DNA of 64,000 nucleotides, from assembly GCF_014279975.1 (NCBI RefSeq), contig NZ_CP047936.1, forward strand, positions 1,240,001-1,304,000, given 5' to 3'. Of the stretch, positions 1 to 64,000 are shown piece after piece. Below the pieces are notes generated by a model that was given only the letters and a program-made list of their open reading frames with translations, ran no database searches and was not told the DNA's origin. The translations under genes and the position numbers were made by a program. Each line of letters begins with the position of its first letter. Position 1 is the stretch's first letter. Origin of the DNA: Synechococcus sp. BIOS-U3-1. GTDB lineage: Bacteria > Cyanobacteriota > Cyanobacteriia > PCC-6307 > Cyanobiaceae.

Positions 1-387
1 CAGCCATGCTTGCTTGCCGGTCACTTCATCCAACCAATAGGTTGAACCTGGATTTTTACGATCTTCTTTCAGCCAGGTAAGGGTCGTTGTCTCTTCTTCA
101 AGGGGAATACGGCTGACCGTAACTTCCATTGTGGAATAGCGATCAGCTTTTACCTCAGACATCGATCGATAGATGTCGTCCATGATCTGTTCTGTTCCAC
201 CAACGAGGAGCTCGTTTTTCGTTTTGTATTCAGGCATTGAGAATTGCCACATGCCATCATCCCGACGTTCCATCTGGAATGTCCATTGGTCTAGATCTGG
301 AGCTGAAGCATTGACTAACTCACGCTCGGCGTCAGTCAGTTGCCAGTATGTTGGTTCAAGCAAGGTAGTGTTTTCTTTTGCAGACAT
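1..387 (-). CDS. Truncated DUF6717-like hypothetical protein
   Basis: This is a minus-strand gene cut by the left edge. 129 residues are visible from an ATG at 387, beginning MSAKENTTLLEP and open to base 1. The visible part has a YWQLTDAE start, a WTFQMERRDDGMWQFSMPEY stretch, a VGGTEQIMDDIY segment and a late TLTWLKEDRKNPGSTYWLD stretch. This resembles the layout of the cyanobacterial DUF6717 family (aromatic strand, a G-x-E-x-I-D helix, then a tryptophan-rich end), but that assignment comes from memory. No signal peptide or membrane segment is visible and the function is unknown. The C-terminus lies outside the window. Confidence 0.72.
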   Translation of the reverse strand, partial: MSAKENTTLLEPTYWQLTDAERELVNASAPDLDQWTFQMERRDDGMWQFSMPEYKTKNELLVGGTEQIMDDIYRSMSEVKADRYSTMEVTVSRIPLEEETTTLTWLKEDRKNPGSTYWLDEVTGKQAWL

Positions 388-547
388 TCAGTAAATTGAA
401 TGAGGCTTTGTAAATCCAACTATAGAGATTAATGATTGAAATTATTCAATGTCTTGGTTTATGCATTTGATCCCAAAACAAAACCAATGATTTGTTGATA
501 AAGGTTCACTGTCGGCTGATGCTTTAGGTGAGTCCATCTTTGGATCC

Positions 548-724
548 ATGAACGGTCAGAAACGCTATACGGTGAGATACCGCGAGCCAAGCAGTCGAAG
601 AATTGAAAACTGCTACTACGCCGGTGATGCCTTCGAGGCCAGGATTTTGGCTATGGAAGCTATTCCTTATATCAAGGCACATCCCCATTCCATCGACCTG
701 ATTCGCTGTGAGGAATTCAAGTAG
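548..724 (+). CDS. Small conserved-type hypothetical protein (58 aa)
   Basis: A 58-residue ORF runs from the ATG at 548 to the TAG at 722-724 and starts MNGQKRYTVRYREP. It looks coding: two polar beta-like stretches (RYTVRYREPSSRR), then an alanine-rich helix with FEARILAMEAIPYIKAHP, and an end IDLIRCEEFK. The same frame stays open upstream to 491 without an ATG, so a longer product from a non-ATG codon is possible. The opposite-strand reading frame over this segment has no protein-like character. No function can be inferred. It lies in the AT-rich accessory left end. Confidence 0.6.
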   Translation: MNGQKRYTVRYREPSSRRIENCYYAGDAFEARILAMEAIPYIKAHPHSIDLIRCEEFK

Positions 725-1149
725 GCATCGATAGGTCTGCTTTTCTGTTATTTGCCGCCCCATGGTTGCCATTTGCTCCATGAAATTGGTTCGAGCAATG
801 CGTCGTACCCCCCAATCAACAATTGATCGAGTCATTGCATGCGGTTTGTGGGGCTTGGTTGATCGTAAAAGCTCAGGCTTACCGTCGTCTTCAACGCTTA
901 TCTCATCGATAAGTCCCCCTTAAGGCACTTGCTTTTGAACATCCTTCTAGATGGTTGATGCTCAATTTGTGAGCTGATCCAGTGTTCTTGTCTTCAGCCT
1001 GTGTGGCTCGGTATCTACACCTAAGACGCACTGCAAGGGGCTTCCTTCTGCTTAGTAGCAATTCACTGCTGCCTGAGTTCGCAACATCGATTGCTCTATT
1101 AAGCTTCAAGCCTGTCTGATGGGGATCATCTGTGCAGAAACCTTCGGAT
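725..1149. other. Gap without a convincing gene
   Basis: This is 425 bases with no supported gene. A weak plus-strand frame (780-923, 47 residues, starting MKLVRAMRRTPQ) could be a small gene, but it has no clear ribosome-binding site and its end is low-complexity serine/proline. The minus-strand frames here lack protein-like composition. The stretch reads like decayed or regulatory DNA of the accessory region. I see no tRNA, repeat array or insertion-sequence end. Confidence 0.5.
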
Positions 1150-1257
1150 CTAGTAACGCTCCCATTGCTCTAGAGCGACCTCAGCGGCTTTGAGGATCTT
1201 TTTGACCTGAACGTCTCCAACGCCCCATGAATGGTTCACGAATGCTTTTTTCTGCAA
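1150..1257 (-). CDS. Possible tiny ORF or 3' remnant (35 aa)
   Basis: A minus-strand frame ends at the TAG at 1150-1152 and reads KKAFVNHSWGVGDVQVKKIL, followed by KAAEVALEQWERY. That is a strikingly protein-like amphipathic helix with an aromatic end. The only usable start is a TTG at 1257 without a clear Shine-Dalgarno sequence. Upstream codons stay open to about 1318, where a stop appears. It may be a genuine small protein, or the C-terminus of a longer gene whose 5' part has decayed. Function unknown. Confidence 0.35.
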   Translation of the reverse strand: MQKKAFVNHSWGVGDVQVKKILKAAEVALEQWERY

Positions 1258-1562
1258 GAAACACCTTTTTTGGTCAGTGCTTTGCTGCCCTCTAGGCTTC
1301 CTCTGGTTACTTTCTGAGACCTTCAGCTCAGCTCAATCTTGAGGTTTGCCCTGTCTGGTTGGCCAGCCCGTTCACCCATGAGGCTGAAGTTGCTGCGTTG
1401 AGCCGGGATTGGATCGTTAGACGTTGTGGATGTTTTTGGTTTGATCTGTCGCTTGAACGGCTTTGCTCACAGGGGTTTCGCGTGGTGTTGCACAAACCTA
1501 TCGTCTTAAGCCAACATTAAGGTGTCGCATTCGTCTTTATCTGGGTTCGGGCCCCTGTTGCC
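1258..1562. other. Gap with an open frame lacking a start (possible gene remnant)
   Basis: This is 305 bases without a complete gene. One plus-strand frame is open from 1296 to the TAA at 1518-1520 (74 codons). It contains protein-like text such as VCPVWLASPFTHEAEVAALS and CGCFWFDLSLERLC, but no ATG or GTG start suits it. The left end therefore looks interrupted or decayed. This is consistent with a region of accessory gene turnover, but the evidence is only the reading frame. Confidence 0.35.
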
Positions 1563-1742
1563 ATGGCCGCAATCATCCGATTCATGTCCGGTCCAGAACC
1601 GGTCTGGCGTCGCTGTCTTGAGCGTTGCTGGTTTATGGAATGTGATATCGATCCTTTAATTCTTCAGGCTCGTCTGCTCCATCATCAAGGTCGGCATCAA
1701 GATGCGCGTGCTGTGGGAGAGGAGTTACACCCTGTTTTTTGA
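1563..1742 (+). CDS. Small hypothetical protein (59 aa)
   Basis: An ORF of 59 residues runs from the ATG at 1563 to the TGA at 1740-1742. It starts MAAIIRFMSGPEPVWRRC and continues with a cysteine/tryptophan-rich segment (LERCWFMECDID) and a helix LILQARLLHHQGRHQDA. The composition is that of a soluble small protein with three cysteines (residues ~18, 22 and 27). No domain is recognised and no function is proposed. It sits alone between two non-coding stretches in the AT-rich left end. The next 205 bases are strongly AT-rich and empty. Confidence 0.5.
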   Translation: MAAIIRFMSGPEPVWRRCLERCWFMECDIDPLILQARLLHHQGRHQDARAVGEELHPVF

Positions 1743-1947
1743 ACAGTTTTTACACTCATTACTCAAGCTGTTAATCAGTTGTAATGCAATTCTGATTAGT
1801 GCTTCATATCAATGTATAGATACTGTTAAACTAAATTACTTTCTCTTTGATGTATTATTGCGTGTTAAATTTTGGTTTCAGATGAATCTGACGATTTAAG
1901 TCAATGCCGTATGGGTATTCGTAGGACCCAAAATGTTTTTTGGGGCT

Positions 1948-2877
1948 TTAAGCAAAAATCATGTCTGAATTAATCAGTGGCGGTGTGTACAGGCTTATGT
2001 CGTTGCCGTCACCAGCTTCATAGGAGATAAACAAATTAATTTTTTTTCCATAGATGCTTTCGAACTCACCAAGTGATTGGCCTTCCTTGGTTTTGTCAAA
2101 TTCTCCACTTAATTTGCCATCAATTTTGGCTATGAGGAACTCTTGGCCTCTCCGCAGTTTGTAATCATCAATTAGAGAAACATCAAGCATTCCACCACTA
2201 ATAATCATGTCTCCTGATACATCGATGAAATCATATGTAGTTTTGGTTCTGTCTCGATTCCTATCGTCATCACCGTTTATTTCGATCGAGATGTTCCCAT
2301 CAGATTTAAAATAGTCGCCATTGAAGAGCATTCCCCCTGTTGAATTTCCAGGATGGACTTGTCCGTGATCAGTCCAAGAACCAACGATTGATCCATTTCC
2401 TGTCAATATTCCGCCATTGTAGAATTTTGATGCATCTTTAGTCTTATTAAGGATTGTACCGTTGTTTATAATCGAACCAACGCCTGAATTGTCAAACTCT
2501 CCATTGATCTCGATTGTCGCTAAGGACTCATTCAAAATTTTTCCATTATTTCCAAGTACTCCCTTTTCTCTGATATAGACCGTCCCTTTCATCCCATTCT
2601 TGAAACGGCCCGACGTATTGGGTGTGTTAAAGGCGAAGTATCCGGACGTATATATCTTCCCGTAATTTTCGAGCGTTCCGAGTTCTAAAGTTGTGAATTC
2701 TGTTCCTTCACCGACGTTGATATAGCCTGTATCGTAAACATAGATGTCTCCAGAATTTCCGAATTGCCCTTTAGTGATGGACAGGCCACCATAAATTGAG
2801 TAAGTATTAGGATATTGATTCGAGTCGGTATTGAAAACCGTTTCTCCCTTGGGAATGGTGCGATTGGTTTGAGGCAT
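1948..2877 (-). CDS. Autotransporter-passenger-like beta-repeat protein, no export module seen
   Basis: This is a 309-residue protein dominated by short repeats with the pattern N-x-G-x-I (NSGDIYV, NYGKIYT, NNGKILN, NNGTILN) at roughly 20-30-residue spacing over residues ~35-150. That pattern is typical of a right-handed beta-helix. Residues ~155-190 resemble the autotransporter-associated strand motif (ILTGNGSIVGSW...GQVHPGNSTGG...FNGDY). After it come FIDVSGDMIISGGMLDVSL and a FLIAKIDGKLSGEF segment, as at the end of many passenger domains. There is no N-terminal signal peptide and no C-terminal barrel, so secretion would need a separate system such as type I, with aspartate-rich text (INGDDDRNRDR) noted near 210. 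The gene is AT-rich and probably acquired. Fold inferred; function unknown. Confidence 0.75.
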   Translation of the reverse strand: MPQTNRTIPKGETVFNTDSNQYPNTYSIYGGLSITKGQFGNSGDIYVYDTGYINVGEGTEFTTLELGTLENYGKIYTSGYFAFNTPNTSGRFKNGMKGTVYIREKGVLGNNGKILNESLATIEINGEFDNSGVGSIINNGTILNKTKDASKFYNGGILTGNGSIVGSWTDHGQVHPGNSTGGMLFNGDYFKSDGNISIEINGDDDRNRDRTKTTYDFIDVSGDMIISGGMLDVSLIDDYKLRRGQEFLIAKIDGKLSGEFDKTKEGQSLGEFESIYGKKINLFISYEAGDGNDISLYTPPLINSDMIFA

Positions 2878-3232
2878 TGATTTCTTTCCGCTCCCTCTAT
2901 GGTAATGGAATAATTCGCTTTCGACTACATCTTTAATTTAGTAACATACTACTCGGCTTAGAGTAGCTTGCCTTCGAGCACTTTTGATTGAAATGTCACT
3001 GATTAATTTTCCCGTCCGCCAAGCGAAGTGATTTGAAAAAGTCCGACATTCTTTTTCGAAACAAAGTTTACTAAAAGGCATAATTAGTGTCTGTTTTGTA
3101 TTGGCAATTGGTTTAATTCAAGAGCTGTGCAACCAATTATCATTGAGCAGTTTTGATGAATAGACCTAATGAGCTTATTAGGTTAAAAAAATTGCAGAAT
3201 CGCTATGCTGTTTCAAACCTGACTAGGCACTG
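2878..3232. other. AT-rich intergenic region between divergent genes
   Basis: This is 355 bases between the divergent repeat-protein gene and the lipoprotein gene. It is AT-rich with scattered A/T runs and must contain promoters for both genes, but I could not pick -35/-10 pairs with confidence. No ORF, RNA gene, inverted repeat or terminator of note was seen. Confidence 0.5.
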
Positions 3233-3652
3233 ATGAGGCATTGTCATCCGCTCGTTGTTTTTGCATTGACATTGATTGCCTCTTGTTCGATGGGGTTCTC
3301 ATCAAGACCTGAAGCGGAGAGTGCTTGTCGTCAATGGCAAGGTCAGGTGGAGACAGTTGGTTATAAGCGTGAATTGCTTGGCTTTGAAAAAAGAACAAAA
3401 TTTGAACAAGAGAACCCAAGGCCTGATGCCGCCTTTTGGGATGACGAGATCATTGACTGGGAGAAGCAAAAACTAGCCTATGCTTCGACTCCCATTAGTG
3501 AAACTGTTGAGATGAGCCCTCGTTATTGTCAGGTGGATATAGAGACTTCACAGTTTCTTGGTTACGAGAATAATGCGATTAAAAATGGCATCTATCAAGT
3601 TGAAGCAGGCAAAAAGGGTGAGTGGATGGTTGTTAAGCACTTCCGCTATTAA
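3233..3652 (+). CDS. Putative lipoprotein, paralogue of the gene at 54822
   Basis: This 139-residue protein begins MRHCHPLVVFALTLIASCSM. It has a short positively charged start, a hydrophobic core and an IASC lipobox, so Cys18 would be the lipidated residue. The mature part is soluble and charged (residues ~28-100). It ends with a block RYCQVDIETSQFLGYENN...GEWMVVKHFRY. A matching block (RRCELNSEQSLYLGYEGD...ENWIVVKTFSLKN) occurs in the 105-residue product at 54822-55139, so the two are diverged members of one small family, each with an early C..W motif. Membrane-anchored, periplasmic; function unknown. Confidence 0.75.
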   Translation: MRHCHPLVVFALTLIASCSMGFSSRPEAESACRQWQGQVETVGYKRELLGFEKRTKFEQENPRPDAAFWDDEIIDWEKQKLAYASTPISETVEMSPRYCQVDIETSQFLGYENNAIKNGIYQVEAGKKGEWMVVKHFRY

Positions 3653-3693
3653 GCAGTTTTGCTCTATAGCATCATTTTTGAGTCGCGTTTAAA

Positions 3694-4113
3694 TTAATCC
3701 AACCATGGGTCACCAAGGTTTCGCTCGGTAACTATTTGCAACCCCTTTAGAGCGAGTTTTGTGCCAATCGATTGCTGGTCTCTAGCTGAATAGCCAGTTT
3801 GAACAAAGATTAGCTTGGCAATAATTATGCTATTAATTGATAGACTTTGGTTTTTAATTGTGTTGTAGTCCTGATCCACGATTTCAGGTCCCTTTTCTTC
3901 GTTCCAGGTGAATGTTGCCTTGTACAGATTGTGCTTAATTTCTTTCCAGGGTGCTGGCTCGATCTTGATCAACTCAGGACAGCTGGCTTTTGACAACTGA
4001 CGCCTTAGCTCTTCGTTTCGTCCTTCTTCAAGTCTCTTGACTAGTTCCTGGGGAATGATTGCTGAATTGCCCACAAGGGTTAGTGGCTGCTTCGTGATAA
4101 TAACTTCTCTCAT
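3694..4113 (-). CDS. Hypothetical protein (139 aa)
   Basis: A 139-residue product starts MREVIITKQPLTLVGNSAI. It is charged and soluble, with a central TFTWNEEKGPEIVDQDYN stretch, then a beta-like SLSINSIIIAKLIFVQTGY, and an end GDPWLD. No family is recognised. It converges tail-to-tail with the lipoprotein gene at 3233-3652, and a weaker 75-residue frame overlaps its start by 4 bases (ATGA). It lies in the AT-rich accessory left end. Codon composition is consistent with coding but unlike the GC-richer core that follows. Confidence 0.55.
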   Translation of the reverse strand: MREVIITKQPLTLVGNSAIIPQELVKRLEEGRNEELRRQLSKASCPELIKIEPAPWKEIKHNLYKATFTWNEEKGPEIVDQDYNTIKNQSLSINSIIIAKLIFVQTGYSARDQQSIGTKLALKGLQIVTERNLGDPWLD

Positions 4114-4337
4114 CTTGGAAATGTTAGTGACTTGGTTGTTTGACTGTGTCGTCGTTGGTAGATTCTCTCATGTTTTATTTTAGATTTGTGATGATCAAGG
4201 ATTTGTGAGACGCTTTTCTGTGTGTTTCTCTTTTTTGTTGCAGTCTTGAACGCCTCGGAGATTCTTTTGTCCAATAGGGCTTGAGGCTGATGGTTTCTCT
4301 GGTTGGACTCAATTTGACAATTTGGTTTTTTATCCAA
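4110..4337 (-). CDS. Doubtful short ORF upstream of the 3694 gene
   Basis: A 75-residue frame starts MDKKPNCQIESNQRNHQP and its stop overlaps the next start as ATGA, an arrangement often seen in real operons. The sequence is very rich in K, R, Q, N, S and T with almost no hydrophobic core, so it may be a random open frame in AT-rich DNA or a disordered basic protein. No domain is recognised. Confidence 0.25.
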   Translation of the reverse strand: MDKKPNCQIESNQRNHQPQALLDKRISEAFKTATKKRNTQKSVSQILDHHKSKIKHERIYQRRHSQTTKSLTFPR

Positions 4338-4712
4338 TGCCTTTTAGTCGATTCGTAGATTCATTGAGTCATCAGTTCGCTGAGTTTCGCAGTGGGTTTT
4401 TGTTTGATCCAGCAAGCCGACCCATTGAGATAACTAGAATTGCAATCCATGCGTGTTTGTTCTTAAGCTGTATTCATTCATTTAATTAATTATTTAATTT
4501 AAATGCAATAGATCAAGCATTTGATCATTCGCTATCGACACTCAGTCAAGCACTTGTATTGCATCCACCCTGGTGTCTCGGTTTTTTGGGTTTTTGCTAG
4601 CGGTCATTGCGATGGGCTGGGTATGAAGCAAATGTGTCCATGCTTGCCTTGACCTTCATCCTTTGCATTGATGTTTTGCAAGGAATCCCACGTTGAACTG
4701 AGTAGTGATGAA
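4338..4712. other. AT-rich gap at the boundary to core genes
   Basis: This is 375 bases with no supported gene. It includes a run of TTAATTAATTATTTAATTTAA-like sequence near 4480-4503. Base composition changes visibly just to the right, where the core genome starts. No attachment-site repeat, tRNA or integrase was found that would define an island border. Confidence 0.5.
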
Positions 4713-4988
4713 TTAGGGGCTAGAGGTTTGGATTCGTCTAAGGAGTTCATCCTTGGCGAGCTGTGTCACTACAAAAACTTCTTGAGCACTGGTGCCTTTG
4801 CGGGCAAGCATTTTGAAGCCACCTGTGACTGGTATCGAAACCCTCAACTGAAGATACGAGCTACGTCCACGGACTCTAGAAATCACCCCAGGGGTGATCG
4901 TCTGAATCTCAGGATCCTTGGCGAGAACCTTGAGCCAGGGGATCAACCCTTCTACATAGGTGCTGTGCGTAATAACCAGGCGCCCCAC
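4713..4988 (-). CDS. DUF2103 family predicted metal-binding protein
   Basis: A 91-residue protein starts MGRLVITHSTYVEGLIPWLK. The opening and the TPGVISRVRGRS...LRVSIPVTGGFKMLARKG...AQEVFVV pattern match the cyanobacterial DUF2103 family as I remember it, described as predicted metal-binding proteins. The length is normal for the family. The plus-strand frame over the same bases (4668-5015) is a shadow. It is transcribed away from the 75-residue gene at 5068 and marks the start of the core-like region. The biochemical role is not known. Confidence 0.78.
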   Translation of the reverse strand: MGRLVITHSTYVEGLIPWLKVLAKDPEIQTITPGVISRVRGRSSYLQLRVSIPVTGGFKMLARKGTSAQEVFVVTQLAKDELLRRIQTSSP

Positions 4989-5067
4989 AGAGAGTTGCTG
5001 CTTGCTGAAACTTGAACTGGTCGAAGCTAGTGGATTTGGCTACAGAGAAGAGAGAGATCTGCTTTCC

Positions 5068-5295
5068 ATGCTCCGATCTGTCGACTTGCTGCTTCGTGAG
5101 GTGTCCGGTCCCTTACAAGATCGTTGCGGTCCCCAGGCCAGGGTTTTGACGGCAGAGGTTCATGGTGATGAAGTTCGGGGGCTGGCGTTTTGCCCCGGCA
5201 AGGTGCTGCGTTATGTCTTGGCTGCTCGCAACAGACGCATCAAAACAACGGAAATGCTCCGGTTGGCGCGCAGCAGCAGACAGCCAGCTGCCTGA
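5068..5295 (+). CDS. Small hypothetical protein (75 aa)
   Basis: The plus-strand frame is open from before 4960, but the upstream part is antisense to the DUF2103 gene. I choose the ATG at 5068, preceded by a purine-rich AGAGAGAG stretch. The 75-residue product reads MLRSVDLLLREVSGP, then RVLTAEVHGDEVRGLAFCPGKVLRYVLAAR and an arginine-rich tail. It is likely a small soluble alpha/beta protein with a single cysteine. The family is not recognised. It converges on the pucC-like gene with a 14-base gap. Confidence 0.5.
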   Translation: MLRSVDLLLREVSGPLQDRCGPQARVLTAEVHGDEVRGLAFCPGKVLRYVLAARNRRIKTTEMLRLARSSRQPAA

Positions 5296-5309
5296 ACAGT
5301 GTTGTCCTT

Positions 5310-6698
5310 TCAGTCGAGCTCACTGGTCAAGACCGAGCTGAGCGCTTGTTCGACCTTGGATTGAAACAACTTGGTGTCGACACGTAGTAGGAGCAGACCC
5401 GCCGCTAGAAGTCCACAAGCCTGAACGATGAACACCCCGGCGTAGGCCCCAAAGCTGTTCTGCGATCCCGTCAGTTCGCCGAAAATGCTCAGTAGTGCTC
5501 CTCCGCTGATCGTTGCTAATCCTCTGGCATACGCCTGGGCTAGCCCCCACACTCCGATAAAAGTTCCTGCCATCAGTGGCGAGGTCAGGCCGAGCATCAA
5601 TGTCAGGCTTGCATTGGTGCTAATCCCTGCGCCAACGCCAAACAGAAACAGTGCTGTTCGGAACAGAGTTGTTGATGCTAATAATCCTGCCAAAACCATC
5701 AGCAGCACAAACAGTGCTGAGAGAACTCCACCAGCCAGTGCCGTCCGCTGTGCACCAAGGCGTGGTGTGATCAAGAAGCCTGTTGCGGCAATACCCAGCA
5801 ATGTTCCAACTCCCCAAACGGCATTCAGCCGTGTGCTGACACAGAGGTCCATGGCGAAAACCGACCCGCCGTAGGGTTCCAGGACAGCTTCCTGGAGAAA
5901 TAACGCGAAAGTGAACAGGGACAAAACAGCAAAGAAATACCCCACCTGAGGAGATCTCTTCAGCACAGTCCATGCACGACTGAGTGAAATTTCCTGATGA
6001 TTTGCCAGGCGTGGCTGGTCCTCGCTTTTGCCAGGCTTGAGAGGTGGTTCCACCCCTGCGATTGAGACCAAAACGAGGATGAAGATCACGATGGGAGCCA
6101 CGCTGATCAGCCTTTCCACTCCGGCGATCAAATTGCTCAGCTCGGCTGTGGCGCAAGAGGATCCAAGAAACGAGCTCAGCAGAATCGCTCCAGCGACGAT
6201 CCCAACCATCAGCATCGACCAAACGATGGATACCAGGGCAGGACGTTGTTTGTCCGTGCTCACATCAACTAGCAGCGCCGCAAAAGGAGTGGAACTGGCT
6301 GCAATCGCCACCCCGTAGAACACAAACACCAGAGCGAGGACCAAGCCTCTCCAGATCACATCCGTCTGATTGCCTGTCTGGGATGCTTCCGCCAGCCAGA
6401 GAACGGTCCGACCTGCAACCCAGGTCAATGCGCAAAACGCAGCAGCCCCACCAACAATGAAGGGTGTGCGCCTCAGTTGTCTCCAGCGGCAGCGATCCGA
6501 TTGCTGTCCGAACCAGATTCTCGAAAAAGCAACCAGTTGCTGACTTCCGAGAGCCAGTGCGGTCAGAGCGGCAGGGACCTCAAATTCGTCAATTAGCAGC
6601 CTGTTAAAGATGCCAAGAGTGAGAACGGAGAGAGCGCCTAGACAGGCCTGAAACAGTCCAAGACGCAGTGCGAGGACAATGAACCGTGCTGATCCCAC
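5310..6698 (-). CDS. PucC-family (BCD) major facilitator transporter
   Basis: This 462-residue membrane protein has about 12 hydrophobic segments. It starts from a GTG as MGSARFIVLALRLGLFQACLG and has the GIFNRLLIDEFEVPAALTAL and FSRIWFGQQSDR blocks typical of the bacteriochlorophyll-delivery (BCD/PucC) branch of the major facilitator superfamily. Family members act in the thylakoid or intracytoplasmic membrane and are linked to chlorophyll or antenna assembly; the exact substrate is not settled. The long plus-strand and second-frame ORFs inside it are shadows. clpS lies 37 bases upstream on the same strand. Confidence 0.85.
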   Translation of the reverse strand: MGSARFIVLALRLGLFQACLGALSVLTLGIFNRLLIDEFEVPAALTALALGSQQLVAFSRIWFGQQSDRCRWRQLRRTPFIVGGAAAFCALTWVAGRTVLWLAEASQTGNQTDVIWRGLVLALVFVFYGVAIAASSTPFAALLVDVSTDKQRPALVSIVWSMLMVGIVAGAILLSSFLGSSCATAELSNLIAGVERLISVAPIVIFILVLVSIAGVEPPLKPGKSEDQPRLANHQEISLSRAWTVLKRSPQVGYFFAVLSLFTFALFLQEAVLEPYGGSVFAMDLCVSTRLNAVWGVGTLLGIAATGFLITPRLGAQRTALAGGVLSALFVLLMVLAGLLASTTLFRTALFLFGVGAGISTNASLTLMLGLTSPLMAGTFIGVWGLAQAYARGLATISGGALLSIFGELTGSQNSFGAYAGVFIVQACGLLAAGLLLLRVDTKLFQSKVEQALSSVLTSELD

Positions 6699-6735
6699 GG
6701 ACTACAGAAGCGATTTGCTGACCTTAGGTGGGGCT

Positions 6736-7032
6736 TCAGCAGCGTTCGACTGGAGCCATCGTCAAGCCTTCTGAACCAAGCTGTTGGTGATACAGCTCAG
6801 CTTGCTCCAACGGACCACACCAGACTTCGGCACGACCTTCCCCGTCGATTCGACGTGCCAAAGCCCAGGCTCGATCCGAATTCATGCCAGGAATGACCTT
6901 GCACAGGCACTCCACCACATGCTCAAACGTGTTCACGTCATCGTCCAGCACGATCACTCGAGCTTCTGGATAGCGCTGAGTTGTGCCCTGGCGTTCGAGA
7001 ACCGTTGCTGCACCGGGTGATGACGAAGTCAT
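6736..7032 (-). CDS. clpS: ATP-dependent Clp protease adaptor ClpS
   Basis: A 98-residue protein from the ATG at 7032 (MTSSSPGAATVLERQ); an 11-residue longer start at 7065 is possible. The core VIVLDDDVNTFEHVVECL and the WALARRIDGEGRAEVWCG segment are the ClpS fold, with the D-D-x-N-T-F-E-H motif that forms the N-degron pocket. ClpS binds proteins carrying N-terminal destabilising residues and delivers them to ClpAP/ClpCP. Divergent from petN. A clpP gene lies 2.5 kb away, which fits a proteolysis-rich neighbourhood. Confidence 0.92.
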   Translation of the reverse strand: MTSSSPGAATVLERQGTTQRYPEARVIVLDDDVNTFEHVVECLCKVIPGMNSDRAWALARRIDGEGRAEVWCGPLEQAELYHQQLGSEGLTMAPVERC

Positions 7033-7104
7033 GATGTCTCGTGAACAGACGGGATGAATCCGCAAGGAAGCTTAGTTACACTGCCGTCATTCAAGAGATC
7101 CACA

Positions 7105-7206
7105 ATGCTTTTCACCCTGGGTTGGGCCTCTCTCGCAGCTGTGTTCAGCTTTTCGATCGCCATGGTGGTCTGGGGTCGTAATGGTGACGGTTCCATTAAT
7201 TTCTGA
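7105..7206 (+). CDS. petN: Cytochrome b6-f complex subunit 8 (PetN)
   Basis: A 33-residue single-span membrane peptide runs from the ATG at 7105 to the TGA at 7204-7206. It starts [20 protein letters not shown] and ends [13 protein letters not shown]. The LGW start, the [11 protein letters not shown] core and the length are diagnostic of PetN. It is a small subunit at the periphery of the thylakoid cytochrome b6-f complex and stabilises the dimer. It is preceded by an AAGAGATC purine stretch about 10 bases upstream. Its 3' end overlaps an out-of-frame ORF by 26 bases. Confidence 0.93.
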
Positions 7207-7342
7207 CTTGTACGAGACGCTCCAGTCTCCTCTGGTCAATCAAGGTCTTGCTATTACGGCTGTAGCGCTGTTGGTGTTCGTCAGCGGATCCGTGATTTAT
7301 CTGTCCACTATTGAGTGGAAAGATCGGCGGCGGCGTCGCTGA
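7181..7342 (+). CDS. Small single-span membrane protein overlapping petN
   Basis: A 53-residue frame from the ATG at 7181 overlaps the last 26 bases of petN out of frame. It contains one transmembrane helix (residues ~22-42, [20 protein letters not shown]) followed by [13 protein letters not shown], a positively charged tail expected on the cytoplasmic side. A TTG at 7208, just after the petN stop, is an alternative start that would remove the overlap. Immediate proximity suggests co-transcription with petN, perhaps as a thylakoid or membrane partner, but the role is inferred only. Confidence 0.65.
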
Positions 7343-7346
7343 AACT

Positions 7347-8792
7347 GTGTTCAATATTGCTCTTCTGAGTCAGAGCTGGAAACGTCTTCGCATCCAGCTC
7401 TTCCGATCAACAGCCTCGCTAGCGGGTATTTCCCTACTCGTTTCATCCGGTTGGATTGGAGTGCAACTGACCAATCGTCAACAGCACTGGGCTGATCACA
7501 GTCCTGCACTCTCTCTGGCCCAATTGTCCAGTGCGCTGATTCTTGTTCAGAGTTTCCGCGGTGATCCCAAACGTGCTGTTCCGTCGCTTTGGTCAGAGCG
7601 TTTGGGCCTTGAGCCAGCCATTGATCTCTGGCGGCGCTACGGCCGCTCCATGTGGTGGCAGGGATGGTCGCAAGACGGTGATGCTTATCTGATTCTTTCG
7701 TCCTCAACGTTTCCTTCAAAGATTCAAGGGCTTGAACGTCAGCGTGTGGGCTCGATGGAGGTTTTGGCTTCCGATGCATTACATCGGCAGCAGTTGTTGC
7801 AAGGGCTGAAAACCAATCAGGTCCAAAAGGCTGCCGTGCCCCACGGCAGCCTCCTAGGAGCCTGTTTCCAGGGCCTATTGGAGGGGCCGGGGGTGATTTG
7901 GAACGCGGATGCGCTCGCAACACTCAGCGGAACGCTTGCTCCCTTGCTTCAACAGGGTCGCGAGGGTTGTGTTCAGCTTCGGCTTCAGTCCAATCAAATT
8001 CGTTGGGACGGTGTCATCGGCCGTCGACCCCTGAGTTCCCTGACCCAGCTGAGCTCAGGATTAGCACCAGGCTATTTCGAAGCAGGTCCTCATCCCACAT
8101 CCACCTCTTCAGCCTTAAGCGATCTCACATTGCTTCAGGTTGATGGACAGCATATGGACCTGATTCTGGGAACGTTGCTGTCTCGGCAGATCATTCAGGC
8201 TCCACTTGAGGAGCACTACGGAATCAATGGTTCCATGCGTAATGAAATTGCTGACCTCCCGTTTTCCTTACGGCTGCAAAGCCGTGCAAACGGTGCGTAC
8301 AAAGCTGGCTTACAGGTTCAATTGCCCTTGAGTACGAGCCGACAGCAATGGACAGCGATCCTTAATGCAGTTTCGGATCGCCTTGGTTCCAGCGGATTTC
8401 AGAAGCGTGAGGAGGATCAGCCGTCCCCTAATCAAGAGAGTCCTACCCTCTGGCAGTTGCGGGATGATTCTGATCAGACCACCGTCGGGGGCTGGGAGAT
8501 CATCCAAGGCCCGACGTCGCCAGTGTTGAGCATCGGCTTTGGCACTGAACCTGCTGTTCAGGCTTTCCTTACACCCCTCTCGCAGCAACAATCCCCGTCA
8601 CTCAGAGTCACAGGTGACCCAAAGCGATTAACTCAACTTGGGCTGCTTGGAGGTCTTTGGCCTAAGCCAGTTCAGACCGCATCGAGCCTGAATCTGGAGA
8701 TCAGGCCTCTCAACAACCCAGGTAATCGCCAGTCAGTCAGCCACTCGTGGTGGAGAGTCAGCGGAAGCCTGACACTGACTCCTGACTCTTAA
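7347..8792 (+). CDS. Membrane-anchored protein of unknown function (481 aa)
   Basis: The frame opens at a TTG (7311), but a GTG at 7347 avoids overlap with the preceding small gene, so I take it as the start. One N-terminal transmembrane segment lies at residues ~20-40 (ASLAGISLLVSSGWIGV). A long soluble, probably periplasmic or lumenal, part of ~440 residues follows with no catalytic motif I recognise. Size and layout recall cyanobacterial DUF3352-type proteins, though I cannot confirm this. It ends 4 bases inside the convergent thf1 gene. Probably co-transcribed with petN. Confidence 0.7.
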   Translation: MFNIALLSQSWKRLRIQLFRSTASLAGISLLVSSGWIGVQLTNRQQHWADHSPALSLAQLSSALILVQSFRGDPKRAVPSLWSERLGLEPAIDLWRRYGRSMWWQGWSQDGDAYLILSSSTFPSKIQGLERQRVGSMEVLASDALHRQQLLQGLKTNQVQKAAVPHGSLLGACFQGLLEGPGVIWNADALATLSGTLAPLLQQGREGCVQLRLQSNQIRWDGVIGRRPLSSLTQLSSGLAPGYFEAGPHPTSTSSALSDLTLLQVDGQHMDLILGTLLSRQIIQAPLEEHYGINGSMRNEIADLPFSLRLQSRANGAYKAGLQVQLPLSTSRQQWTAILNAVSDRLGSSGFQKREEDQPSPNQESPTLWQLRDDSDQTTVGGWEIIQGPTSPVLSIGFGTEPAVQAFLTPLSQQQSPSLRVTGDPKRLTQLGLLGGLWPKPVQTASSLNLEIRPLNNPGNRQSVSHSWWRVSGSLTLTPDS

Positions 8793-9469
8793 TCCTTGGA
8801 TGCTTTTTCAGCCTTCTGCCGTTCGCGCTTGCGTCGTTCGGCAGCGAGCGTTTCCTCCATGAGTTCAACGGCTTGAACCATTTTTTCGAGGTTGCTGCGA
8901 TAGAGCCCCAGATCCTTCTCCAGGCGAGGACGAGACAATCCGATCTGCTCACCGATGGCGTGAACCGTTTTGCTCAGTTCCTCGGGATCATCACTTTCGT
9001 TGCCTTGAGCTTCGGAGAGCAGGCTGAATAATCCAACGGCGACGAGACGGGAGTAGTGAAATTCATCTCCGGTCACTGCTGAAAGGCCGCTGGCCAGGGG
9101 CTCTGGAGCACCTTTGCCCTTCGATTTCAACCAGGTTTGTACGTCATCAACAGTGTGTCCTTTGACGGCTTTGCTGCTCCCTTGCGCGAGAGCCTTGATT
9201 TCATCGCCATCAAATCCGTTGCAACTGCAGAGAGCGGCAAACAAAGGGTCGAGTTGTTTCTCTGGGCGGTATCCCTTCGTGAACGCCTGGAAGACCTGAC
9301 ACAGCCCCACAGCGAACAACGCATTGATCCTGAAGTGGGTTTGATGACTCAGTAGGTGGAGTTCCACCAGCAGTTCATCGGCTGTGCGTCGATACAGCGA
9401 AGGAATGACGTAAGGGAAAGCGGAGTGAAAGGCTTTCTTGCTGTCAGCGATCGTCTGGGACCCAGTCAA
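8789..9469 (-). CDS. thf1: Thylakoid formation protein Thf1/Psb29
   Basis: This 226-residue protein starts at a TTG as [20 protein letters not shown]. Blocks [23 protein letters not shown] and [13 protein letters not shown] match Thf1/Psb29 closely, and the C-terminus (residues ~180-226) is a charged coiled coil ([19 protein letters not shown]). Thf1 is a thylakoid-associated factor needed for photosystem II repair; in cyanobacteria it binds and stabilises FtsH protease complexes. An ftsH gene lies 0.8 kb downstream, which fits. The long plus-strand frames within it are shadows. Divergent from clpP. Confidence 0.93.
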
Positions 9470-9550
9470 GCTTTTCTAAGGCTGTCTTTAAGGCAAGACC
9501 ATAGCGCTGCTGTTGCCGCCGTTAAGATTCGGCAAGTCAGTAAGCCCAAC

Positions 9551-10141
9551 ATGATCCCCATCGTCATTGAGGAATCCGGACGCGGGGAAAGGGCGTTTGA
9601 TATTTATTCGCGCTTGCTGCGCGAACGCATCATCTTTCTTGGTGAAGCTGTCACCAGCGAGTCGGCGAACAGGATTGTCGCTCAGTTGCTGTTTCTCGAA
9701 GCGGAGGATCCTGAAAAGGACATCTACCTCTACATCAATTCTCCGGGAGGATCTGTCTACGACGGTCTTGGTATTTTCGACACGATGCAGCACATCAAGC
9801 CCGATGTACAAACAGTGTGTGTCGGACTAGCCGCAAGTATGGGTGCGTTTCTTTTGTGTGCAGGGACTAAAGGGAAACGCAGCAGTCTCCAGCATTCGCG
9901 CATCATGATTCACCAACCACTTGGTGGTGCAAGGGGACAGGCCAGCGATATTCGTATTCAGGCTGACGAAATTCTTTACTTGAAGGATCGCTTGAATCAG
10001 GAACTTGCCGATAGAACCAGTCAGCCTCTAGACAAGATTCAAACGGATACTGATCGTGATTTCTTTATGTCCCCAGCTGAAGCTAAGGACTATGGATTGA
10101 TCGATAGTGTGATCGATAAGCGTCCTGTGCATTCTGTTTGA
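9551..10141 (+). CDS. clpP: ATP-dependent Clp protease proteolytic subunit
   Basis: A 196-residue ClpP from the ATG at 9551 ([17 protein letters not shown]). The open frame extends further upstream but that part is antisense to thf1. The catalytic triad is present: Ser in GLAASMGAF (~residue 98), His in [10 protein letters not shown] (~123) and Asp in DTDRDFF (~172). The oxyanion glycine-rich [11 protein letters not shown] loop is present too. It is thus an active serine peptidase subunit, not a ClpR. It forms a barrel that works with Clp ATPases in the cytosol. A strong terminator follows at 10159. Confidence 0.95.
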
Positions 10142-10158
10142 CTTTTACTTCATCAATT

Positions 10159-10185
10159 AAAAAACTCCCCTCATGGGGATTTTTT
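10159..10185 (+). terminator. Rho-independent terminator of clpP
   Basis: An A-rich lead, a CTCCCC / GGGGA hairpin with a TCAT loop and a run of T residues (ACTCCCCTCATGGGGATTTT) follow clpP by about 20 bases. This is a classic intrinsic terminator in plus orientation. Confidence 0.85.
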
Positions 10186-10223
10186 AATGCTTGTAGTTTT
10201 TCTTGGATGATTGATATGAGGGC

Positions 10224-10256
10224 AAAAAAATTCCAGACTCATTGCTGAGTCTGGAA
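10224..10256 (-). terminator. Rho-independent terminator of ftsH
   Basis: Read on the minus strand, an 11-bp perfect stem (TTCCAGACTCA / TGAGTCTGGAA) with a GCAA loop is followed by seven T residues. It lies just after the ftsH stop codon at 10280 and faces the clpP terminator. Confidence 0.92.
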
Positions 10257-10279
10257 CAAGAAATGTTGACAGAACTAAT

Positions 10280-12193
10280 TCAGTTCAGAACAGGTGAGAA
10301 ACGATCCTTTTCTGGAATCGTGGTGTAAGTGGCAAGAATTTCGCGGAATTCGTCGCCATCCATCGTTTCTTTCTCGATCAGAAGTTCGACGAGACGATCC
10401 ATCGCTTCCCGTTGACCTTGAACAAGGCTCAAGGTTTCTTCGTAGCACTGCATGACGATTCCACGAACCTGCTCATCAATTTGCTTAGAGGTCCCCTCAG
10501 ACGTGTCACTGCGTGTCATCAGATCTCTACCAAGAAAGACCTCCTGACTTCCACCACCTGTTGACATCTGGCCAAGACCGCTCATGCCATAACGAGTCAC
10601 CATCTGCCGAGCAATGGAGGCAACCATTTGGATATCTCCTCCAGCACCAGTGGTGACTTCTGCGTAGCCGAACACCACATCTTCCGCAGCTCGACCACCC
10701 AAAGCGCCCATAATCCGAGCTTTTAACTGAGAACGGGAAACCAGCATCTGTTCTTCATCGGGTGAGAACCAAGTCAAACCTTGAGCTTGTCCACGTGGAA
10801 TGAGGGTGACCTTCTGGACAGGATCATGATCCTTCACAAGGCTGCCAACCAGAGCGTGACCAACCTCGTGATACGCAATCAGACGTTTGCTGCGACCGTC
10901 GGTCAATGGATGACCTTCTAATCCTGCAATAATTCGGTCAACAGCATCATCAATTTCAGACAGGCTGATGGTGTCCTTACGACGTCGGGCCGTCAGGATC
11001 GCAGCCTCGTTAAGGAGATTGGCAAGGTCAGCACCTGTGAAACCAGGTGTCCTGCGGGCAATGCTTTCGAGAGACAGATCTTCAGCAAGCTTTTTATTGC
11101 GTGAGTGAACTTTGAGAATGGACAAGCGGCCCTTGATATCCGGCGCATCGACTGTCACCTGGCGGTCAAAACGACCAGGACGCATCAATGCTGAATCAAG
11201 GACATCGGGGCGGTTGGTAGCGGCAATGATGATGATTCCACTATTGCCTTCGAAGCCATCCATTTCAGTGAGCAGCTGATTCAGCGTTTGCTCGCGTTCA
11301 TCGTTACCGCCTCCGATACCCGCACCTCTTTGGCGACCAACGGCATCGATCTCATCAATAAAGATGAGGCAGGGACTGTTTTCTTTGGCACGTTTAAACA
11401 GGTCACGGACCCTGCTGGCACCGACACCCACAAACATTTCCACAAATTCAGAACCCGACAGGGAGAAGAAGGGAACACCTGCTTCACCTGCAATTGCTTT
11501 TGCCAGCAAGGTCTTACCAGTACCAGGAGGCCCTACAAGCAACACACCCTTCGGAATCTGGGCACCGACCGAAGTGAATTTTTCTGGCTGCTTCAGGAAT
11601 GTCACAACCTCTTCAAGGTCCTGCTTGGCTTCGTTGACGCCTGCAACGTCGTCAAACATCACCCCTGTTTCTGCCTCCATAGCAAAACGGGCTTTTGTCT
11701 TGCCGAACTGCATGGCTTGACCAGGACCACCAGGCATGTTGTTGCCACGACGGGCAAGGAAAATCAGAGCACCGATCAGAAGTAGCGGGAACGCAAGGTT
11801 TCCAAGGATGCCAAGAGCGGGGGGCGCAGTTTTGGGAGGGTGAACATCAAAACTGATGCCTTCAGCCTTGAGGGTATTAATCAGTTCTGGTGCCAAGCCA
11901 GGTAGGTCGACTCTCAAACGTTGAACTCGGTTGTCGAGATCGGGATCAACCGCTTCAACCACAGCATCACGGCCACCGTCATAAATGTCGACTGACGTCA
12001 CCCGACCAGCTTCCACGTAATCCAGAAAACGGCCATAACTCATCCTGGCAACCGCCGTGTTGCGTGGCGCCTCCGTTGGTCCACCCGGTTTCAGGTTGTT
12101 CAGCGCTCCGCTGCCGAAGAATTGCAATGCCAGCAGCAGAGCAACAGTGATGGGAAGTCCCCAGAGAAGGATCTGCCGCCAGCGCTGATTCAT
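10280..12193 (-). CDS. ftsH: ATP-dependent zinc metalloprotease FtsH
   Basis: This 637-residue FtsH starts at the ATG at 12193 ([12 protein letters not shown]). Two transmembrane helices lie near residues 8-25 and 127-147. An AAA+ domain follows with Walker A GPPGTGKT (~221-228), Walker B LIFIDEID and the SRH arginine-finger region. The M41 protease domain has the zinc motif HEVGH (~442-446). FtsH hexamers degrade damaged membrane proteins such as D1 in photosystem II repair. It sits close to thf1, whose product stabilises FtsH. Which of the several cyanobacterial FtsH paralogues it is cannot be fixed from sequence alone. Confidence 0.96.
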
Positions 12194-12255
12194 GGCAATC
12201 AAGAAGATCCGACGATCGTAAGAGCTACGGGTTACAAACTGTGCAGTTCTTCTAC

Positions 12256-13485
12256 CTAAAGACTGCGCAACGCCGTAATCGGATCGAGGCGTGCTGCGCG
12301 CCGTGCGGGAACTACACCGAAAAACAGTCCAATCGAACCTGAAAGCCCAACCGTTAGAAGAACTGTTGGCACACCGATGGCAGCCGGAAGCGGGGTCAAC
12401 AAGCTCACCGCCGCAATCGCCCCATAACCGGCTGCGGTCCCAATGACCCCTCCAAGACTGGAGAGAACCAGAGATTCGACCAGAAACTGACGCAGAACAT
12501 CCGAGCTGCGTGCACCAAGTGCTTTGCGCAGTCCGATTTCCTCGGTTCTTTCGCTCACAGAAACCAACATGATGTTCATAATGCCGATCCCGCCGACCAG
12601 CAGAGACACCCCTCCGATGGCACCAAGCATCAGGGTTAGACCACCGGTAATGGTTCCGACAATCGTCAGTGCGTCCTGTTGGGAACGAACAGCGAAATCG
12701 TCATCACGAAGAATGCGATGCCGTTGACGCAACAGATTTGAGATTTGGAATTTTGCCGCACTGGTGCTGTTCTCGTCTCTGGCCTCTGCACTGATGAAAC
12801 TGAGGCTCACTCCATAGGTGGGGTCGCGCCCCTTAAGGCGGCTGACCATCGTGCTGAGGGGGATATAGGCGTTTTCATCCTGATTGGACCCGAAGACAGC
12901 TCCTTTAGGGGCCATCACTCCGATCACGTTGAAATTTTGGTCGCGGATGCGCAGAGAACTACCAATTGCTGCCCCACTTGGAAACAGCTTGTCGCGCAGA
13001 TCAGGACCGATCACCACCACCGTGCGTGCGGATTGAACGTCTTGTTCGCTGATAAAACGCCCCCGACCCACTTCAAAACTTCTGACAGGTAGAAACTCCG
13101 GTGTCACCCCAAAGATGGCTGCTGTGCTGCTTCTTGCCCCTGACTGCACCACCTCGTTAGCGTTGATCTGTGGAGCTACCCGCTTGACGCTGGGGACCTG
13201 TTGAGCAATTGCCTCAGCGTCTTCCAGCACCAGAGTGCGAGGAAATGCCACCCCCTGACGCCTTGTGTCGTTACTGCCTGGCACCACGAACAGCACATTG
13301 GCTCCCAGGTTGCTCAGCTGATTTTCAGCAAGATTCTGGGCACCACGTCCCACGCCAACAAGTGTGATCACAGATGCATTGCCGATCACAATGCCAAGCA
13401 TCGTCAACAGGCTGCGCAACTTGTTGGCCTTCAAAGTGTTGAGGGCCATGCCGACGGTTTCGGCGATGGGCAGATTGCTCGCCAT
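12256..13485 (-). CDS. MacB/FtsX-like ABC transporter permease
   Basis: A 409-residue permease. The N-terminal helix [20 protein letters not shown] is the MacB_PCD signature. A ~220-residue periplasmic domain follows, then three C-terminal helices with the FtsX core [15 protein letters not shown] and [14 protein letters not shown]. Such permeases pair with a separate ATPase and export lipopeptides or macrolides, or transmit force across the envelope. No ATPase or adaptor gene lies beside it; instead it follows pyk by 13 bases on the same strand. The substrate cannot be predicted. Confidence 0.88.
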
Positions 13486-13498
13486 GGGGTGCTGAGGC

Positions 13499-15283
13499 TT
13501 AGAGCATCGTGTCGAGTTTCACAGCCATGTTGCTGCCGGTTCCTCGATGAACGGCTCCTTCTTTGACAAGCAGAGTCACAACTTCGCCTTCCAGCAGATC
13601 TCTCGTGGCATTGGCAATGCCTGTAATGACGGGGATGCCAAGACGCTGGGCTATCACTGCCGCATGGGAGCTCTCTGCGGGCGTTTCAGTGATCACCGCT
13701 GCGGCGTCTCTGATGGCGTCGAGATAGTCGGCATTTGTATCGGTGGCCACCAGCACCTCGCCGGGCTCGAGTTTGGCGCAGTCACTTGCGCAGGTTGCGA
13801 TGCGCACTTTTCCGCTGATTGATCCACTGCCGAAGCCTGTTCCACGACCGAGCACAGCACTCACAATGCCCACCTTGATCAGATCGGTGGAGCCGCTGAC
13901 TCCAGCAAGGGTGCCAGCTGTCTGAACGCAGAGGTCCCCGTCCTTGAGTACGCCCAACTCCTGTGCCACTCCCATGGCGAGAGTGAAGGTTGCGGTTGTG
14001 CTCTGCTGCGTTTCGATCAGTAGCGGTGTCACGCCCCAGACAAGTTGAAGTTTTCTGGCCACTGACACCTCGGATGTGACCGCAAGGATCGGGGTGGATG
14101 GTCGAAATTTGCTCACATTGTGTGCGGTGGCACCACTTTTCGTCAGCGGCAGAATCGCCGCCGCATTGAGCTGTCGGGCAATGCTGCTGACTGCGCCGCT
14201 GATGGCATTGGGAATTGTGCTTGGTAGATGCGTATCGATCGGGCGTTGCGGATAGTCCCGTTCAATCCGTCGGGCGATCGTGGCCATCGTCTCCACGGCT
14301 TCGACGGGAAAATCTCCCACTGCAGTCTCGTTGGAGAGCATCACAGCATCGGTGCCATCAAGAATGGCGTTCGCCACATCACTAACCTCAGCGCGCGTTG
14401 GACGAGGGCTTGAGGCCATTGAATCCAGCATCTGGGTGGCCGTGATGATCGGAATTCCAAGGCTGTTGGCCTTGTGGATCAGATCCTTCTGCAGCAGAGG
14501 CACCTCTTCGGCAGGCATTTCCACGCCGAGATCACCTCGGGCCACCATGACGCCATCGCAGAGGGGAAGGATGGCGTCGATTTGATCGATGGCTTCAAAT
14601 TTTTCGATCTTGGCAACCACAGGAGTCGAGAAGCCGTGTTTCCTGATCAGCTCACGAATTTCCTGCATGTCCGATGGATTGCGGACGAAACTCAGTGCGA
14701 CCCAGTCGACTCCCTGCTGCAAGCCGAATGCCAAATCCTGGCGGTCCTTGGTGGTGAGTGCTCTCACCGACAGCTGCACATCAGGGAAATTGACTCCCTT
14801 GTTGTTGGACAGCACTCCACCAACGTTGACAACGCAGTGAAGAGTCTGGTCAACCTCATCCACCCGGTCGACTTTCATTTCGACTCGACCATCATCGAGC
14901 AAGATGCGACTGCCTGCTGTGACCTCCTCGGCAAGCTTGTCGTAGGTGACCGTGGCAACCGTCTGGTTGCATCGCACCTGTTTGGACGTAAGGGCGAAGT
15001 GATCGCCCTTTCCAAGGGTGATTGGACCTTCTTCAAAGCGACCCAATCGAATCTTCGGACCTTGAAGATCCTGCAAAATCCCGATGTGGACCCCGAGCTC
15101 ATGGGCCACCTGTCGGATAGTGGCGATCCTGGCGGCGTGCTCGGAGTGGTCCCCGTGCGAGAAGTTCAGTCGGAATGTTGTCGCGCCTGCTTGAACCAGT
15201 TCCCGAATGCGTTCGGGACTTTCGGTGGCTGGGCCGATCGTGGCGACGATCTTGGTTCTGCGTGTCAGATCGATCTCGGCCAT
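13499..15283 (-). CDS. pyk: Pyruvate kinase with C-terminal PEP-utiliser-like domain
   Basis: A 594-residue enzyme. The barrel begins RRTKIVATIGPATESPERI, contains the substrate/Mg motif region VVAKIEKFEAIDQIDAI and the MVARGDLGVEMP block, and has the ITATQMLDSM segment. A C-terminal alpha/beta domain follows. Residues ~490-590 form an extra swivelling domain with TETPAESSHAAVIAQRLGIP, as in Bacillus-type long pyruvate kinases, but its catalytic histidine role is not retained in that family. It converts PEP and ADP to pyruvate and ATP. The antisense 286-residue frame here is a shadow. Confidence 0.95.
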   Translation of the reverse strand: MAEIDLTRRTKIVATIGPATESPERIRELVQAGATTFRLNFSHGDHSEHAARIATIRQVAHELGVHIGILQDLQGPKIRLGRFEEGPITLGKGDHFALTSKQVRCNQTVATVTYDKLAEEVTAGSRILLDDGRVEMKVDRVDEVDQTLHCVVNVGGVLSNNKGVNFPDVQLSVRALTTKDRQDLAFGLQQGVDWVALSFVRNPSDMQEIRELIRKHGFSTPVVAKIEKFEAIDQIDAILPLCDGVMVARGDLGVEMPAEEVPLLQKDLIHKANSLGIPIITATQMLDSMASSPRPTRAEVSDVANAILDGTDAVMLSNETAVGDFPVEAVETMATIARRIERDYPQRPIDTHLPSTIPNAISGAVSSIARQLNAAAILPLTKSGATAHNVSKFRPSTPILAVTSEVSVARKLQLVWGVTPLLIETQQSTTATFTLAMGVAQELGVLKDGDLCVQTAGTLAGVSGSTDLIKVGIVSAVLGRGTGFGSGSISGKVRIATCASDCAKLEPGEVLVATDTNADYLDAIRDAAAVITETPAESSHAAVIAQRLGIPVITGIANATRDLLEGEVVTLLVKEGAVHRGTGSNMAVKLDTML

Positions 15284-15343
15284 CCTTGCCGCCGGAAACC
15301 AGCGGAATCTACCGTCATGCCCTCAACCCTCTGATGATTCTCC

Positions 15344-15673
15344 GTGCTTCTCAACGACTACCAACTTCAATCCCGCAGCACGGCCCGATACCCCGATGCC
15401 GGAAATAATCTCATCTATCCAACCCTTGGCCTGTCCGGTGAGGCCGGTGAAGTCGCCGACAAAGTCAAAAAATTGATCCGCGATCGTGGAGGTGTTGTGG
15501 ACGAGTGCTTCACCAAAGATGTGGGCCTGGAGCTTGGGGATGTGCTCTGGTACGTGGCCCAGCTGGCCACTGAACTGGGCCTCAGCCTCGAAGAGGTGGC
15601 CTCGGCCAATCTCAGCAAACTTCAGAGTCGGTCCCAACGCGGCACTCTTCAGGGGGAGGGTGATCATCGTTAA
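15344..15673 (+). CDS. MazG-like nucleotide pyrophosphohydrolase
   Basis: A 109-residue protein from a GTG start (MLLNDYQLQSRSTARYPD). It has the helical EAGEVADKVKKLIRDRGG and LELGDVLWYVAQLA motifs: the E-x-x-E-x-x-D and E-x-x-D metal-binding pairs of all-alpha NTP pyrophosphatases (MazG superfamily). It probably hydrolyses non-canonical or excess nucleoside triphosphates to monophosphate plus pyrophosphate. Divergent from pyk, with about 60 bases between them for both promoters. It converges on the YggT-family gene. Confidence 0.85.
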   Translation: MLLNDYQLQSRSTARYPDAGNNLIYPTLGLSGEAGEVADKVKKLIRDRGGVVDECFTKDVGLELGDVLWYVAQLATELGLSLEEVASANLSKLQSRSQRGTLQGEGDHR

Positions 15674-15691
15674 GAGCTCAGCGATTTGCGC

Positions 15692-15997
15692 TCAGCCGTA
15701 GGCCCCGACCCCACCTGCATAAGCAATCATGCTTGCCCGCATCAGCAGAGATTGCATCAAATTGAGTGCAACAAAAGCAAGAATGGCCGACAAGTCCAGT
15801 CCACCGAGCGGTGGGATCAAGCCGCGAAAGGCATTGAGATAGGGATCGGTAATCGAGCTCACGGTGCTGAGCACAGGATTTCCCCAGTCGAGATTGGGGA
15901 ACCAGCTCAGAAGCACCCGCACGATCAAGACCAGCGAGTAGATCTGAAGTGTCTGGGAGAGCACCTGAAGGACTGTGGACACAAGCTCGGTGGCCAT
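15692..15997 (-). CDS. YggT (Ycf19) family membrane protein
   Basis: A 101-residue protein with two hydrophobic segments: SQTLQIYSLVLIVRVLLSWFP at residues ~14-34 and a second at ~70-90. The RVLLSWFPNLDW...DPYLNAFRGLIPPLGGLDLS pattern is the YggT/Ycf19 family signature. Members are linked to cell division, shape and thylakoid or nucleoid organisation in cyanobacteria and plastids. scpB ends 24 bases downstream, so a division/segregation context is plausible. Confidence 0.9.
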   Translation of the reverse strand: MATELVSTVLQVLSQTLQIYSLVLIVRVLLSWFPNLDWGNPVLSTVSSITDPYLNAFRGLIPPLGGLDLSAILAFVALNLMQSLLMRASMIAYAGGVGAYG

Positions 15998-16021
15998 GGA
16001 AACCGATGAATTAAGAGAACT

Positions 16022-16570
16022 CTATGCAGCCTGGGATGGTTCGGAGCCACCGCCAAGCTCAGGAAGGACCGAGAACGTTCGATGGAACTTCTCGGACAGC
16101 GTGATCCAGTAGGAGCGCCCCTCGCTTTGACGCTTGCGTTCGATGAAGTTCTGGTTCACCAGTTCTTTGATGTGGTCGTAGGCACCGGAACCTCTGAGAT
16201 CCACCAGATCGGACTGGAGAATCCTTTTTTTCAGTGCCACCGTCGCCAAGGTTCGCAATGTGGCTGTCGAGAGATTGACCGGAAGCAGATCGCGCACAAG
16301 TTCACCCAGACCTGGACGCAACTGCAAGCTGTAACGACCGTTGCTCTGATTGATCTCCAGAGAGGTGTCTCGCTGGGCGTAGCCGGCAATCAGGATCAGA
16401 ATGCCCTGCTCGGTCTCCGATTCGGACAGCCCAACCAAGGACGAGAGCTCCTGCAGCGACACTGGCCGACCTTTCAGGTACAGGATTGCCTCAAGACGAG
16501 CGGGGAGTGATACCAGCGAGGCAGCGCCCTGAGCGTTGTGACTGCGTTCTTGGTCGCGTCCCTGATCCAC
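16022..16570 (-). CDS. scpB: Segregation and condensation protein B
   Basis: A 182-residue ScpB with two winged-helix domains: LPARLEAILYLKGRPVSLQEL in the first and TLRTLATVALKKRILQSDLVDLRG plus the loop GSGAYDHIKELVNQNFIERK in the second. ScpB dimers join ScpA and SMC in chromosome condensation. Flanked by the YggT-family gene downstream and ilvA 55 bases upstream, all on the minus strand. The ORF begins with a polar ~20-residue lead, so a later start is possible. Confidence 0.9.
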   Translation of the reverse strand: MDQGRDQERSHNAQGAASLVSLPARLEAILYLKGRPVSLQELSSLVGLSESETEQGILILIAGYAQRDTSLEINQSNGRYSLQLRPGLGELVRDLLPVNLSTATLRTLATVALKKRILQSDLVDLRGSGAYDHIKELVNQNFIERKRQSEGRSYWITLSEKFHRTFSVLPELGGGSEPSQAA

Positions 16571-16603
16571 GCCAGCATCCAGTGATCCGACAAGCCAAGG
16601 TAA

Positions 16604-16621
16604 CGCTCATCTCAGTGAGCG
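16604..16621 (-). terminator. Hairpin just after ilvA (weak terminator)
   Basis: A perfect 6-bp stem CGCTCA / TGAGCG with a 6-base loop starts 4 bases after the ilvA stop on the minus strand. The following bases (TTACCTTGG) are not a T run, so it may be an attenuating or stabilising 3' hairpin instead. Confidence 0.35.
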
Positions 16622-16624
16622 CCA

Positions 16625-18148
16625 TTAGGGGCCAAGAAAAATCCGGTAGGCAGGGTTCGATGTTTCTTCCCAGCTCGGATAGCCCAGATCTTGCAGGACG
16701 GCCTGCCATGACTCGAGATCGTCGGGGCTCACCAGGACGCCGACCACAATCCGACCGACATCAGCACCATGATTCCGATAGTGAAAAATGCTGATGCTCC
16801 AGCTTGATTGGAGCGCATTGACAAAACGCATCAGTGCACCGGGACGTTCAGGGAACTCAAATCGATAAAGAAGCTCCTGAGTTGGCTCAGCCGATCTCTG
16901 CGGTAAACGGCCACCCACCATGTGACGCAAATGAACTTTCGCCAGTTCGTCGTCACTTAGGTCGAGGCATTCATATCCATTGCTACGAAGAGACGCCAAC
17001 AGATCAGAGCGGTCTTGGATATCTCGGACCTGAATACCCATGAAAATGTGGGCCTGGTCTCCGGCACCCATTCGATAGCTGAATTCAGTGAGGCTGCGCT
17101 TCTGAAGGAGTTCAGACAGCTTGCGCAAGCTCCCTGGCTGTTCTGGAATCTGCACGGCGAGCATGGCCTCACGCTCCTCACCGAGCTCGGCCCGTTCCGC
17201 AACAAATCTCAGACGATTGAAGTTCATGTTGGCGCCGCATGCGATCGCAACAAGTTGCTTGTTGTTTAATTGCCGCCTTGAGACATCCGCTTTCAGACCT
17301 GCAACAGCCAGGGCTCCGGCCGGTTCAAGGATGGATCGAGTGTCTTCAAAGACATCTTTAATTGATGCGCAAATCTCATCGGTGCTCACTGTGACGATGG
17401 CATCTACATATTTCTGGGCCAGTTGAAAGGTGTGTTCTCCCACCTCTCGTACAGCCACACCATCCGCGAACAATCCCACCTGCGGAAGGCGAATCCTTTC
17501 ACCGGCTTCAAGAGACAGCGTCATTGCAGCAGCGTCATGGGGTTCAACCCCAATGACTTCAATGTCAGGCCAGAGGCTTTTGACATAAGCAGCCACCCCA
17601 CCGATGAGGCCACCACCGCCAATGGCCACATAAATGGCATCTGGGGGTTGTTGGCTCTGGCGCAGGATTTCCATCCCAACAGTTCCCTGACCAGCAATCA
17701 CCTCCGGATCATCAAAAGGATGGATGAAACAGAGCCCCTCCCTTTCGCTTCGTCTTCGGGCCTCCGCGTAGGCCTCGTCATAGGTCTCTCCGTGAAGGAT
17801 GACCTCGCCGCCAAGCTGTCGAACCGCCTCAACCTTCACGCTGGGTGTGGTGATCGGCATCACGATCACGGCTCTGCACTGCAGATGGGCCGCACTGAGT
17901 GCAACTCCCTGGGCATGGTTTCCTGCGCTTGAGGCGATCACACCGCGTGAACGTTCCTCGTCCGAAAGTTGAGCCATGCGGTTGTAGGCACCACGCAGCT
18001 TGAAGGAAAAGACCGGTTGTAGGTCCTCACGTTTGAGCCAAATCTGATTGTTCAGACGCCGGCTGAGATTGGTCGCTAACTCGAGCGGGCTTTCGCGGGC
18101 GACGTCGTAAACCCTCGCGCGCAGGATCCTCTGCAGGTAATCATCCAT
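16625..18148 (-). CDS. ilvA: Threonine ammonia-lyase, biosynthetic
   Basis: A 507-residue enzyme from the ATG at 18148 ([15 protein letters not shown]). The PLP domain has the lysine motif [13 protein letters not shown], the glycine-rich [11 protein letters not shown] loop and the phosphate loop GGGGLIGG. From about residue 325 it carries two ACT-like regulatory domains ([14 protein letters not shown] and [14 protein letters not shown]), the long form inhibited by isoleucine and activated by valine. It deaminates threonine to 2-oxobutyrate for isoleucine synthesis. Divergent from dxs with 77 bases between the starts. Confidence 0.95.
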
Positions 18149-18225
18149 CGGATCAGTCTGCCAACCAGAGGCTTTCACGGGCGGCTGGCACGCCTCGTAG
18201 ATTGACTCAATCTGCCGGGAGGCTC

Positions 18226-20169
18226 ATGCACCTGAGCGATCTATCGCATCCCAATCAGCTGCATGGTCTATCCGTAGCCGAGCTTGAAGACGTCGCTGCA
18301 CAGATTCGGCAGCGCCATCTGGAAGTGGTCTCCAATAGCGGTGGGCATTTGGGTCCTGGCCTTGGAGTTGTTGAGCTCACACTCGCCCTCTACCAAACAC
18401 TGGATCTTGATCGTGATCGCGTGGTCTGGGACGTCGGTCATCAGGCTTATCCCCACAAGCTGATCACTGGTCGCTACGCCGATTTCGATTCACTCAGGCA
18501 GAAGTCAGGCGTTGCCGGATATCTCAAGCGATCCGAGAGCACATTCGATCATTTCGGCGCTGGTCATGCCAGTACGTCTATCTCAGCTGCTCTGGGAATG
18601 GCCATGGCCCGAGATCGTCTCGGCCAGGATCACAAATGCGTTGCGGTGATCGGTGATGGAGCCCTCACCGGTGGAATGGCCTTGGAGGCCATCAACCATG
18701 CAGGACATATGCCCAACACACCTTTGCTGGTGGTGCTTAACGACAATGACATGTCCATTTCCCCACCAGTCGGGGCTCTTTCAAGCCATCTGAACCGGAT
18801 GAGGCTCAGCCCTCCGATGCAGTTTTTGTCAGGGAGCGTGGAAGAAAGCATGCGCCATCTCCCATTCATGGGTGGTGATCTTCCGGCTGAACTCAACCGG
18901 CTCAAAGGCAGCATGCGTCGTCTGGCGGTGCCCAAGGTCGGTGCGGTTTTTGAAGAGCTTGGATTCACTTACATGGGGCCAGTTGATGGTCACGACATTG
19001 CCGAAATGATGAGAACGTTTCAGGCTGCTCACCGTGTTGGTGGTCCAGTGCTGGTGCATGTGCTCACCACTAAGGGCAAGGGTTATCCCTATGCGGAGGC
19101 CGATCAGGTGGGCTATCACGCCCAGTCGGCATTTGATCTCAACACCGGCAAAGCCCGCCCGAGCAAAACTCCCAAACCGCCCAGTTACAGCAAGGTTTTT
19201 GGACAGACTCTTGTCAAAATCTGCGAACAGAATCCCCGCGTTGTTGGAATCACAGCGGCCATGGCGACCGGTACTGGCCTTGACCTTCTTCAGAAGGCCT
19301 TGCCAGATCAATACATCGACGTGGGCATTGCTGAGCAACATGCGGTGACCCTGGCTGCGGGTATGGCATCCGACGGTCTTCGCCCCGTTGTGGCCATCTA
19401 CAGCACATTCCTGCAAAGGGCTTTCGACCAGTTAATCCACGATGTGGGGATTCAGAAACTGCCGGTCACTTTCGTGCTGGACCGCGCTGGCATCGTCGGT
19501 GCCGATGGGCCGACCCACCAAGGCCAATACGACATCAGCTATATGCGTGCCATCCCCAACTTCACGGTCATGGCGCCCAAGGATGAGGCTGAACTTCAAC
19601 GCATGTTGGTCAGCTCTCTTAAGCACGATGGGCCTTGCGCAATCCGGATTCCAAGGGGCCCTGGGGAAGGCGTTCCATTGATGGAAGAGGGATGGGAACC
19701 GTTACCGATTGGTTGTGGCGAAGTTCTCCGTTCCGGAGATGACTTGGTGATCGTGGCCTATGGAGCCATGAATGCCAAAGCGATGGCGACGTCAGAGATC
19801 CTGGCTGCCCAAGGTATTCAGTCCACAGTCGTCAATGCTCGATTCCTCAGACCTCTCGACACAGCTTTGCTACATCCACTGGTCCAGCGCATCGGTCGTG
19901 TCGTGACCATGGAAGAAGCATCCTTGGAGGGTGGATTCGGTTCCGCGGTGATTGAATCCCTTCAGGAATCTGATCTCCATCTGCCTGTCATGAGGCTGGG
20001 AATCCCCGATGTGCTGGTGGACCATGCAACGCCACAGCAAAGTTTCGAATCACTAGGTCTGCTTCCTGATCAGATGGCTCAGAGAATCAACGAGCGATTC
20101 AACTTCATCACCACGAAGGTTCATAACACCTCTGAAGCAGGTGTTGAAAGTCCCGCGGTCCCTAGCTGA
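18226..20169 (+). CDS. dxs: 1-Deoxy-D-xylulose-5-phosphate synthase
   Basis: A 647-residue Dxs. I choose the ATG at 18226 ([16 protein letters not shown]) because GGGAGG lies 5 bases upstream; the earlier TTG at 18202 adds 8 unneeded residues. The thiamine-diphosphate motif runs from GDGALTGG to [11 protein letters not shown], the substrate histidine lies in GHAS, and a pyrimidine domain with [10 protein letters not shown] and a C-terminal transketolase domain follow. It condenses pyruvate with glyceraldehyde-3-phosphate, the first step of the MEP isoprenoid pathway feeding carotenoids, phytol and quinones. Confidence 0.97.
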
Positions 20170-20176
20170 ACGATTC

Positions 20177-20205
20177 AAAAGGGGTGCTCTCGCCACCCCT
20201 TCATG
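20177..20205. terminator. Bidirectional terminator between dxs and psaK
   Basis: An 8-bp stem AAGGGGTG / CACCCCTT with a 7-base loop lies between the convergent stops of dxs and psaK. On the minus strand it is followed by TTTTG. It probably stops transcription from both sides. Confidence 0.6.
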
Positions 20206-20229
20206 TTGATTCTTCAGTTCAGAGTCGTT

Positions 20230-20502
20230 TTAAAGCACTCCACGGGTTGCCAAGCCGAGGATGGCACCCATGCCAATGACGTGTCCGAGACTTGTTGTGG
20301 CCAGCAGAGAGGCATGGCTCATGCCACCGAAAAATGACGGGTTGGGCAATTGGGCTCCCTCATTGGGGTATTTGATCGCAGCTTTGCCGATAGCGATAGC
20401 AAGTACGTTGCAAGCGATCATCACAAGCCCCACCTTTGGAGACCAGGTAACCGTGGCAGGAGCAATGGCCAGAAGAGGAGCGAGCATGAAGAACAGAGGC
20501 AA
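20230..20502 (-). CDS. psaK: Photosystem I reaction centre subunit PsaK
   Basis: A 90-residue protein with two hydrophobic segments (residues ~5-32 and ~62-88). It contains WSPKVGLVMIACNVLAIAIGKAAI, the loop PNEGAQLPNPSFFGGMS and a second helix LLATTSLGHVIGMGAILGL. The NEG..LP loop between helices and the GHxxG second helix are the PsaK signature. A start at the second methionine (MLAPLL) is possible. PsaK sits at the edge of PSI near PsaA and is involved in antenna coupling. Convergent with dxs; promoter probably in the short gap to the DUF3593 gene. Confidence 0.92.
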   Translation of the reverse strand: MPLFFMLAPLLAIAPATVTWSPKVGLVMIACNVLAIAIGKAAIKYPNEGAQLPNPSFFGGMSHASLLATTSLGHVIGMGAILGLATRGVL

Positions 20503-20554
20503 CGATTTATCTTCCAGCCTTTAAGCACACACGCCTAACACTTGTAAAAGTTGT

Positions 20555-20845
20555 TCATCGCAGTACTTTTTGATACCCAATCAGTCCTGCCACGATCACG
20601 GCGTTGCTCAGCGTCAGGAAAGCTTCAGCTCCTCCATGCAGGGGATCAATGGCCACCAGCTCACTCCCAAATTGCAGATCAGCAATCAAAGCTGCTGCAA
20701 TGGTCATCCCGACAAACAACAGCGTGAGCTGAAAGCCACGACGACTGAGAGCGGGAAGCAATCGACGTTGTCCTAGGTAATAGAGAAAAATCAGATAGGG
20801 AAACAGGGAGAGTGCGAACAACGGTGATGGATCGAAGTCAGGCAT
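20555..20845 (-). CDS. DUF3593 family membrane protein
   Basis: A 96-residue protein with three hydrophobic stretches. The blocks DPSPLFALSLFPYLIFLYYLG and GAEAFLTLSNAVIVAGLIGY fit DUF3593, a family of oxygenic phototrophs with plastid-targeted plant relatives. The start shares one base with the stop of the DUF2499 gene (TGATG), so translation is coupled. This DUF2499-DUF3593 arrangement suggests the two act together in a membrane, but the role is not known. Confidence 0.82.
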   Translation of the reverse strand: MPDFDPSPLFALSLFPYLIFLYYLGQRRLLPALSRRGFQLTLLFVGMTIAAALIADLQFGSELVAIDPLHGGAEAFLTLSNAVIVAGLIGYQKVLR

Positions 20846-21153
20846 CAGAGCTGATCCTCAAAGTTTGTTGGCGCTTTGATTGACCATGCGGCCCAGGCCA
20901 GCATGGCGTTGCCGATCAAGGTGAATGATGCCTGGAGCGTCACTAGCCAGCGCAACTCTTCAGCGTTGTCGTAGAGGTGCCATGTGCACGCTGCCATTGC
21001 ACTCACCAAAGCAGGAAGCATCGCCCAGGCGATTCGCTGAGTGGATGCTTCCTGACCAACGGGCTTGTATTGATGAATCAGCACGATGGCTATCAGCCAT
21101 TCAGCCACGGAGGCCCAATGAATCCACCACGTCCCTAGCGATAGCGCGTGCAT
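20845..21153 (-). CDS. DUF2499 family membrane protein
   Basis: A 102-residue protein starting MHALSLGTWWIHWASVAEWL, with three hydrophobic segments and the WHLYDNAEELRWLVTLQA block. The histidine- and tryptophan-rich opening (TWWIHWASVAEW) and the CTWHLYDN motif fit DUF2499, restricted to cyanobacteria and plastid-bearing eukaryotes. Conserved histidines within predicted helices could bind pigment or metal, which is speculation. It overlaps the following DUF3593 gene by one base and lies upstream of psaK on the same strand. Confidence 0.82.
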   Translation of the reverse strand: MHALSLGTWWIHWASVAEWLIAIVLIHQYKPVGQEASTQRIAWAMLPALVSAMAACTWHLYDNAEELRWLVTLQASFTLIGNAMLAWAAWSIKAPTNFEDQL

Positions 21154-21225
21154 TTCATTTCAATGGCGTGGCCCACCGTAACGGTTGAAGACTTGGATAA
21201 TGATCGGATCAACTGCTGATTGCTG

Positions 21226-22305
21226 GTGAAGGGGCTTCGCAGTGGGCGGAAGTTGAGAGTGCTGCTCTGTGGTTATTACGGCGAGCACAATCTCGGTGAC
21301 GATGCTCTGCTTCAAGTGTTGGTGTCGCAGATTCCCTCTAATTGGGACCCCGTGGTGACAGCCAATGATTCAGCCGCTGTTCACACTTTGGTTCCCAGGG
21401 TGTCGACCGTGAATCGTCGATCACTGTTGGAAACCATTCAAGCCCTGAACCACGTTGATGCTCTGGTTCTTGGTGGAGGCAGTTTGCTTCAGGACGGAAC
21501 AAGTTTTAAAAGCCTTGTTTATTACCTTGTTCTTCTCTGGATTGCCCGTTTCAAGCGCATTCCAATCCTGCTCTGGGGTCAGGGACTGGGTCCACTGCAG
21601 CGTCGATTCAGCCGTGTCTTGGTGAGGCAAACACTCGCTGGAGTCAGGGCTGTGTCTTGGAGAGATCCCGGTTCGATGGGTTTGGCACAACGCTGGGACC
21701 TCAACATTCCCATGGTGATGGCACCTGATCCTGTTTGGCGTCATCCCTCGCCACGGTGGACTGGTGGAGACCGGCTAATCCTCTGCTGGAGACCCACTCC
21801 TCTATTGGACAGCAAGGGTTGGAGTGTTCTGCTTGAGGCCGTTGATCGATTGAGTTCCAATGGATGTTATGAGGTGATCTGGCTGGCCTTCCATGCAGAC
21901 CAGGATGCAGCGCTGTGGACTGAACTTCAGAGTCGTGAACTGGTTCCTGAGCGATTGTGTCGGCGCTCCGTTCAAATGCAGGCTGAGTCTCTTGAACAGG
22001 TCCAGCTGTTGTTTAGTGAAGCTGCTCTAGTCATCGCAATGCGTCTGCATGCCTTGATTCTTGCGGCTACTGCAGGTTGTCCCAGCGCGGCGCTGAGTTA
22101 TGACCCCAAAGTGAAGGCCGCAGCGCAGCTTGCGGCCTTGCCATGGGTGGATCTGCACAATCAGCTCAACGCTGATCAGTTGAACCATCAATGGCACCTA
22201 GCTATCACAGCTCAACCTGTTGACTCACAAATCGACCAATTAAAGTGTGATGCGCAGGTTCACGAGACCATGCTTGTTGAGGAACTCGAAAAACTATCGG
22301 CTTAA
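21226..22305 (+). CDS. csaB: Polysaccharide pyruvyl transferase CsaB
   Basis: A 359-residue protein from a GTG at 21226; a TTG at 21220 adds two residues. The opening LRVLLCGYYGEHNLGDDALL, the LVLGGGSLLQDGTS and LLWGQGLGPL motifs and a late VIAMRLHALILAA block are the CsaB/pyruvyl-transferase (GT-B-like) signature. CsaB transfers a ketal pyruvate from PEP to a cell-wall glycan, in Gram-positives the S-layer anchor; the cyanobacterial acceptor is uncertain. The 3' end overlaps the convergent ggtA gene by 12 bases. Confidence 0.9.
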   Translation: MKGLRSGRKLRVLLCGYYGEHNLGDDALLQVLVSQIPSNWDPVVTANDSAAVHTLVPRVSTVNRRSLLETIQALNHVDALVLGGGSLLQDGTSFKSLVYYLVLLWIARFKRIPILLWGQGLGPLQRRFSRVLVRQTLAGVRAVSWRDPGSMGLAQRWDLNIPMVMAPDPVWRHPSPRWTGGDRLILCWRPTPLLDSKGWSVLLEAVDRLSSNGCYEVIWLAFHADQDAALWTELQSRELVPERLCRRSVQMQAESLEQVQLLFSEAALVIAMRLHALILAATAGCPSAALSYDPKVKAAAQLAALPWVDLHNQLNADQLNHQWHLAITAQPVDSQIDQLKCDAQVHETMLVEELEKLSA

Positions 22306-23268
22306 TCGAAGACCTGTTTCAGCATTGAATAGGATTTCTTCTTCAGATCGCCATGTCAATCTGATCTGTTCTGGAATGGTCTGTTCTGGTGGTGCCATCA
22401 TTCGAATCACTCCTTGTTTTGTTTCCAGGAACAACAATTGAGAATTGCCAAGCCATTCTCTCGATTGAAGCTTGCCTGATAATCCTGAATCAGAAAAACG
22501 AATGGATTCTGGTCTCACGCCACGTAAATGACCGGACTCGTCGTGAAGACAATTGATTTGAGGTCGACCGATAAATCGAGCAACGAAAAGGCTGCAAGGA
22601 TTGTGATAAAGATTATATGGAGTATCGATCTGTTCGATTTTTCCCTCATGAAGCACAGCGATCCGTTGTGCCATTGCCATGGCTTCATGTTGGTCATGAG
22701 TCACATAGATGGTTGGTTTTCTTTGCTCTAAGACAAGTCTGCGAAGTTCGGGACGAATATCTTCCCTTAGTTGTGCATCCAGATTGCTCATCGGTTCATC
22801 AAGAAGATAAACGTCAGGCTCTCTGAGCAGTGCCCGAGCTAAAGCAACTCTTTGACGCTGTCCACCTGAGAGCTCAGCAGGGCGGTTGTTGGCACGATTC
22901 CAAAGTTGCACAAGCTCAAGAACCTGTCTGATTTTCGATGTTCTCTCGCGCTTTGATACGCCACGAATTCGCAAACCAAGTTCGAGGTTTTCAAATACAT
23001 TCAAGTGCGGAAGCAGTGCATAGCTTTGAAAAACCATTCCAACATTTCGCTCGGCAGGTGACAGAGTTGTGATGTCACGACCACTGACGTGAATGGAGCC
23101 CGTACTGACAGGATCCAGCCCGGCAATTAAGCGCAATGTTGTGCTTTTCCCGCAACCACTGGGTCCAACGAGAGCGAGACATTCATTGTCTGCGACCGAC
23201 ATCGTCAAGTTTTCAACAATCCATTGGTTGTTGATACTTCGACCGACCTGCTTAAGTTCAAGTGTCAT
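22294..23268 (-). CDS. ggtA: Glucosylglycerol-type ABC transporter ATPase
   Basis: A 324-residue ATPase with Walker [10 protein letters not shown] (~35-43), Q-loop VFQSYALLPH, signature LSGGQRQR, Walker B VYLLDEPMSNLD and the switch VTHDQHEAMAMA. The C-terminal ~90 residues form the regulatory/TOBE-like part of sugar (MalK-type) ATPases. It overlaps ggtD by 4 bases and belongs to ggpS-ggtB-ggtC-ggtD-ggtA. The Ggt system known from Synechocystis takes up glucosylglycerol, sucrose and trehalose and recovers leaked osmolyte. Assignment as GgtA rests on the context with ggpS. Confidence 0.9.
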   Translation of the reverse strand: MTLELKQVGRSINNQWIVENLTMSVADNECLALVGPSGCGKSTTLRLIAGLDPVSTGSIHVSGRDITTLSPAERNVGMVFQSYALLPHLNVFENLELGLRIRGVSKRERTSKIRQVLELVQLWNRANNRPAELSGGQRQRVALARALLREPDVYLLDEPMSNLDAQLREDIRPELRRLVLEQRKPTIYVTHDQHEAMAMAQRIAVLHEGKIEQIDTPYNLYHNPCSLFVARFIGRPQINCLHDESGHLRGVRPESIRFSDSGLSGKLQSREWLGNSQLLFLETKQGVIRMMAPPEQTIPEQIRLTWRSEEEILFNAETGLRLSR

Positions 23269-24080
23269 CCCTTAACAGCTCCAGTGGTTAAGCCTGAAAC
23301 AATCGCTTTCTGGAAAACCATCACCAAAATGATGAGGGGGATTGACCCAATCACTGTAGCTGCTGCATAAGGGCCGTAAGGAACTGAATGAATGGAAGAG
23401 CCAGCAATTCTTGCCATCGCTACTGGAAGTGTCAATTGATCTGAGTCGCTGATCCAAGTGAGTGCGATTGGGTATTCATTCCACGAGAACAGAAAAACAA
23501 GAATCGCTGTGCTGGCAATGGCTGGAGAGATCAGCGGAAGCAAGACCCAACGAAACCGTTGAAGAACGCTTAATCCTTCAACTCTGGCAGCATCCTCGAG
23601 CTCTGGAGGAAGATCAGAAAATGCATTGGTGAGCAAGAGAACCGCCAGGGGTTGCGATAGCGCTGCATAGGGAATCGCAAGTGCAATCAGACTATTTCCC
23701 AGTTGAAGATATCGGGCGATTTCTAGCAGTGCTAAAAAGAGCAGGACATAGGGGAATAATGCGCAACCAATCAACAGACATTTGATTAATAGTGCACTAC
23801 GTTGCCCAAGTTTGCTAAGGCTATAACTAGCAGGAATCGCCAATATAAGTGTAAATACTGTAGACACACTGCCTGCAAAAAAACTATTAAAGAGATAGTG
23901 AATGAAAGATGGATTACTGTTCAGAACACTTTCATAATGAGCGAGTGTCCAGCGCTGATCAAGTGAAGCAAATGGGGTGACGAGTGCTTGATCAGTACAA
24001 AATGAGGTGTAAAGCTGCCAGGCCAAAGGGCCAAGTGACCAGATCAATAGAGCGATAATTACGAATCGTGCTGCTTTCAT
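23265..24080 (-). CDS. ggtD: Glucosylglycerol ABC transporter permease
   Basis: A 271-residue inner-membrane permease from the ATG at 24080 (MKAARFVIIALLIWS). It has about six transmembrane segments. The cytoplasmic EAA loop reads ELEDAARVEGLSVLQRFRWVLLPLISPAI, the contact site for the ATPase, as in MalG-type permeases. The start overlaps the ggtC stop as ATGA and the end overlaps the ggtA start by 4 bases, so all three are translationally coupled. Longer starts upstream would run through ggtC and are rejected. Confidence 0.9.
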   Translation of the reverse strand: MKAARFVIIALLIWSLGPLAWQLYTSFCTDQALVTPFASLDQRWTLAHYESVLNSNPSFIHYLFNSFFAGSVSTVFTLILAIPASYSLSKLGQRSALLIKCLLIGCALFPYVLLFLALLEIARYLQLGNSLIALAIPYAALSQPLAVLLLTNAFSDLPPELEDAARVEGLSVLQRFRWVLLPLISPAIASTAILVFLFSWNEYPIALTWISDSDQLTLPVAMARIAGSSIHSVPYGPYAAATVIGSIPLIILVMVFQKAIVSGLTTGAVKG

Positions 24081-24952
24081 TTTGCGTAGGCTCCTGCAGC
24101 CCGATTTCGCACCAACGTGATCACGAGCCATGCAATCAAAATCAGTGAACTGAGAATCACGAAGCTGCCAATCATGATGGTGGCGCTGTATCCAAAGTCA
24201 AGAAAACGTAGAGCGTTCCAATAGGCATAGAGAGCAATGCTTTCCGTGCTGCTGGCAGGACCGCCTCCCGTCATCACCTGCACCAGATCAAAGACTCCGA
24301 AGGCCTGAGCAAGACGGAACACCAGTGCAAGGCCCATGTAAGGAAGCAGCAGAGGAATCGTGATACGACGCAAGCAAATCCAGGAACTTGCTCCTTCCAG
24401 TTTTGCGGCTTCGTAGAGATCAGAAGGAATGGTCTGCAGGCCAGCAAGCAGAATCAGTGCCACGAACGGCGTTGTTTTCCAGATGTCCGCGTAGACGGTA
24501 GTAATCCATGCAATCGATGGTTCTCCAAGAGCATTGAGCGATCGTCCCAATGCCGATTGCATCAGTCGGTCAATGGGGCCATAGGGGGTATTAAAGATCC
24601 ATCTCCAGCCAAGAGCCATCACTGTTGTAGGTAAGGCCCATGGAATTAATGAGGATGATCTGATCAGGGCTCGCTTTCGCAATGGCTGATTGAGAATCAA
24701 GGCAATGATCAAGCCGAGTACGATTTCAGCCGTTACTGAGACAAAGGCGAAGCGGAGCGTCTGGAGTAGGTCTTGCCAGTAGCGGCCGTCATGAATGAAC
24801 CGCTGCCAGTTGGCACCCTGATTGGGGATGGCCATCAAACCCGTCATCACGGAATCGGCATGGAAGCTGAGCCATCCGTAGCGAAAGAGCGGCAGTGCAA
24901 ATACCGAAATCAGCAAGAGCAGGGATGGAATCAGTAAGAGGAGCAAAGGCAT
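24077..24952 (-). CDS. ggtC: Glucosylglycerol ABC transporter permease
   Basis: A 291-residue MalF-type permease with six hydrophobic segments. The EAA loop is DLYEAAKLEGASSWICLRRITIPLL near residue 200. It pairs with GgtD to form the channel. The start shares one base with the ggtB stop, and its own stop overlaps ggtD by 4. Position between the binding protein and second permease matches the ggtBCD order known in Synechocystis. Confidence 0.9.
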   Translation of the reverse strand: MPLLLLLIPSLLLLISVFALPLFRYGWLSFHADSVMTGLMAIPNQGANWQRFIHDGRYWQDLLQTLRFAFVSVTAEIVLGLIIALILNQPLRKRALIRSSSLIPWALPTTVMALGWRWIFNTPYGPIDRLMQSALGRSLNALGEPSIAWITTVYADIWKTTPFVALILLAGLQTIPSDLYEAAKLEGASSWICLRRITIPLLLPYMGLALVFRLAQAFGVFDLVQVMTGGGPASSTESIALYAYWNALRFLDFGYSATIMIGSFVILSSLILIAWLVITLVRNRAAGAYAK

Positions 24953-26229
24953 CAGGGCGCTGCTCCTGCTGCTTCAAGCACTTGACTCGTTGATCGCTCT
25001 GCTTGTTGCATTCCTGCTGTAGGGGAAGTCATGCCTGTGAGTGTTCCACTTAATTTTCGCTGCAAAACATCACTCACCTGCGCGTAAAGTGGAGTCTCTG
25101 GTCTGGAGCGGGCATAGGACAAAGCTTGACCAATGGCTTGCAGGGATGGATGCGTTTTCAACAAGTTCTGATCATTGAAGATCACTCTCTGAGTTGGTGT
25201 ATAGCCGTATTGACGATATAGATACCGCTGAGATTCCTCACTAGTGAGATATTTAAATGCTTTAACGGTTGACTCAGGATTTGCAGACCCCTTTAAAAGA
25301 CTCAGTCCCCAACTTCCTAAGGTTGCTGCAGGTTGATGACCCGTTTGAGCCACCATCGGGGCGATGCCAACCTTATTTTTAACCTGACTGTCATTTTTTT
25401 GTAATTCAGCCCATGCGTAGGGCCAGTTGCGCATGAAAGCCGCCTGACCAGACTTGAAGCTCTGTAATGTCTCAGACTCGGAGAAGTTGGTGACAGCTCG
25501 TGGACTAATTCCTCGTTGGATCAGGCTATCGAGCCATTGCGCAGCAGCAACTCCTGCTGATTCATCGAGTCCGATTCTTCCAGTTTCCGGTGAAAACCAT
25601 TCACCACCGAAACCGTCAATAATCTCTAGAAATACACAACTTAATCCTTCATATTGCCTGCCTTGCCATACATATCCATAGGGAATGCTGCCGCTTGATT
25701 GGAGTTTTTGGCTGATGCTCTCGAGTTCTTGTGGAGTCCGAGGGGGCTCATTCATTAGATCTGTGCGCCAATAGAGAAGGCCAATATCTGCATTCAGTGG
25801 CCAGCGCATCAGAGAGTCCTGATAGTGGTTTCCTTTGCTGGCACCTGCCGCGAGAGCATTCAGATCTTCCTCAGTGAAATATCTGTCAAGCGGTTCGAGC
25901 CAGCCCGCCTTTGCATATTTCGGCACCCAGGTCACGTCCATCAGCAGTCCGTCAAATGGTGTATCACCCAATAAAAGACTGCTGATTGCCAAGTCTGAGA
26001 TTGCCTCAGTTTCCATAGGGCCTCTGATCACATTGAGATGAATACGACCCTGGTGTTGTTGATTAAAACTTTTAACTAGTTCTACGGTTGAATCAGCAAA
26101 AGGTGCCGGCATCAATATCGAGACATGGTCTGGTTGTCTTGCAACAACGGAAAGATCAATCAGACTGCTGGCAATGATGACGATGGAGACCATCAACAAC
26201 CTGAATAATCTCCTCCTGATCCAGAGCAT
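24952..26229 (-). CDS. ggtB: Glucosylglycerol ABC transporter substrate-binding protein
   Basis: A 425-residue family-1 solute-binding protein from the ATG at 26229 (MLWIRRRLFRLLMVSIV). An N-terminal hydrophobic segment (residues ~6-30) has no lipobox cysteine, so it acts as a signal peptide or membrane anchor. The mature part has the sugar-binding-protein layout, including DVTWVPKYAKAGWLEPLD, RWPLNADIGLLYWRTDL and GSWGLSLLKGSANPE. It lies 4 bases after ggpS. The protein captures glucosylglycerol-like solutes in the periplasm. Confidence 0.9.
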   Translation of the reverse strand: MLWIRRRLFRLLMVSIVIIASSLIDLSVVARQPDHVSILMPAPFADSTVELVKSFNQQHQGRIHLNVIRGPMETEAISDLAISSLLLGDTPFDGLLMDVTWVPKYAKAGWLEPLDRYFTEEDLNALAAGASKGNHYQDSLMRWPLNADIGLLYWRTDLMNEPPRTPQELESISQKLQSSGSIPYGYVWQGRQYEGLSCVFLEIIDGFGGEWFSPETGRIGLDESAGVAAAQWLDSLIQRGISPRAVTNFSESETLQSFKSGQAAFMRNWPYAWAELQKNDSQVKNKVGIAPMVAQTGHQPAATLGSWGLSLLKGSANPESTVKAFKYLTSEESQRYLYRQYGYTPTQRVIFNDQNLLKTHPSLQAIGQALSYARSRPETPLYAQVSDVLQRKLSGTLTGMTSPTAGMQQAERSTSQVLEAAGAAP

Positions 26230-26233
26230 GGCT

Positions 26234-27730
26234 TTACTCCTGGGTTTCGAGCGCACCCATCTGCTCATCGGCCCAGTCCGATACCGTGAATGCCTCAACT
26301 GCTGAACTCATTTTCTCCATCCTTTCGATTTGTTCTGAGGCAGGCATATCAATTGCTGTATCAATCGCTGTATCCATCTGTTTGTGCGAATAAGGGTTGG
26401 TCAGAACTGCACCATCGAGAATCACTGAAGCCCCTGTAAATTCAGAAAGTACGAGTACTCCAGCCTGCCCTTTCCTTGCGGCGGCATATTCCTTGGCTAC
26501 CAGATTGAGACCGTCACGCAGTGGGGTGATCCAACAGATGTCTGCTTGTGAAAACCAGGCGACCATTTCTTCATAGGGAATTCTGCGCGTTGAAAATCGA
26601 ATTGGAACCCAATCCATTTTGCTGAAACGTCCGTTGATACGACCAGCTGTTTCCTCAATCAGTCGCTGGGTATCTTCATAGATCCTCATTCCTGAAGCTG
26701 CAGCAACACAGGCCAGCATCAATACCACTTTTCCGTGCAGTTCTGGTCGGCGTTCAAGCAGTCGTTCGAATGCCAACAATAACTCTTCGTTTCCTTTCGT
26801 GTAATCAACTCTGCTCGCGGAAAGGATGAGCTTCCGTCCTTTCTTGGTATCTTCATCAATTCGCTCTGATAAATGACGAACATGCGAATCTTTCGTGAGC
26901 GCCTGAATCACGTCTGGAGATGTTCCGACTGGAGACGACAGAAGACGTACCTTCCGTCCTCGATAGTTAAGCCATGGGGTTTCAGATGGCTCCGTTAATG
27001 CCGATCCACAACCAAGAAATCGAAGCGGAACATCTTGTTTTTCACCTTTTTCTACACCTAAAAGACAATTCGCTGCCCTTGCAAAATTCTCTGTGTAGCG
27101 GGGAATATGAAATCCAACGACGTCGCAACTGAGTAGGCTTTCTACGATTTGCTTTCGCCAGGGAAGAATCGAAAATACATCACTACTTGGGAATGGTGTG
27201 TGATGAAAAAATGCGATTTTAAGATCTGAGCGCTTGCTGCGAATATATCCAGGAACAAGCCAAAGGTTGTAATCATGAACCCATACAGTTGCGCCAGGAG
27301 CCGCTTCTGCGCAAGCTGCATCTGCAAAACGTTGATTAACCTCTTCGAAAATACTCCAATCAGTATTGTTAACGTCGAAGTAGTTAGGGAAGGTATGTAA
27401 AATTGGCCAGAATGATTCCTTGGAAGTGACGTGATAAAAACTTGAAATTTGCTCTTGTTCGAGCGGTATTCGTCTCAACGTGAATGACGCTGGTTCGTTC
27501 ATCGAGATTCTTTCGTCTTCTGCATTGGCTAGGTCATTGACCTGACGCCAAGCAATCCAGGTTCCGTTGTCTCTGTCTCTGAATAAATTTCTCAGGGTTG
27601 GGATGATCCCATTCGGACTTTTTTGGTCACGCCAAACTCGCTCTCCTGTTTCGTCTTTTGCTTCATCAAATGGTGTCCGATGATAAAGAATAATAAAATT
27701 GCTGCTGCCTATGTTCAGATCCATTTTCAT
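26234..27730 (-). CDS. ggpS: Glucosylglycerol-phosphate synthase
   Basis: A 498-residue GT20-family enzyme (trehalose-phosphate-synthase fold). Motifs include VHDYNLWLVPGYIR, the HHTPFPSSDVF loop, SRVDYTKGNEELL and a nucleotide-sugar site PLRDGLNLVAKEY. GgpS joins ADP-glucose and glycerol-3-phosphate; GgpP then removes the phosphate, and no ggpP is in the window. A GGGAG ribosome-binding site lies just before the ATG. The gene starts 54 bases after prxQ on the same strand and is followed by ggtB after 4 bases, giving a synthesis-plus-uptake operon for salt acclimation. Identity as GgpS, not OtsA, rests on context and overall resemblance. Confidence 0.93.
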   Translation of the reverse strand: MKMDLNIGSSNFIILYHRTPFDEAKDETGERVWRDQKSPNGIIPTLRNLFRDRDNGTWIAWRQVNDLANAEDERISMNEPASFTLRRIPLEQEQISSFYHVTSKESFWPILHTFPNYFDVNNTDWSIFEEVNQRFADAACAEAAPGATVWVHDYNLWLVPGYIRSKRSDLKIAFFHHTPFPSSDVFSILPWRKQIVESLLSCDVVGFHIPRYTENFARAANCLLGVEKGEKQDVPLRFLGCGSALTEPSETPWLNYRGRKVRLLSSPVGTSPDVIQALTKDSHVRHLSERIDEDTKKGRKLILSASRVDYTKGNEELLLAFERLLERRPELHGKVVLMLACVAAASGMRIYEDTQRLIEETAGRINGRFSKMDWVPIRFSTRRIPYEEMVAWFSQADICWITPLRDGLNLVAKEYAAARKGQAGVLVLSEFTGASVILDGAVLTNPYSHKQMDTAIDTAIDMPASEQIERMEKMSSAVEAFTVSDWADEQMGALETQE

Positions 27731-27784
27731 GATCTCCCATATGATGTTGGTTTAACTCCACTGTTCAGCTCATCAGAGGGTCTG

Positions 27785-28357
27785 TTAAGCAATGGAATTA
27801 CTCTGTTCTGACATCAACGTGTTTAGCACGTCTTGAGCATGGCCAACGGGTCTGACGCCAGTCCAGCGGGCACGTAAAACACCTTGAGAATCAATCAAAA
27901 ACGTATGACGTAACGAGTAAGGAGCCATCCATGACCCGTACTGACGACTGACCTTTCCTTCAGGGTCTGACAACAAGGTGAAATCAAGCCCTTCGCTGCT
28001 GCAGAATGATTCGTGATCATCAACGCTGTCAGCTGAAATAGCTGCGATGTCGCACTGATGAGCATTGAAATCTTTGAGCGATTCCTGGAAGCCGTGAGCT
28101 TCAATCGTGCAACCGGACGTGAAATCCCTCGGATAAAAATAAAGCACTAACCAACGACCAGACCAGTCGTCAAGACTCCAATCTTTTGACGCGCCTCCTC
28201 CAAGAGTTCCTGGTAGGGCGAAATTGGGCGCTTGCTCTCCGATTTCAGGGAGTTTTCCGCCGAGAGCTCTCGCTTTTGACGGCTTCCAGAACAGAGCTGC
28301 TGCCCCAGTCACTGTGAAACCCAGAAAGTCTCGGCGTTTCAGCACAAGCTGAGGCAT
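27785..28357 (-). CDS. Peroxiredoxin (PrxQ/BCP type) with Tat-like signal
   Basis: A 190-residue thiol peroxidase. The N-terminus has a twin-arginine motif KRRDFLGF followed by a hydrophobic stretch TVTGAAALFW, suggesting Tat export or membrane anchoring. The peroxiredoxin domain spans ~40-185 with the peroxidatic cysteine in DFTSGCTIEAHG and conserved LVLYFYPRD. A second cysteine occurs in HQCDIAA, but not at the usual C-x4-C PrxQ spacing. It reduces peroxides, using thioredoxin as donor. It lies 12 bases after rpmB and 54 bases before ggpS, all on the same strand. Confidence 0.9.
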   Translation of the reverse strand: MPQLVLKRRDFLGFTVTGAAALFWKPSKARALGGKLPEIGEQAPNFALPGTLGGGASKDWSLDDWSGRWLVLYFYPRDFTSGCTIEAHGFQESLKDFNAHQCDIAAISADSVDDHESFCSSEGLDFTLLSDPEGKVSRQYGSWMAPYSLRHTFLIDSQGVLRARWTGVRPVGHAQDVLNTLMSEQSNSIA

Positions 28358-28369
28358 GTCGGTAACGAG

Positions 28370-28606
28370 TCAGACTTTGGCCAAATCAATGCCAAGTGAT
28401 TTGGCGTAGGCACCTAGTCCTTTCTTCTGAATGGTCTTCAGGGCGCGGGTTGTGATCCGAAGATTCACCCAACGGTTGCCTTCTGCCCACCAGAGTCGTC
28501 GCTGCTGCAAGTTGGCCTGTTGCAGCTTTTTCGTTCTGATGTGGGAGTGGCTCACTGCCATTCCGTTATTGGCACGCGTACCAGTGAGCTGACACACCCG
28601 AGACAT
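28370..28606 (-). CDS. rpmB: 50S ribosomal protein L28
   Basis: A 78-residue bL28 from the ATG at 28606 ([22 protein letters not shown]). The frame extends upstream, but the family starts here. The conserved RVCQLTGKR-like opening, RRLWW and the [13 protein letters not shown] motif with the [13 protein letters not shown] end define it. It belongs to the large ribosomal subunit. Between htpG and prxQ on the same strand. Confidence 0.95.
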
Positions 28607-28667
28607 GATGACGATCCTTGATTTCAGTGGCCAATGGCCAGAACTCCAATTTAGCAAACAGACCAGG

Positions 28668-30569
28668 TCAGGTCCCTTTGCTGACAAGCTCAGACATCAG
28701 TTTGGCGCTACGTGTCTGGAAGCCCGCTAATTCACTGGGTTCCAGGCCTCCCACTCCCAGACGTGCCATGTCATAGAGGTGTAAAGCGAGCTCCGAAGCC
28801 AATTGTTTGCTGGGTGATGATTGCGCGCTGCCCAGAAGCACACCACCTGCGGACAGTCTCAACAGTCCTTCGACCAGCGGATGACGGCGGTTGATCAGCA
28901 GTACGTGATGATCAGGTAACCCTGGCAAACGTTGATCCATCAGAGCTCCCATGTCATTCATGCGTCGCATTTGTTCGGGAAGCAGGATCATCGCCGGTGG
29001 AGCCTCTTCACCTCCTTTCAGTGCCTGGACCTGAATGGTGACTTTGTCGTTATTGAGTGCCTCCTTGATCAGGCTTCTGATTGATTCACTCTGCGTTTCG
29101 CCATCCTGGTCACTGATTTCTGGCTTTTCATCGCGCAAGCTTTCATCCAGCTCTGCATCCACTCTTTGAAATTTGAACTGATCGTTGGTTGCTTCCAGCC
29201 AGGGCAGGAATTGACTGTCAATGACCGTCTCTGCAAAGATCACTTCAGCACCTTGGCTCCTCCACAGTGAGAGGGCACCGGCTTGAGCAACTTCATCAGT
29301 GCAATACAAAATCCGCTTGGATTGCGTGTCTGAGAGTCTGCTCTGATAAGACAACAAGGTTGTGTAATTTTTATCTCCAGCCTTGATTGGTTCTGCTTCG
29401 TCTTCAGACCAAAGAGCAGTAGTAGTGAACAAAATTAGATCTGATACTTGCTCAGCAAACTTGTCGTCTTCCATGGCACCAATTTTTACAAATGGTGCAA
29501 GTGAATCCCATGCTTTTGCATACTCTTCTGGTTGGTCTTTTTTCAGGCTTTTCAGTCTGTCAGCCACTTTTTTGGCAACAAAATTACCAATTGATCTAAC
29601 TTTTCGATCCGTTTGCAGAGCACTTCTGCTGACATTCAGTGGGATGTCTGGAGAGTCAATGACTCCTCTTAGGGGGAGTAAGTAACGCGGAACAATCTCT
29701 TTAATTGAATCGCTCACGTAAACTTGGTTGCAGTACAGGCGAATATCGCCCTTTTCCCAATCAGCTCGTCCTACGGATTGAGGGAAGAAAAGAATTCCCT
29801 GCAGCGTATAGGGGTAATCGGTATTTAAGTGAACCCAGAGTAGTGGATCTCCTTGAAAGGGGTAGAGGTAACGGTAAAGGTCGATATAGTCCTGATCAGA
29901 CATCTCCCTGGGATTTCTTCTCCAGGCTGGGTTCCTCTTGTTGACACTTTCGCCCTCGAGTTGAACATCAATGGGCATGAAGTCGCAATACTGAGTGATC
30001 AGTGTGCGTAACCTCGCAGGTTCCAGATACTCCAGTTCATCCTCCATTAAATGAAGGATGACGTCAGTTCCTGGCTCAGATCTATCGTGACTCTCCAGTT
30101 TAAATGCAGGAGATCCATCACACACCCAGCGAACTGCTGCGCTGTCGGGACGTGCTGAACGAGTAATCAGCTCAACCTCCTTGGCCACCATAAAACTGGA
30201 ATAAAATCCAAGGCCAAAATGACCGATAATGGCATCAGATTCTTGTTTGTATTTCTCTAAAAAATCCTCTGCGCTGGAAAAGGCCACTTGATTGATGTAT
30301 TTTTTCACTTCATCGGCAGTCATCCCGATGCCGTTATCACTGATTTTGACTGTTTTTGCTTCTCGATCAACAGTAATGTTGATCAGACCCTCATCTGCCT
30401 CAGAACAATCACCCGCCATTGCTGCCATGCGGCGTTTGCTGATGGCATCGGTACCGTTACTGACCAATTCTCTCAGAAATACTTCGTGGCCTGAATAAAC
30501 GGCCTTCTTGATGATTGGAAAAATGTTTTCGGTATGGATCTGAATCTGACCCTGTTCAAGCACCGACAT
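28668..30569 (-). CDS. htpG: Chaperone protein HtpG (Hsp90)
   Basis: A 633-residue Hsp90 from the ATG at 30569 ([18 protein letters not shown]); a GTG at 30575 adds two residues. The ATP-binding GHKL domain has [26 protein letters not shown] and the [13 protein letters not shown] glycine loop. Middle and C-terminal dimerisation domains follow. It is a cytosolic chaperone; in cyanobacteria it also helps phycobilisome linker and heme-enzyme stability under heat or oxidative stress. Follows the 4Fe-4S ferredoxin gene by about 80 bases. Confidence 0.95.
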
Positions 30570-30647
30570 CAGCACGCATGAGTTTGCTGAAAATTAGTCA
30601 CGGTGACCGCTGCTGATCAAGACGTTCCTTGGTGAGTTTCCCGTACG

Positions 30648-30878
30648 TCAGAGCGTCTGGGGACGTTGGAGGTCTGATCGTTCCTCAGGCAGTATCGCCC
30701 CTTCGATGGGGCAGATCTGCAGGCAGACGCTGCAGTTAATGCAGGTTTCGAAATCGATCCAGTAGTACTCAGTTCCCTTTGAGTTTTCACCGTTGCCAGG
30801 TGTGATGCAAGCGACAGGACAGGCTTCGACGCAATCGCCCGCTCCTTCGCAGACATCGGTCACGATTGTGTGAGCCAT
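30648..30878 (-). CDS. Bacterial-type 7Fe/8Fe ferredoxin
   Basis: A 76-residue ferredoxin with two cluster motifs. The first is DVCEGAGDCVEACPVACI (C-x5-C-x3-C-P, the spacing often seen for 3Fe-4S or 7Fe ferredoxins) and the second is ETCINCSVCLQICPIEGAI (C-x2-C-x2-C-x3-C-P, 4Fe-4S). The overall MAHTIVTDVCEGAGDCVEAC opening matches cyanobacterial low-potential ferredoxins. It is a soluble electron carrier of unassigned partner. Lies between hisZ and htpG on the minus strand. The overlapping 79-residue frame is a shadow. Confidence 0.9.
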   Translation of the reverse strand: MAHTIVTDVCEGAGDCVEACPVACITPGNGENSKGTEYYWIDFETCINCSVCLQICPIEGAILPEERSDLQRPQTL

Positions 30879-30902
30879 GCATCCATTCAGTCCCGGCTGA
30901 TC

Positions 30903-32081
30903 TTAGGGATCGATCCACTCGAGGCTGTCGCAGCCTGACTGTTTCAGGCGATTCATCGCTTCGGCATGATCCTCACACGCACGATGATCCAGCACACTGA
31001 TCCTCCCTTGCTGATGGAGTTCCATTTGACGTTGTAGTGCCGTCTCCAGAGTTTGCGTGGGCCCGTAACAGATCAGTGTCGCGGTCTCTTCATGGGTGGT
31101 GGTGACGGAATCTCCTGGAAGATTCCTGATGTCATCGACGCAGTAGCTGAATCCCAGACCTGTTGCTTCAGCGCCTTCACCGCCAAGTCTCTTGACCAGT
31201 GAGTCGTATCTTCCGCCCCGAGCAATGACCACTGGAGCCGAGTTTCCCTGGCAGACCAGCTGCAGCAAGATGCCGTCATAAAGCTCGTAATGAGGTTGAA
31301 ATGTTGGGTCAAGTTGCAGTTGCAGTCCCGAATCCTCAGCAAGTGGAAGCAGATGCGTGAACAGTCTCACTAGCTGTTTCAGCACCTCTTGATTCGGATA
31401 TTGCTCATCCAAAGCGTGGAGGATCTCCTGGGGGGTGCCTCTTCGGTCGAGCCAGTAGGCCAAATTGTCATGGGCATCGTTTGCTAATCCCAGCTCTTGC
31501 AGTCCAAGACGGTCGTACTGACTGAGGCAGGCACGGATCTGGTTTCTCTGCCTCAATTCGAATGGTTCCAACAACAGTTCCATCAAGCTTGTATGCCCGA
31601 TCAACAGCCTCGGTTGATGGATCTTGTCCAGGCTCAGGCTTTTTAGCGATGCCAATAAAAGACTGAACAATTCGAGTTCCGACTCAACCCCCAGACCTCC
31701 AAAGAGCTCAACACCGCAATGGAGGTTCTCCTCAATGCACTGACCTCCTTCATCGGCCGTTCTGGATTCGAAGACCGTTCCGCAACTCCAGAGTCTCAGT
31801 GGTCGCTGACGCTCTAGCAGCCTTGTGCAGGCAGCTCTGGCGATGGAGGCTGTCAGCTCCGGTCTCAGTCCCAGTGGTTCATCCGAAACAAGTCGAACGA
31901 TGTCGCGGCTGTCGATAGCCCCTCCCGCCTTGAGAGTGTCCATTCGTTCAATCCTGGGAGGCGTGACTTCTTCGAATCCCCAAAGACAAAACACCCCGGC
32001 CAGGGTTTCCCTGAGTTCCTGGTTGCGTTGAACCTGCTGAGGATTGAGATCTCTCACGCCTGAGGCGGGTTGCAGGGCCAT
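30903..32081 (-). CDS. hisZ: ATP phosphoribosyltransferase regulatory subunit
   Basis: A 392-residue HisRS-like protein without aminoacylation function. It begins MALQPASGVRDLNPQQV and has class-II synthetase-like motifs: LRPELTASIARAA and the C-terminal VIARGGRYDSLVKRLGG...TGLGFSYCVDDI. The lack of an anticodon-binding domain fits HisZ, not HisS. HisZ pairs with the short HisG in the first step of histidine synthesis. An IMPase-family gene precedes it by 42 bases on the same strand. Confidence 0.9.
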   Translation of the reverse strand: MALQPASGVRDLNPQQVQRNQELRETLAGVFCLWGFEEVTPPRIERMDTLKAGGAIDSRDIVRLVSDEPLGLRPELTASIARAACTRLLERQRPLRLWSCGTVFESRTADEGGQCIEENLHCGVELFGGLGVESELELFSLLLASLKSLSLDKIHQPRLLIGHTSLMELLLEPFELRQRNQIRACLSQYDRLGLQELGLANDAHDNLAYWLDRRGTPQEILHALDEQYPNQEVLKQLVRLFTHLLPLAEDSGLQLQLDPTFQPHYELYDGILLQLVCQGNSAPVVIARGGRYDSLVKRLGGEGAEATGLGFSYCVDDIRNLPGDSVTTTHEETATLICYGPTQTLETALQRQMELHQQGRISVLDHRACEDHAEAMNRLKQSGCDSLEWIDP

Positions 32082-32123
32082 CGCGCCTGTCGCTGCTTCG
32101 ATCAGGATCCCATGGCTTGGGTT

Positions 32124-32993
32124 TCAGTTTGCATAAAGCCGCTCTGCGAGAGGCTCGATGCCTTCGAGTTCCCTCTGCAGAGCGGTATGAAGTCCAGGTC
32201 CGGTGGCGAGAATTCGACCCGATGACACGTCGTAATTCTGGGCTCGGTAATCACTGACCTCTCCACCTGCGATCACCACCAATGCAGCGCCAGCTGTCAG
32301 ATCCCAGGGAGAAAGGCCTCGCTCCCAGTAGCCGTCGAGTCGCCCTGCAGCCACATAGGCCAGATCAACAGCTGCGGCTCCACCGCGTCTTACACCTCTT
32401 GTCTGATGGGTTAAGCGGCAGAACTCCGCGTAGTTGTTGTCCAAGCGTTCCCTTCGGTCATAAGCAAATCCCGTGACCAGAAGGCTGTCTTCCAGTGTTG
32501 AGCAGTTGCTCACCTCGATGCGTTGATCATTGAGGAACGCTCCCATACCAGGACAGCACCAGAACACCTCTTGCAAAAAAGGGACAGCCACCGCTCCGAG
32601 GATCGGAAGACCTCTCCACAGCAAGCCGATGGATGTGGCGAAAAAGGGATAGCCATGCGCGAAATTTGTCGTGCCATCGAGTGGATCAACACACCAGCAG
32701 AGCTCTGACACATCACCCTGTGCACCGGATTCCTCGGCCAGCACGGGAATCTCAGGGGTTGCCTCACTAAGACCAGTCAGCACAGCCTGCTCAGCAGCCA
32801 GATCGGCATCGGTGATCAGGTCTCCAGCCCTTGCTTTTTGACGGATTGAGACGAGTTGCCCGTAGTGCTGCATCAGTATCGATCCACCTAGGGCGGCTGT
32901 TGCTTTAGCGACCTGACTGAGTTCTTCAAGTTTCATCGGCGTCAGGCCGGCATCTGCGGCAGCTGCACCGCAATCCAGATGTTGTTGCGTCAT
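32124..32993 (-). CDS. Inositol monophosphatase family phosphatase (possible histidinol-phosphatase)
   Basis: A 289-residue enzyme from the ATG at 32993, overlapping the ferredoxin stop by 4 bases (ATGA). It has the metal-binding motifs LAEESGAQ, WCVDPLDGTTNFAHGYP and LSPWDLTAGAALVVIAGGEVS of the Li-sensitive IMPase superfamily. Substrates in the family include inositol phosphates, PAP, fructose bisphosphate and histidinol phosphate (HisN). The placement right before hisZ makes a histidinol-phosphatase role attractive, but this is inference from context. Confidence 0.9.
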   Translation of the reverse strand: MTQQHLDCGAAAADAGLTPMKLEELSQVAKATAALGGSILMQHYGQLVSIRQKARAGDLITDADLAAEQAVLTGLSEATPEIPVLAEESGAQGDVSELCWCVDPLDGTTNFAHGYPFFATSIGLLWRGLPILGAVAVPFLQEVFWCCPGMGAFLNDQRIEVSNCSTLEDSLLVTGFAYDRRERLDNNYAEFCRLTHQTRGVRRGGAAAVDLAYVAAGRLDGYWERGLSPWDLTAGAALVVIAGGEVSDYRAQNYDVSSGRILATGPGLHTALQRELEGIEPLAERLYAN

Positions 32994-33373
32994 TCCTTCC
33001 AAGTTTCGAGTTCCTCAAGAGGGATCTCACGGGTGATGGATCCTCTGCCGAAGTGGCGACCGAATTGCAGGTCGTAGACCTCATCTTCGTCTTGTGTCTC
33101 AGCGACAAGCGGGCCAATGGCTCTTGCTACACACAGAAGCCCATAGCCCTTAGATCTGAGCTCTCTGGAGAGTCCCATGGCTTCCTGTTGATCCAATTCA
33201 CCCTGCTGGACACGAACAGCGCAGCTTGTGCAGCATCCGTTCCGACATGAAAAAGGCAGTGGATCGCCTTGTTGTTCAAAGCTCTGCAGGATGTAATCAC
33301 CTTCGGGCACGTCATGGGAAATCACCCGACCTTGCTGTCTCCAGTAGATGGTGACCCGATGAGTCGGCCTCAT
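32990..33373 (-). CDS. 2Fe-2S ferredoxin
   Basis: A 127-residue plant-type ferredoxin. The cluster motif is FSCRNGCCTSCAVRV (C-x4-C-x2-C) with the fourth cysteine in YGLLCVARA. An N-terminal beta-strand domain begins MRPTHRVTIYWRQQGR, and the C-terminus extends about 30 residues past the usual fold (EDEVYDLQFGRHFGRG...LEELETWKE). This differs from photosynthetic PetF by its basic N-terminus and C-terminal tail. It probably donates electrons in a specialised pathway, unassigned. Translationally coupled to the IMPase gene. Confidence 0.9.
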   Translation of the reverse strand: MRPTHRVTIYWRQQGRVISHDVPEGDYILQSFEQQGDPLPFSCRNGCCTSCAVRVQQGELDQQEAMGLSRELRSKGYGLLCVARAIGPLVAETQDEDEVYDLQFGRHFGRGSITREIPLEELETWKE

Positions 33374-33425
33374 TCAGTGCTGCAGGAAACGCCCTGCTAC
33401 ATTCTGACGTGCCAGACGAGCCCCT

Positions 33426-33512
33426 GGAGAGGTGGCCGAGTGGTCGAAGGCGCAGCACTGGAAATGCTGTATAGGGGCAACTCTATCGAGGGTTCGAATC
33501 CCTCCCTCTCCG
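33426..33512 (+). tRNA. tRNA-Ser (anticodon GGA)
   Basis: An 87-base class-II tRNA. The acceptor GGAGAGG pairs with CCTCTCC followed by discriminator G. The D-arm is GCCGAGTGGTCGAAGGC. The anticodon stem is CAGCA / TGCTG with the loop CTGGAAA, giving anticodon GGA. A long variable arm (TATAGGGGCAACTCTATC region) and T-arm GAGGGTTCGAATCCCTC are present. The CCA is not encoded. It reads UCC/UCU serine codons. A strong terminator follows. Confidence 0.96.
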
Positions 33513-33518
33513 TTTTCC

Positions 33519-33543
33519 ACCGGTCCTACGGGACCGGTTTTTT
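33519..33543 (+). terminator. Rho-independent terminator of tRNA-Ser
   Basis: A stem CCGGTCC / GGACCGG with loop TACG, extended by an A-T pair, is followed by seven T residues, 7 bases after the tRNA. Confidence 0.92.
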
Positions 33544-33586
33544 ATTGGCCAGATCTCGAAGATTGATGTCTAATGATTGATGATTT

Positions 33587-33600
33587 ATGCATCGATGCAT
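33587..33600. repeat. 14-bp perfect palindrome
   Basis: ATGCATCGATGCAT is its own reverse complement. It lies between the tRNA-Ser terminator and the 3' end of pstB. No matching copy was noticed elsewhere in the window. It could be a protein-binding site or a weak 3' hairpin of the pst transcript. Confidence 0.5.
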
Positions 33601-33648
33601 CGTTGGCGTTCTGGTGTCACAAAAACAATCCATCCAGGAATCCAGTGA

Positions 33649-34464
33649 TCAGCCGAAACGTCCAGAAACATAATCCTGTGTGGCTTGTTGAGACGGTGAA
33701 TTAAAAATCAGATCTGTTTCATTAAACTCCACGAGATATCCAACTTTCCCGGAGCCTCCTTCAACCGCTTCTGCATTAAAGAAAGCAGTCATATCGCTCA
33801 CTCTCAAGGCCTGCTGCATGTTGTGCGTCACAATAACAATCGTGAAACTCTTCTTTAACTCATGCATTGTTTCTTCGATTTTCAACGTTGAGATTGGATC
33901 AAGTGCTGAACAGGGCTCATCCATCAGGATCACTTCTGGTTGAATCGCAATCGTGCGTGCAATGCAAAGGCGTTGTTGTTGTCCACCAGATAATGAATAT
34001 CCACTTTCGTTGAGCTTGTCTTTGCACTCATCCCAGACTGCGGCTTGGCGCAGTGAGCGCTCGATCAATTCATCCATGTCGCCTGTATATCCATTAATAC
34101 GTGCACCAAATGCAATGTTTTCATAGATACTTTTAGGGAATGGATTGGGTTGCTGAAAAACCATTCCGATACGACGTCTTACCTCTACTGGGTCAACTGA
34201 CGGAGCGTAGAGATCTGCACCATCAAATAAGACTCGCCCTTTCAAAGTGCATCCTTCGATAAGATCGTTCATTCGATTCAAGGCTCTTAGCACGGTCGAT
34301 TTCCCACATCCAGATGGCCCGATGAATGCTGTGACCTTGCCTCGTGGTATGTCGCAATAAACATTCCTAACAGCCTCATAACTGCCGTAACTGATCGTTG
34401 TGTTCTGAATCGAGAGGCAGATGTCTGATGAGACTTCTGAACTTGATGGAGCGATGGAAGTCAT
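33649..34464 (-). CDS. pstB: Phosphate ABC transporter ATP-binding protein
   Basis: A 271-residue PstB from the ATG at 34464 ([14 protein letters not shown]). Walker [11 protein letters not shown]-loop [20 protein letters not shown], signature [14 protein letters not shown] and Walker [14 protein letters not shown] are present. The QQPNPFP motif is typical of PstB. The end [14 protein letters not shown]...[10 protein letters not shown] is diagnostic. It powers high-affinity phosphate import. Last gene of pstC-pstA-pstB on the minus strand; phoU and pstS are not in the window. Confidence 0.96.
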
Positions 34465-34527
34465 GACAGCTGATGCGGTACGGATGGAGCGCAAGAAGAA
34501 TTTTTGGACTGGTGGAAATTTTTTAGA

Positions 34528-35433
34528 TCAATTAGCAGCAAATCGTCCGAGCCAGCGTGCAAATAAATTGATAATGAGAATAAAGAGTACAAGTACAAAC
34601 GATGCTGCCCATGCCAATTCATTTTGGGCTGGATAGGGAAGTCGTGCATAGTTGTAAATTAGCACTGATAATGTAGCAATAGGATTAAAAATTGAATTGA
34701 TTCCCTGGGGCCAGTAACTGGAGAACAAAGCTGTAAAAATTAAAGGTGCAGTCTCTCCTGCGGCTCTAGCAATTGAAAGAACGACACCCGTGGCTATTGG
34801 GGTAAATGCTGAAGGCAATGTAATCCTCAGTATCGTGACAAACCTTGAAGCCCCAACACCTAAGGCTGCACGCCGAAGATCATCTGAAACAAGCTTTAGA
34901 CCTTCGTCAGTTGTTTTGATGACTGTAGGCAGCATCAGTATTGATAAAGCAATTCCGCCTGCAAGTGCACTGTGGGAATTGCCAAAAATAATTTTAGTTT
35001 CTACGATTGCGATATAGATAAAGACGCCAGCGATGATTGATGGAACGCCTGACATCACATTAGTGCCAAATCGAATGAATTGAGCGAAACTTCCGCCACG
35101 TGAATATTCAGCGAGAAATATTCCGCCCCCAACACCAACTGGAATGGCGATTAGTGCCGAAATCAAGGTCACCAAGAGTGTTCCGATAACAGCATTTCCA
35201 ATACCCTCGCCCGGAAGACCTGTTGAGGGCTCATTGAACAGGCTGAGGTTGAGCATGCCGCCACCTTTGACCAGCACATAGGCCAGTACGGCAATTAATG
35301 GCAGTACAGCAATGACAGCAAACAAACCAGCAAGAATGGTGAGAATTCTGTTGATGACATTGCGCCTGAGCCCTTGTTTATAAGAGAGGTCTGGAATATC
35401 AAGTGCCGGGAGAGCTGTAGATGAAAAAGTCAT
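34528..35433 (-). CDS. pstA: Phosphate ABC transporter permease
   Basis: A 301-residue permease with six hydrophobic segments. Core motifs PVGVGGGIFLAEY, NVMSGVPSIIAGVFIY and the EAA-like loop RRAALGVGASRFVTILRITLPSA place it as PstA. It forms the channel with PstC in the plasma membrane. The start lies 2 bases after the pstC stop, indicating coupled translation. Confidence 0.95.
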   Translation of the reverse strand: MTFSSTALPALDIPDLSYKQGLRRNVINRILTILAGLFAVIAVLPLIAVLAYVLVKGGGMLNLSLFNEPSTGLPGEGIGNAVIGTLLVTLISALIAIPVGVGGGIFLAEYSRGGSFAQFIRFGTNVMSGVPSIIAGVFIYIAIVETKIIFGNSHSALAGGIALSILMLPTVIKTTDEGLKLVSDDLRRAALGVGASRFVTILRITLPSAFTPIATGVVLSIARAAGETAPLIFTALFSSYWPQGINSIFNPIATLSVLIYNYARLPYPAQNELAWAASFVLVLFILIINLFARWLGRFAAN

Positions 35434-35435
35434 GA

Positions 35436-36383
35436 TCAGTACTTCAGACTGAGACGTTTAACTAGCCACTGGGCGATGATGTTCACTGCAAGGGTGAGGA
35501 TCATGAGGACAAATGCGGCATACATCAAAGATGAAACCTGACTGGCATCTGCTTCACCAAACTGATTGGCAAGCATTGCTGAAATAGTGTTGCCGGGTGC
35601 AAGTAGAGACCAGCTGAAATTATTTGAATTTCCAATAATCATCGTGACAGCCATCGTTTCACCCATGGCGCGTCCTAGGGCCAACATCACACCTCCGACA
35701 ATTCCTGAAATTGCTGCTGGCAACATCACATTGAGAATGGCACCCCAGCGCGTTGTTCCCACGCCATAGGCCGCCTGTCGCAGCTTCATCGGAACTTGAT
35801 TCAGGGAGTCTCTGGAGATGGCTGTGATGATCGGCAAGATCATGACCACCAGGATCAAGACGGCTGGCGCGATTCCAGGTCCTTTGGGTGCAGTGGAGAA
35901 AAACGGGATCCAGCCGAGAGTTGTATGGAGTAACTGCAGAAATGGCTTGATGAAGGGTTCCATCACGAAGATGGCCCACAAGCCGAGCACAACTGAAGGG
36001 ATGGCTGCTAGCAGTTCAACCATCAATCCGATCAACGTTCGAATTTTTAGAGGAATGAAGTTTTCGGTGATGAAGATCGCCGTTCCTACGCCGAGCGGCA
36101 CAGCAATCAGCAGTGCCAGCAGCGATGTCAACAGCGTTCCATAAATGGCTGTAAACGCACCGTATTCATCTTTGACGGGATTCCAATTGGAGGTCACCAG
36201 AAATGACCAGCCGTATCGACCCATGGAATCCAACGATCCCCAGAACACCACCACGAGGATGGCTACTAGCACCATCGCCACCACTGAGGCCAAGGCGACC
36301 GCCAGAATCCTGAAGCCGGCATCCACCGATTTCTCCATCGGCGGACGTCGCCGTAAGAGATAAAGCTCCAACGACCTGGGCAT
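35436..36383 (-). CDS. pstC: Phosphate ABC transporter permease
   Basis: A 315-residue permease. An N-terminal hydrophobic segment (residues ~25-50) is followed by a periplasmic loop with GWSFLVTSNWNPVKDEYGAF, the GVGTAIFITEN, LLAAIPSVVLGLWAIF and RQAAYGVGTTRWGAILNVMLPAAISG blocks and further helices. The WNP..D.YGA motif is a PstC hallmark. First gene of pstCAB; the 144-base region to the divergent dnaK holds its promoter and a candidate Pho-box-like element. Confidence 0.95.
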   Translation of the reverse strand: MPRSLELYLLRRRPPMEKSVDAGFRILAVALASVVAMVLVAILVVVFWGSLDSMGRYGWSFLVTSNWNPVKDEYGAFTAIYGTLLTSLLALLIAVPLGVGTAIFITENFIPLKIRTLIGLMVELLAAIPSVVLGLWAIFVMEPFIKPFLQLLHTTLGWIPFFSTAPKGPGIAPAVLILVVMILPIITAISRDSLNQVPMKLRQAAYGVGTTRWGAILNVMLPAAISGIVGGVMLALGRAMGETMAVTMIIGNSNNFSWSLLAPGNTISAMLANQFGEADASQVSSLMYAAFVLMILTLAVNIIAQWLVKRLSLKY

Positions 36384-36430
36384 TCTGTTTTGAACAGATC
36401 AATGAAACGTACCGGTCCAACGGCACCCTG

Positions 36431-36450
36431 ATCACTAAGGGCTCGTTAAC
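36431..36450 (-). promoter_or_regulatory. Candidate Pho-box-like sequence upstream of pstC
   Basis: On the minus strand the region reads GTTAACGA-GCC-CTTAGTGA, two 8-mers separated by 3 bases. They partly fit the cyanobacterial PHO box (CTTAACCT repeats at 11-base spacing). Only TTAAC in the first copy and CTTA in the second match, so this is a weak call. Confidence 0.2.
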
Positions 36451-36451
36451 T

Positions 36452-36465
36452 CACCCCGTGGGGTG
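36452..36465. promoter_or_regulatory. Inverted repeat CACCCC-GT-GGGGTG in the pstC/dnaK divergent promoter region
   Basis: Six-base arms separated by two bases give a compact palindrome beside the weak Pho-box candidate and 63 bases before the dnaK start. It could be an operator for either divergent gene or a transcript hairpin. Confidence 0.4.
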
Positions 36466-36527
36466 CGTATGCAGGGGCTGGGTGAGAGCTGTTTGGGCCG
36501 TTACCGTGGGACTTCACACAGGCGTTT

Positions 36528-38531
36528 ATGGGCCGGATCGTCGGAATCGACCTGGGTACCACCAATTCCGTCGTGGCTGTTCTTGAGGCCGGGCGGCCCG
36601 TGGTGATTGCCAATGCGGAGGGCACCCGGACGACCCCTTCCGTGCTGGGTTACACCAAAGACAACGAACTTCTTGTGGGTCAACCGGCTCGACGTCAGCT
36701 GGTTCTCAATCCGCGCAACACTTTTTCCAATCTCAAGCGTTTTGTTGGTCGGGCCTGGGATGAACTCGACGACGGGTCACTCACCGTTCCCTATACGGTT
36801 CGCTCCAACAGTCAGGGCAACGTCCGCGTGGCATGTCCGCAGACCGAGCGGGAATATGCCCCAGAAGAGCTCGTGGCCAGCATCCTGCGCAAGCTCGTGG
36901 ATGACGCCTCCACCTACCTCGGAGAAGAGGTGGAATCTGCCGTGATCACCGTTCCTGCCTACTTCAACGACGCACAGCGTCAGGCCACCCGCGATGCCGG
37001 TCGTCTTGCGGGAGTCAATGTTGAGCGAATTCTCAATGAACCGACCGCAGCTGCTCTTGCTTATGGCTTTGATCGAAGTGCGGTTCGTCGTGCCCTCGTT
37101 TTTGATTTAGGCGGTGGAACCTTTGATGTATCGCTGCTCAGAATCGCCAATGGGGTTTTCGATGTCAAAGCCACCAACGGCGACACCCAGCTGGGTGGCA
37201 ACGACTTCGATCAATGCATTGTTGATTGGCTGGCCGAAGCCTTCCTCAAGGAGTATGAGGTCGACCTCAGGCGAGACCGTCAGGCGCTGCAACGCCTGAC
37301 CGAAGCTGCGGAAAAGGCCAAACAGGAGCTCTCCGGAGTCACGTCGACCCCGGTCTCCCTGCCCTTCATTGCCACTGGCGCTGATGGTCCTCTGCATATT
37401 GAAACCACGCTGGATCGGGAAACCTTTGAGGGGCTGTGCCCCGATCTTCTGGACCGTTTGCTGGTTCCTGTGCAGACCGCTCTTCGAGATTCCGGATGGG
37501 CTGCTGAGGACATCGATGACGTGGTGCTCGTGGGCGGAAGCACTCGCATGCCAATGGTGCAGCAGTTGGTTAGAACACTGATTCCGAATGATCCCTGTCA
37601 GTCGGTGAATCCGGATGAGGTGGTTGCCGTTGGTGCAGCGGTCCAGGCAGGAATCATCACGGGTGAATTGCGTGATCTGCTTCTCAATGACGTCACACCG
37701 CTTTCGCTGGGTCTTGAAACCATCGGAGGTCTGATGAAGGTTCTGATACCGCGCAATACCCAGATCCCCGTTCGTCAGTCGGATGTGTTCAGCACTTCGG
37801 AACCCAACCAGTCATCGGTTGAAATTCATGTCTGGCAAGGAGAACGCCAGATGGCGTCGGATAACAAATCACTCGGCCGTTTCCGTCTCTCGGGAATTCC
37901 TCCCGCGCCTCGTGGTGTGCCTCAGATCCAGGTTGCTTTCGACATTGATGCCAACGGACTCCTTCAGGTGAGTGCAACGGATCGGACGACGGGCCGTAAG
38001 CAGTCGGTTTCCATCCAAGGAGGCTCGACACTCAGTGAAGATGAAATTCAGGGCCTACTTGCTGAAGCTGAAGCACGCGCTGATGAAGATCGCCGTAAGC
38101 GCTCCACAATCGAACGACGCAATTCGGCGATGACTTTGGTCGCACAGGCGGAGCGGCGGCTGCGTGACGCTGCTCTCGAGCTTGGGCCCTACGGAGCTGA
38201 GCGTCAGCAAAGAGCGGTTGAGATGTCGGTTCGTGATGTTCAGGATCTCTTGCAGCTGGATGATCTTCAAGAGCTCGAGATGGCTGTGAGCGGCCTTCAG
38301 GAAGCTCTGTTTGGTCTGAACCGCCGTCTGACGGCTGAGCGTCAGACCGACGGTGGACCGTTGCAAGGTCTGAAAAGCACTCTCGGCACGCTGAAGGATG
38401 AGCTGTTTGCAGAAGACGACTGGGATGATGACCCCTGGGCCTCCCCGCAAACCCGCTACGACCGATACGACGGACGGATGAGAGGTGGCCGAAGAGGGAT
38501 CGACCCCTGGGACGATGACAATTTCCGCTGA
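36528..38531 (+). CDS. dnaK: Hsp70 chaperone DnaK paralogue
   Basis: A 667-residue Hsp70. The ATPase domain has [55 protein letters not shown] and [11 protein letters not shown]. The substrate domain contains [14 protein letters not shown]. The C-terminus ends with an acidic/arginine-rich tail ([12 protein letters not shown]...DPWDDDNFR) in place of the usual EEVD-like ending, marking it as one of the divergent cyanobacterial paralogues. It overlaps the dnaJ-type gene by 17 bases, so the two form a dedicated pair. Confidence 0.93.
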
Positions 38532-39474
38532 ACCGGACTACTGGTCACTGCTTGGTCTGGAGCCTGGTGCAGCTCCAGACGCGCTTAAGCGGGCATTCCG
38601 GCGCGAAGCCAGACGCTGGCATCCCGATCTGAATGGGAATGATCGTCACGCCGAAGAACGCTTCAAGCTGGTCAATGAGGCTTACGCGGTTCTCAGTAAC
38701 CCTGACCGGCGTAAGGAATGGCAGTTACGTCAACGCGGAGGCGTTGCTGTAACAGATCCCTTCAGCACTGGATTCCCTGATTTTGAGGACTACCTCGCCG
38801 TTGTTCTTGGGCTGGAGCGTGAGCCTGTTCACAGAGAGCCCGCTCCAAGAGAACAGACTCCAAGTGCGCAGGGTGCGCAAGAGAAGTCATCCCATTACAG
38901 CGATGGATCTGATCAGGCTGAAGGAGCCCACTGGCCTGAGGCTTCGCCTCAACCACCACCTCCAGTCCGCAGTGAAGACGATCTAGAAACCGTTGTCGAT
39001 CTCACGCCTGATCAAGCCTTGCAGGGCACAACCGTGGAACTGGAGCTCGGGGATGGCACCTTGGTTGAAGTGGGTACCCCGCCTCGAGCAGGAGATGGTT
39101 GGCGGTTACGTCTGGAGGGTGTTGCCCCCGGAGGACGCGATCATTTCTTGCATTTGCGGGTGATGACGGATGACGGGCTGCGCATCGATGGTCTTCGGGT
39201 CCATTACCGCCTTGAGTTGCTGCCTCCGGATGCTGCGCTTGGTTGTGCCGTCGATGTGCCCACTCTTTCCGGCCCGGTCACGCTTCAGGTTCCTCCTGGT
39301 TCGTCCAGCGGACGTTTGTTGAGATTGCGCGGGCGTGGTCTTCAGCTTGGAGATGATTGTGGCGATCAGCTTGTGGAAATTGTGATTGTGATCCCGGCGG
39401 CGCTGGATGACGATGAACGGGCGCTTTATCAACGCCTGCAGGAACTCAGTCTGGAGCGCGCCAACGGTTTCTAA
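38515..39474 (+). CDS. DnaJ-family co-chaperone without zinc finger
   Basis: A 319-residue protein from the ATG at 38515 ([16 protein letters not shown]). The J domain (residues ~8-70) has the HPD motif in RRWHPDLNGND. A low-complexity linker rich in P, E, Q and S covers ~90-150 (EPVHREPAPREQTP, PQPPPPVRSEDD). Then comes a CTD substrate-binding part (TPDQALQGTTVELELGDG...) with no CxxCxGxG zinc repeats, as in CbpA/DnaJ type-II proteins. Its overlap with dnaK supports a dedicated partnership. Confidence 0.9.
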   Translation: MTISAEPDYWSLLGLEPGAAPDALKRAFRREARRWHPDLNGNDRHAEERFKLVNEAYAVLSNPDRRKEWQLRQRGGVAVTDPFSTGFPDFEDYLAVVLGLEREPVHREPAPREQTPSAQGAQEKSSHYSDGSDQAEGAHWPEASPQPPPPVRSEDDLETVVDLTPDQALQGTTVELELGDGTLVEVGTPPRAGDGWRLRLEGVAPGGRDHFLHLRVMTDDGLRIDGLRVHYRLELLPPDAALGCAVDVPTLSGPVTLQVPPGSSSGRLLRLRGRGLQLGDDCGDQLVEIVIVIPAALDDDERALYQRLQELSLERANGF

Positions 39475-39516
39475 GCCACAGTTCCGATGAGAGACTGCTG
39501 TTGATGATTGATCAGC

Positions 39517-39939
39517 ATGTTGGTTCACGTGCTCCTGTATGACGCAGGACAGGACAGCGAAGGCATTCACTCCCTCGAGCTTTCAGGCCAGACGGTGGTG
39601 CTGATGTTTGAGAACCGCGACGATGCTGATCGCTATGCCGGACTGCTGGAAGCACAGGACTTTCCAACGCCTACTGTTGAAGCTCTCGATCGCGAGGAGA
39701 TCGAGTTGTTTTGTCGTGAAGCCGGTTATGAGGCCCGATTCGTCTCCGATGGATTTGTTCCAAAGTCGGAAGATGAACGCCTGATGCTGAGGCCACCGAG
39801 CGCCAATCGTGACGTAGCCAATTGGCAGGAGCAGGAACCAGAACAGGATCCTGACCGTGCGCAAGGACGCGATTCCAAGGATGAATCCTCGATCCAGGAT
39901 CTGGATGATGTGCGGCGACGTCTTGAAGGTCTTCTCTAA
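39517..39939 (+). CDS. DUF3110 family protein
   Basis: A 140-residue protein from the ATG at 39517 (MLVHVLLYDAGQDSEGIHSL). The VVLMFENRDDADRYAGLLEAQDFPTP and EIELFCREAGYEARFV blocks are DUF3110, a short ferredoxin-like family of cyanobacteria. The C-terminal ~45 residues are acidic and disordered (QEQEPEQDPDRAQGRDSKDE). It follows the dnaJ-type gene by about 40 bases and precedes murQ by 2 bases. Role unknown. Confidence 0.85.
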   Translation: MLVHVLLYDAGQDSEGIHSLELSGQTVVLMFENRDDADRYAGLLEAQDFPTPTVEALDREEIELFCREAGYEARFVSDGFVPKSEDERLMLRPPSANRDVANWQEQEPEQDPDRAQGRDSKDESSIQDLDDVRRRLEGLL

Positions 39940-39941
39940 AC

Positions 39942-40919
39942 ATGACTGACACTCCAGCCATCGGTTCTGAGTCAAGCTCCTTGTTGGCGTCTCCCTCGGA
40001 GGACCGCGGCTTTCTGCTCACTGAACAGGCGAATCCCGCGAGTGATCAACTCGATCAGCTCTCCACTGATGCACTGGTCGACCTGTTCATCGACGAGGAT
40101 CGCAGGCCCCAAGAGGCTGTGTTTGCGGTGAGAAAGGCTCTGAGCCAAGCCGTTGATGCGATTGCCGAACGACTGCAGGGGACTGGCCGATTGTTTTATC
40201 TAGGTGCAGGGACCTCAGGACGTCTTGGAGTTCTTGATGCTGCTGAATGTCCCCCGACCTTCTGCAGCCCACCGGAACTGGTTCAGGGAATTCTTGCGGG
40301 GGGAGCTCCGGCACTGTTGCGCAGTTCCGAGGGACTCGAGGATCTTGAATCTGCTGCTGTGGCTGATCTTCAGGAACGTGGTTTTTGCTCGGATGATTGC
40401 CTAGTCGGTATCGCCGCAGGGGGGACGACGCCTTATGTCCGAGGTGGATTGCGCTATGCCAAGGAGCTCGGAGCACTGACGATTGCCATGGCCTGTGTGC
40501 CCTCGGAACAGGCTCCCCTGCCGTGCAACATTGATGTACGACTGCTCACGGGCCCTGAACTGCTGACGGGGTCGACGCGTCTGAAAGCGGGAACGGCCAC
40601 AAAAATGGCTCTCAACATCCTTTCAACAGGAGTGATGGTGAGGCTGGGCAAGGTCTATGGCAACAGGATGGTCGACGTTGCTGCTAGCAACAGCAAGCTC
40701 GTCGACCGCTCCGTGCGCATCCTGAGGGATCTTCTTGGTTTGAAACGTGAAGCAGCTCTCAGCCTGTTGGAACGCGCCCAAGGGTCAGTGAAACGTGCCC
40801 TCTGCATGGGCAGCTGTGATTTAAAGGCAGACGCTGCCGATGCTTTGCTTGAAGCTCATGGAGCTGATCTGAGAGCAGCGTTAACCAGTCAGGGACTCTC
40901 TCTTCCTATTCAGGGTTAA
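39942..40919 (+). CDS. murQ: N-acetylmuramic acid 6-phosphate etherase
   Basis: A 325-residue SIS-domain enzyme. Motifs include FYLGAGTSGRLGVLDAAECPPTF, GGAPALLRSSEGLEDLE, VGIAAGGTTPYV and TGSTRLKAGTATKMALNILST. MurQ cleaves the lactyl ether of MurNAc-6-phosphate to GlcNAc-6-phosphate in peptidoglycan recycling. It ends overlapping the convergent mtnP gene by 14 bases. The usual partner AnmK or MurP is not in this window. Confidence 0.95.
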   Translation: MTDTPAIGSESSSLLASPSEDRGFLLTEQANPASDQLDQLSTDALVDLFIDEDRRPQEAVFAVRKALSQAVDAIAERLQGTGRLFYLGAGTSGRLGVLDAAECPPTFCSPPELVQGILAGGAPALLRSSEGLEDLESAAVADLQERGFCSDDCLVGIAAGGTTPYVRGGLRYAKELGALTIAMACVPSEQAPLPCNIDVRLLTGPELLTGSTRLKAGTATKMALNILSTGVMVRLGKVYGNRMVDVAASNSKLVDRSVRILRDLLGLKREAALSLLERAQGSVKRALCMGSCDLKADAADALLEAHGADLRAALTSQGLSLPIQG

Positions 40920-41823
40920 ATCGTCCCCAGTAGGGATTGGTGAATAGGTCGAGGCGCTGTCGCGTCGCTGTAGGAACAGCGTCCGGAGCCGTCATCAGCG
41001 CATGTTCTAGGGCTCGGTGCGCCGGAGATTCGGGACGATCTTTGCTGAAATTGCCCATCAACCGATCCAGGATTGGTTCAGTTGCCGATGCATTGGCTTT
41101 GAGATTGCCGATCACCATGTCCACGGTGACAGCGTCATGATCATCGTGCCAGCAGTCGAAGTCAGTCACCATGCTGAGCGATGCGTAGGCGATCTCGGCC
41201 TCTCTCGCCAACCGCGCTTCCGTGTGGTTGGTCATGCCGATCACATCACACCCCCAGCTTCGGTAGAGCTCGCTTTCTGCACGGGTTGAAAATGCTGGAC
41301 CTTCCATGCAGAGGTAAGTGCCACCACGATGAAGATGTTGTCCCACGGGCATCGCGGCCGCTGCTGACGTTGCCAGCCACTCACTCAGGGTGGGGCAAAA
41401 CGGATCAGCCAGGCTGACGTGCGCAACGCATCCGTCTCCAAAAAATGACTGTGGTCGTTGCCTGGTCCGGTCGATGAACTGATGAGGCACCACCATGTCA
41501 CGTGGTCTCAGGTGTTCTCTCAATGAACCCACGGCGGACACAGAAACCAGCCAGCGCACGCCAAGGCTTCTCAGGGCCCAGATGTTGGCCTGATAGGGAA
41601 CTTCGCTGGGAAGCAAGTGGTGCTGACTTCCATGACGAGCCAGAAAAACCACCTCAACGCCATTGAGTGTTCCGATTCTCAGGGCATCCGATGGTTTGCC
41701 AAACGGAGTGTCGGTTTGGACCTCCCGCACTGATTCCAGCTTGTTCATGGAATACAGACCGCTTCCACCGATGACTCCCACTCGGGCGGAATCAAGCTCT
41801 GGACCAGAGGCTGTTTGACTCAT
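40906..41823 (-). CDS. mtnP: S-methyl-5'-thioadenosine phosphorylase
   Basis: A 305-residue phosphorylase from the ATG at 41823 ([16 protein letters not shown]). It has [31 protein letters not shown], the substrate block [23 protein letters not shown] and [17 protein letters not shown] of the MTAP/PNP family. It cleaves methylthioadenosine from polyamine or SAM metabolism to adenine and 5-methylthioribose-1-phosphate. A longer start upstream would run into the divergent cyclophilin region. Confidence 0.93.
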
Positions 41824-41884
41824 TGCGTGGTTGAGGTCGTCCTGCACAGTCACCTGCCTAGCATGGTGTTTTCGGATTGACGCC

Positions 41885-42328
41885 TTGACGACCGTTCTCA
41901 TGTCCACGGACGCCGGCGATATCAAGTTGGAGATGTTCGATCAGGACGCTCCCAACACCGTTGCCAATTTCGTCAAACTCGCGCGTGATGGCTTTTACGA
42001 CGGGCTTGCATTCCACCGGGTGATCGACGGTTTCATGGCGCAAGGTGGATGTCCCAACAGCCGTGAAGGTTCACGAGGAACCCCTGGCACGGGCGGTCCT
42101 GGTTACATGATCGATTGCGAGATCAACAGCAAAAAGCACGTTCCGGGTGCGCTCTCGATGGCTCATGCCGGTCGCAACACAGGTGGCAGTCAATTTTTCA
42201 TCGTCCATGACGCTCAACCTCACCTTGATGGTGTGCACACCGTCTTCGGTCTGACCGGTGATATGAAAGTGGTCATGGCCATTAAGAACGGCACACGCAT
42301 CCAGAAGGTCACCGTTCAGGACCAGTGA
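41885..42328 (+). CDS. Peptidyl-prolyl cis-trans isomerase (cyclophilin)
   Basis: A 147-residue single-domain cyclophilin. I take the TTG at 41885 ([17 protein letters not shown]), which keeps the first beta strand; an ATG at 41900 is the alternative. It has the active-site elements [32 protein letters not shown] and [11 protein letters not shown]. It speeds proline isomerisation in protein folding. Cytosolic, as no signal peptide is seen. The 3' end overlaps ribBA by 13 bases on the opposite strand. Confidence 0.92.
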
Positions 42329-43929
42329 ATCAAGGCGGCCTGGCTTCCTGCGGGGAACCAGGCACTGTCCTGTGACGCATCAGCCAACGAGCTGAGCTTC
42401 AGTTCCTTGCGTTCCAGGGTCTGAGGGGGATGAGTGATCTGCTGTTCATTCACGGTGTGGAGGAGACCGAGTCTTGAGGTCTCCGGCCAACCCGCCATTG
42501 TGGTCAGCATCGCCTTGATGGCGTCCGAGTCGGGCTCTGACTCCTGCAGCGACCAAACAAACCGTGGTCGCTCCCACAGCGCTAGCAGACGAGGCCCTTG
42601 TTCAGCCCGCAGTTGAACACCCTTGGCTTGGCTGAGCTGTTCCACACGATGCAGCAAATCTGAAAGAACACCGTCATCGGTGGAGGTGCTGTCGAGACTC
42701 AGGACCCAGTGAGAGCTGAATTCGATGGCATCCAGCAGATGCCCAAGCTTCTCTTTTTTAGTGGCCAGGTATCTCGCATTGAAATCACCGACAGGAGCCT
42801 TCATCGGCACACGATTGACCACTTCAAGTCCATAGCCGCCTAGACCTGCGATCTTCCTGGGGTTGTTGGTGAGCAAATTCAGACGATGAATCCCCAGGTC
42901 GCTGAGAATCTGGGCTCCGACTCCGTAATTACGCAGATCAGGGGCAAACCCGAGCTTCTCGTTGGCTTCAACCGTGTCCAGTCCGCCTTCCTGCAAGCTG
43001 TAGGCCTTGAACTTGTTGATCAGACCAATGCCTCGACCCTCCTGGCGTAGATAAACAACTACTCCTTCGCCTTCTTTTTCGATGTGCTTCATCGCCATGT
43101 GCAGCTGCGCACGGCAGTCGCAACGCATGGATCCGAAGGCATCACCGGTGAGGCATTCGGAATGCATGCGAACCAATACGGGTTCGTTCAGGTTGTTGGG
43201 GTCACCCTTGACGAGTGCAACATGTTCACTGCCATCAAGCTCATTGGAATAACCGATGGCCAGGAAGGAACCGAATTCCGTTGGGAGTGAGCACTGAGCT
43301 GATCGTGCAACAAAGCGTTCGTTATCGAGCCTGTACCGAATCAGGTCTTCAATGCTGATCAGCTTCAGACCGCGTTCTCGTGCGTAGATCTTCAGTTCCG
43401 GAAGCCGTGCCATGGAGCCGTCCGGGTTTTGAATCTCACAAATGACTCCTGAGGGGTAGAGGCCCGACATCTGGGCGAGATCCACTGCTGCTTCGGTGTG
43501 TCCTGCTCGCTTGAGCACACCTCCTGGCCGAGCTCTGAGCGGGAAGATGTGACCGGGTCTGCGCAGATCCGACGGTTTGGAGCCTGGTTGGATCGCCACC
43601 TGGATTGTGCGGGAGCGGTCGTCCGCAGAGATCCCTGTGGAGACTCCATTTTCGGGCCCCGCATCGATGCTCACGGTGAAGGCTGTCTGATTGGAGTCGG
43701 TGTTGCGATCCACCATCAGGGGCAGATCAAGCGCATCCAGCCGTTCGCCCTCCATGGCGAGACAGATCAGACCACGTGCATCTGTGGCCATGAAGTTGAT
43801 CTGTTCAGGGGTGGCGAACTGCGCCGCACAGATCAGATCCCCTTCGTTTTCCCTTCGTTCATCGTCCACGACCACAATGCACTCTCCGTTTCGGATGGCG
43901 GCAAGTGCATCGGGAATGGAATCAAACAT
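42316..43929 (-). CDS. ribBA: Bifunctional riboflavin enzyme RibBA (DHBP synthase / GTP cyclohydrolase II) with long C-terminal extension
   Basis: A 537-residue protein from the ATG at 43929 ([15 protein letters not shown]), which has GGGGG upstream; ATGs at 43998 and further up are alternatives. The DHBP-synthase half has [19 protein letters not shown] and [29 protein letters not shown]. The GTP cyclohydrolase II half has the zinc cysteines in [17 protein letters not shown] and [19 protein letters not shown]. It feeds both branches of riboflavin synthesis. About 135 extra residues follow the usual C-terminus (from ~residue 400), a known trait of cyanobacterial RibBA. Confidence 0.95.
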
Positions 43930-44038
43930 GGGAGTAGCCCCCTTGGTCTGAGCAACGGAATCGGGCAGCGGTCCAGGTGTCCTGAAAGCTTTCCCCATTA
44001 TCGACGTCGGTACGATCGACCCAAGTGTCATCGCTGGA

Positions 44039-45103
44039 ATGGGGATTCAACGGGTTGCTGTGGTGGGTGCCTCCGGGTACGGAGGTCTGCAGACCCTTCG
44101 CCTCCTGAACACCCACGCAGGATTTGACATCACCTACCTGGGAGGTGAGCGATCCGCTGGTCGCTGCTGGAGCGAGATCTGCCCATTCCTGCCGCTTGGT
44201 GATGACCTCACCGTGGACAGCCCGGATCCAGATCGCATCGCTGCGGCCGCTGATTTTGCGGTGTTGAGCCTTCCCAACGGTTTAGCGAGTCAGTTGGTGC
44301 CGCCTTTGCTGGAGAAGGGCGTCAGGGTGGTGGATCTCTCCGCTGATTACCGCTACCGCAGCTTGGATCACTGGGCTGCGGTGTACGTGCATGAGGCAAG
44401 AACTCATCAGCGCACTGATGCCGATCTTTGTAAAGAGGCGGTTTATGGCCTTCCGGAATGGCATGGCGCCGAGATCGCTGAGGCCAGGCTGGTTGCAGCA
44501 CCTGGATGTTTTCCAACCACCAGCCTTCTGCCTTTGCTGCCATTCCTCAAACAGGGCTTGATTGAGACCGAAGGTTTAATCATCGATGCCAAAACCGGCA
44601 CCTCCGGAGGAGGTCGAGCTGCCAAGGAGAATCTGCTCTTAGCCGAAGCATCGGAGTCGATCAGTCCTTATGGCGTCGTTGGGCATCGCCACACATCGGA
44701 AATCGAACAGCTCGCCAGCAGCGTGGCGGGATGCCCCATTCAAATTCAGTTCACCCCGCATCTCGTGCCAATGGTTCGGGGCCTTTTATCGACGGTGTAT
44801 GCACGCTTGAGGGATCCCGGTCTCACTGCTGAAGACTGCACAACTGTTCTCAAAGCTGTCTATCGCCACCACCCTTGCGTCCGCGTACTGCCAGTAGGAA
44901 CCTATCCAGCCACCAAATGGGCCAAGCACACCAATCAGGCTCTTCTATCCGTTCAGGTGGATGGTCGTACCGGTCGTCTCGTGTTGATGAGTGCCGTTGA
45001 CAATCTGATGAAAGGACAGGCTGGCCAAGGGGTGCAATGTCTGAATTTGATGGCGGGACTCATGGTCAGTGAAGGGCTCCCACTGGCACCCTTCTACCCC
45101 TGA
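44039..45103 (+). CDS. argC: N-acetyl-gamma-glutamyl-phosphate reductase
   Basis: A 354-residue reductase from the ATG at 44039. The NADP-binding start [18 protein letters not shown], the catalytic cysteine in [18 protein letters not shown], the [12 protein letters not shown] and [17 protein letters not shown] motifs and the [18 protein letters not shown] end are diagnostic. It performs the third step of arginine synthesis. Divergent from ribBA (109 bases apart) and convergent with purN, overlapping by 10 bases. Confidence 0.96.
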
Positions 45104-45753
45104 GTTCTTGTTGCTGATCTCCAGCGTTGACCTGCCAGGGCCGTCGCCCAGGGAAGTAGCCGATGTTCCTGCGTCTGGATGCGGCGGTTGAGTCGATCCC
45201 TGTTGTCACCGCTGAGGATTGGAACAGCTGCCTGAGCAAGGATTGGACCAGCATCCACATCGTTCAGCACTTCATGCACCGTGCAACCGGCGATGGTTAC
45301 ACCTGCAGCCAAACATTGACCGATCGCATCCATGCCTTTGAAGGATGGGAGAAGCGATGGATGGATATTGATTAATTTCCCCGGGAACGCGTCGATGAGC
45401 ACAGGGGTCACGATGCGCATCCAACCGGCCATCACAACGGCTTCAACGCCTTCGTTCTGAAACGTACGCACCAGTTCCTCATCCATCGCCTCTCTGGTGG
45501 GGAACAATCGGTGGTCTTTGAACTCACATCGGATACCCAGGCGCTCGGCTCTGGCAATGGCTCCACAGCCGGCTTTATTCACCACCAGGACTCTGATCTG
45601 GGCATCTAGGTCTCCGCAGGTGATGGCGTTGTGCAGTGCTTCGAAATTCGTGCCTGTTCCCGAGGCCATCACCCCGAGTCGCAAGGGTGAATCAAACCTG
45701 GGCCAAGTTCCGATGGCTGGAACAATCAACGTGGAGTAGCACTCGTCGTCCAT
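45094..45753 (-). CDS. purN: Phosphoribosylglycinamide formyltransferase
   Basis: A 219-residue GART from the ATG at 45753 (MDDECYSTLIVPAIGTWP). The first ~25 residues precede the core RLGVMASGTGTNFEAL. The formyl-transfer site INIHPSLLPSFKGMDAIGQ (N, H) and HEVLNDVDAGPILAQ (D) is intact. It makes FGAR from GAR and 10-formyl-THF in purine synthesis. Longer starts reaching 45936 run antisense to the DUF1257 gene and are rejected. Confidence 0.94.
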   Translation of the reverse strand: MDDECYSTLIVPAIGTWPRFDSPLRLGVMASGTGTNFEALHNAITCGDLDAQIRVLVVNKAGCGAIARAERLGIRCEFKDHRLFPTREAMDEELVRTFQNEGVEAVVMAGWMRIVTPVLIDAFPGKLINIHPSLLPSFKGMDAIGQCLAAGVTIAGCTVHEVLNDVDAGPILAQAAVPILSGDNRDRLNRRIQTQEHRLLPWATALAGQRWRSATRTQG

Positions 45754-45789
45754 CTGGCTAGGGTCAGATTGCGCGGGCATTCCGGTTAC

Positions 45790-46131
45790 ATGTCCCATCT
45801 GTCCATCCTGCCCACATTGGTGACCGATCTCGATTTGCTTGAGATCGCTCTCCACAACGAGGGGTTCAAGGTCTTTCGCGGAGGAGTTGTGAGCTCCTTC
45901 GACAGTCATCAGTCGGTTGATCTGGCTGCAGTCCATCCATCAGGTCTGCAATTGGGCTGGAGACACAGCGACAACCAGCCCCATTTCGATCTGGTCGCTG
46001 ACCTCGCCGCACCAGAGGGTTCAGGACTAACCGAACCCACTCTGCGACGTGTCTTGCGTCGCTACGCCATGAACCATGCCATGCGGCAGGCCGAACTGTT
46101 TGATGTCGAGACGGTTACTGCCGGCATCTGA
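45790..46131 (+). CDS. DUF1257 (Ycf35-like) protein
   Basis: A 113-residue protein from the ATG at 45790 (MSHLSILPTLVTDLDLLEIAL). The opening MSHLS-LPT, SVDLAAVHPSGLQLGW and LRRVLRRYAMNHAMRQA fit DUF1257/Ycf35, a family conserved in cyanobacteria and plastid genomes with no settled function. The stop overlaps the M61 peptidase start by one base (TGATG), so the two are translated together. Divergent from purN. Confidence 0.88.
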   Translation: MSHLSILPTLVTDLDLLEIALHNEGFKVFRGGVVSSFDSHQSVDLAAVHPSGLQLGWRHSDNQPHFDLVADLAAPEGSGLTEPTLRRVLRRYAMNHAMRQAELFDVETVTAGI

Positions 46132-47828
46132 TGGCCGACGTTCACGTTGCGCTCGATCTCGGTTCTCCCGCCTCACAGCTTCTCTGGGTTGAGCTCCGAT
46201 GGAGTCCCACTCAACCTCGGCAAACCTGGAGCTTGCCGGTTTGGACTCCGGGGTCCTACACAGTCAGGGATCCATCCCAGCATCTTCACAGCCTCACTGT
46301 TCAGCAGGCAGGGCAGTTGCTGTTCCCCCGTCGCCGATCACCGGAGACATGGGATGTGGAGTGCCTTGTTTCAGAACCGCTCACGGTGCGTTACGCACTC
46401 GAAGCAAGGCAACTGACTGTCCGCACCAATCACGTTGATCCAGTCTTCGCATCACTCTGCCTTTCCGCAGTCGTGATGTTGATAGAGGGTCAACGCTGGA
46501 ATCAACACGTTCTGGAGGTCTTGCTCCCCGCCTCCTGGACTGCGGTCTGCCCGTTACCACGGAACAACGGCTCGTTTCTGGCTGAGGACTTCGACCATCT
46601 TGTGGATGCACCGGTCCATGCCGGTGAGCTTCATGTCGAGATGCTCAACGTGAGGAAGGTGTCTCATGAACTGGTGTTGATTGGTACTCCGCCATCTGGA
46701 TGGTCATCAACGCTGCCAGCAGAGATCGAGTCCATCTGCTCGTCGGTCTGCGATCTGATGGGTTCGGACCCCCCTTCGCGAGAGCCTTATCAGCTGGTGT
46801 TGCAACTGCTGGATCAGGGCTATGGAGGTTTGGAGCACGACAATTCCTCGGTCATGCAGTTCCCCTGGACTCGGTTGCTTGAGAACGGCGGAACCCGCAG
46901 TTTGCTGCAGTTGATCGGCCATGAATATCTGCATCAGTGGAACGTCCGACGACTCCGACCCAGCGAATACGTTCCTTATCGCTACGACCGGCCGGTGATC
47001 AGCGAGGGCCTCTGGTTTGCTGAAGGCATCACCAGTTATTTCGACCTGGCTCTGCCTCTGCTGTCTGGTTTTTCCAGCCGCTTGGATCTGCTCGAGGATC
47101 TAGCGGCGGATCTCTCCCACGTACTGCTGAATCCAGGGACCACGATTCAGTCCCTCGCCGATAGCTCAAGAGAGGCCTGGGTGCGCCTCTATAAGCAGTC
47201 CCCCGCCAATGCCCGAAGTCAGATCAGCTATTACCGGTTGGGAACCGCTCTGGCCTTCTGCCTTGATGTGCGTCTGCGTCAAGTCGGTGGATCTCTGGCT
47301 GAAACCCTGCGCCTTTTGTGGTCCCGACTAGGGGTCCACGGACGGGGGTATACGCGCCACGATCTGATGGAGGTCATCTCAGCCAGCTCTGCTGAACTGG
47401 CTGCACAACTGCCAATTTGGTTGGATAACTGTGGCTCGATCCCGGTCGAGTCCTGCCTAAACGAACTAGGCCTCCAGCTCGAGCCGGTGATGGCAGCTCA
47501 TCCCGATGCGGGATGGACGCTGCGTGAAGCAGATGGAAGTGTGTGGATTGATCGCACAGTTTCCTCTGGGGCCGCTGAATCAGCTGGTCTGGTCGCCGGC
47601 GATGAGTTGTTGTCACTCAGGAACTGGCGTTGCCAAAACCTGCAACGAAGCCAGCAGTTGCTGCATGGTTCGGATCAATGTCAGGTGATGTACAGCCGTC
47701 GTGGCCGGATCGCCAGCACGGAGCTATTCCTGAAGAAGGCCGGGGTGGAACGCCATCGATTGGCCTGGGACCCTGGTGCGACCAGGGAGGCTCGTTCGCT
47801 TCGTGATCAATGGTTCCAGATCATCTGA
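46131..47828 (+). CDS. M61-family metallopeptidase with PDZ domain
   Basis: A 565-residue protein. The N-terminal beta domain has LWVELRWSPTQ..WSLPVWTPGSYTVRD, with the family SYxxRD-like motif. The thermolysin-like centre has the zinc site IGHEYLHQWNVRRLRP (HExxH) and the downstream GLWFAEGITSYFD glutamate. The C-terminal PDZ domain (residues ~460-545) includes AAESAGLVAGDELLSL. M61 peptidases (glycyl aminopeptidase) cleave N-terminal glycine or alanine residues. No signal peptide is visible. The end overlaps the amidase gene by 19 bases. Confidence 0.93.
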   Translation: MADVHVALDLGSPASQLLWVELRWSPTQPRQTWSLPVWTPGSYTVRDPSQHLHSLTVQQAGQLLFPRRRSPETWDVECLVSEPLTVRYALEARQLTVRTNHVDPVFASLCLSAVVMLIEGQRWNQHVLEVLLPASWTAVCPLPRNNGSFLAEDFDHLVDAPVHAGELHVEMLNVRKVSHELVLIGTPPSGWSSTLPAEIESICSSVCDLMGSDPPSREPYQLVLQLLDQGYGGLEHDNSSVMQFPWTRLLENGGTRSLLQLIGHEYLHQWNVRRLRPSEYVPYRYDRPVISEGLWFAEGITSYFDLALPLLSGFSSRLDLLEDLAADLSHVLLNPGTTIQSLADSSREAWVRLYKQSPANARSQISYYRLGTALAFCLDVRLRQVGGSLAETLRLLWSRLGVHGRGYTRHDLMEVISASSAELAAQLPIWLDNCGSIPVESCLNELGLQLEPVMAAHPDAGWTLREADGSVWIDRTVSSGAAESAGLVAGDELLSLRNWRCQNLQRSQQLLHGSDQCQVMYSRRGRIASTELFLKKAGVERHRLAWDPGATREARSLRDQWFQII

Positions 47829-48727
47829 ACCGGTTTTGTCTCAAGGCCTTTGGCTTGTTGCGCAACCCAGGTGCTGGAATTCTGCTGGCAACAACATCCA
47901 CGCTTGTGCTGGTCTTGTCGCTGGTGGGCTTCACTGCGGAAAAGTCCACTGAGCGTCTCGCTCGTAAGCCTTCCCTGCTGGATTTGCTAAACGAAGTTGC
48001 TCGCGACTCCGATCTGAACAACGTCCTGCCAGGAGAGCAACCCGATGCTCCCAAAGTTGCGTCCTGGTCCTCTCCTCTGGCACAACAATGTTCGGGTATC
48101 GATCAGTCGATGCGCAGCCGACTTCTGGGCAAGCGCAGCAAACTCCCTCAGCTGCGCCAATCGATTCCGGCTGACCCGACCAACTACGGAGACCGCTTCC
48201 GCAGCAATCCATGGGGCCAGGCCATCAACCCTGTTCCACGGGTTGTGGTGCTGCATGAGACGGTTTACTCCCTCACTTCAGCAGTGAATACATTCCTGAC
48301 CCCCCATCCCCGTGATGAGGATCAAGTCAGTTACCACACGCTTGTTGGCTTAGATGGATCGATCGTGGATTTAGTGGATCCACTCAAACGGGCTTACGGC
48401 GCTGGATACTCTGCGTTTCTCGGCGAGTGGGCTGTCACCAATGCCGAGTTCGATGGCTCTGTCAATAACTTTGCCCTGCATCTCAGTCTTGAAACTCCGG
48501 ATGATGGGCATGGAAGTCATGGAGAGCACAGCGGTTACACGGCCGCTCAGTACGACGCTTTGGCCCTTGTTCTGGATGGTTGGTTAAGGCGCTTTGAGAT
48601 CGATCCTGCTGCGATCACAACCCACCGGCATGTTGACTTGGGTGGAGCCAGGGCTGATCCCCGCAGCTTCTCCTGGTCCGATCTCCAGAACCGCCTTGCA
48701 GCTTTAGGCAGCCTCTGCAATTCGTAG
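47810..48727 (+). CDS. N-acetylmuramoyl-L-alanine amidase (amidase_2), membrane-anchored
   Basis: A 305-residue enzyme. An N-terminal signal or anchor helix covers residues ~22-42 (AGILLATTSTLVLVLSLVGF). A variable periplasmic linker follows. The amidase_2/PGRP domain (~140-300) has VVLHETVYSL, SYHTLVGLDGSIVDLVD and TTHRHVDLGGARADP, providing the zinc-binding histidines. It cleaves the bond between MurNAc and the stem peptide in the periplasm. It starts within the M61 gene (19-base overlap). Confidence 0.9.
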   Translation: MVPDHLNRFCLKAFGLLRNPGAGILLATTSTLVLVLSLVGFTAEKSTERLARKPSLLDLLNEVARDSDLNNVLPGEQPDAPKVASWSSPLAQQCSGIDQSMRSRLLGKRSKLPQLRQSIPADPTNYGDRFRSNPWGQAINPVPRVVVLHETVYSLTSAVNTFLTPHPRDEDQVSYHTLVGLDGSIVDLVDPLKRAYGAGYSAFLGEWAVTNAEFDGSVNNFALHLSLETPDDGHGSHGEHSGYTAAQYDALALVLDGWLRRFEIDPAAITTHRHVDLGGARADPRSFSWSDLQNRLAALGSLCNS

Positions 48728-48744
48728 CCAACCGCGCTGGCCGT

Positions 48745-49533
48745 TCAGATCACAGGAAGCGGTGCGGGACGGATCGTGGAATAAATCAGTCCATGTAATG
48801 CAGGGTCTTGCATATAGCGGAGGACCCTGGCGGGGTAATCAAGCTTGCCGTTATGCAAGTAAGCCAGTGTGGCAATGGCTTTGGCATCGACGTAGGACCG
48901 GCTGGCAATCAGAATCGATTCACGCTCTAGTCCGAGCTCCACTTTCAGTCGCGCAAGCTTCGCCGCCAGTAGCTCCACATTGGCATCCGGATTCATGAGT
49001 AGGTCTCGGGCAGCTGCAATCTGCTGAGGTGAGGGATCGGCCGGAAGTCGCCCTTGATGAATCAGTTCACTGATTCCCAGCTGAGCAGGTCCATGCGTCT
49101 CAACAAGACCTGAGTGAACAACGAACGGCAGATCCTCTCCAGGTTTGGAATGCTGAATTTCATCAAACAGGATGGCCGTGATCAACATTGGATTGATCCG
49201 GTGGCGATTGGCTTCCCTTTGGATGACCGGTTTCAGTCTGTTGAGTCTCGACAGGGTGTTGGCACGGAGAGGCTGTAGCTGATCAACCCCGCGAGTGAAC
49301 AACTGAGCGAGTTGGGTCTGAGGTCCGTGTACACCAAATCGGCGCTGCAGATGTTCCAGCTCTTCGGCACTGAAATCAGTCGGATCGGGATCACTCTCCC
49401 GAGACAGCGGTGAGGATGATCGCGCTAGATCCCCGTGAGGATTGATTCCTCGCAGGGGTGCCCAAACAGTCAGTGATGCAGCGAGCGCTGTGACTGTCAC
49501 AGCTGCAATGCTTGTCAATACCCTCGGGACCAT
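48745..49533 (-). CDS. Exported lysozyme-fold-like protein (possible DUF1402 relative)
   Basis: A 262-residue protein from the ATG at 49533 (MVPRVLTSIAAVTVTALAAS), with a hydrophobic signal segment at ~4-24. The middle part RHRINPMLITAILFDEIQHSKPGEDL, followed by VETHGPAQLGISELIHQGRL, resembles a lytic-transglycosylase-like helix arrangement with a conserved E and GPAQLG; DUF1402 has a comparable layout. The C-terminal half is helical. It may act on peptidoglycan near the neighbouring amidase, but no catalytic proof exists. Confidence 0.72.
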   Translation of the reverse strand: MVPRVLTSIAAVTVTALAASLTVWAPLRGINPHGDLARSSSPLSRESDPDPTDFSAEELEHLQRRFGVHGPQTQLAQLFTRGVDQLQPLRANTLSRLNRLKPVIQREANRHRINPMLITAILFDEIQHSKPGEDLPFVVHSGLVETHGPAQLGISELIHQGRLPADPSPQQIAAARDLLMNPDANVELLAAKLARLKVELGLERESILIASRSYVDAKAIATLAYLHNGKLDYPARVLRYMQDPALHGLIYSTIRPAPLPVI

Positions 49534-49651
49534 TGCGGAGTAGAAACTGAACCTGTCAGGAAGCATTGACGGAGATTAGCCGTGGTGTCTCAGTTCATGG
49601 GCATTCCGCTGGATCGTGGATAACTTCGGCACAGAGAGTTCTCTCCATTAG

Positions 49652-51250
49652 ATGAGTTTCCCGGATTTCAGTGCCACGGATGCCCAGATTCAATGGCAGA
49701 GATTCTGTGATCTTCTCTGGCACCACGAGGACCTCGGTATGTGGCTGGATGTCAGTCGCATGCACTTGAATAATGCTCAGCTCGAAGAGCTCACACCCAG
49801 ACTGGAAAAGGCTTTCGAGGCGATGAAGGCCCTTGAGAACGGTGCCATCGCCAATGCAGATGAAAGTCGTCAGGTTGGTCATTACTGGCTGAGACATCCT
49901 CAACTGGCTCCTGATCCGGAAGTGAGTCAGCACATTGCCTCCGAAATTGATCAGATCGAGCAGTTCGGTAAGGCGGTGATCAACGGAACGATTAAGTCTC
50001 CGACTGGTCAACCCTTCACGGATGTGCTCTGGATCGGCATCGGTGGCAGTGGACTCGGCCCTCTGTTGATGATTCGTGCTCTTCAGGACAAGGGTGTAGG
50101 CCTTCCCTTCCACTTCTTCGACAATGTGGATCCGAATGGAATGAGTCGGGTCCTAAGCGAGCTTGGTGATGTTCTACGCACCACCTTGGTTGTCACGGTG
50201 AGCAAATCCGGAGGGACAGCTGAGCCCCATATGGGAATGGAGCAGGCACGCCATCGCATTAAGGCGGTCGGGGGGAACTGGTCGGCTCAGGCTGTGGCGA
50301 TCACCATGGCTGACAGCAAGCTCGATCAACAGGCCGTCGATGAACAGTGGCTTCAGCGCTTTGACATGTTCGATTGGGTCGGAGGCCGCACCAGCATCAC
50401 CAGTGCTGTTGGTCTGGTTTCGGGAGCTTTGATCGGATCTGATATCCGCAGTTTCCTGGCCGGTGCGTCTCAGATGGACGAAGCTACTCGTGAAAGTGAT
50501 GTGCGGCGCAACCCTGCAGCACTGATGGCAGCAGCCTGGTACTCGGCCGGGGAAGGCAAGGGCAAGCGCGACATGGTCGTGCTCCCCTATCGCGATCGTC
50601 TGGAGGTGTTCAGTCGTTACCTGCAGCAGCTGGTGATGGAGTCTCTCGGTAAGCGACTCGATCGCAATGGTGATGTGGTCCATCAGGGCATTGCTGTTTA
50701 TGGCAACAAGGGGTCAACGGACCAACACGCCTACGTTCAGCAATTGAGAGATGGTGTCGACAATTTTTTCGTGACATTCATCGAAGTGCTTCGTGATGTT
50801 GAGGACATCCCCGAGATCAATGGAGAGAGGCCTGGAGACTTTCTCGATGGATTCCTTCAGGGAACCCGCTCGGCCCTGACTGAAGGTGGACGGCAGAGCT
50901 TGAGTATCAGCATGCGTCAATTCGATGCTCGCCGACTTGGTGCTCTGATTGCACTTTTTGAGCGTGCCGTGGGCTTCTACGGAGAACTGGTCAACATCAA
51001 TGCTTATCACCAGCCCGGAGTAGAGGCCGGCAAGAAGGCCGCAGCGGCGATCCTCAAACTCCAGCTCCAGGTGGAGGAAGTACTCAGCGATGGCGTGTCT
51101 CGCTCAGTTGTGGAGATCCAACAGGCCATCGGTGAAGGATCGGTTGAAGCAGTCTTCTGGATTGTGCGCCATCTCACCGGTAACAATCGCGGCTATCAGG
51201 CACAAGGCGACTGGAACAAACCGGCAACTCTGCGTTTCAGTCAATCCTGA
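49652..51250 (+). CDS. pgi: Glucose-6-phosphate isomerase
   Basis: A 532-residue SIS-fold isomerase. Motifs include WIGIGGSGLGPLLM, VTVSKSGGTAEPHMGM, VGGRTSITSAVGLV and the catalytic GSTDQHAYVQQLRDG, with the lysine region AGKKAAAAIL. It interconverts glucose-6-phosphate and fructose-6-phosphate in glycolysis, gluconeogenesis and glycogen metabolism. It converges on leuS, with 7 bases between stops. The antisense frames inside are shadows. Confidence 0.96.
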   Translation: MSFPDFSATDAQIQWQRFCDLLWHHEDLGMWLDVSRMHLNNAQLEELTPRLEKAFEAMKALENGAIANADESRQVGHYWLRHPQLAPDPEVSQHIASEIDQIEQFGKAVINGTIKSPTGQPFTDVLWIGIGGSGLGPLLMIRALQDKGVGLPFHFFDNVDPNGMSRVLSELGDVLRTTLVVTVSKSGGTAEPHMGMEQARHRIKAVGGNWSAQAVAITMADSKLDQQAVDEQWLQRFDMFDWVGGRTSITSAVGLVSGALIGSDIRSFLAGASQMDEATRESDVRRNPAALMAAAWYSAGEGKGKRDMVVLPYRDRLEVFSRYLQQLVMESLGKRLDRNGDVVHQGIAVYGNKGSTDQHAYVQQLRDGVDNFFVTFIEVLRDVEDIPEINGERPGDFLDGFLQGTRSALTEGGRQSLSISMRQFDARRLGALIALFERAVGFYGELVNINAYHQPGVEAGKKAAAAILKLQLQVEEVLSDGVSRSVVEIQQAIGEGSVEAVFWIVRHLTGNNRGYQAQGDWNKPATLRFSQS

Positions 51251-51257
51251 TCGGCAT

Positions 51258-53894
51258 TCAGGAAGGCACCAGATTGACCAGCTTTCCAGGCACCACAATC
51301 ACCCGTCTGGGCGGCTTTCCATCCAACCAGCGCTCGGCCACTTCGCTGGCCAGCGCGAGGCTCTCAAGTGTTTCCTTGTCGCAGTCAGCTGGAACCTGAA
51401 TGGTTCCACGAACCTTTCCCTTGACCTGAATCACTAGATCAACAGTGTCCTGTAGGAGTGCTTCTGGGTCATGGACCGGCCAGGTCTGGTCATGAACACT
51501 GCCCTCTCCACCGAGTCGAACCCAGAATTCCTCTGCAAGGTGCGGTGCAAATGGAGCCAGAAGTCTGATCAGTGCTCCCATCGCCTCCACCTGGACCGGT
51601 CTTGATGCTTCAAGTACAGGTCCTGAAAGACTGTTCGAGAGTTTCATCAATTCCGAAATCGCGGTGTTGAACTGGAAATCGCCGCTGAGATCCTCACCCA
51701 CAGCCTGAATAGCTAGATGTACGGCACGTCGAATTGCTGTTTCTGATTCCGACAGCTCTGCGGGTCTTTCTGTTGAGTTGTTGCTGAATAGTTGATCCGG
51801 AGCTGTCACTTTCCTGACGCTGTCCACCAGACGCCAGAGACGTTGAAGAAAGCGGAACTGGCCTTCCACATCGGCGTCATCCCACTCAAGATCCTTCTCC
51901 GGTGGTGCTTTGAAAAGGATGAACATCCGAGCTGTGTCCGCTCCATAGCGGTCAATGACCAGTGCTGGGTCGACTCCGTTGTGCTTCGACTTGGACATTT
52001 TTTCGAACAGCACCTCAAGTTCCCCTCCGTCGTCGGGGTCAGTGGGAGCATCCTGATCAGCAACCAGAGCCGGAGCGACATATTTCCCGGTACGTGGATT
52101 GCGGTAGGTCACCCCTTGCACCATTCCCTGAGTCAACAGCCGCTCGAAGGGCTCACTAACCGTGATCAGTCCGCGATCCTTCAGTTCTTTGGTGAAAAAT
52201 CTCGAATAGAGCAAGTGCAGAATGGCGTGCTCAATGCCTCCCACGTACTGCTGAACGGGCAGCCAGCGCTTCACGGCCTCATTGTTAAAAGGACGGTCGG
52301 AGTTGTGAGGATCAGCAAATCGCAGGAAATACCAGGACGAACACATGAAAGTGTCCATGGTGTCTGTCTCGCGCCTTGCCGGCTTCCCACAGATTGGGCA
52401 AGGGACTTTCACCCAGGCATCAAGTGCGGCAAGTGGTGATCCCCCTTTGCCAGCCAGGTTGACGTTTTTTGGAAGAGCCACCGGTAACTGATCCGTTGGA
52501 ACCGGCTGTGCGCCGCAGTCAGGGCAATGAATGATTGGAATCGGACAACCCCAGTAGCGCTGCCGCGAGATCAGCCAATCTCGAAGCCTGTATTGACGCT
52601 TCGCTCGTGCCCATCCATTTGTCGTTCCCAGTTCGGTGATCGACTGCTTGGCCTGGTCATTGCTCTGTCCATCGAACGCTCCGCTGTTCACCAGGGTTCC
52701 AGGGCCTGTCCATGCCTCACCGTCGTTGAGGTGTTCATCAGCGCCGTCCACCTGGATCACGCGCTGCACAGGTAGTTCGTAAGTTCGTGCGAAGCGGAAA
52801 TCGCGTTCGTCATGGGCGGGTACTCCCATCACTGCTCCGGTTCCATAACCCGCCAGGACGTAGTCAGCGACCAAGATCGGCACGGTCTGACCGTTGGCCG
52901 GATTCACCGCCTCGGCACCCGTGGCGACACCCCGCTTGGGGCGCTCATCCGCCGTTCGCTCATCGTTCGAAAGCTCGCCGACCAGATCGCGGAAGGCTTC
53001 GACCGATTCACGCTGATCGGCAGTGGTGAGAACATCAACCAATGGATGTTCAGGGGCCAGAACGACATAACTGACACCGAAGAGGGTGTCAGCCCTGGTT
53101 GTGAACACAGAGATCGTGACGTCGCGGTGGCCTTCCACCTGAAAGTCGATTTCAGCCCCGATCGAGCGTCCGATCCAGTTGGCTTGCATCGTTCGGACCC
53201 GTTCAGGCCAACCCTGAAGCAGATTTAGGTCGTCGAGCAGTGAATCCGCGTACTGGGTGATTTTCAAGAACCACTGCTTTAGGTTTTTCTGCTCGACCAG
53301 TGCACCGGAACGCCAGGAGCGCCCTTCGGAATCAACTTGCTCGTTAGCAAGCACCGTTTGGTCGATGGGGTCCCAGTTGACAGTTGCTTCTTTCTGGTAG
53401 GCCAGGCCTGCTGAATGCAACTCGAGAAAGAGCCACTGCGTCCAGCGGTAATAGTCCTCATGGCATGTGGCCTGTTCTCGTGACCAGTCGATCGATAGCC
53501 CCAGACGACCGAGCTGATTGCGCATTTGTTCAATATTTCGGTCCGTCCAGACCCCAGGGTCCACGTTGCGTTCAATCGCCGCGTTTTCAGCAGGCAACCC
53601 AAAGGCGTCCCAACCCATCGGATGCAGCACAGCATCACCGCGCATGCGCTGAGCTCTGGCGATCACATCGGTAATCACGTAGTTCCGAACATGCCCCATA
53701 TGAAGGCTGCCGGAGGGGTATGGAAACATCGAAAGCGCATAAAAGGCCTTCTGGTTTGGCCCTGGCTCTCGCGTTTGATAAAGAGCCTCTTGGTCCCATT
53801 TCCGCTGCCACTGTTCCTCGAGGAGTGAGGGGTCGTAGCGGTCGGACAGCCCCGGGGTGGATTCGGGCATGGATGAGGACTGCGGGGCTGTCAC
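51258..53894 (-). CDS. leuS: Leucyl-tRNA synthetase
   Basis: An 878-residue class-I synthetase. The HIGH-type motif is [13 protein letters not shown] and the KMSKS motif is [12 protein letters not shown]. The CP1 editing domain and a zinc-binding CPDCGAQP plus [10 protein letters not shown] pair are present, and [19 protein letters not shown] opens the core. An alternative start at the next Met (MPESTPGL) would shorten the tail by 8 residues. Charging of tRNA-Leu in the cytosol. The plus-strand frames within are shadows. Confidence 0.97.
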
Positions 53895-53964
53895 ATCAGG
53901 AGAACACCTGCGAGCGATCGTGACACAGCTTGAGGCCTTTCTCTTGAAGCAGTCCTGAAGTCGC

Positions 53965-54186
53965 TTAGGCCAGGGGGCGAATGGTGAGCACCGCCAGTCG
54001 ATTGATCAAGATGGGGTCGTTGCTTTCGTCCTTTTGGAGTGCAAAGTAGTGAGGATCCTGCCAAGCGAGTCGGCCATCCAATCTGCGGCCATCATTCAGC
54101 TCGATTCCGAGCACGCGCTGCTCACGAATCCATGACTGAATCAATCGTATACCGGGCAAGCTGGGATCAAAGCCCGTTGAATCCAT
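53965..54186 (-). CDS. hfq: Hfq-like RNA-binding (Sm) protein, cyanobacterial type
   Basis: A 73-residue protein from the ATG at 54186 ([17 protein letters not shown]). The Sm fold is visible as [39 protein letters not shown] and [12 protein letters not shown]. Cyanobacterial Hfq lacks the usual RNA-binding residues and interacts with the pilus motor in Synechocystis, where it affects motility and natural transformation. A 14-residue longer start in the frame is less likely. Isolated between leuS and the 76-residue gene. Confidence 0.9.
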
Positions 54187-54368
54187 GATGTGGAAATAAA
54201 AAAGACCATGATTCACGCACTCCAGCAAAGACCCATGGCAACGTCAATCAGGCGAGAGCGGTGGGTTGCTCGGTTATCGAGTGATCCTGCAGACTGATCG
54301 TGTCCGTGCCTGATAACAAGGCATCAACCTGTCCTACACAATTGAAGTACCGATTACGGTCTTGATCT

Positions 54369-54599
54369 TTGAAACTAACGCCTGAAACAAGAGAGCAATT
54401 GCTCATCTCGCTGACGAATCAGTGGGCGTCCATGTTGGATCAACTTGACGAAGGTGACTTTACTCCTGAAGATTTTTATGAGATCCGTAAAGTGGATTCT
54501 GATGATGAACTGGTGAAGGAGAGCGGCTGTCAAACAGATGAGGAACTGAATCAATTCCTAAACGACTGGTATTACAGCGGATTCTGGGTCTCACCTTGA
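54369..54599 (+). CDS. Small acidic hypothetical protein (76 aa)
   Basis: A 76-residue protein starting MKLTPETREQLLISLTNQWA. It is strongly acidic, with EGDFTPEDFYEIRKVDSDDEL and an aromatic ending FLNDWYYSGFWVSP. It is probably a compact helical protein. The family is not recognised. It is alone, between hfq (opposite strand) and a 222-base AT-rich gap. Confidence 0.6.
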   Translation: MKLTPETREQLLISLTNQWASMLDQLDEGDFTPEDFYEIRKVDSDDELVKESGCQTDEELNQFLNDWYYSGFWVSP

Positions 54600-54821
54600 T
54601 TAACAATGATATTCGAGCTAGCGCCCCTATGATTAGACATTGATAGCTGTATACGTCGTGATTGTTTTAATCGGTTTCAAGGGAGATTAATCGAAATTCG
54701 TTGCGATTAAACAGTGCTGCTCAAAATATCGATCAATTCCGAATTTTAGTGTTACTTAAATAGATTCACTTCTTCAATCAGCGTGGAGTAGCCTTTTGCT
54801 TAAATACGTATTCAAATAGAA

Positions 54822-55139
54822 ATGATTTTCTCAACAAGGCTATTGAGTTGTGTCGTTTTAGGGCTTCTCCTGGAAGGTTGTCAGTATTTTATGTCTCCTC
54901 AGGCAATGCTGGAAGGCACCGAGGCTGATGAGCTTTGTTATCAGTGGAAAGAGGAATCAAAACGTGAAATCATCAAATTCGGTATGGACTATGCGTTATT
55001 TAATAGACGCTGTGAGCTGAACTCTGAGCAGTCGTTGTACCTTGGCTATGAGGGTGATTATTTGACTGGCAACCAAGTACAAGACGAGAAAATTATGGAG
55101 AATTGGATTGTCGTGAAGACATTCAGTCTTAAGAATTGA
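54822..55139 (+). CDS. Putative lipoprotein, paralogue of the gene at 3233
   Basis: A 105-residue protein starting MIFSTRLLSCVVLGLLLEGC. The hydrophobic core and LLEGC lipobox suggest lipidation at Cys20. The mature part has CYQWKEESKRE, then RRCELNSEQSLYLGYEGD and ENWIVVKTFSLKN, matching in order the C..W, RYCQVDIETSQFLGYENN and GEWMVVKHFRY blocks of the protein at 3233-3652. It is a shorter member of the same family. Envelope-anchored; function unknown. Confidence 0.72.
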   Translation: MIFSTRLLSCVVLGLLLEGCQYFMSPQAMLEGTEADELCYQWKEESKREIIKFGMDYALFNRRCELNSEQSLYLGYEGDYLTGNQVQDEKIMENWIVVKTFSLKN

Positions 55140-55266
55140 AGCTGTGCTGGAGACTGCCTGGCCCATCGATCGCGAGCTTCTTGCAGGCAAATCAAAGTTA
55201 TCGATCAACGTATCGTTTGATTCGTCTTTGTGCTGCAATCATCTGATCAATGCAACACGTTTGTCT

Positions 55267-55289
55267 GCCGCTACCATTAAATTAGCGGC
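55267..55289 (+). promoter_or_regulatory. 7-bp hairpin before a tiny ORF
   Basis: GCCGCTA and TAGCGGC form a perfect 7-bp stem with a 9-base A/T-rich loop. A GATTTTGC stretch follows, which is only a weak T run. It ends 18 bases before a 26-codon ORF, so it could be a 5' regulatory hairpin or a weak terminator. Confidence 0.4.
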
Positions 55290-55307
55290 GATTTTGCTAA
55301 GAATTCC

Positions 55308-55388
55308 GTGTTGAATTTTTTACTCCTGCTCATCTTGCCTCTCGTGGCAATGCTCGGAGGTTGGGCAATTCTCTCATCAACAACCTGA
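55308..55388 (+). CDS. Possible 26-residue membrane peptide
   Basis: A short frame from the GTG at 55308 to the TGA at 55386-55388 reads MLNFLLLLILPLVAMLGGWA followed by ILSSTT. This is a single transmembrane helix, the same size class as small thylakoid subunits, though it is not one I recognise. The neighbouring bases show no strong ribosome-binding site. Support is only composition and the upstream hairpin. Confidence 0.35.
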   Translation: MLNFLLLLILPLVAMLGGWAILSSTT

Positions 55389-55530
55389 ATTGAGAGCTCA
55401 TAGGGGTGGAGATAGGAAACAGGGATCGGCCCGGTTTGAGTTCTGGAGTCGCATTCAGCTGAACAGGGTTGGATGTTGAATATCAATTCTTCAAATCCTG
55501 TAACGTGTTGGTATCACAGGAATATTCTGA

Positions 55531-56643
55531 ATGCTGACGTTCAGTAAATATCAAGGGCTCGGCAACGACTTCATTTTGATGGAGGGACGTTCCGGACAAT
55601 TGCCCGCCGAGATTCATACCCCCGATCCAAGCTGGGTCCAACGCCTTTGTGATCGACGCTTCGGCATTGGAGCTGATGGATTGATCCTGGCTCTTCCTCC
55701 GGAGAACGATGCTGAGCTGCGCATGCGCATCTTCAATGCCGATGGGTCTGAAGCAGAGATGTGCGGCAATGGAATTCGTTGTCTTGCTCGCTTCCTCGCT
55801 GACAGCGATGGAGATGGTCCGGGACGTCGATGGTCGATCGAGACCCCCGCTGGTCTGATCATTCCGGAACTTCAGAATGATGGCCAGATCCGTGTGGATA
55901 TGGGAGGTCCCTTTTTGGAGCCTGACTCTGTCCCCACCACCCTCTTAGCTGATGTAACCGGACTGCCTGTGGGTGATCTCAACCTTGGTGGTGACACTGT
56001 TGGACTTGCCGCAGTGGGTATGGGAAATCCCCATGCGATCGTTCCCGTCGACGATCTCAACTCCATCCCTTTTGAGCGCTGGGGGGCAGAGCTGGAGTGC
56101 CACCAGGTGTTTCCGGCCAAGACCAATGTGCATTTTCTGAAAGTTCACGGACGCTCTCAACTTGAAATCAGAGTGTGGGAACGAGGAGCCGGTCCCACAC
56201 TTGCCTGTGGTACAGGCGCCTGCGCAACGCTTGTGGCTGCTGTTCTGCTCGGTCTCAGCGACCGGGAAGCGACTGTTGAGTTGCCGGGTGGCCCTCTTCA
56301 GATCAGCTGGAAGAACAACGCTGCATCGGTGTTCATGACTGGTCCTGCCGTTTCCGTGTTCGATGGTGTTCTCAATCCTGATCTCATCCCATTTCAGGCT
56401 TCAATCACTGACCTCAGCATTGATGAAGCATCTGTGGTGAAAGCGGAACAAGCTGCGCCACTCCAAGCAGCCAATCATGAGTCCGACAACAGCCAATCAG
56501 CTGATGCATGTTCAGAGGAGGAAGCCCAGTCCAGAGCTCAGAAGTTTCTTGCCTCTAACTCCCTGGATTCGATGATCAACATCGCCACTGAATCCCTAGA
56601 ACAGCGAACGCTTTCGCGTCTCCAACGCGATACCCAACCCTGA
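55531..56643 (+). CDS. dapF: Diaminopimelate epimerase with a C-terminal extension
   Basis: A 370-residue DapF. Both catalytic cysteines are in place: AEMCGNGIRCLARF (~residue 73) and TLACGTGACATLVA (~220). The opening FSKYQGLGNDFILMEG is typical. The enzyme epimerises LL- to meso-diaminopimelate for peptidoglycan and lysine. The usual protein is about 280 residues; here ~85 extra residues follow PAVSVFDGVL, rich in A, S, E and Q and ending in a helix DSMINIATESLEQRT. The next gene starts 7 bases later. Confidence 0.95.
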   Translation: MLTFSKYQGLGNDFILMEGRSGQLPAEIHTPDPSWVQRLCDRRFGIGADGLILALPPENDAELRMRIFNADGSEAEMCGNGIRCLARFLADSDGDGPGRRWSIETPAGLIIPELQNDGQIRVDMGGPFLEPDSVPTTLLADVTGLPVGDLNLGGDTVGLAAVGMGNPHAIVPVDDLNSIPFERWGAELECHQVFPAKTNVHFLKVHGRSQLEIRVWERGAGPTLACGTGACATLVAAVLLGLSDREATVELPGGPLQISWKNNAASVFMTGPAVSVFDGVLNPDLIPFQASITDLSIDEASVVKAEQAAPLQAANHESDNSQSADACSEEEAQSRAQKFLASNSLDSMINIATESLEQRTLSRLQRDTQP

Positions 56644-56650
56644 GAGCCGT

Positions 56651-57811
56651 GTGATTTATCTCGATGCCTGCGCCACGGCCCCCCTAAGGCCTGGGGTACT
56701 GCAACGCATGATCGAGACCCAGGATCAAGCCTGGGCTAATCCTTCCAGTCTGCATGGCTTCGGTCTAAAAGCCTCTGAATCGCTTGAGAGAGCTCGTTCT
56801 CAGATTGCTGCAAACCTTTGTGCAGATCACCAGGATGTGGTCTTCACCTCTGGTGCCACTGAATCCATTCATCTCGCGCTTCATGGGCTTGCTGCCTCAT
56901 GTTCACCGGGCCGGATTGTGATCTCATCGGTGGAACATCCCGCCGTCTCCGGAGCAGCTCATCTGCTGTCCATGAGTGGCTGGGACGTGACCGAATGGCC
57001 TGTTGATCAGCTGGGCAGGGTCAGACTCGAGCTTCTAGACCAGTTGCTGGCGCCACCTACCAAGATGGTCTCTTTGGTTTGGGGGCAGGGTGAAGTCGGC
57101 ACGATCCAACCTCTGCTGAGCGTTGCAGACGCTTGCAGATCTAGGGGGATTCCCATTCACACCGATGCAACCCAGGTCATGAGCCAGGCACTTCCGAGCT
57201 GGAAGCAGTTACCCGTTGATTTACTGAGCTGCTCGGCCCACAAGTGTGGGGGACCTCGAGGGATCGGCCTGCTGATGACTCGTGAATCGCACCGCTCGAC
57301 TCTGGAGCCGCTCTTTTCGGGGGGGGGGCAGGAGGGAGGCCTCAGGAGTGGTACTGAATCAGTTGTTTTGGTTGCCGGCATGGCCGCTGCGCTGGATCAG
57401 ATCGAATGTTGTCCTCCAGTCGATCTCGCTCGATCAGGACAGGGCATCGCTGACCTGCGAGACGCTTTACGCGACCAATTGCTCAGGGATGAACGGCTGA
57501 CGCTCTGTGGAGATCCAAAGAATCGACTGCCTCACCATCTGTCACTGCTGGTGAGCGATTACAACGGCAAGCCTGTCTCAGGGCGTGGTCTAGTTCGCTG
57601 TCTTGATGCGTGCGGATTGGCGGTGAGCAGCGGCAGTGCCTGTTCCTCTGGAAAGGACAGCGACAGCCCTGTCTTGGTCGCCATGGGCACTCCAGTGACC
57701 ATGCGCCGATCCAGCATCCGAATCAGCCTCGGTCCGTGGATTGAACACAAGCTGCTTGATGAGATTCTGCAGCGCTTTCATGCCGGACTAGAGCAGGCAC
57801 TCAGCAGTTGA
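56651..57811 (+). CDS. NifS/IscS-like cysteine desulfurase
   Basis: A 386-residue PLP enzyme from a GTG start (MIYLDACATAPLRPGVL). Features are the TSGATESIHLAL loop, the HTDATQVM aspartate, the PLP lysine in SAHKCGGPRGIGLL, the GGGQEGGLRSGTESV block and the catalytic cysteine in SSGSACSSGKD. It moves sulfur from cysteine for Fe-S cluster or thio-cofactor synthesis. The GGG motif is encoded within ten consecutive G residues at about 57319-57328, a slippage-prone site. No iscU or sufE is adjacent. Confidence 0.93.
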   Translation: MIYLDACATAPLRPGVLQRMIETQDQAWANPSSLHGFGLKASESLERARSQIAANLCADHQDVVFTSGATESIHLALHGLAASCSPGRIVISSVEHPAVSGAAHLLSMSGWDVTEWPVDQLGRVRLELLDQLLAPPTKMVSLVWGQGEVGTIQPLLSVADACRSRGIPIHTDATQVMSQALPSWKQLPVDLLSCSAHKCGGPRGIGLLMTRESHRSTLEPLFSGGGQEGGLRSGTESVVLVAGMAAALDQIECCPPVDLARSGQGIADLRDALRDQLLRDERLTLCGDPKNRLPHHLSLLVSDYNGKPVSGRGLVRCLDACGLAVSSGSACSSGKDSDSPVLVAMGTPVTMRRSSIRISLGPWIEHKLLDEILQRFHAGLEQALSS

Positions 57812-57857
57812 TGCTCCAGCGGCAGTACGCTCCGCCCCAATGATCTGACAGACCCTG

Positions 57858-58553
57858 TTGAGCGCCGTTCTTCCCGCAGATTTATCCGAAGCTGAACAGC
57901 GGACTTTCGTGGCTCTCTGTGAGGTCCTCAGCACCAAACGTCGTGGCCGCTGGCAAGTGACCTGGAAGTTTGAGGGCCTTCGTCTACTCGGACCCTCCAT
58001 CCGACTGACTCAGGCCTTGAGGGATAGCGGTATCAGCCTGTTGCTGGCCTGGCCAGATGCAGGCGCTGCAGCCCTCGCTAAGCGTGATGGACCTGACATT
58101 GCTGAGTGCTGCGTCGATCTGAATCAGCTGCAACGCGACCCTGCCTGGGCTGGGCGTGGTGATCTCTTACTGATTGTTGGCGCTCAACCAAGCGATTACG
58201 AAACAGTTGAAGCGATCTGCGCTCAGTGGTTTGAACCGGTTGTGTTGTTGAACAGCCGTTTGGAAGATGCTGCAGTCGGAATCGGCAGCGTGGCTCGTCA
58301 GCGACGAAAGGGATTTATGTCCACCTGGCAATCGGCCTTTCATTTGGAACCCTTTTTGCAAGGAGCTCTGTTGCAGGAACATCAGCAGCAGTGGGACCTC
58401 TTCAGACAGGACTCGGACGGATATCGCTGGGTACAGCAATTCGATGCCCGTCCAGATCAGGAACAGATAGACGAGGCTCTTGCCAGTGCAGGGGATGGTT
58501 TGAGACAGACCCTCGGGGCGATGGATCGTTTCATCGACGATCTGCGTGGTTGA
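57858..58553 (+). CDS. DUF1995 family protein
   Basis: A 231-residue protein with a TTG start (LSAVLPADLSEAEQRTFVAL) as no ATG fits. The layout VLPADLSEAEQ, VTWKFEGLRLL, LLLAWPDAGAAALAKRD, LLIVGAQPSDYETVEAICA and a WQSAFHLEPF segment is DUF1995, a family of cyanobacteria and plastids that includes a plant photosystem II accumulation factor. A soluble, probably stromal/cytosolic role is inferred. 46 bases separate it from the desulfurase and 46 from the DUF4330 gene. Confidence 0.85.
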   Translation: MSAVLPADLSEAEQRTFVALCEVLSTKRRGRWQVTWKFEGLRLLGPSIRLTQALRDSGISLLLAWPDAGAAALAKRDGPDIAECCVDLNQLQRDPAWAGRGDLLLIVGAQPSDYETVEAICAQWFEPVVLLNSRLEDAAVGIGSVARQRRKGFMSTWQSAFHLEPFLQGALLQEHQQQWDLFRQDSDGYRWVQQFDARPDQEQIDEALASAGDGLRQTLGAMDRFIDDLRG

Positions 58554-58599
58554 TACCCAGGCCCATCACTTTTAGTGTTGCCGTCTCAAGCTCACTCCT

Positions 58600-59115
58600 A
58601 TGGCCTTCTCTGATCGCCTTCGATCAATGTCCATCATCGACGCAGCCGCAGTGGTTGTTGCTCTGGTGGCTGTCGGAGGTGTGTTGTGGAGTCCGAAGCT
58701 CAGTAACACCGTCGCCAGGGCTACAGGGGCCATCCAACCGGTGGAGGTCACTGTGGATGTCCGCAACACCAGTGCTGCGGATCCGGATCAGTTGATCGCG
58801 GAAGCTCTGAAATCAGGTCGTACATCCCTGGTGATCCGTAATCAGCCAGCTGGGAGTGTGCAACTGATCAGAATCGATGACATCAGACGTCAGCTTGCAT
58901 CTGTTCTTCCTGATGGCAGCGTTGTGATGGCTGATGACCCCAACAGGGAGATCCAAGGCATGCTCGATGCCCGTTTCGTTCTCCAGGGAGACGCCACAGT
59001 CACCTCGTCCGGTGTTGTCATCGCAGGAACAAAGCTCAAAGTGGGAATTCCTGTAGAACTTGAAGGCCGTTTTTATCGGGTGAACGGAATCGTCAGTGGA
59101 GTCTCCGTGCAATGA
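58600..59115 (+). CDS. DUF4330 family membrane-anchored protein
   Basis: A 171-residue protein starting MAFSDRLRSMSIIDAAAVVV. One N-terminal transmembrane helix at ~11-30 (IIDAAAVVVALVAVGGVLW) is followed by a periplasmic or lumenal beta-rich part with QPVEVTVDVRNTSAADPDQLI and TVTSSGVVIAGTKLKVGIPVELEG. This is the DUF4330 pattern known in cyanobacteria. The stop overlaps the dacB start as ATGA, so both are co-translated. Confidence 0.85.
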   Translation: MAFSDRLRSMSIIDAAAVVVALVAVGGVLWSPKLSNTVARATGAIQPVEVTVDVRNTSAADPDQLIAEALKSGRTSLVIRNQPAGSVQLIRIDDIRRQLASVLPDGSVVMADDPNREIQGMLDARFVLQGDATVTSSGVVIAGTKLKVGIPVELEGRFYRVNGIVSGVSVQ

Positions 59116-60413
59116 GAACCATGTTCGTCACCTCTGGATTTTTACTGATTCCTCTGGCCATGCCTGTGGCCGCCAGACAAGTTGATCCGCTGAATATCCC
59201 GCCGCCGCCACCAACAGAGCAACCATTCCCCCAGCTGCAGCGTGGTCGTTCTTGCCCAGCTCTTGTCAAAGCTCTTAGAACCAATCTTGGAAGCGAAGCA
59301 AGAGTCTGGTCCGTCACTGTTCTCAATAGCGATGGAGATGTTCTTGGGGACGTCAACGGTTCCGTCCCGAGAATTCCAGCGTCCAATCAAAAGTTGATCA
59401 GTACGGCCTATGCCCTTGATCGACTTGGCCCTGATTTCCGATTGAAAACCCAGCTGATTCAGAGGTCAGACGGCTCGATGGAGTTGAACGGCCAGGGAGA
59501 TCCAGATCTTGGAATCGCAGGTCTTCAACGGTTTGTTCTTGCCGCTCTTCGTCAGGGTGGCGCCAGAGGCAACTCTGTGGAGGCCGTCAAACTGATGGTG
59601 CGAGAGGAGCCTCGTAGCAACTGGTGGCCAAGCGATTGGCACCCTGCCGATCGTGGTTATGCCTATGGCGCTCCGATTACGCGTCTGGCTCTGACCAGCA
59701 ATGCCGTTGGTGGTGCCGTAAGCGATCCCTATTTGCGCCTGCAACGACTGTTCCAGCAAGAAGCGATGCGACGCGGCGGAACGGTTCAGATCCAGAGGGG
59801 GCAGCCTCTTATTGGAACGATTTCAGCTGTGCATCAGGAGAACGTGGTGCTGCATGAGGAGAGTTCTGCTCCCATGCATGCACTGCTCAGTCTTGCCAAC
59901 ACTGAGAGCCATAATTTCACCGCTGAGGTGCTCCTGCGCCAGGCTTCAGGAGTCTGGGACGTCAGGGCGGCTTCCCGTGCAACGGAGCGCTGGATGGTCG
60001 AGCAGGGGTTGCCGATTCAGGGGCTACGAGTGGCCGACGGCAGTGGATTGTCACGCAACAATCGGGTCACGAGCAACACAATTGCAGCTCTGCTGATGCG
60101 TATGGATCAACATCCGTACTCCGCTTACTACCAGGCCTCAATGGCCATTGCAGGGCAGAGGGGCACTCTGCGCAATCTTTACCGAGGTTCCGTTCTTGAT
60201 GGACGCTTCAGAGGCAAGACAGGAACCATCAGCGGCGTTCGAAGCATTTCTGGTTACCTACAAACCGTGGACGGTCCCAGATACGTGAGCATGATTTCCA
60301 ACGGATCTGTGAGCCCCAACACGGTGATGGGGCAAATCCTGCGATCGGTCCAGAGGTTCAGCCCATGCCCCTCATCTTTCGCACCCGCGAAGCGGCCCGA
60401 CGTGCTCGGCTGA
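59112..60413 (+). CDS. dacB: D-alanyl-D-alanine carboxypeptidase/endopeptidase (PBP4 type)
   Basis: A 433-residue penicillin-binding protein, family S13. The N-terminal signal MRTMFVTSGFLLIPLAMPVAA ends near residue 21. Active-site motifs are SNQK in PASNQKLISTAYALDRLG (S-x-x-K), SHN in NTESHNFTAEVLLRQ and KTG in RGKTGTISGVRS. It trims or cleaves peptidoglycan cross-links in the periplasm. Its 3' end overlaps the convergent coiled-coil gene by 56 bases, the largest overlap in the window. Confidence 0.94.
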   Translation: MRTMFVTSGFLLIPLAMPVAARQVDPLNIPPPPPTEQPFPQLQRGRSCPALVKALRTNLGSEARVWSVTVLNSDGDVLGDVNGSVPRIPASNQKLISTAYALDRLGPDFRLKTQLIQRSDGSMELNGQGDPDLGIAGLQRFVLAALRQGGARGNSVEAVKLMVREEPRSNWWPSDWHPADRGYAYGAPITRLALTSNAVGGAVSDPYLRLQRLFQQEAMRRGGTVQIQRGQPLIGTISAVHQENVVLHEESSAPMHALLSLANTESHNFTAEVLLRQASGVWDVRAASRATERWMVEQGLPIQGLRVADGSGLSRNNRVTSNTIAALLMRMDQHPYSAYYQASMAIAGQRGTLRNLYRGSVLDGRFRGKTGTISGVRSISGYLQTVDGPRYVSMISNGSVSPNTVMGQILRSVQRFSPCPSSFAPAKRPDVLG

Positions 60414-61287
60414 TCGGAACGGTCTTGCCATCTTTGGCATCAACCTCGGATGGATCTTGACGTCCGGTTTGGATTTTCACTAATTCTTGGCGTCCGGCCA
60501 GGACCACTTGAGCCATCTCCTTGAGCCTCTGCTCGAGTTCACCGAGGGTCTGTTCGGCATAACGGTTTGCTCCATCCTGCACATTCCCAGCTTCTTGACG
60601 GCTCCGCTGAATCAGCGATTCACACTGTTGCTGTGTCTGCTGTCTGAACTGGAGAGCATCTTGGTGAAGTCGCTCGGCTTCAGTCTGAGCTTCTTTCTGC
60701 AACCGAAGTCCTTCAACACGAATTTGCTCGAGCTCCTGGAGTGACTGCTGGCGATTGCGCTCATGTTGCTCGGTCAGCTGTCGCTTAAGTTCATTGGCTT
60801 CCTGATCAAGTTGTTGCCGTCGTTGCAACGACTCCTGCTCAAGCTGTTGGCGACGGGACGCAAACTGCTGCTCAAGCTGCGCATGCTTCGACTGCATGTC
60901 CTGCTCCATCTGGGCGGACTGCTGACGGACGCCCTGCAACATCTGTTCGCACTGTTGGCGAACCTGTTCACGCATGTCGTTGACCTGACGTTCCGCTTCC
61001 TGACGGATCGACGCTTGGGCAAGAAGCTGTTCGCGTTGTTGCTGGGCTTTGTTGACGATCTCGTCGGCCTGAGCTCGGGCAGTGGAAATGAACTCATCAC
61101 GCTTTTGGAGCAGCTGATCGGCCTGCTCGACTTGGCCGGGCACTGCTTCTCGGACCGCGTCAAGCAACTCAACAGCATCCTGCTCGTTAACGAGCCTTCC
61201 GCCGCTGAAGGGAACGCGACTTCCCTCCAGAACGATCTCCTCGAGCTGGTCGAGCTGGTCGAGTACGGAGAACCGGATCTCGCTCAT
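60358..61287 (-). CDS. DivIVA-like coiled-coil protein (Cdv3-type candidate)
   Basis: A 309-residue protein. A short N-terminal conserved part ([29 protein letters not shown] and [24 protein letters not shown]) resembles the cyanobacterial DivIVA-like division protein family. A very long glutamine/arginine-rich coiled coil (~70-260) follows, then a basic tail [18 protein letters not shown]. It may organise division or cell poles. Its ATG overlaps the coaD stop by 4 bases. Antisense leucine-rich frames over the coiled coil are shadows. Confidence 0.75.
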
Positions 61288-61781
61288 CGCTGCGGTTGGT
61301 TGAAAGCCGAATTAAAGAACCTCATGAGGTCCTCCGCCACCACCGGGGGGACCATATGGTCGACAGATCCCCCGAAACGGGCCACTTCCTTCACCACAGA
61401 ACTGCTGAGAAAGCTGTAGTGAGCAGACGTGCTGAGGAACACTGTCTCAAAATCCGGATCCAGTGAACGGTTTGTATGGGCGATCTGCAACTCGTATTCA
61501 AAATCGCTCATCGCACGCAGACCACGCAGGATGAGTCGTGTGCCAGAGGATCTGGCGCAGTCAACGGTGAGACCGTCGAAACTGATCACACTCACGTTGC
61601 TGAGATGGCCAGTCGAGACACGGATCTGATGCAGTCGCTCATCCAGCGAAAAGGCGGGTGACTTTCCTGGGTTCTGAAGCACCGCAACAATCAGTTCTTC
61701 AACAAGTGATGATCCGCGTTCAATCAGATCAAGATGACCGAGGGTCAAAGGGTCGAAGCTGCCTGGATAGAGCGCTTTCAT
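61284..61781 (-). CDS. coaD: Phosphopantetheine adenylyltransferase
   Basis: A 165-residue nucleotidyltransferase from the ATG at 61781 ([20 protein letters not shown]). The T-x-G-H motif (TLGH), the [23 protein letters not shown] block and [26 protein letters not shown] are diagnostic. It adenylates phosphopantetheine to dephospho-CoA. An 80-residue longer frame upstream would overlap the divergent uvrC and is rejected. The coiled-coil gene overlaps its stop. Confidence 0.96.
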
Positions 61782-61843
61782 CGCGACAACCTCAGCGGGT
61801 GCTGGCCGGATCCTATGCACATCAGCATCACTAGATTCTCGGC

Positions 61844-63814
61844 ATGCCCACCTTGCTCGAGCAACCGGATCGCCTGGAACGTCGGCTGAAGGACATCCCG
61901 ACCGAACCTGGTTGCTACTTGATGCGTGACGCTGAGGATCGTCTTCTTTACGTCGGCAAATCAAAGAGTCTGCGCAGCAGGGTGCGCAGTTATTTCCGTA
62001 GCCGACACGATCTGAGTCCACGCATCCGTTTGATGGTGCGTCAGATCGCTGAGATCGAGTTCATCGTGACCGATAGCGAGGCAGAGGCACTCGCGTTGGA
62101 ATCCAATCTGATCAAGAACCAGCAGCCGCACTTCAATGTGCTGCTCAAGGATGACAAGAAATATCCCTATCTCTGCATTACTTGGAGTGAGGCTTACCCG
62201 AGAATTTTCATCACTCGGCGTCGACGCTTTCGCAGCCCGTTGGATCGTTTCTACGGTCCTTACGTCGATGTGGGTCTGTTGAGGAAAACGTTGTTTCTCG
62301 TCAAGCGGGTGTTCCCGCTTAGGCAACGTCCTAGGCCATTGCATCAGGACCGCACCTGTCTGAACTACAACATCGGACGTTGTCCTGGTGTCTGCCAGGA
62401 GCAGATCAGCTCAGAGGACTACCACCGCACGCTGCGCAAGGTGGCGATGGTGTTTCAGGGGCGAAGCGACGAGCTTCAGAAACTCCTTCACCAACAGATG
62501 GATCGCTATGCCGAACGTCTGGATTTTGAAGCAGCCGCAAAAGTGCGTGATCAGCTCCAAGGTCTTGATCAGCTGACGGCAGATCAGAAAATGAGCCTGC
62601 CCGATGCTTCCGTCAGCCGTGATGTGATCGCCATGGCTGCCGATGAACGGCTAGCTGCCGTCCAGTTGTTCCAAATGCGGGCTGGCAAGCTCGTCGGGCG
62701 ACTCGGCTACATGGCTGATGCTTGCAATCAGGATCCCGGACAGATTCTCCAGCGTGTGATTGAAGAGCACTACAGCCAGGTGGACGCTGTTGAGATCCCT
62801 CCCGAGCTGCTCGTTCAGCACCCTCTTCTCCAACAGCCCCTCCTCGAGGAGTGGCTGACGGAACAGCGCGAGCGCAGGGTTCAGATTCACTGCCCGAAGC
62901 AGCGTCAGAAAGCAGATCTGATTGAACTGGTTCAGCGCAATGCCGACTATGAGCTCCAACGGGCGAAGCAAGGGCAGGAGCAGCAGGCTCTCGCGACCGA
63001 AGATCTCGCTCAGCTTTTGGAGCTGCCTTCGCCACCACGACGGATCGAGGGCTATGACATCAGTCACATTCAGGGCAGCGATGCCGTTGCATCCCAGGTG
63101 GTGTTCATTGATGGCCTGCCGGCTAAGCAGCACTATCGCAAGTACAAAATCCGCAGCAGCAGCATCAGGGCTGGGCACAGCGACGATTTCATGGCCATGG
63201 CTGAAATCATGCGGCGCCGCTTCCGCCGTTGGTCTCGCGCTAAGGCGGAAGGTGTTGATGTTGGAGCCCTGCGTCATCGGGGAGGAAGTGCCCTGCAGAC
63301 CGATGGTCTTAATGACTGGCCGGATGTGGTGATGATTGACGGAGGAAAGGGCCAGCTCTCCGCGGTGATGGAAGCTCTTAGAGAGCTTGACCTGCAACAG
63401 GATCTCAATGTCTGTTCTCTGGCCAAGCAAAGAGAAGAAATTTTTCTACCAGGTGAAAGTCAGCCGCTGGAGAGCGAACCCGATCAGCTCGGCGTGGCCC
63501 TGTTGCGTCGCCTTCGCGATGAAGCTCACCGGTTTGCAGTGAGCTTCCATCGACAGCAGAGGGGTGAGCGGATGAAACGATCACGTCTGTCTGACATTCC
63601 AGGCGTCGGTCCAAAACGCGTGAAAGATCTGCTGGGTCATTTCCATTCCATCGATGCCATTCAGCTGGCACCGGTTGAAACACTCGCTCTGGCGCCAGGT
63701 GTTGGTCTGGCACTGGCTCGAGACATCCATCGCTTCTTCCATCCTGATGAAGATGGAAATCAAGAGGGAGAGCAGGATGGGCAGATTAAAGACCCGGACT
63801 CTTCAACGCCATGA
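61844..63814 (+). CDS. uvrC: UvrABC system protein C
   Basis: A 656-residue UvrC. The GIY-YIG nuclease ([21 protein letters not shown]) lies at residues ~20-100. A UVR helix pair [19 protein letters not shown] lies near 225-245. The RNase H-like nuclease starts with [20 protein letters not shown] (~400). The C-terminal helix-hairpin-helix has [19 protein letters not shown]. It makes the dual incisions in nucleotide excision repair. The stop overlaps the next start as ATGA. Confidence 0.96.
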
Positions 63815-64000
63815 TCCGTGCTTTCACGTTGGCCGCACTGGTGATTGGTCTGGTGGTTGGTCTGATGACTCCTGCTGTGGTCAACGCCTCGCCGGGGCTC
63901 TGCACTGGTCCGGTTTGTGCAGATGACATCACACGCAGTGCCAAGAATCACTGGCAGCTCGTGCTGAAACTCAACGACCAGCTTGGCCATCGAGAAAAGG
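63811..64000 (+). CDS. Truncated exported protein of unknown function
   Basis: A gene cut by the right edge; 63 complete codons are visible. It begins [20 protein letters not shown], a clear signal peptide with predicted cleavage after VVNA, then [20 protein letters not shown] with two close cysteines and a helical [17 protein letters not shown]. The ATG overlaps the uvrC stop by 4 bases. The mature protein is probably periplasmic or lumenal. Family not recognised from this fragment. Confidence 0.7.

Follow-up and report, generated by a model that had tools for sequence, protein, structure and literature searches.

A short, RTX-less beta-helix gene of Synechococcus sp. BIOS-U3-1 belongs with the signal-peptide-less exoproteins of picocyanobacteria

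Background

How could a protein with the look of an autotransporter passenger leave the cell when signal peptide and barrel are both missing, and is it exported at all? These questions are raised by a gene in a 64,000-nt stretch of the Synechococcus sp. BIOS-U3-1 chromosome (hereafter, the window), which a first-pass annotation had described as an orphan autotransporter passenger, possibly secreted by a type I system or left over from a larger adhesin. We suggest, with a probability of roughly 55%, that it is instead a short, RTX-less, still functional and probably exported member of the type I-secreted, signal-peptide-less beta-helix exoproteins of picocyanobacteria. Counting against this, the 309-aa protein is devoid of RTX repeats and has no type I signal that can be recognised at its C-terminus, so that its export is a prediction.

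Results and discussion

The gene, its product and the predicted fold

The gene is a 309-codon ORF, and the opposite (forward) reading of the same span is full of stops (Table 1). The N-x-G-x-I repeats reported earlier are above chance: N-x-G-x-[ILV] motifs occur five times (residues 41, 71, 110, 138 and 154) against 0.79 expected by composition shuffling, a count reached in 0.05% of 2000 shuffles. The PGNS motif is likewise present, at residues 176-179. No hydrophobic stretch was found in residues 1-50 (best 12-residue Kyte-Doolittle mean 0.35), in agreement with the claimed absence of a signal peptide, and the protein contains no cysteine. Pfam and NCBIfam searches returned no significant match, hence no barrel domain and, in Pfam, no glycine-aspartate nonapeptide repeats (PF00353); a single-sequence search of the PDB gave nothing significant. 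The missing translocator was thus correctly noted, and a look for lost flanking domains, proposed at the time as a check, yielded no barrel or RTX remnant in any downstream frame. The low GC content is also real: 40.5%, compared with 55% for pucC next to it and 53% for the whole window.

Table 1. Features of the 309-aa gene and its surroundings (positions in the window)
Feature	Position	Strand	Basis
RTX-less beta-helix exoprotein gene, 309 aa	1948..2877	-	ORF; paralogue and relatives; AlphaFold2 beta-helix
N-terminal motif MPQTNRTIPKGET	2839..2877	-	shared with relatives as [NI]PKGxT near the N-terminus; without signal peptide
Fast-evolving beta-helix repeats with N-x-G-x-[IVL] rungs, residues 8-150	2428..2856	-	
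C-terminal cap, a conserved autochaperone-like module (GGILTGNGSI...PGNS...GDGNDISLYT), residues 152-299	1981..2424	-	
Short tail, residues 300-309, ending INSDMIFA, replaces RTX block of relatives	1951..1980	-	
AT-rich (33-40% GC) species-specific segment holding the gene	1745..3232	.	comparison with congeners

Structure prediction, also named as a check, gave a beta-helix and no other fold. The AlphaFold2 model (20-sequence alignment) is continuous and all-beta, with a mean pLDDT of 80.3 and a pTM of 0.79; its C-terminal half is mostly above pLDDT 90 and its N-terminal rungs are less certain. Comparison of the model with the PDB (VIA-align) produced beta-helices throughout, among them the helix at the C-terminal end of Serratia Ssp (Z 16.7, 198 residues, rmsd 2.8) and the passengers of other autotransporters such as Hap (Z 16.5), pertactin (Z 16.3) and UpaB. 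A profile of the family found Ssp (8e7f) by sequence alone (E 1.7e-4), and 14 of the 20 aligned members, the 309-aa protein not being among them, matched the NCBIfam model for EprS, an autotransporter serine peptidase. A beta-helix of the autotransporter-passenger fold is supported by these predictions.

Nearest relatives carry RTX repeats in place of a barrel

A first genome scan with the 309-aa protein alone as query detected no relative. Matches of any kind to its family are confined to 8 of 400 genomes of the host's taxonomic family, the close relatives lying in Prochlorococcus sp. MIT 0701 (G059), G100 and G087. A paralogue is present at a different locus of the same chromosome as a 379-aa ORF, 46% identical over residues 59-308, with a likely TTG start at residue 27 of that ORF, giving MGKQISPNPIPKG.... 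The [NI]PKGxT motif appears in the paralogue as ISPNPIPKGVT, in the G087 protein as MGNQISPTTNPKGTT and in a 499-aa ORF of MIT 0701 as MANQNYPNPNPKGNT. About 2 kb from the paralogue, a small ORF (L021:10313-10594, minus strand), MTTSFVSENTDQELSIQDLKAANGGG..., looks like a double-glycine leader peptide of the bacteriocin/prochlorosin type.

Two MIT 0701 exoproteins of 885 and 588 aa (L014:6055-8712 and L015:2600-4366) have the same layout as the 309-aa protein, with no signal peptide, N-x-G repeats and a PGNS...GNDIELYT cap that is 44-49% identical to its own. After the cap come PF00353 RTX repeats (E 7e-10 and 1e-7), then a C-terminus that is type I-like and ends in LLDVDKDEFLAA[ND]CID[YF]I, whereas the 309-aa protein stops before these. 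The same succession of N-x-G repeats, PGNS...GNDIELYT cap, RTX repeats and type I secretion-like end is seen in the G100 proteins, and the G087 protein has a DUF4214 domain where those of MIT 0701 have RTX. No barrel or signal peptide was found in the relatives from these three genomes. As judged from RTX biology (PMC3034196), the RTX-bearing relatives without a Sec signal should use the type I route. The earlier mention of type I secretion therefore suits the family, whose nearest full-length members have RTX and neither barrel nor signal peptide. The 309-aa protein itself is without RTX.

Picocyanobacterial proteins with N-x-G repeats and a PGNS...GNDI-LYT cap form one supported clade, separate from other cap-bearing proteins. 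Beyond this family, the cap occurs in barrel proteins (L008, L101 and L107), in a long RTX-type protein (L009), in proteins with PEP-CTERM-like tails (P0001, L067 and L082) and in further proteins of Planctomycetota, Verrucomicrobiota, Chloroflexota and Pseudomonadota. The PEP-CTERM-like or tail-anchored passengers (Rhodobacteraceae SC52 QIE43695.1; L067, L082) share the cap module with the 309-aa protein, unlike which they have a hydrophobic sorting or anchor tail after it. The three barrel proteins are signal-peptide-bearing autotransporters of marine picocyanobacteria, and one of them (L101, in G003) comes from the host's own genus. A scan of viral contigs recovered no relative of the 309-aa protein; there were no phage matches and one distant plasmid match.

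Type I secretion in the host and the C-terminal tail

At 97-102 kb of the host chromosome (G000:C1), an ABC transporter (987 aa), an HlyD-like adaptor and two RTX proteins are encoded side by side, and TolC-like proteins are encoded elsewhere in the genome. A protein with no N-terminal signal thus coexists with an ABC transporter, an adaptor and a TolC-like protein. Within the window there is indeed no secretion system, as stated earlier, but type I components are found elsewhere on the same chromosome. In the cluster at 97-102 kb (L027, L028, L038, L050), the two tandem RTX proteins are nearly identical and ~430 aa long. At 185-189 kb, two metallopeptidase-like RTX proteins (L026 and L036) differ in their N-terminal halves, but their long C-terminal halves, which contain a poly-glycine linker, are almost the same, pointing to recent duplication or gene conversion.

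The tail of the 309-aa protein, SDMIFA, consists of an acidic residue followed by hydrophobics, and that of the paralogue is similar (NPEMIFGYR). A comparable motif at the terminus is required by some type I-secreted proteases. An acidic residue ([DE]) plus three hydrophobics closes 1 of ~57 unrelated ORF ends, a background drawn from the loci examined, and both complete family copies, which are homologous and so count as one observation of a weak motif. Judging from this sequence pattern, the tail makes export of the 309-aa protein possible. More speculatively, and on balance improbably, the whole RTX-less lineage might be exported by the type I system through this minimal acidic-hydrophobic tail, dispensing with calcium-driven RTX folding and leaving the folding to the autochaperone-like cap.

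A variable genomic site

The purK-pucC interval is variable within the genus, and the two short ORFs flanking the gene are conserved. The gap between them measures 61 bp in three genomes (G009, G018 and G014), holds ~450-550 bp of unrelated sequence in three others (G017, G008 and G028) and extends to ~1.5 kb in the host, with the gene inside. A relic in G028 occupies another slot of the same interval, directly after purK. No integrase, tRNA, Rfam RNA or clear repeats were found at the site of the gene, and a mobile-element origin is unsupported, a single short and imperfect pair of inverted repeats being all that was seen there. Promoter and terminator scans at the gene performed no better than shuffles. 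We conclude that the gene is accessory: its intergenic site is variable, and the segment that holds it is AT-rich and species-specific.

An old short form, maintained or decaying

The 309-aa protein ends where the RTX block of its relatives begins, and the paralogue stops at the same place; together with the G028 fragment, both end within ~15 residues after GDGNDI-LYT. In the family tree these three copies are monophyletic (support 100/100). Given the identical end point of the paralogue and the single clade of RTX-less copies, the short form must be old rather than a product of misassembly. The suggestion that the gene is a remnant of a larger adhesin is therefore supported insofar as RTX and the C-terminal block are missing, but not in the sense of a recent truncation. 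We infer that the short form would have arisen once, in this Synechococcus-like lineage, when the tail with RTX and the secretion signal was lost; alternatively, RTX may have been gained on the Prochlorococcus branch, loss and gain being indistinguishable in a tree whose root is not fixed. The short form would then have been retained and duplicated, and would have come to lie at variable sites between genes.

It is possible, though less likely, that the gene is a non-functional remnant, its RTX/secretion tail lost, its product unexported and its sequence slowly decaying in the AT-rich variable region. The absence of an export signal of known type agrees with this, as does the state of other copies: the one in G028 (L020:7340-7654) is a fragment with an internal deletion, in which the NPKG start motif, lying just upstream, is followed almost at once by the cap, and both G100 copies (L017 and L018) have interrupted reading frames, those of MIT 0701 being intact. 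Such degraded and interrupted copies mark the family as readily gained and lost and suggest that it is prone to decay. The repeat half also evolves fast, with a dN of 0.84 between the gene and its paralogue. However, all 309 codons are open, the N-terminal motif and the cap are preserved, and the intact paralogue has the same end. Moreover, the cap is under strong purifying constraint (dN 0.36, with dS ~3, near saturation), and change per codon position between gene and paralogue reaches 0.55 at third positions versus 0.26-0.35 at first and second. These sequence comparisons show that the two complete copies are under purifying constraint and bear the marks of a maintained protein; part of this constraint may predate the RTX loss, and what is seen between the two paralogues could partly predate two independent losses.

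Descent from an autotransporter that lost its barrel is very unlikely. The fold and cap do resemble autotransporter passengers, and the genus itself includes barrel autotransporters whose cap is distantly related (G003). One example of the likeness is the Serratia Ssp passenger (PDB 8e7f; PMC9977779), which shares the C-terminal beta-helix, the autochaperone-like rungs and the hairpin cap, the last rungs of its helix having been described in these terms (PMC9977779), but Ssp also possesses a subtilase domain as well as signal peptide and barrel, none of them present in the 309-aa protein. Among the features of type Va secretion, the beta-helical passenger with an autochaperone-like end is recovered in the AlphaFold2 model, the PDB comparison and the 8e7f profile match; the Sec signal peptide and the C-terminal barrel translocator are absent. 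A barrel type would need the Sec signal that the whole clade lacks, and the nearest relatives have RTX (DUF4214 in G087) where a barrel would be expected. The label of orphan autotransporter passenger is therefore misleading. Truncation through assembly error or frameshift, suggested by an end lying exactly at a domain boundary, is hardly credible in a single-contig, 99.9% complete genome with no RTX relic in the downstream frames and a paralogue at another locus that has the same end.

Conclusions

The 309-aa gene is an RTX-less member of a known, ordinary class of exoproteins, correctly noticed and misfiled as an autotransporter orphan. Under the preferred reading, that of a functional and probably exported short form, the protein would form a small, rigid beta-helical rod that carries a folding cap. 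The host's own type I system would probably export it by way of the short acidic-hydrophobic tail, and on the cell surface it would serve as a coat component or in an adhesin-like role. The same beta-helix and cap module is found together with a barrel, with RTX repeats, with sorting tails or with no recognisable partner, and barrel-less passenger-like proteins should therefore be compared with type I exoproteins before they are called autotransporter remnants. If the short form is indeed exported, it would provide a small test case for the minimal needs of a type I substrate.
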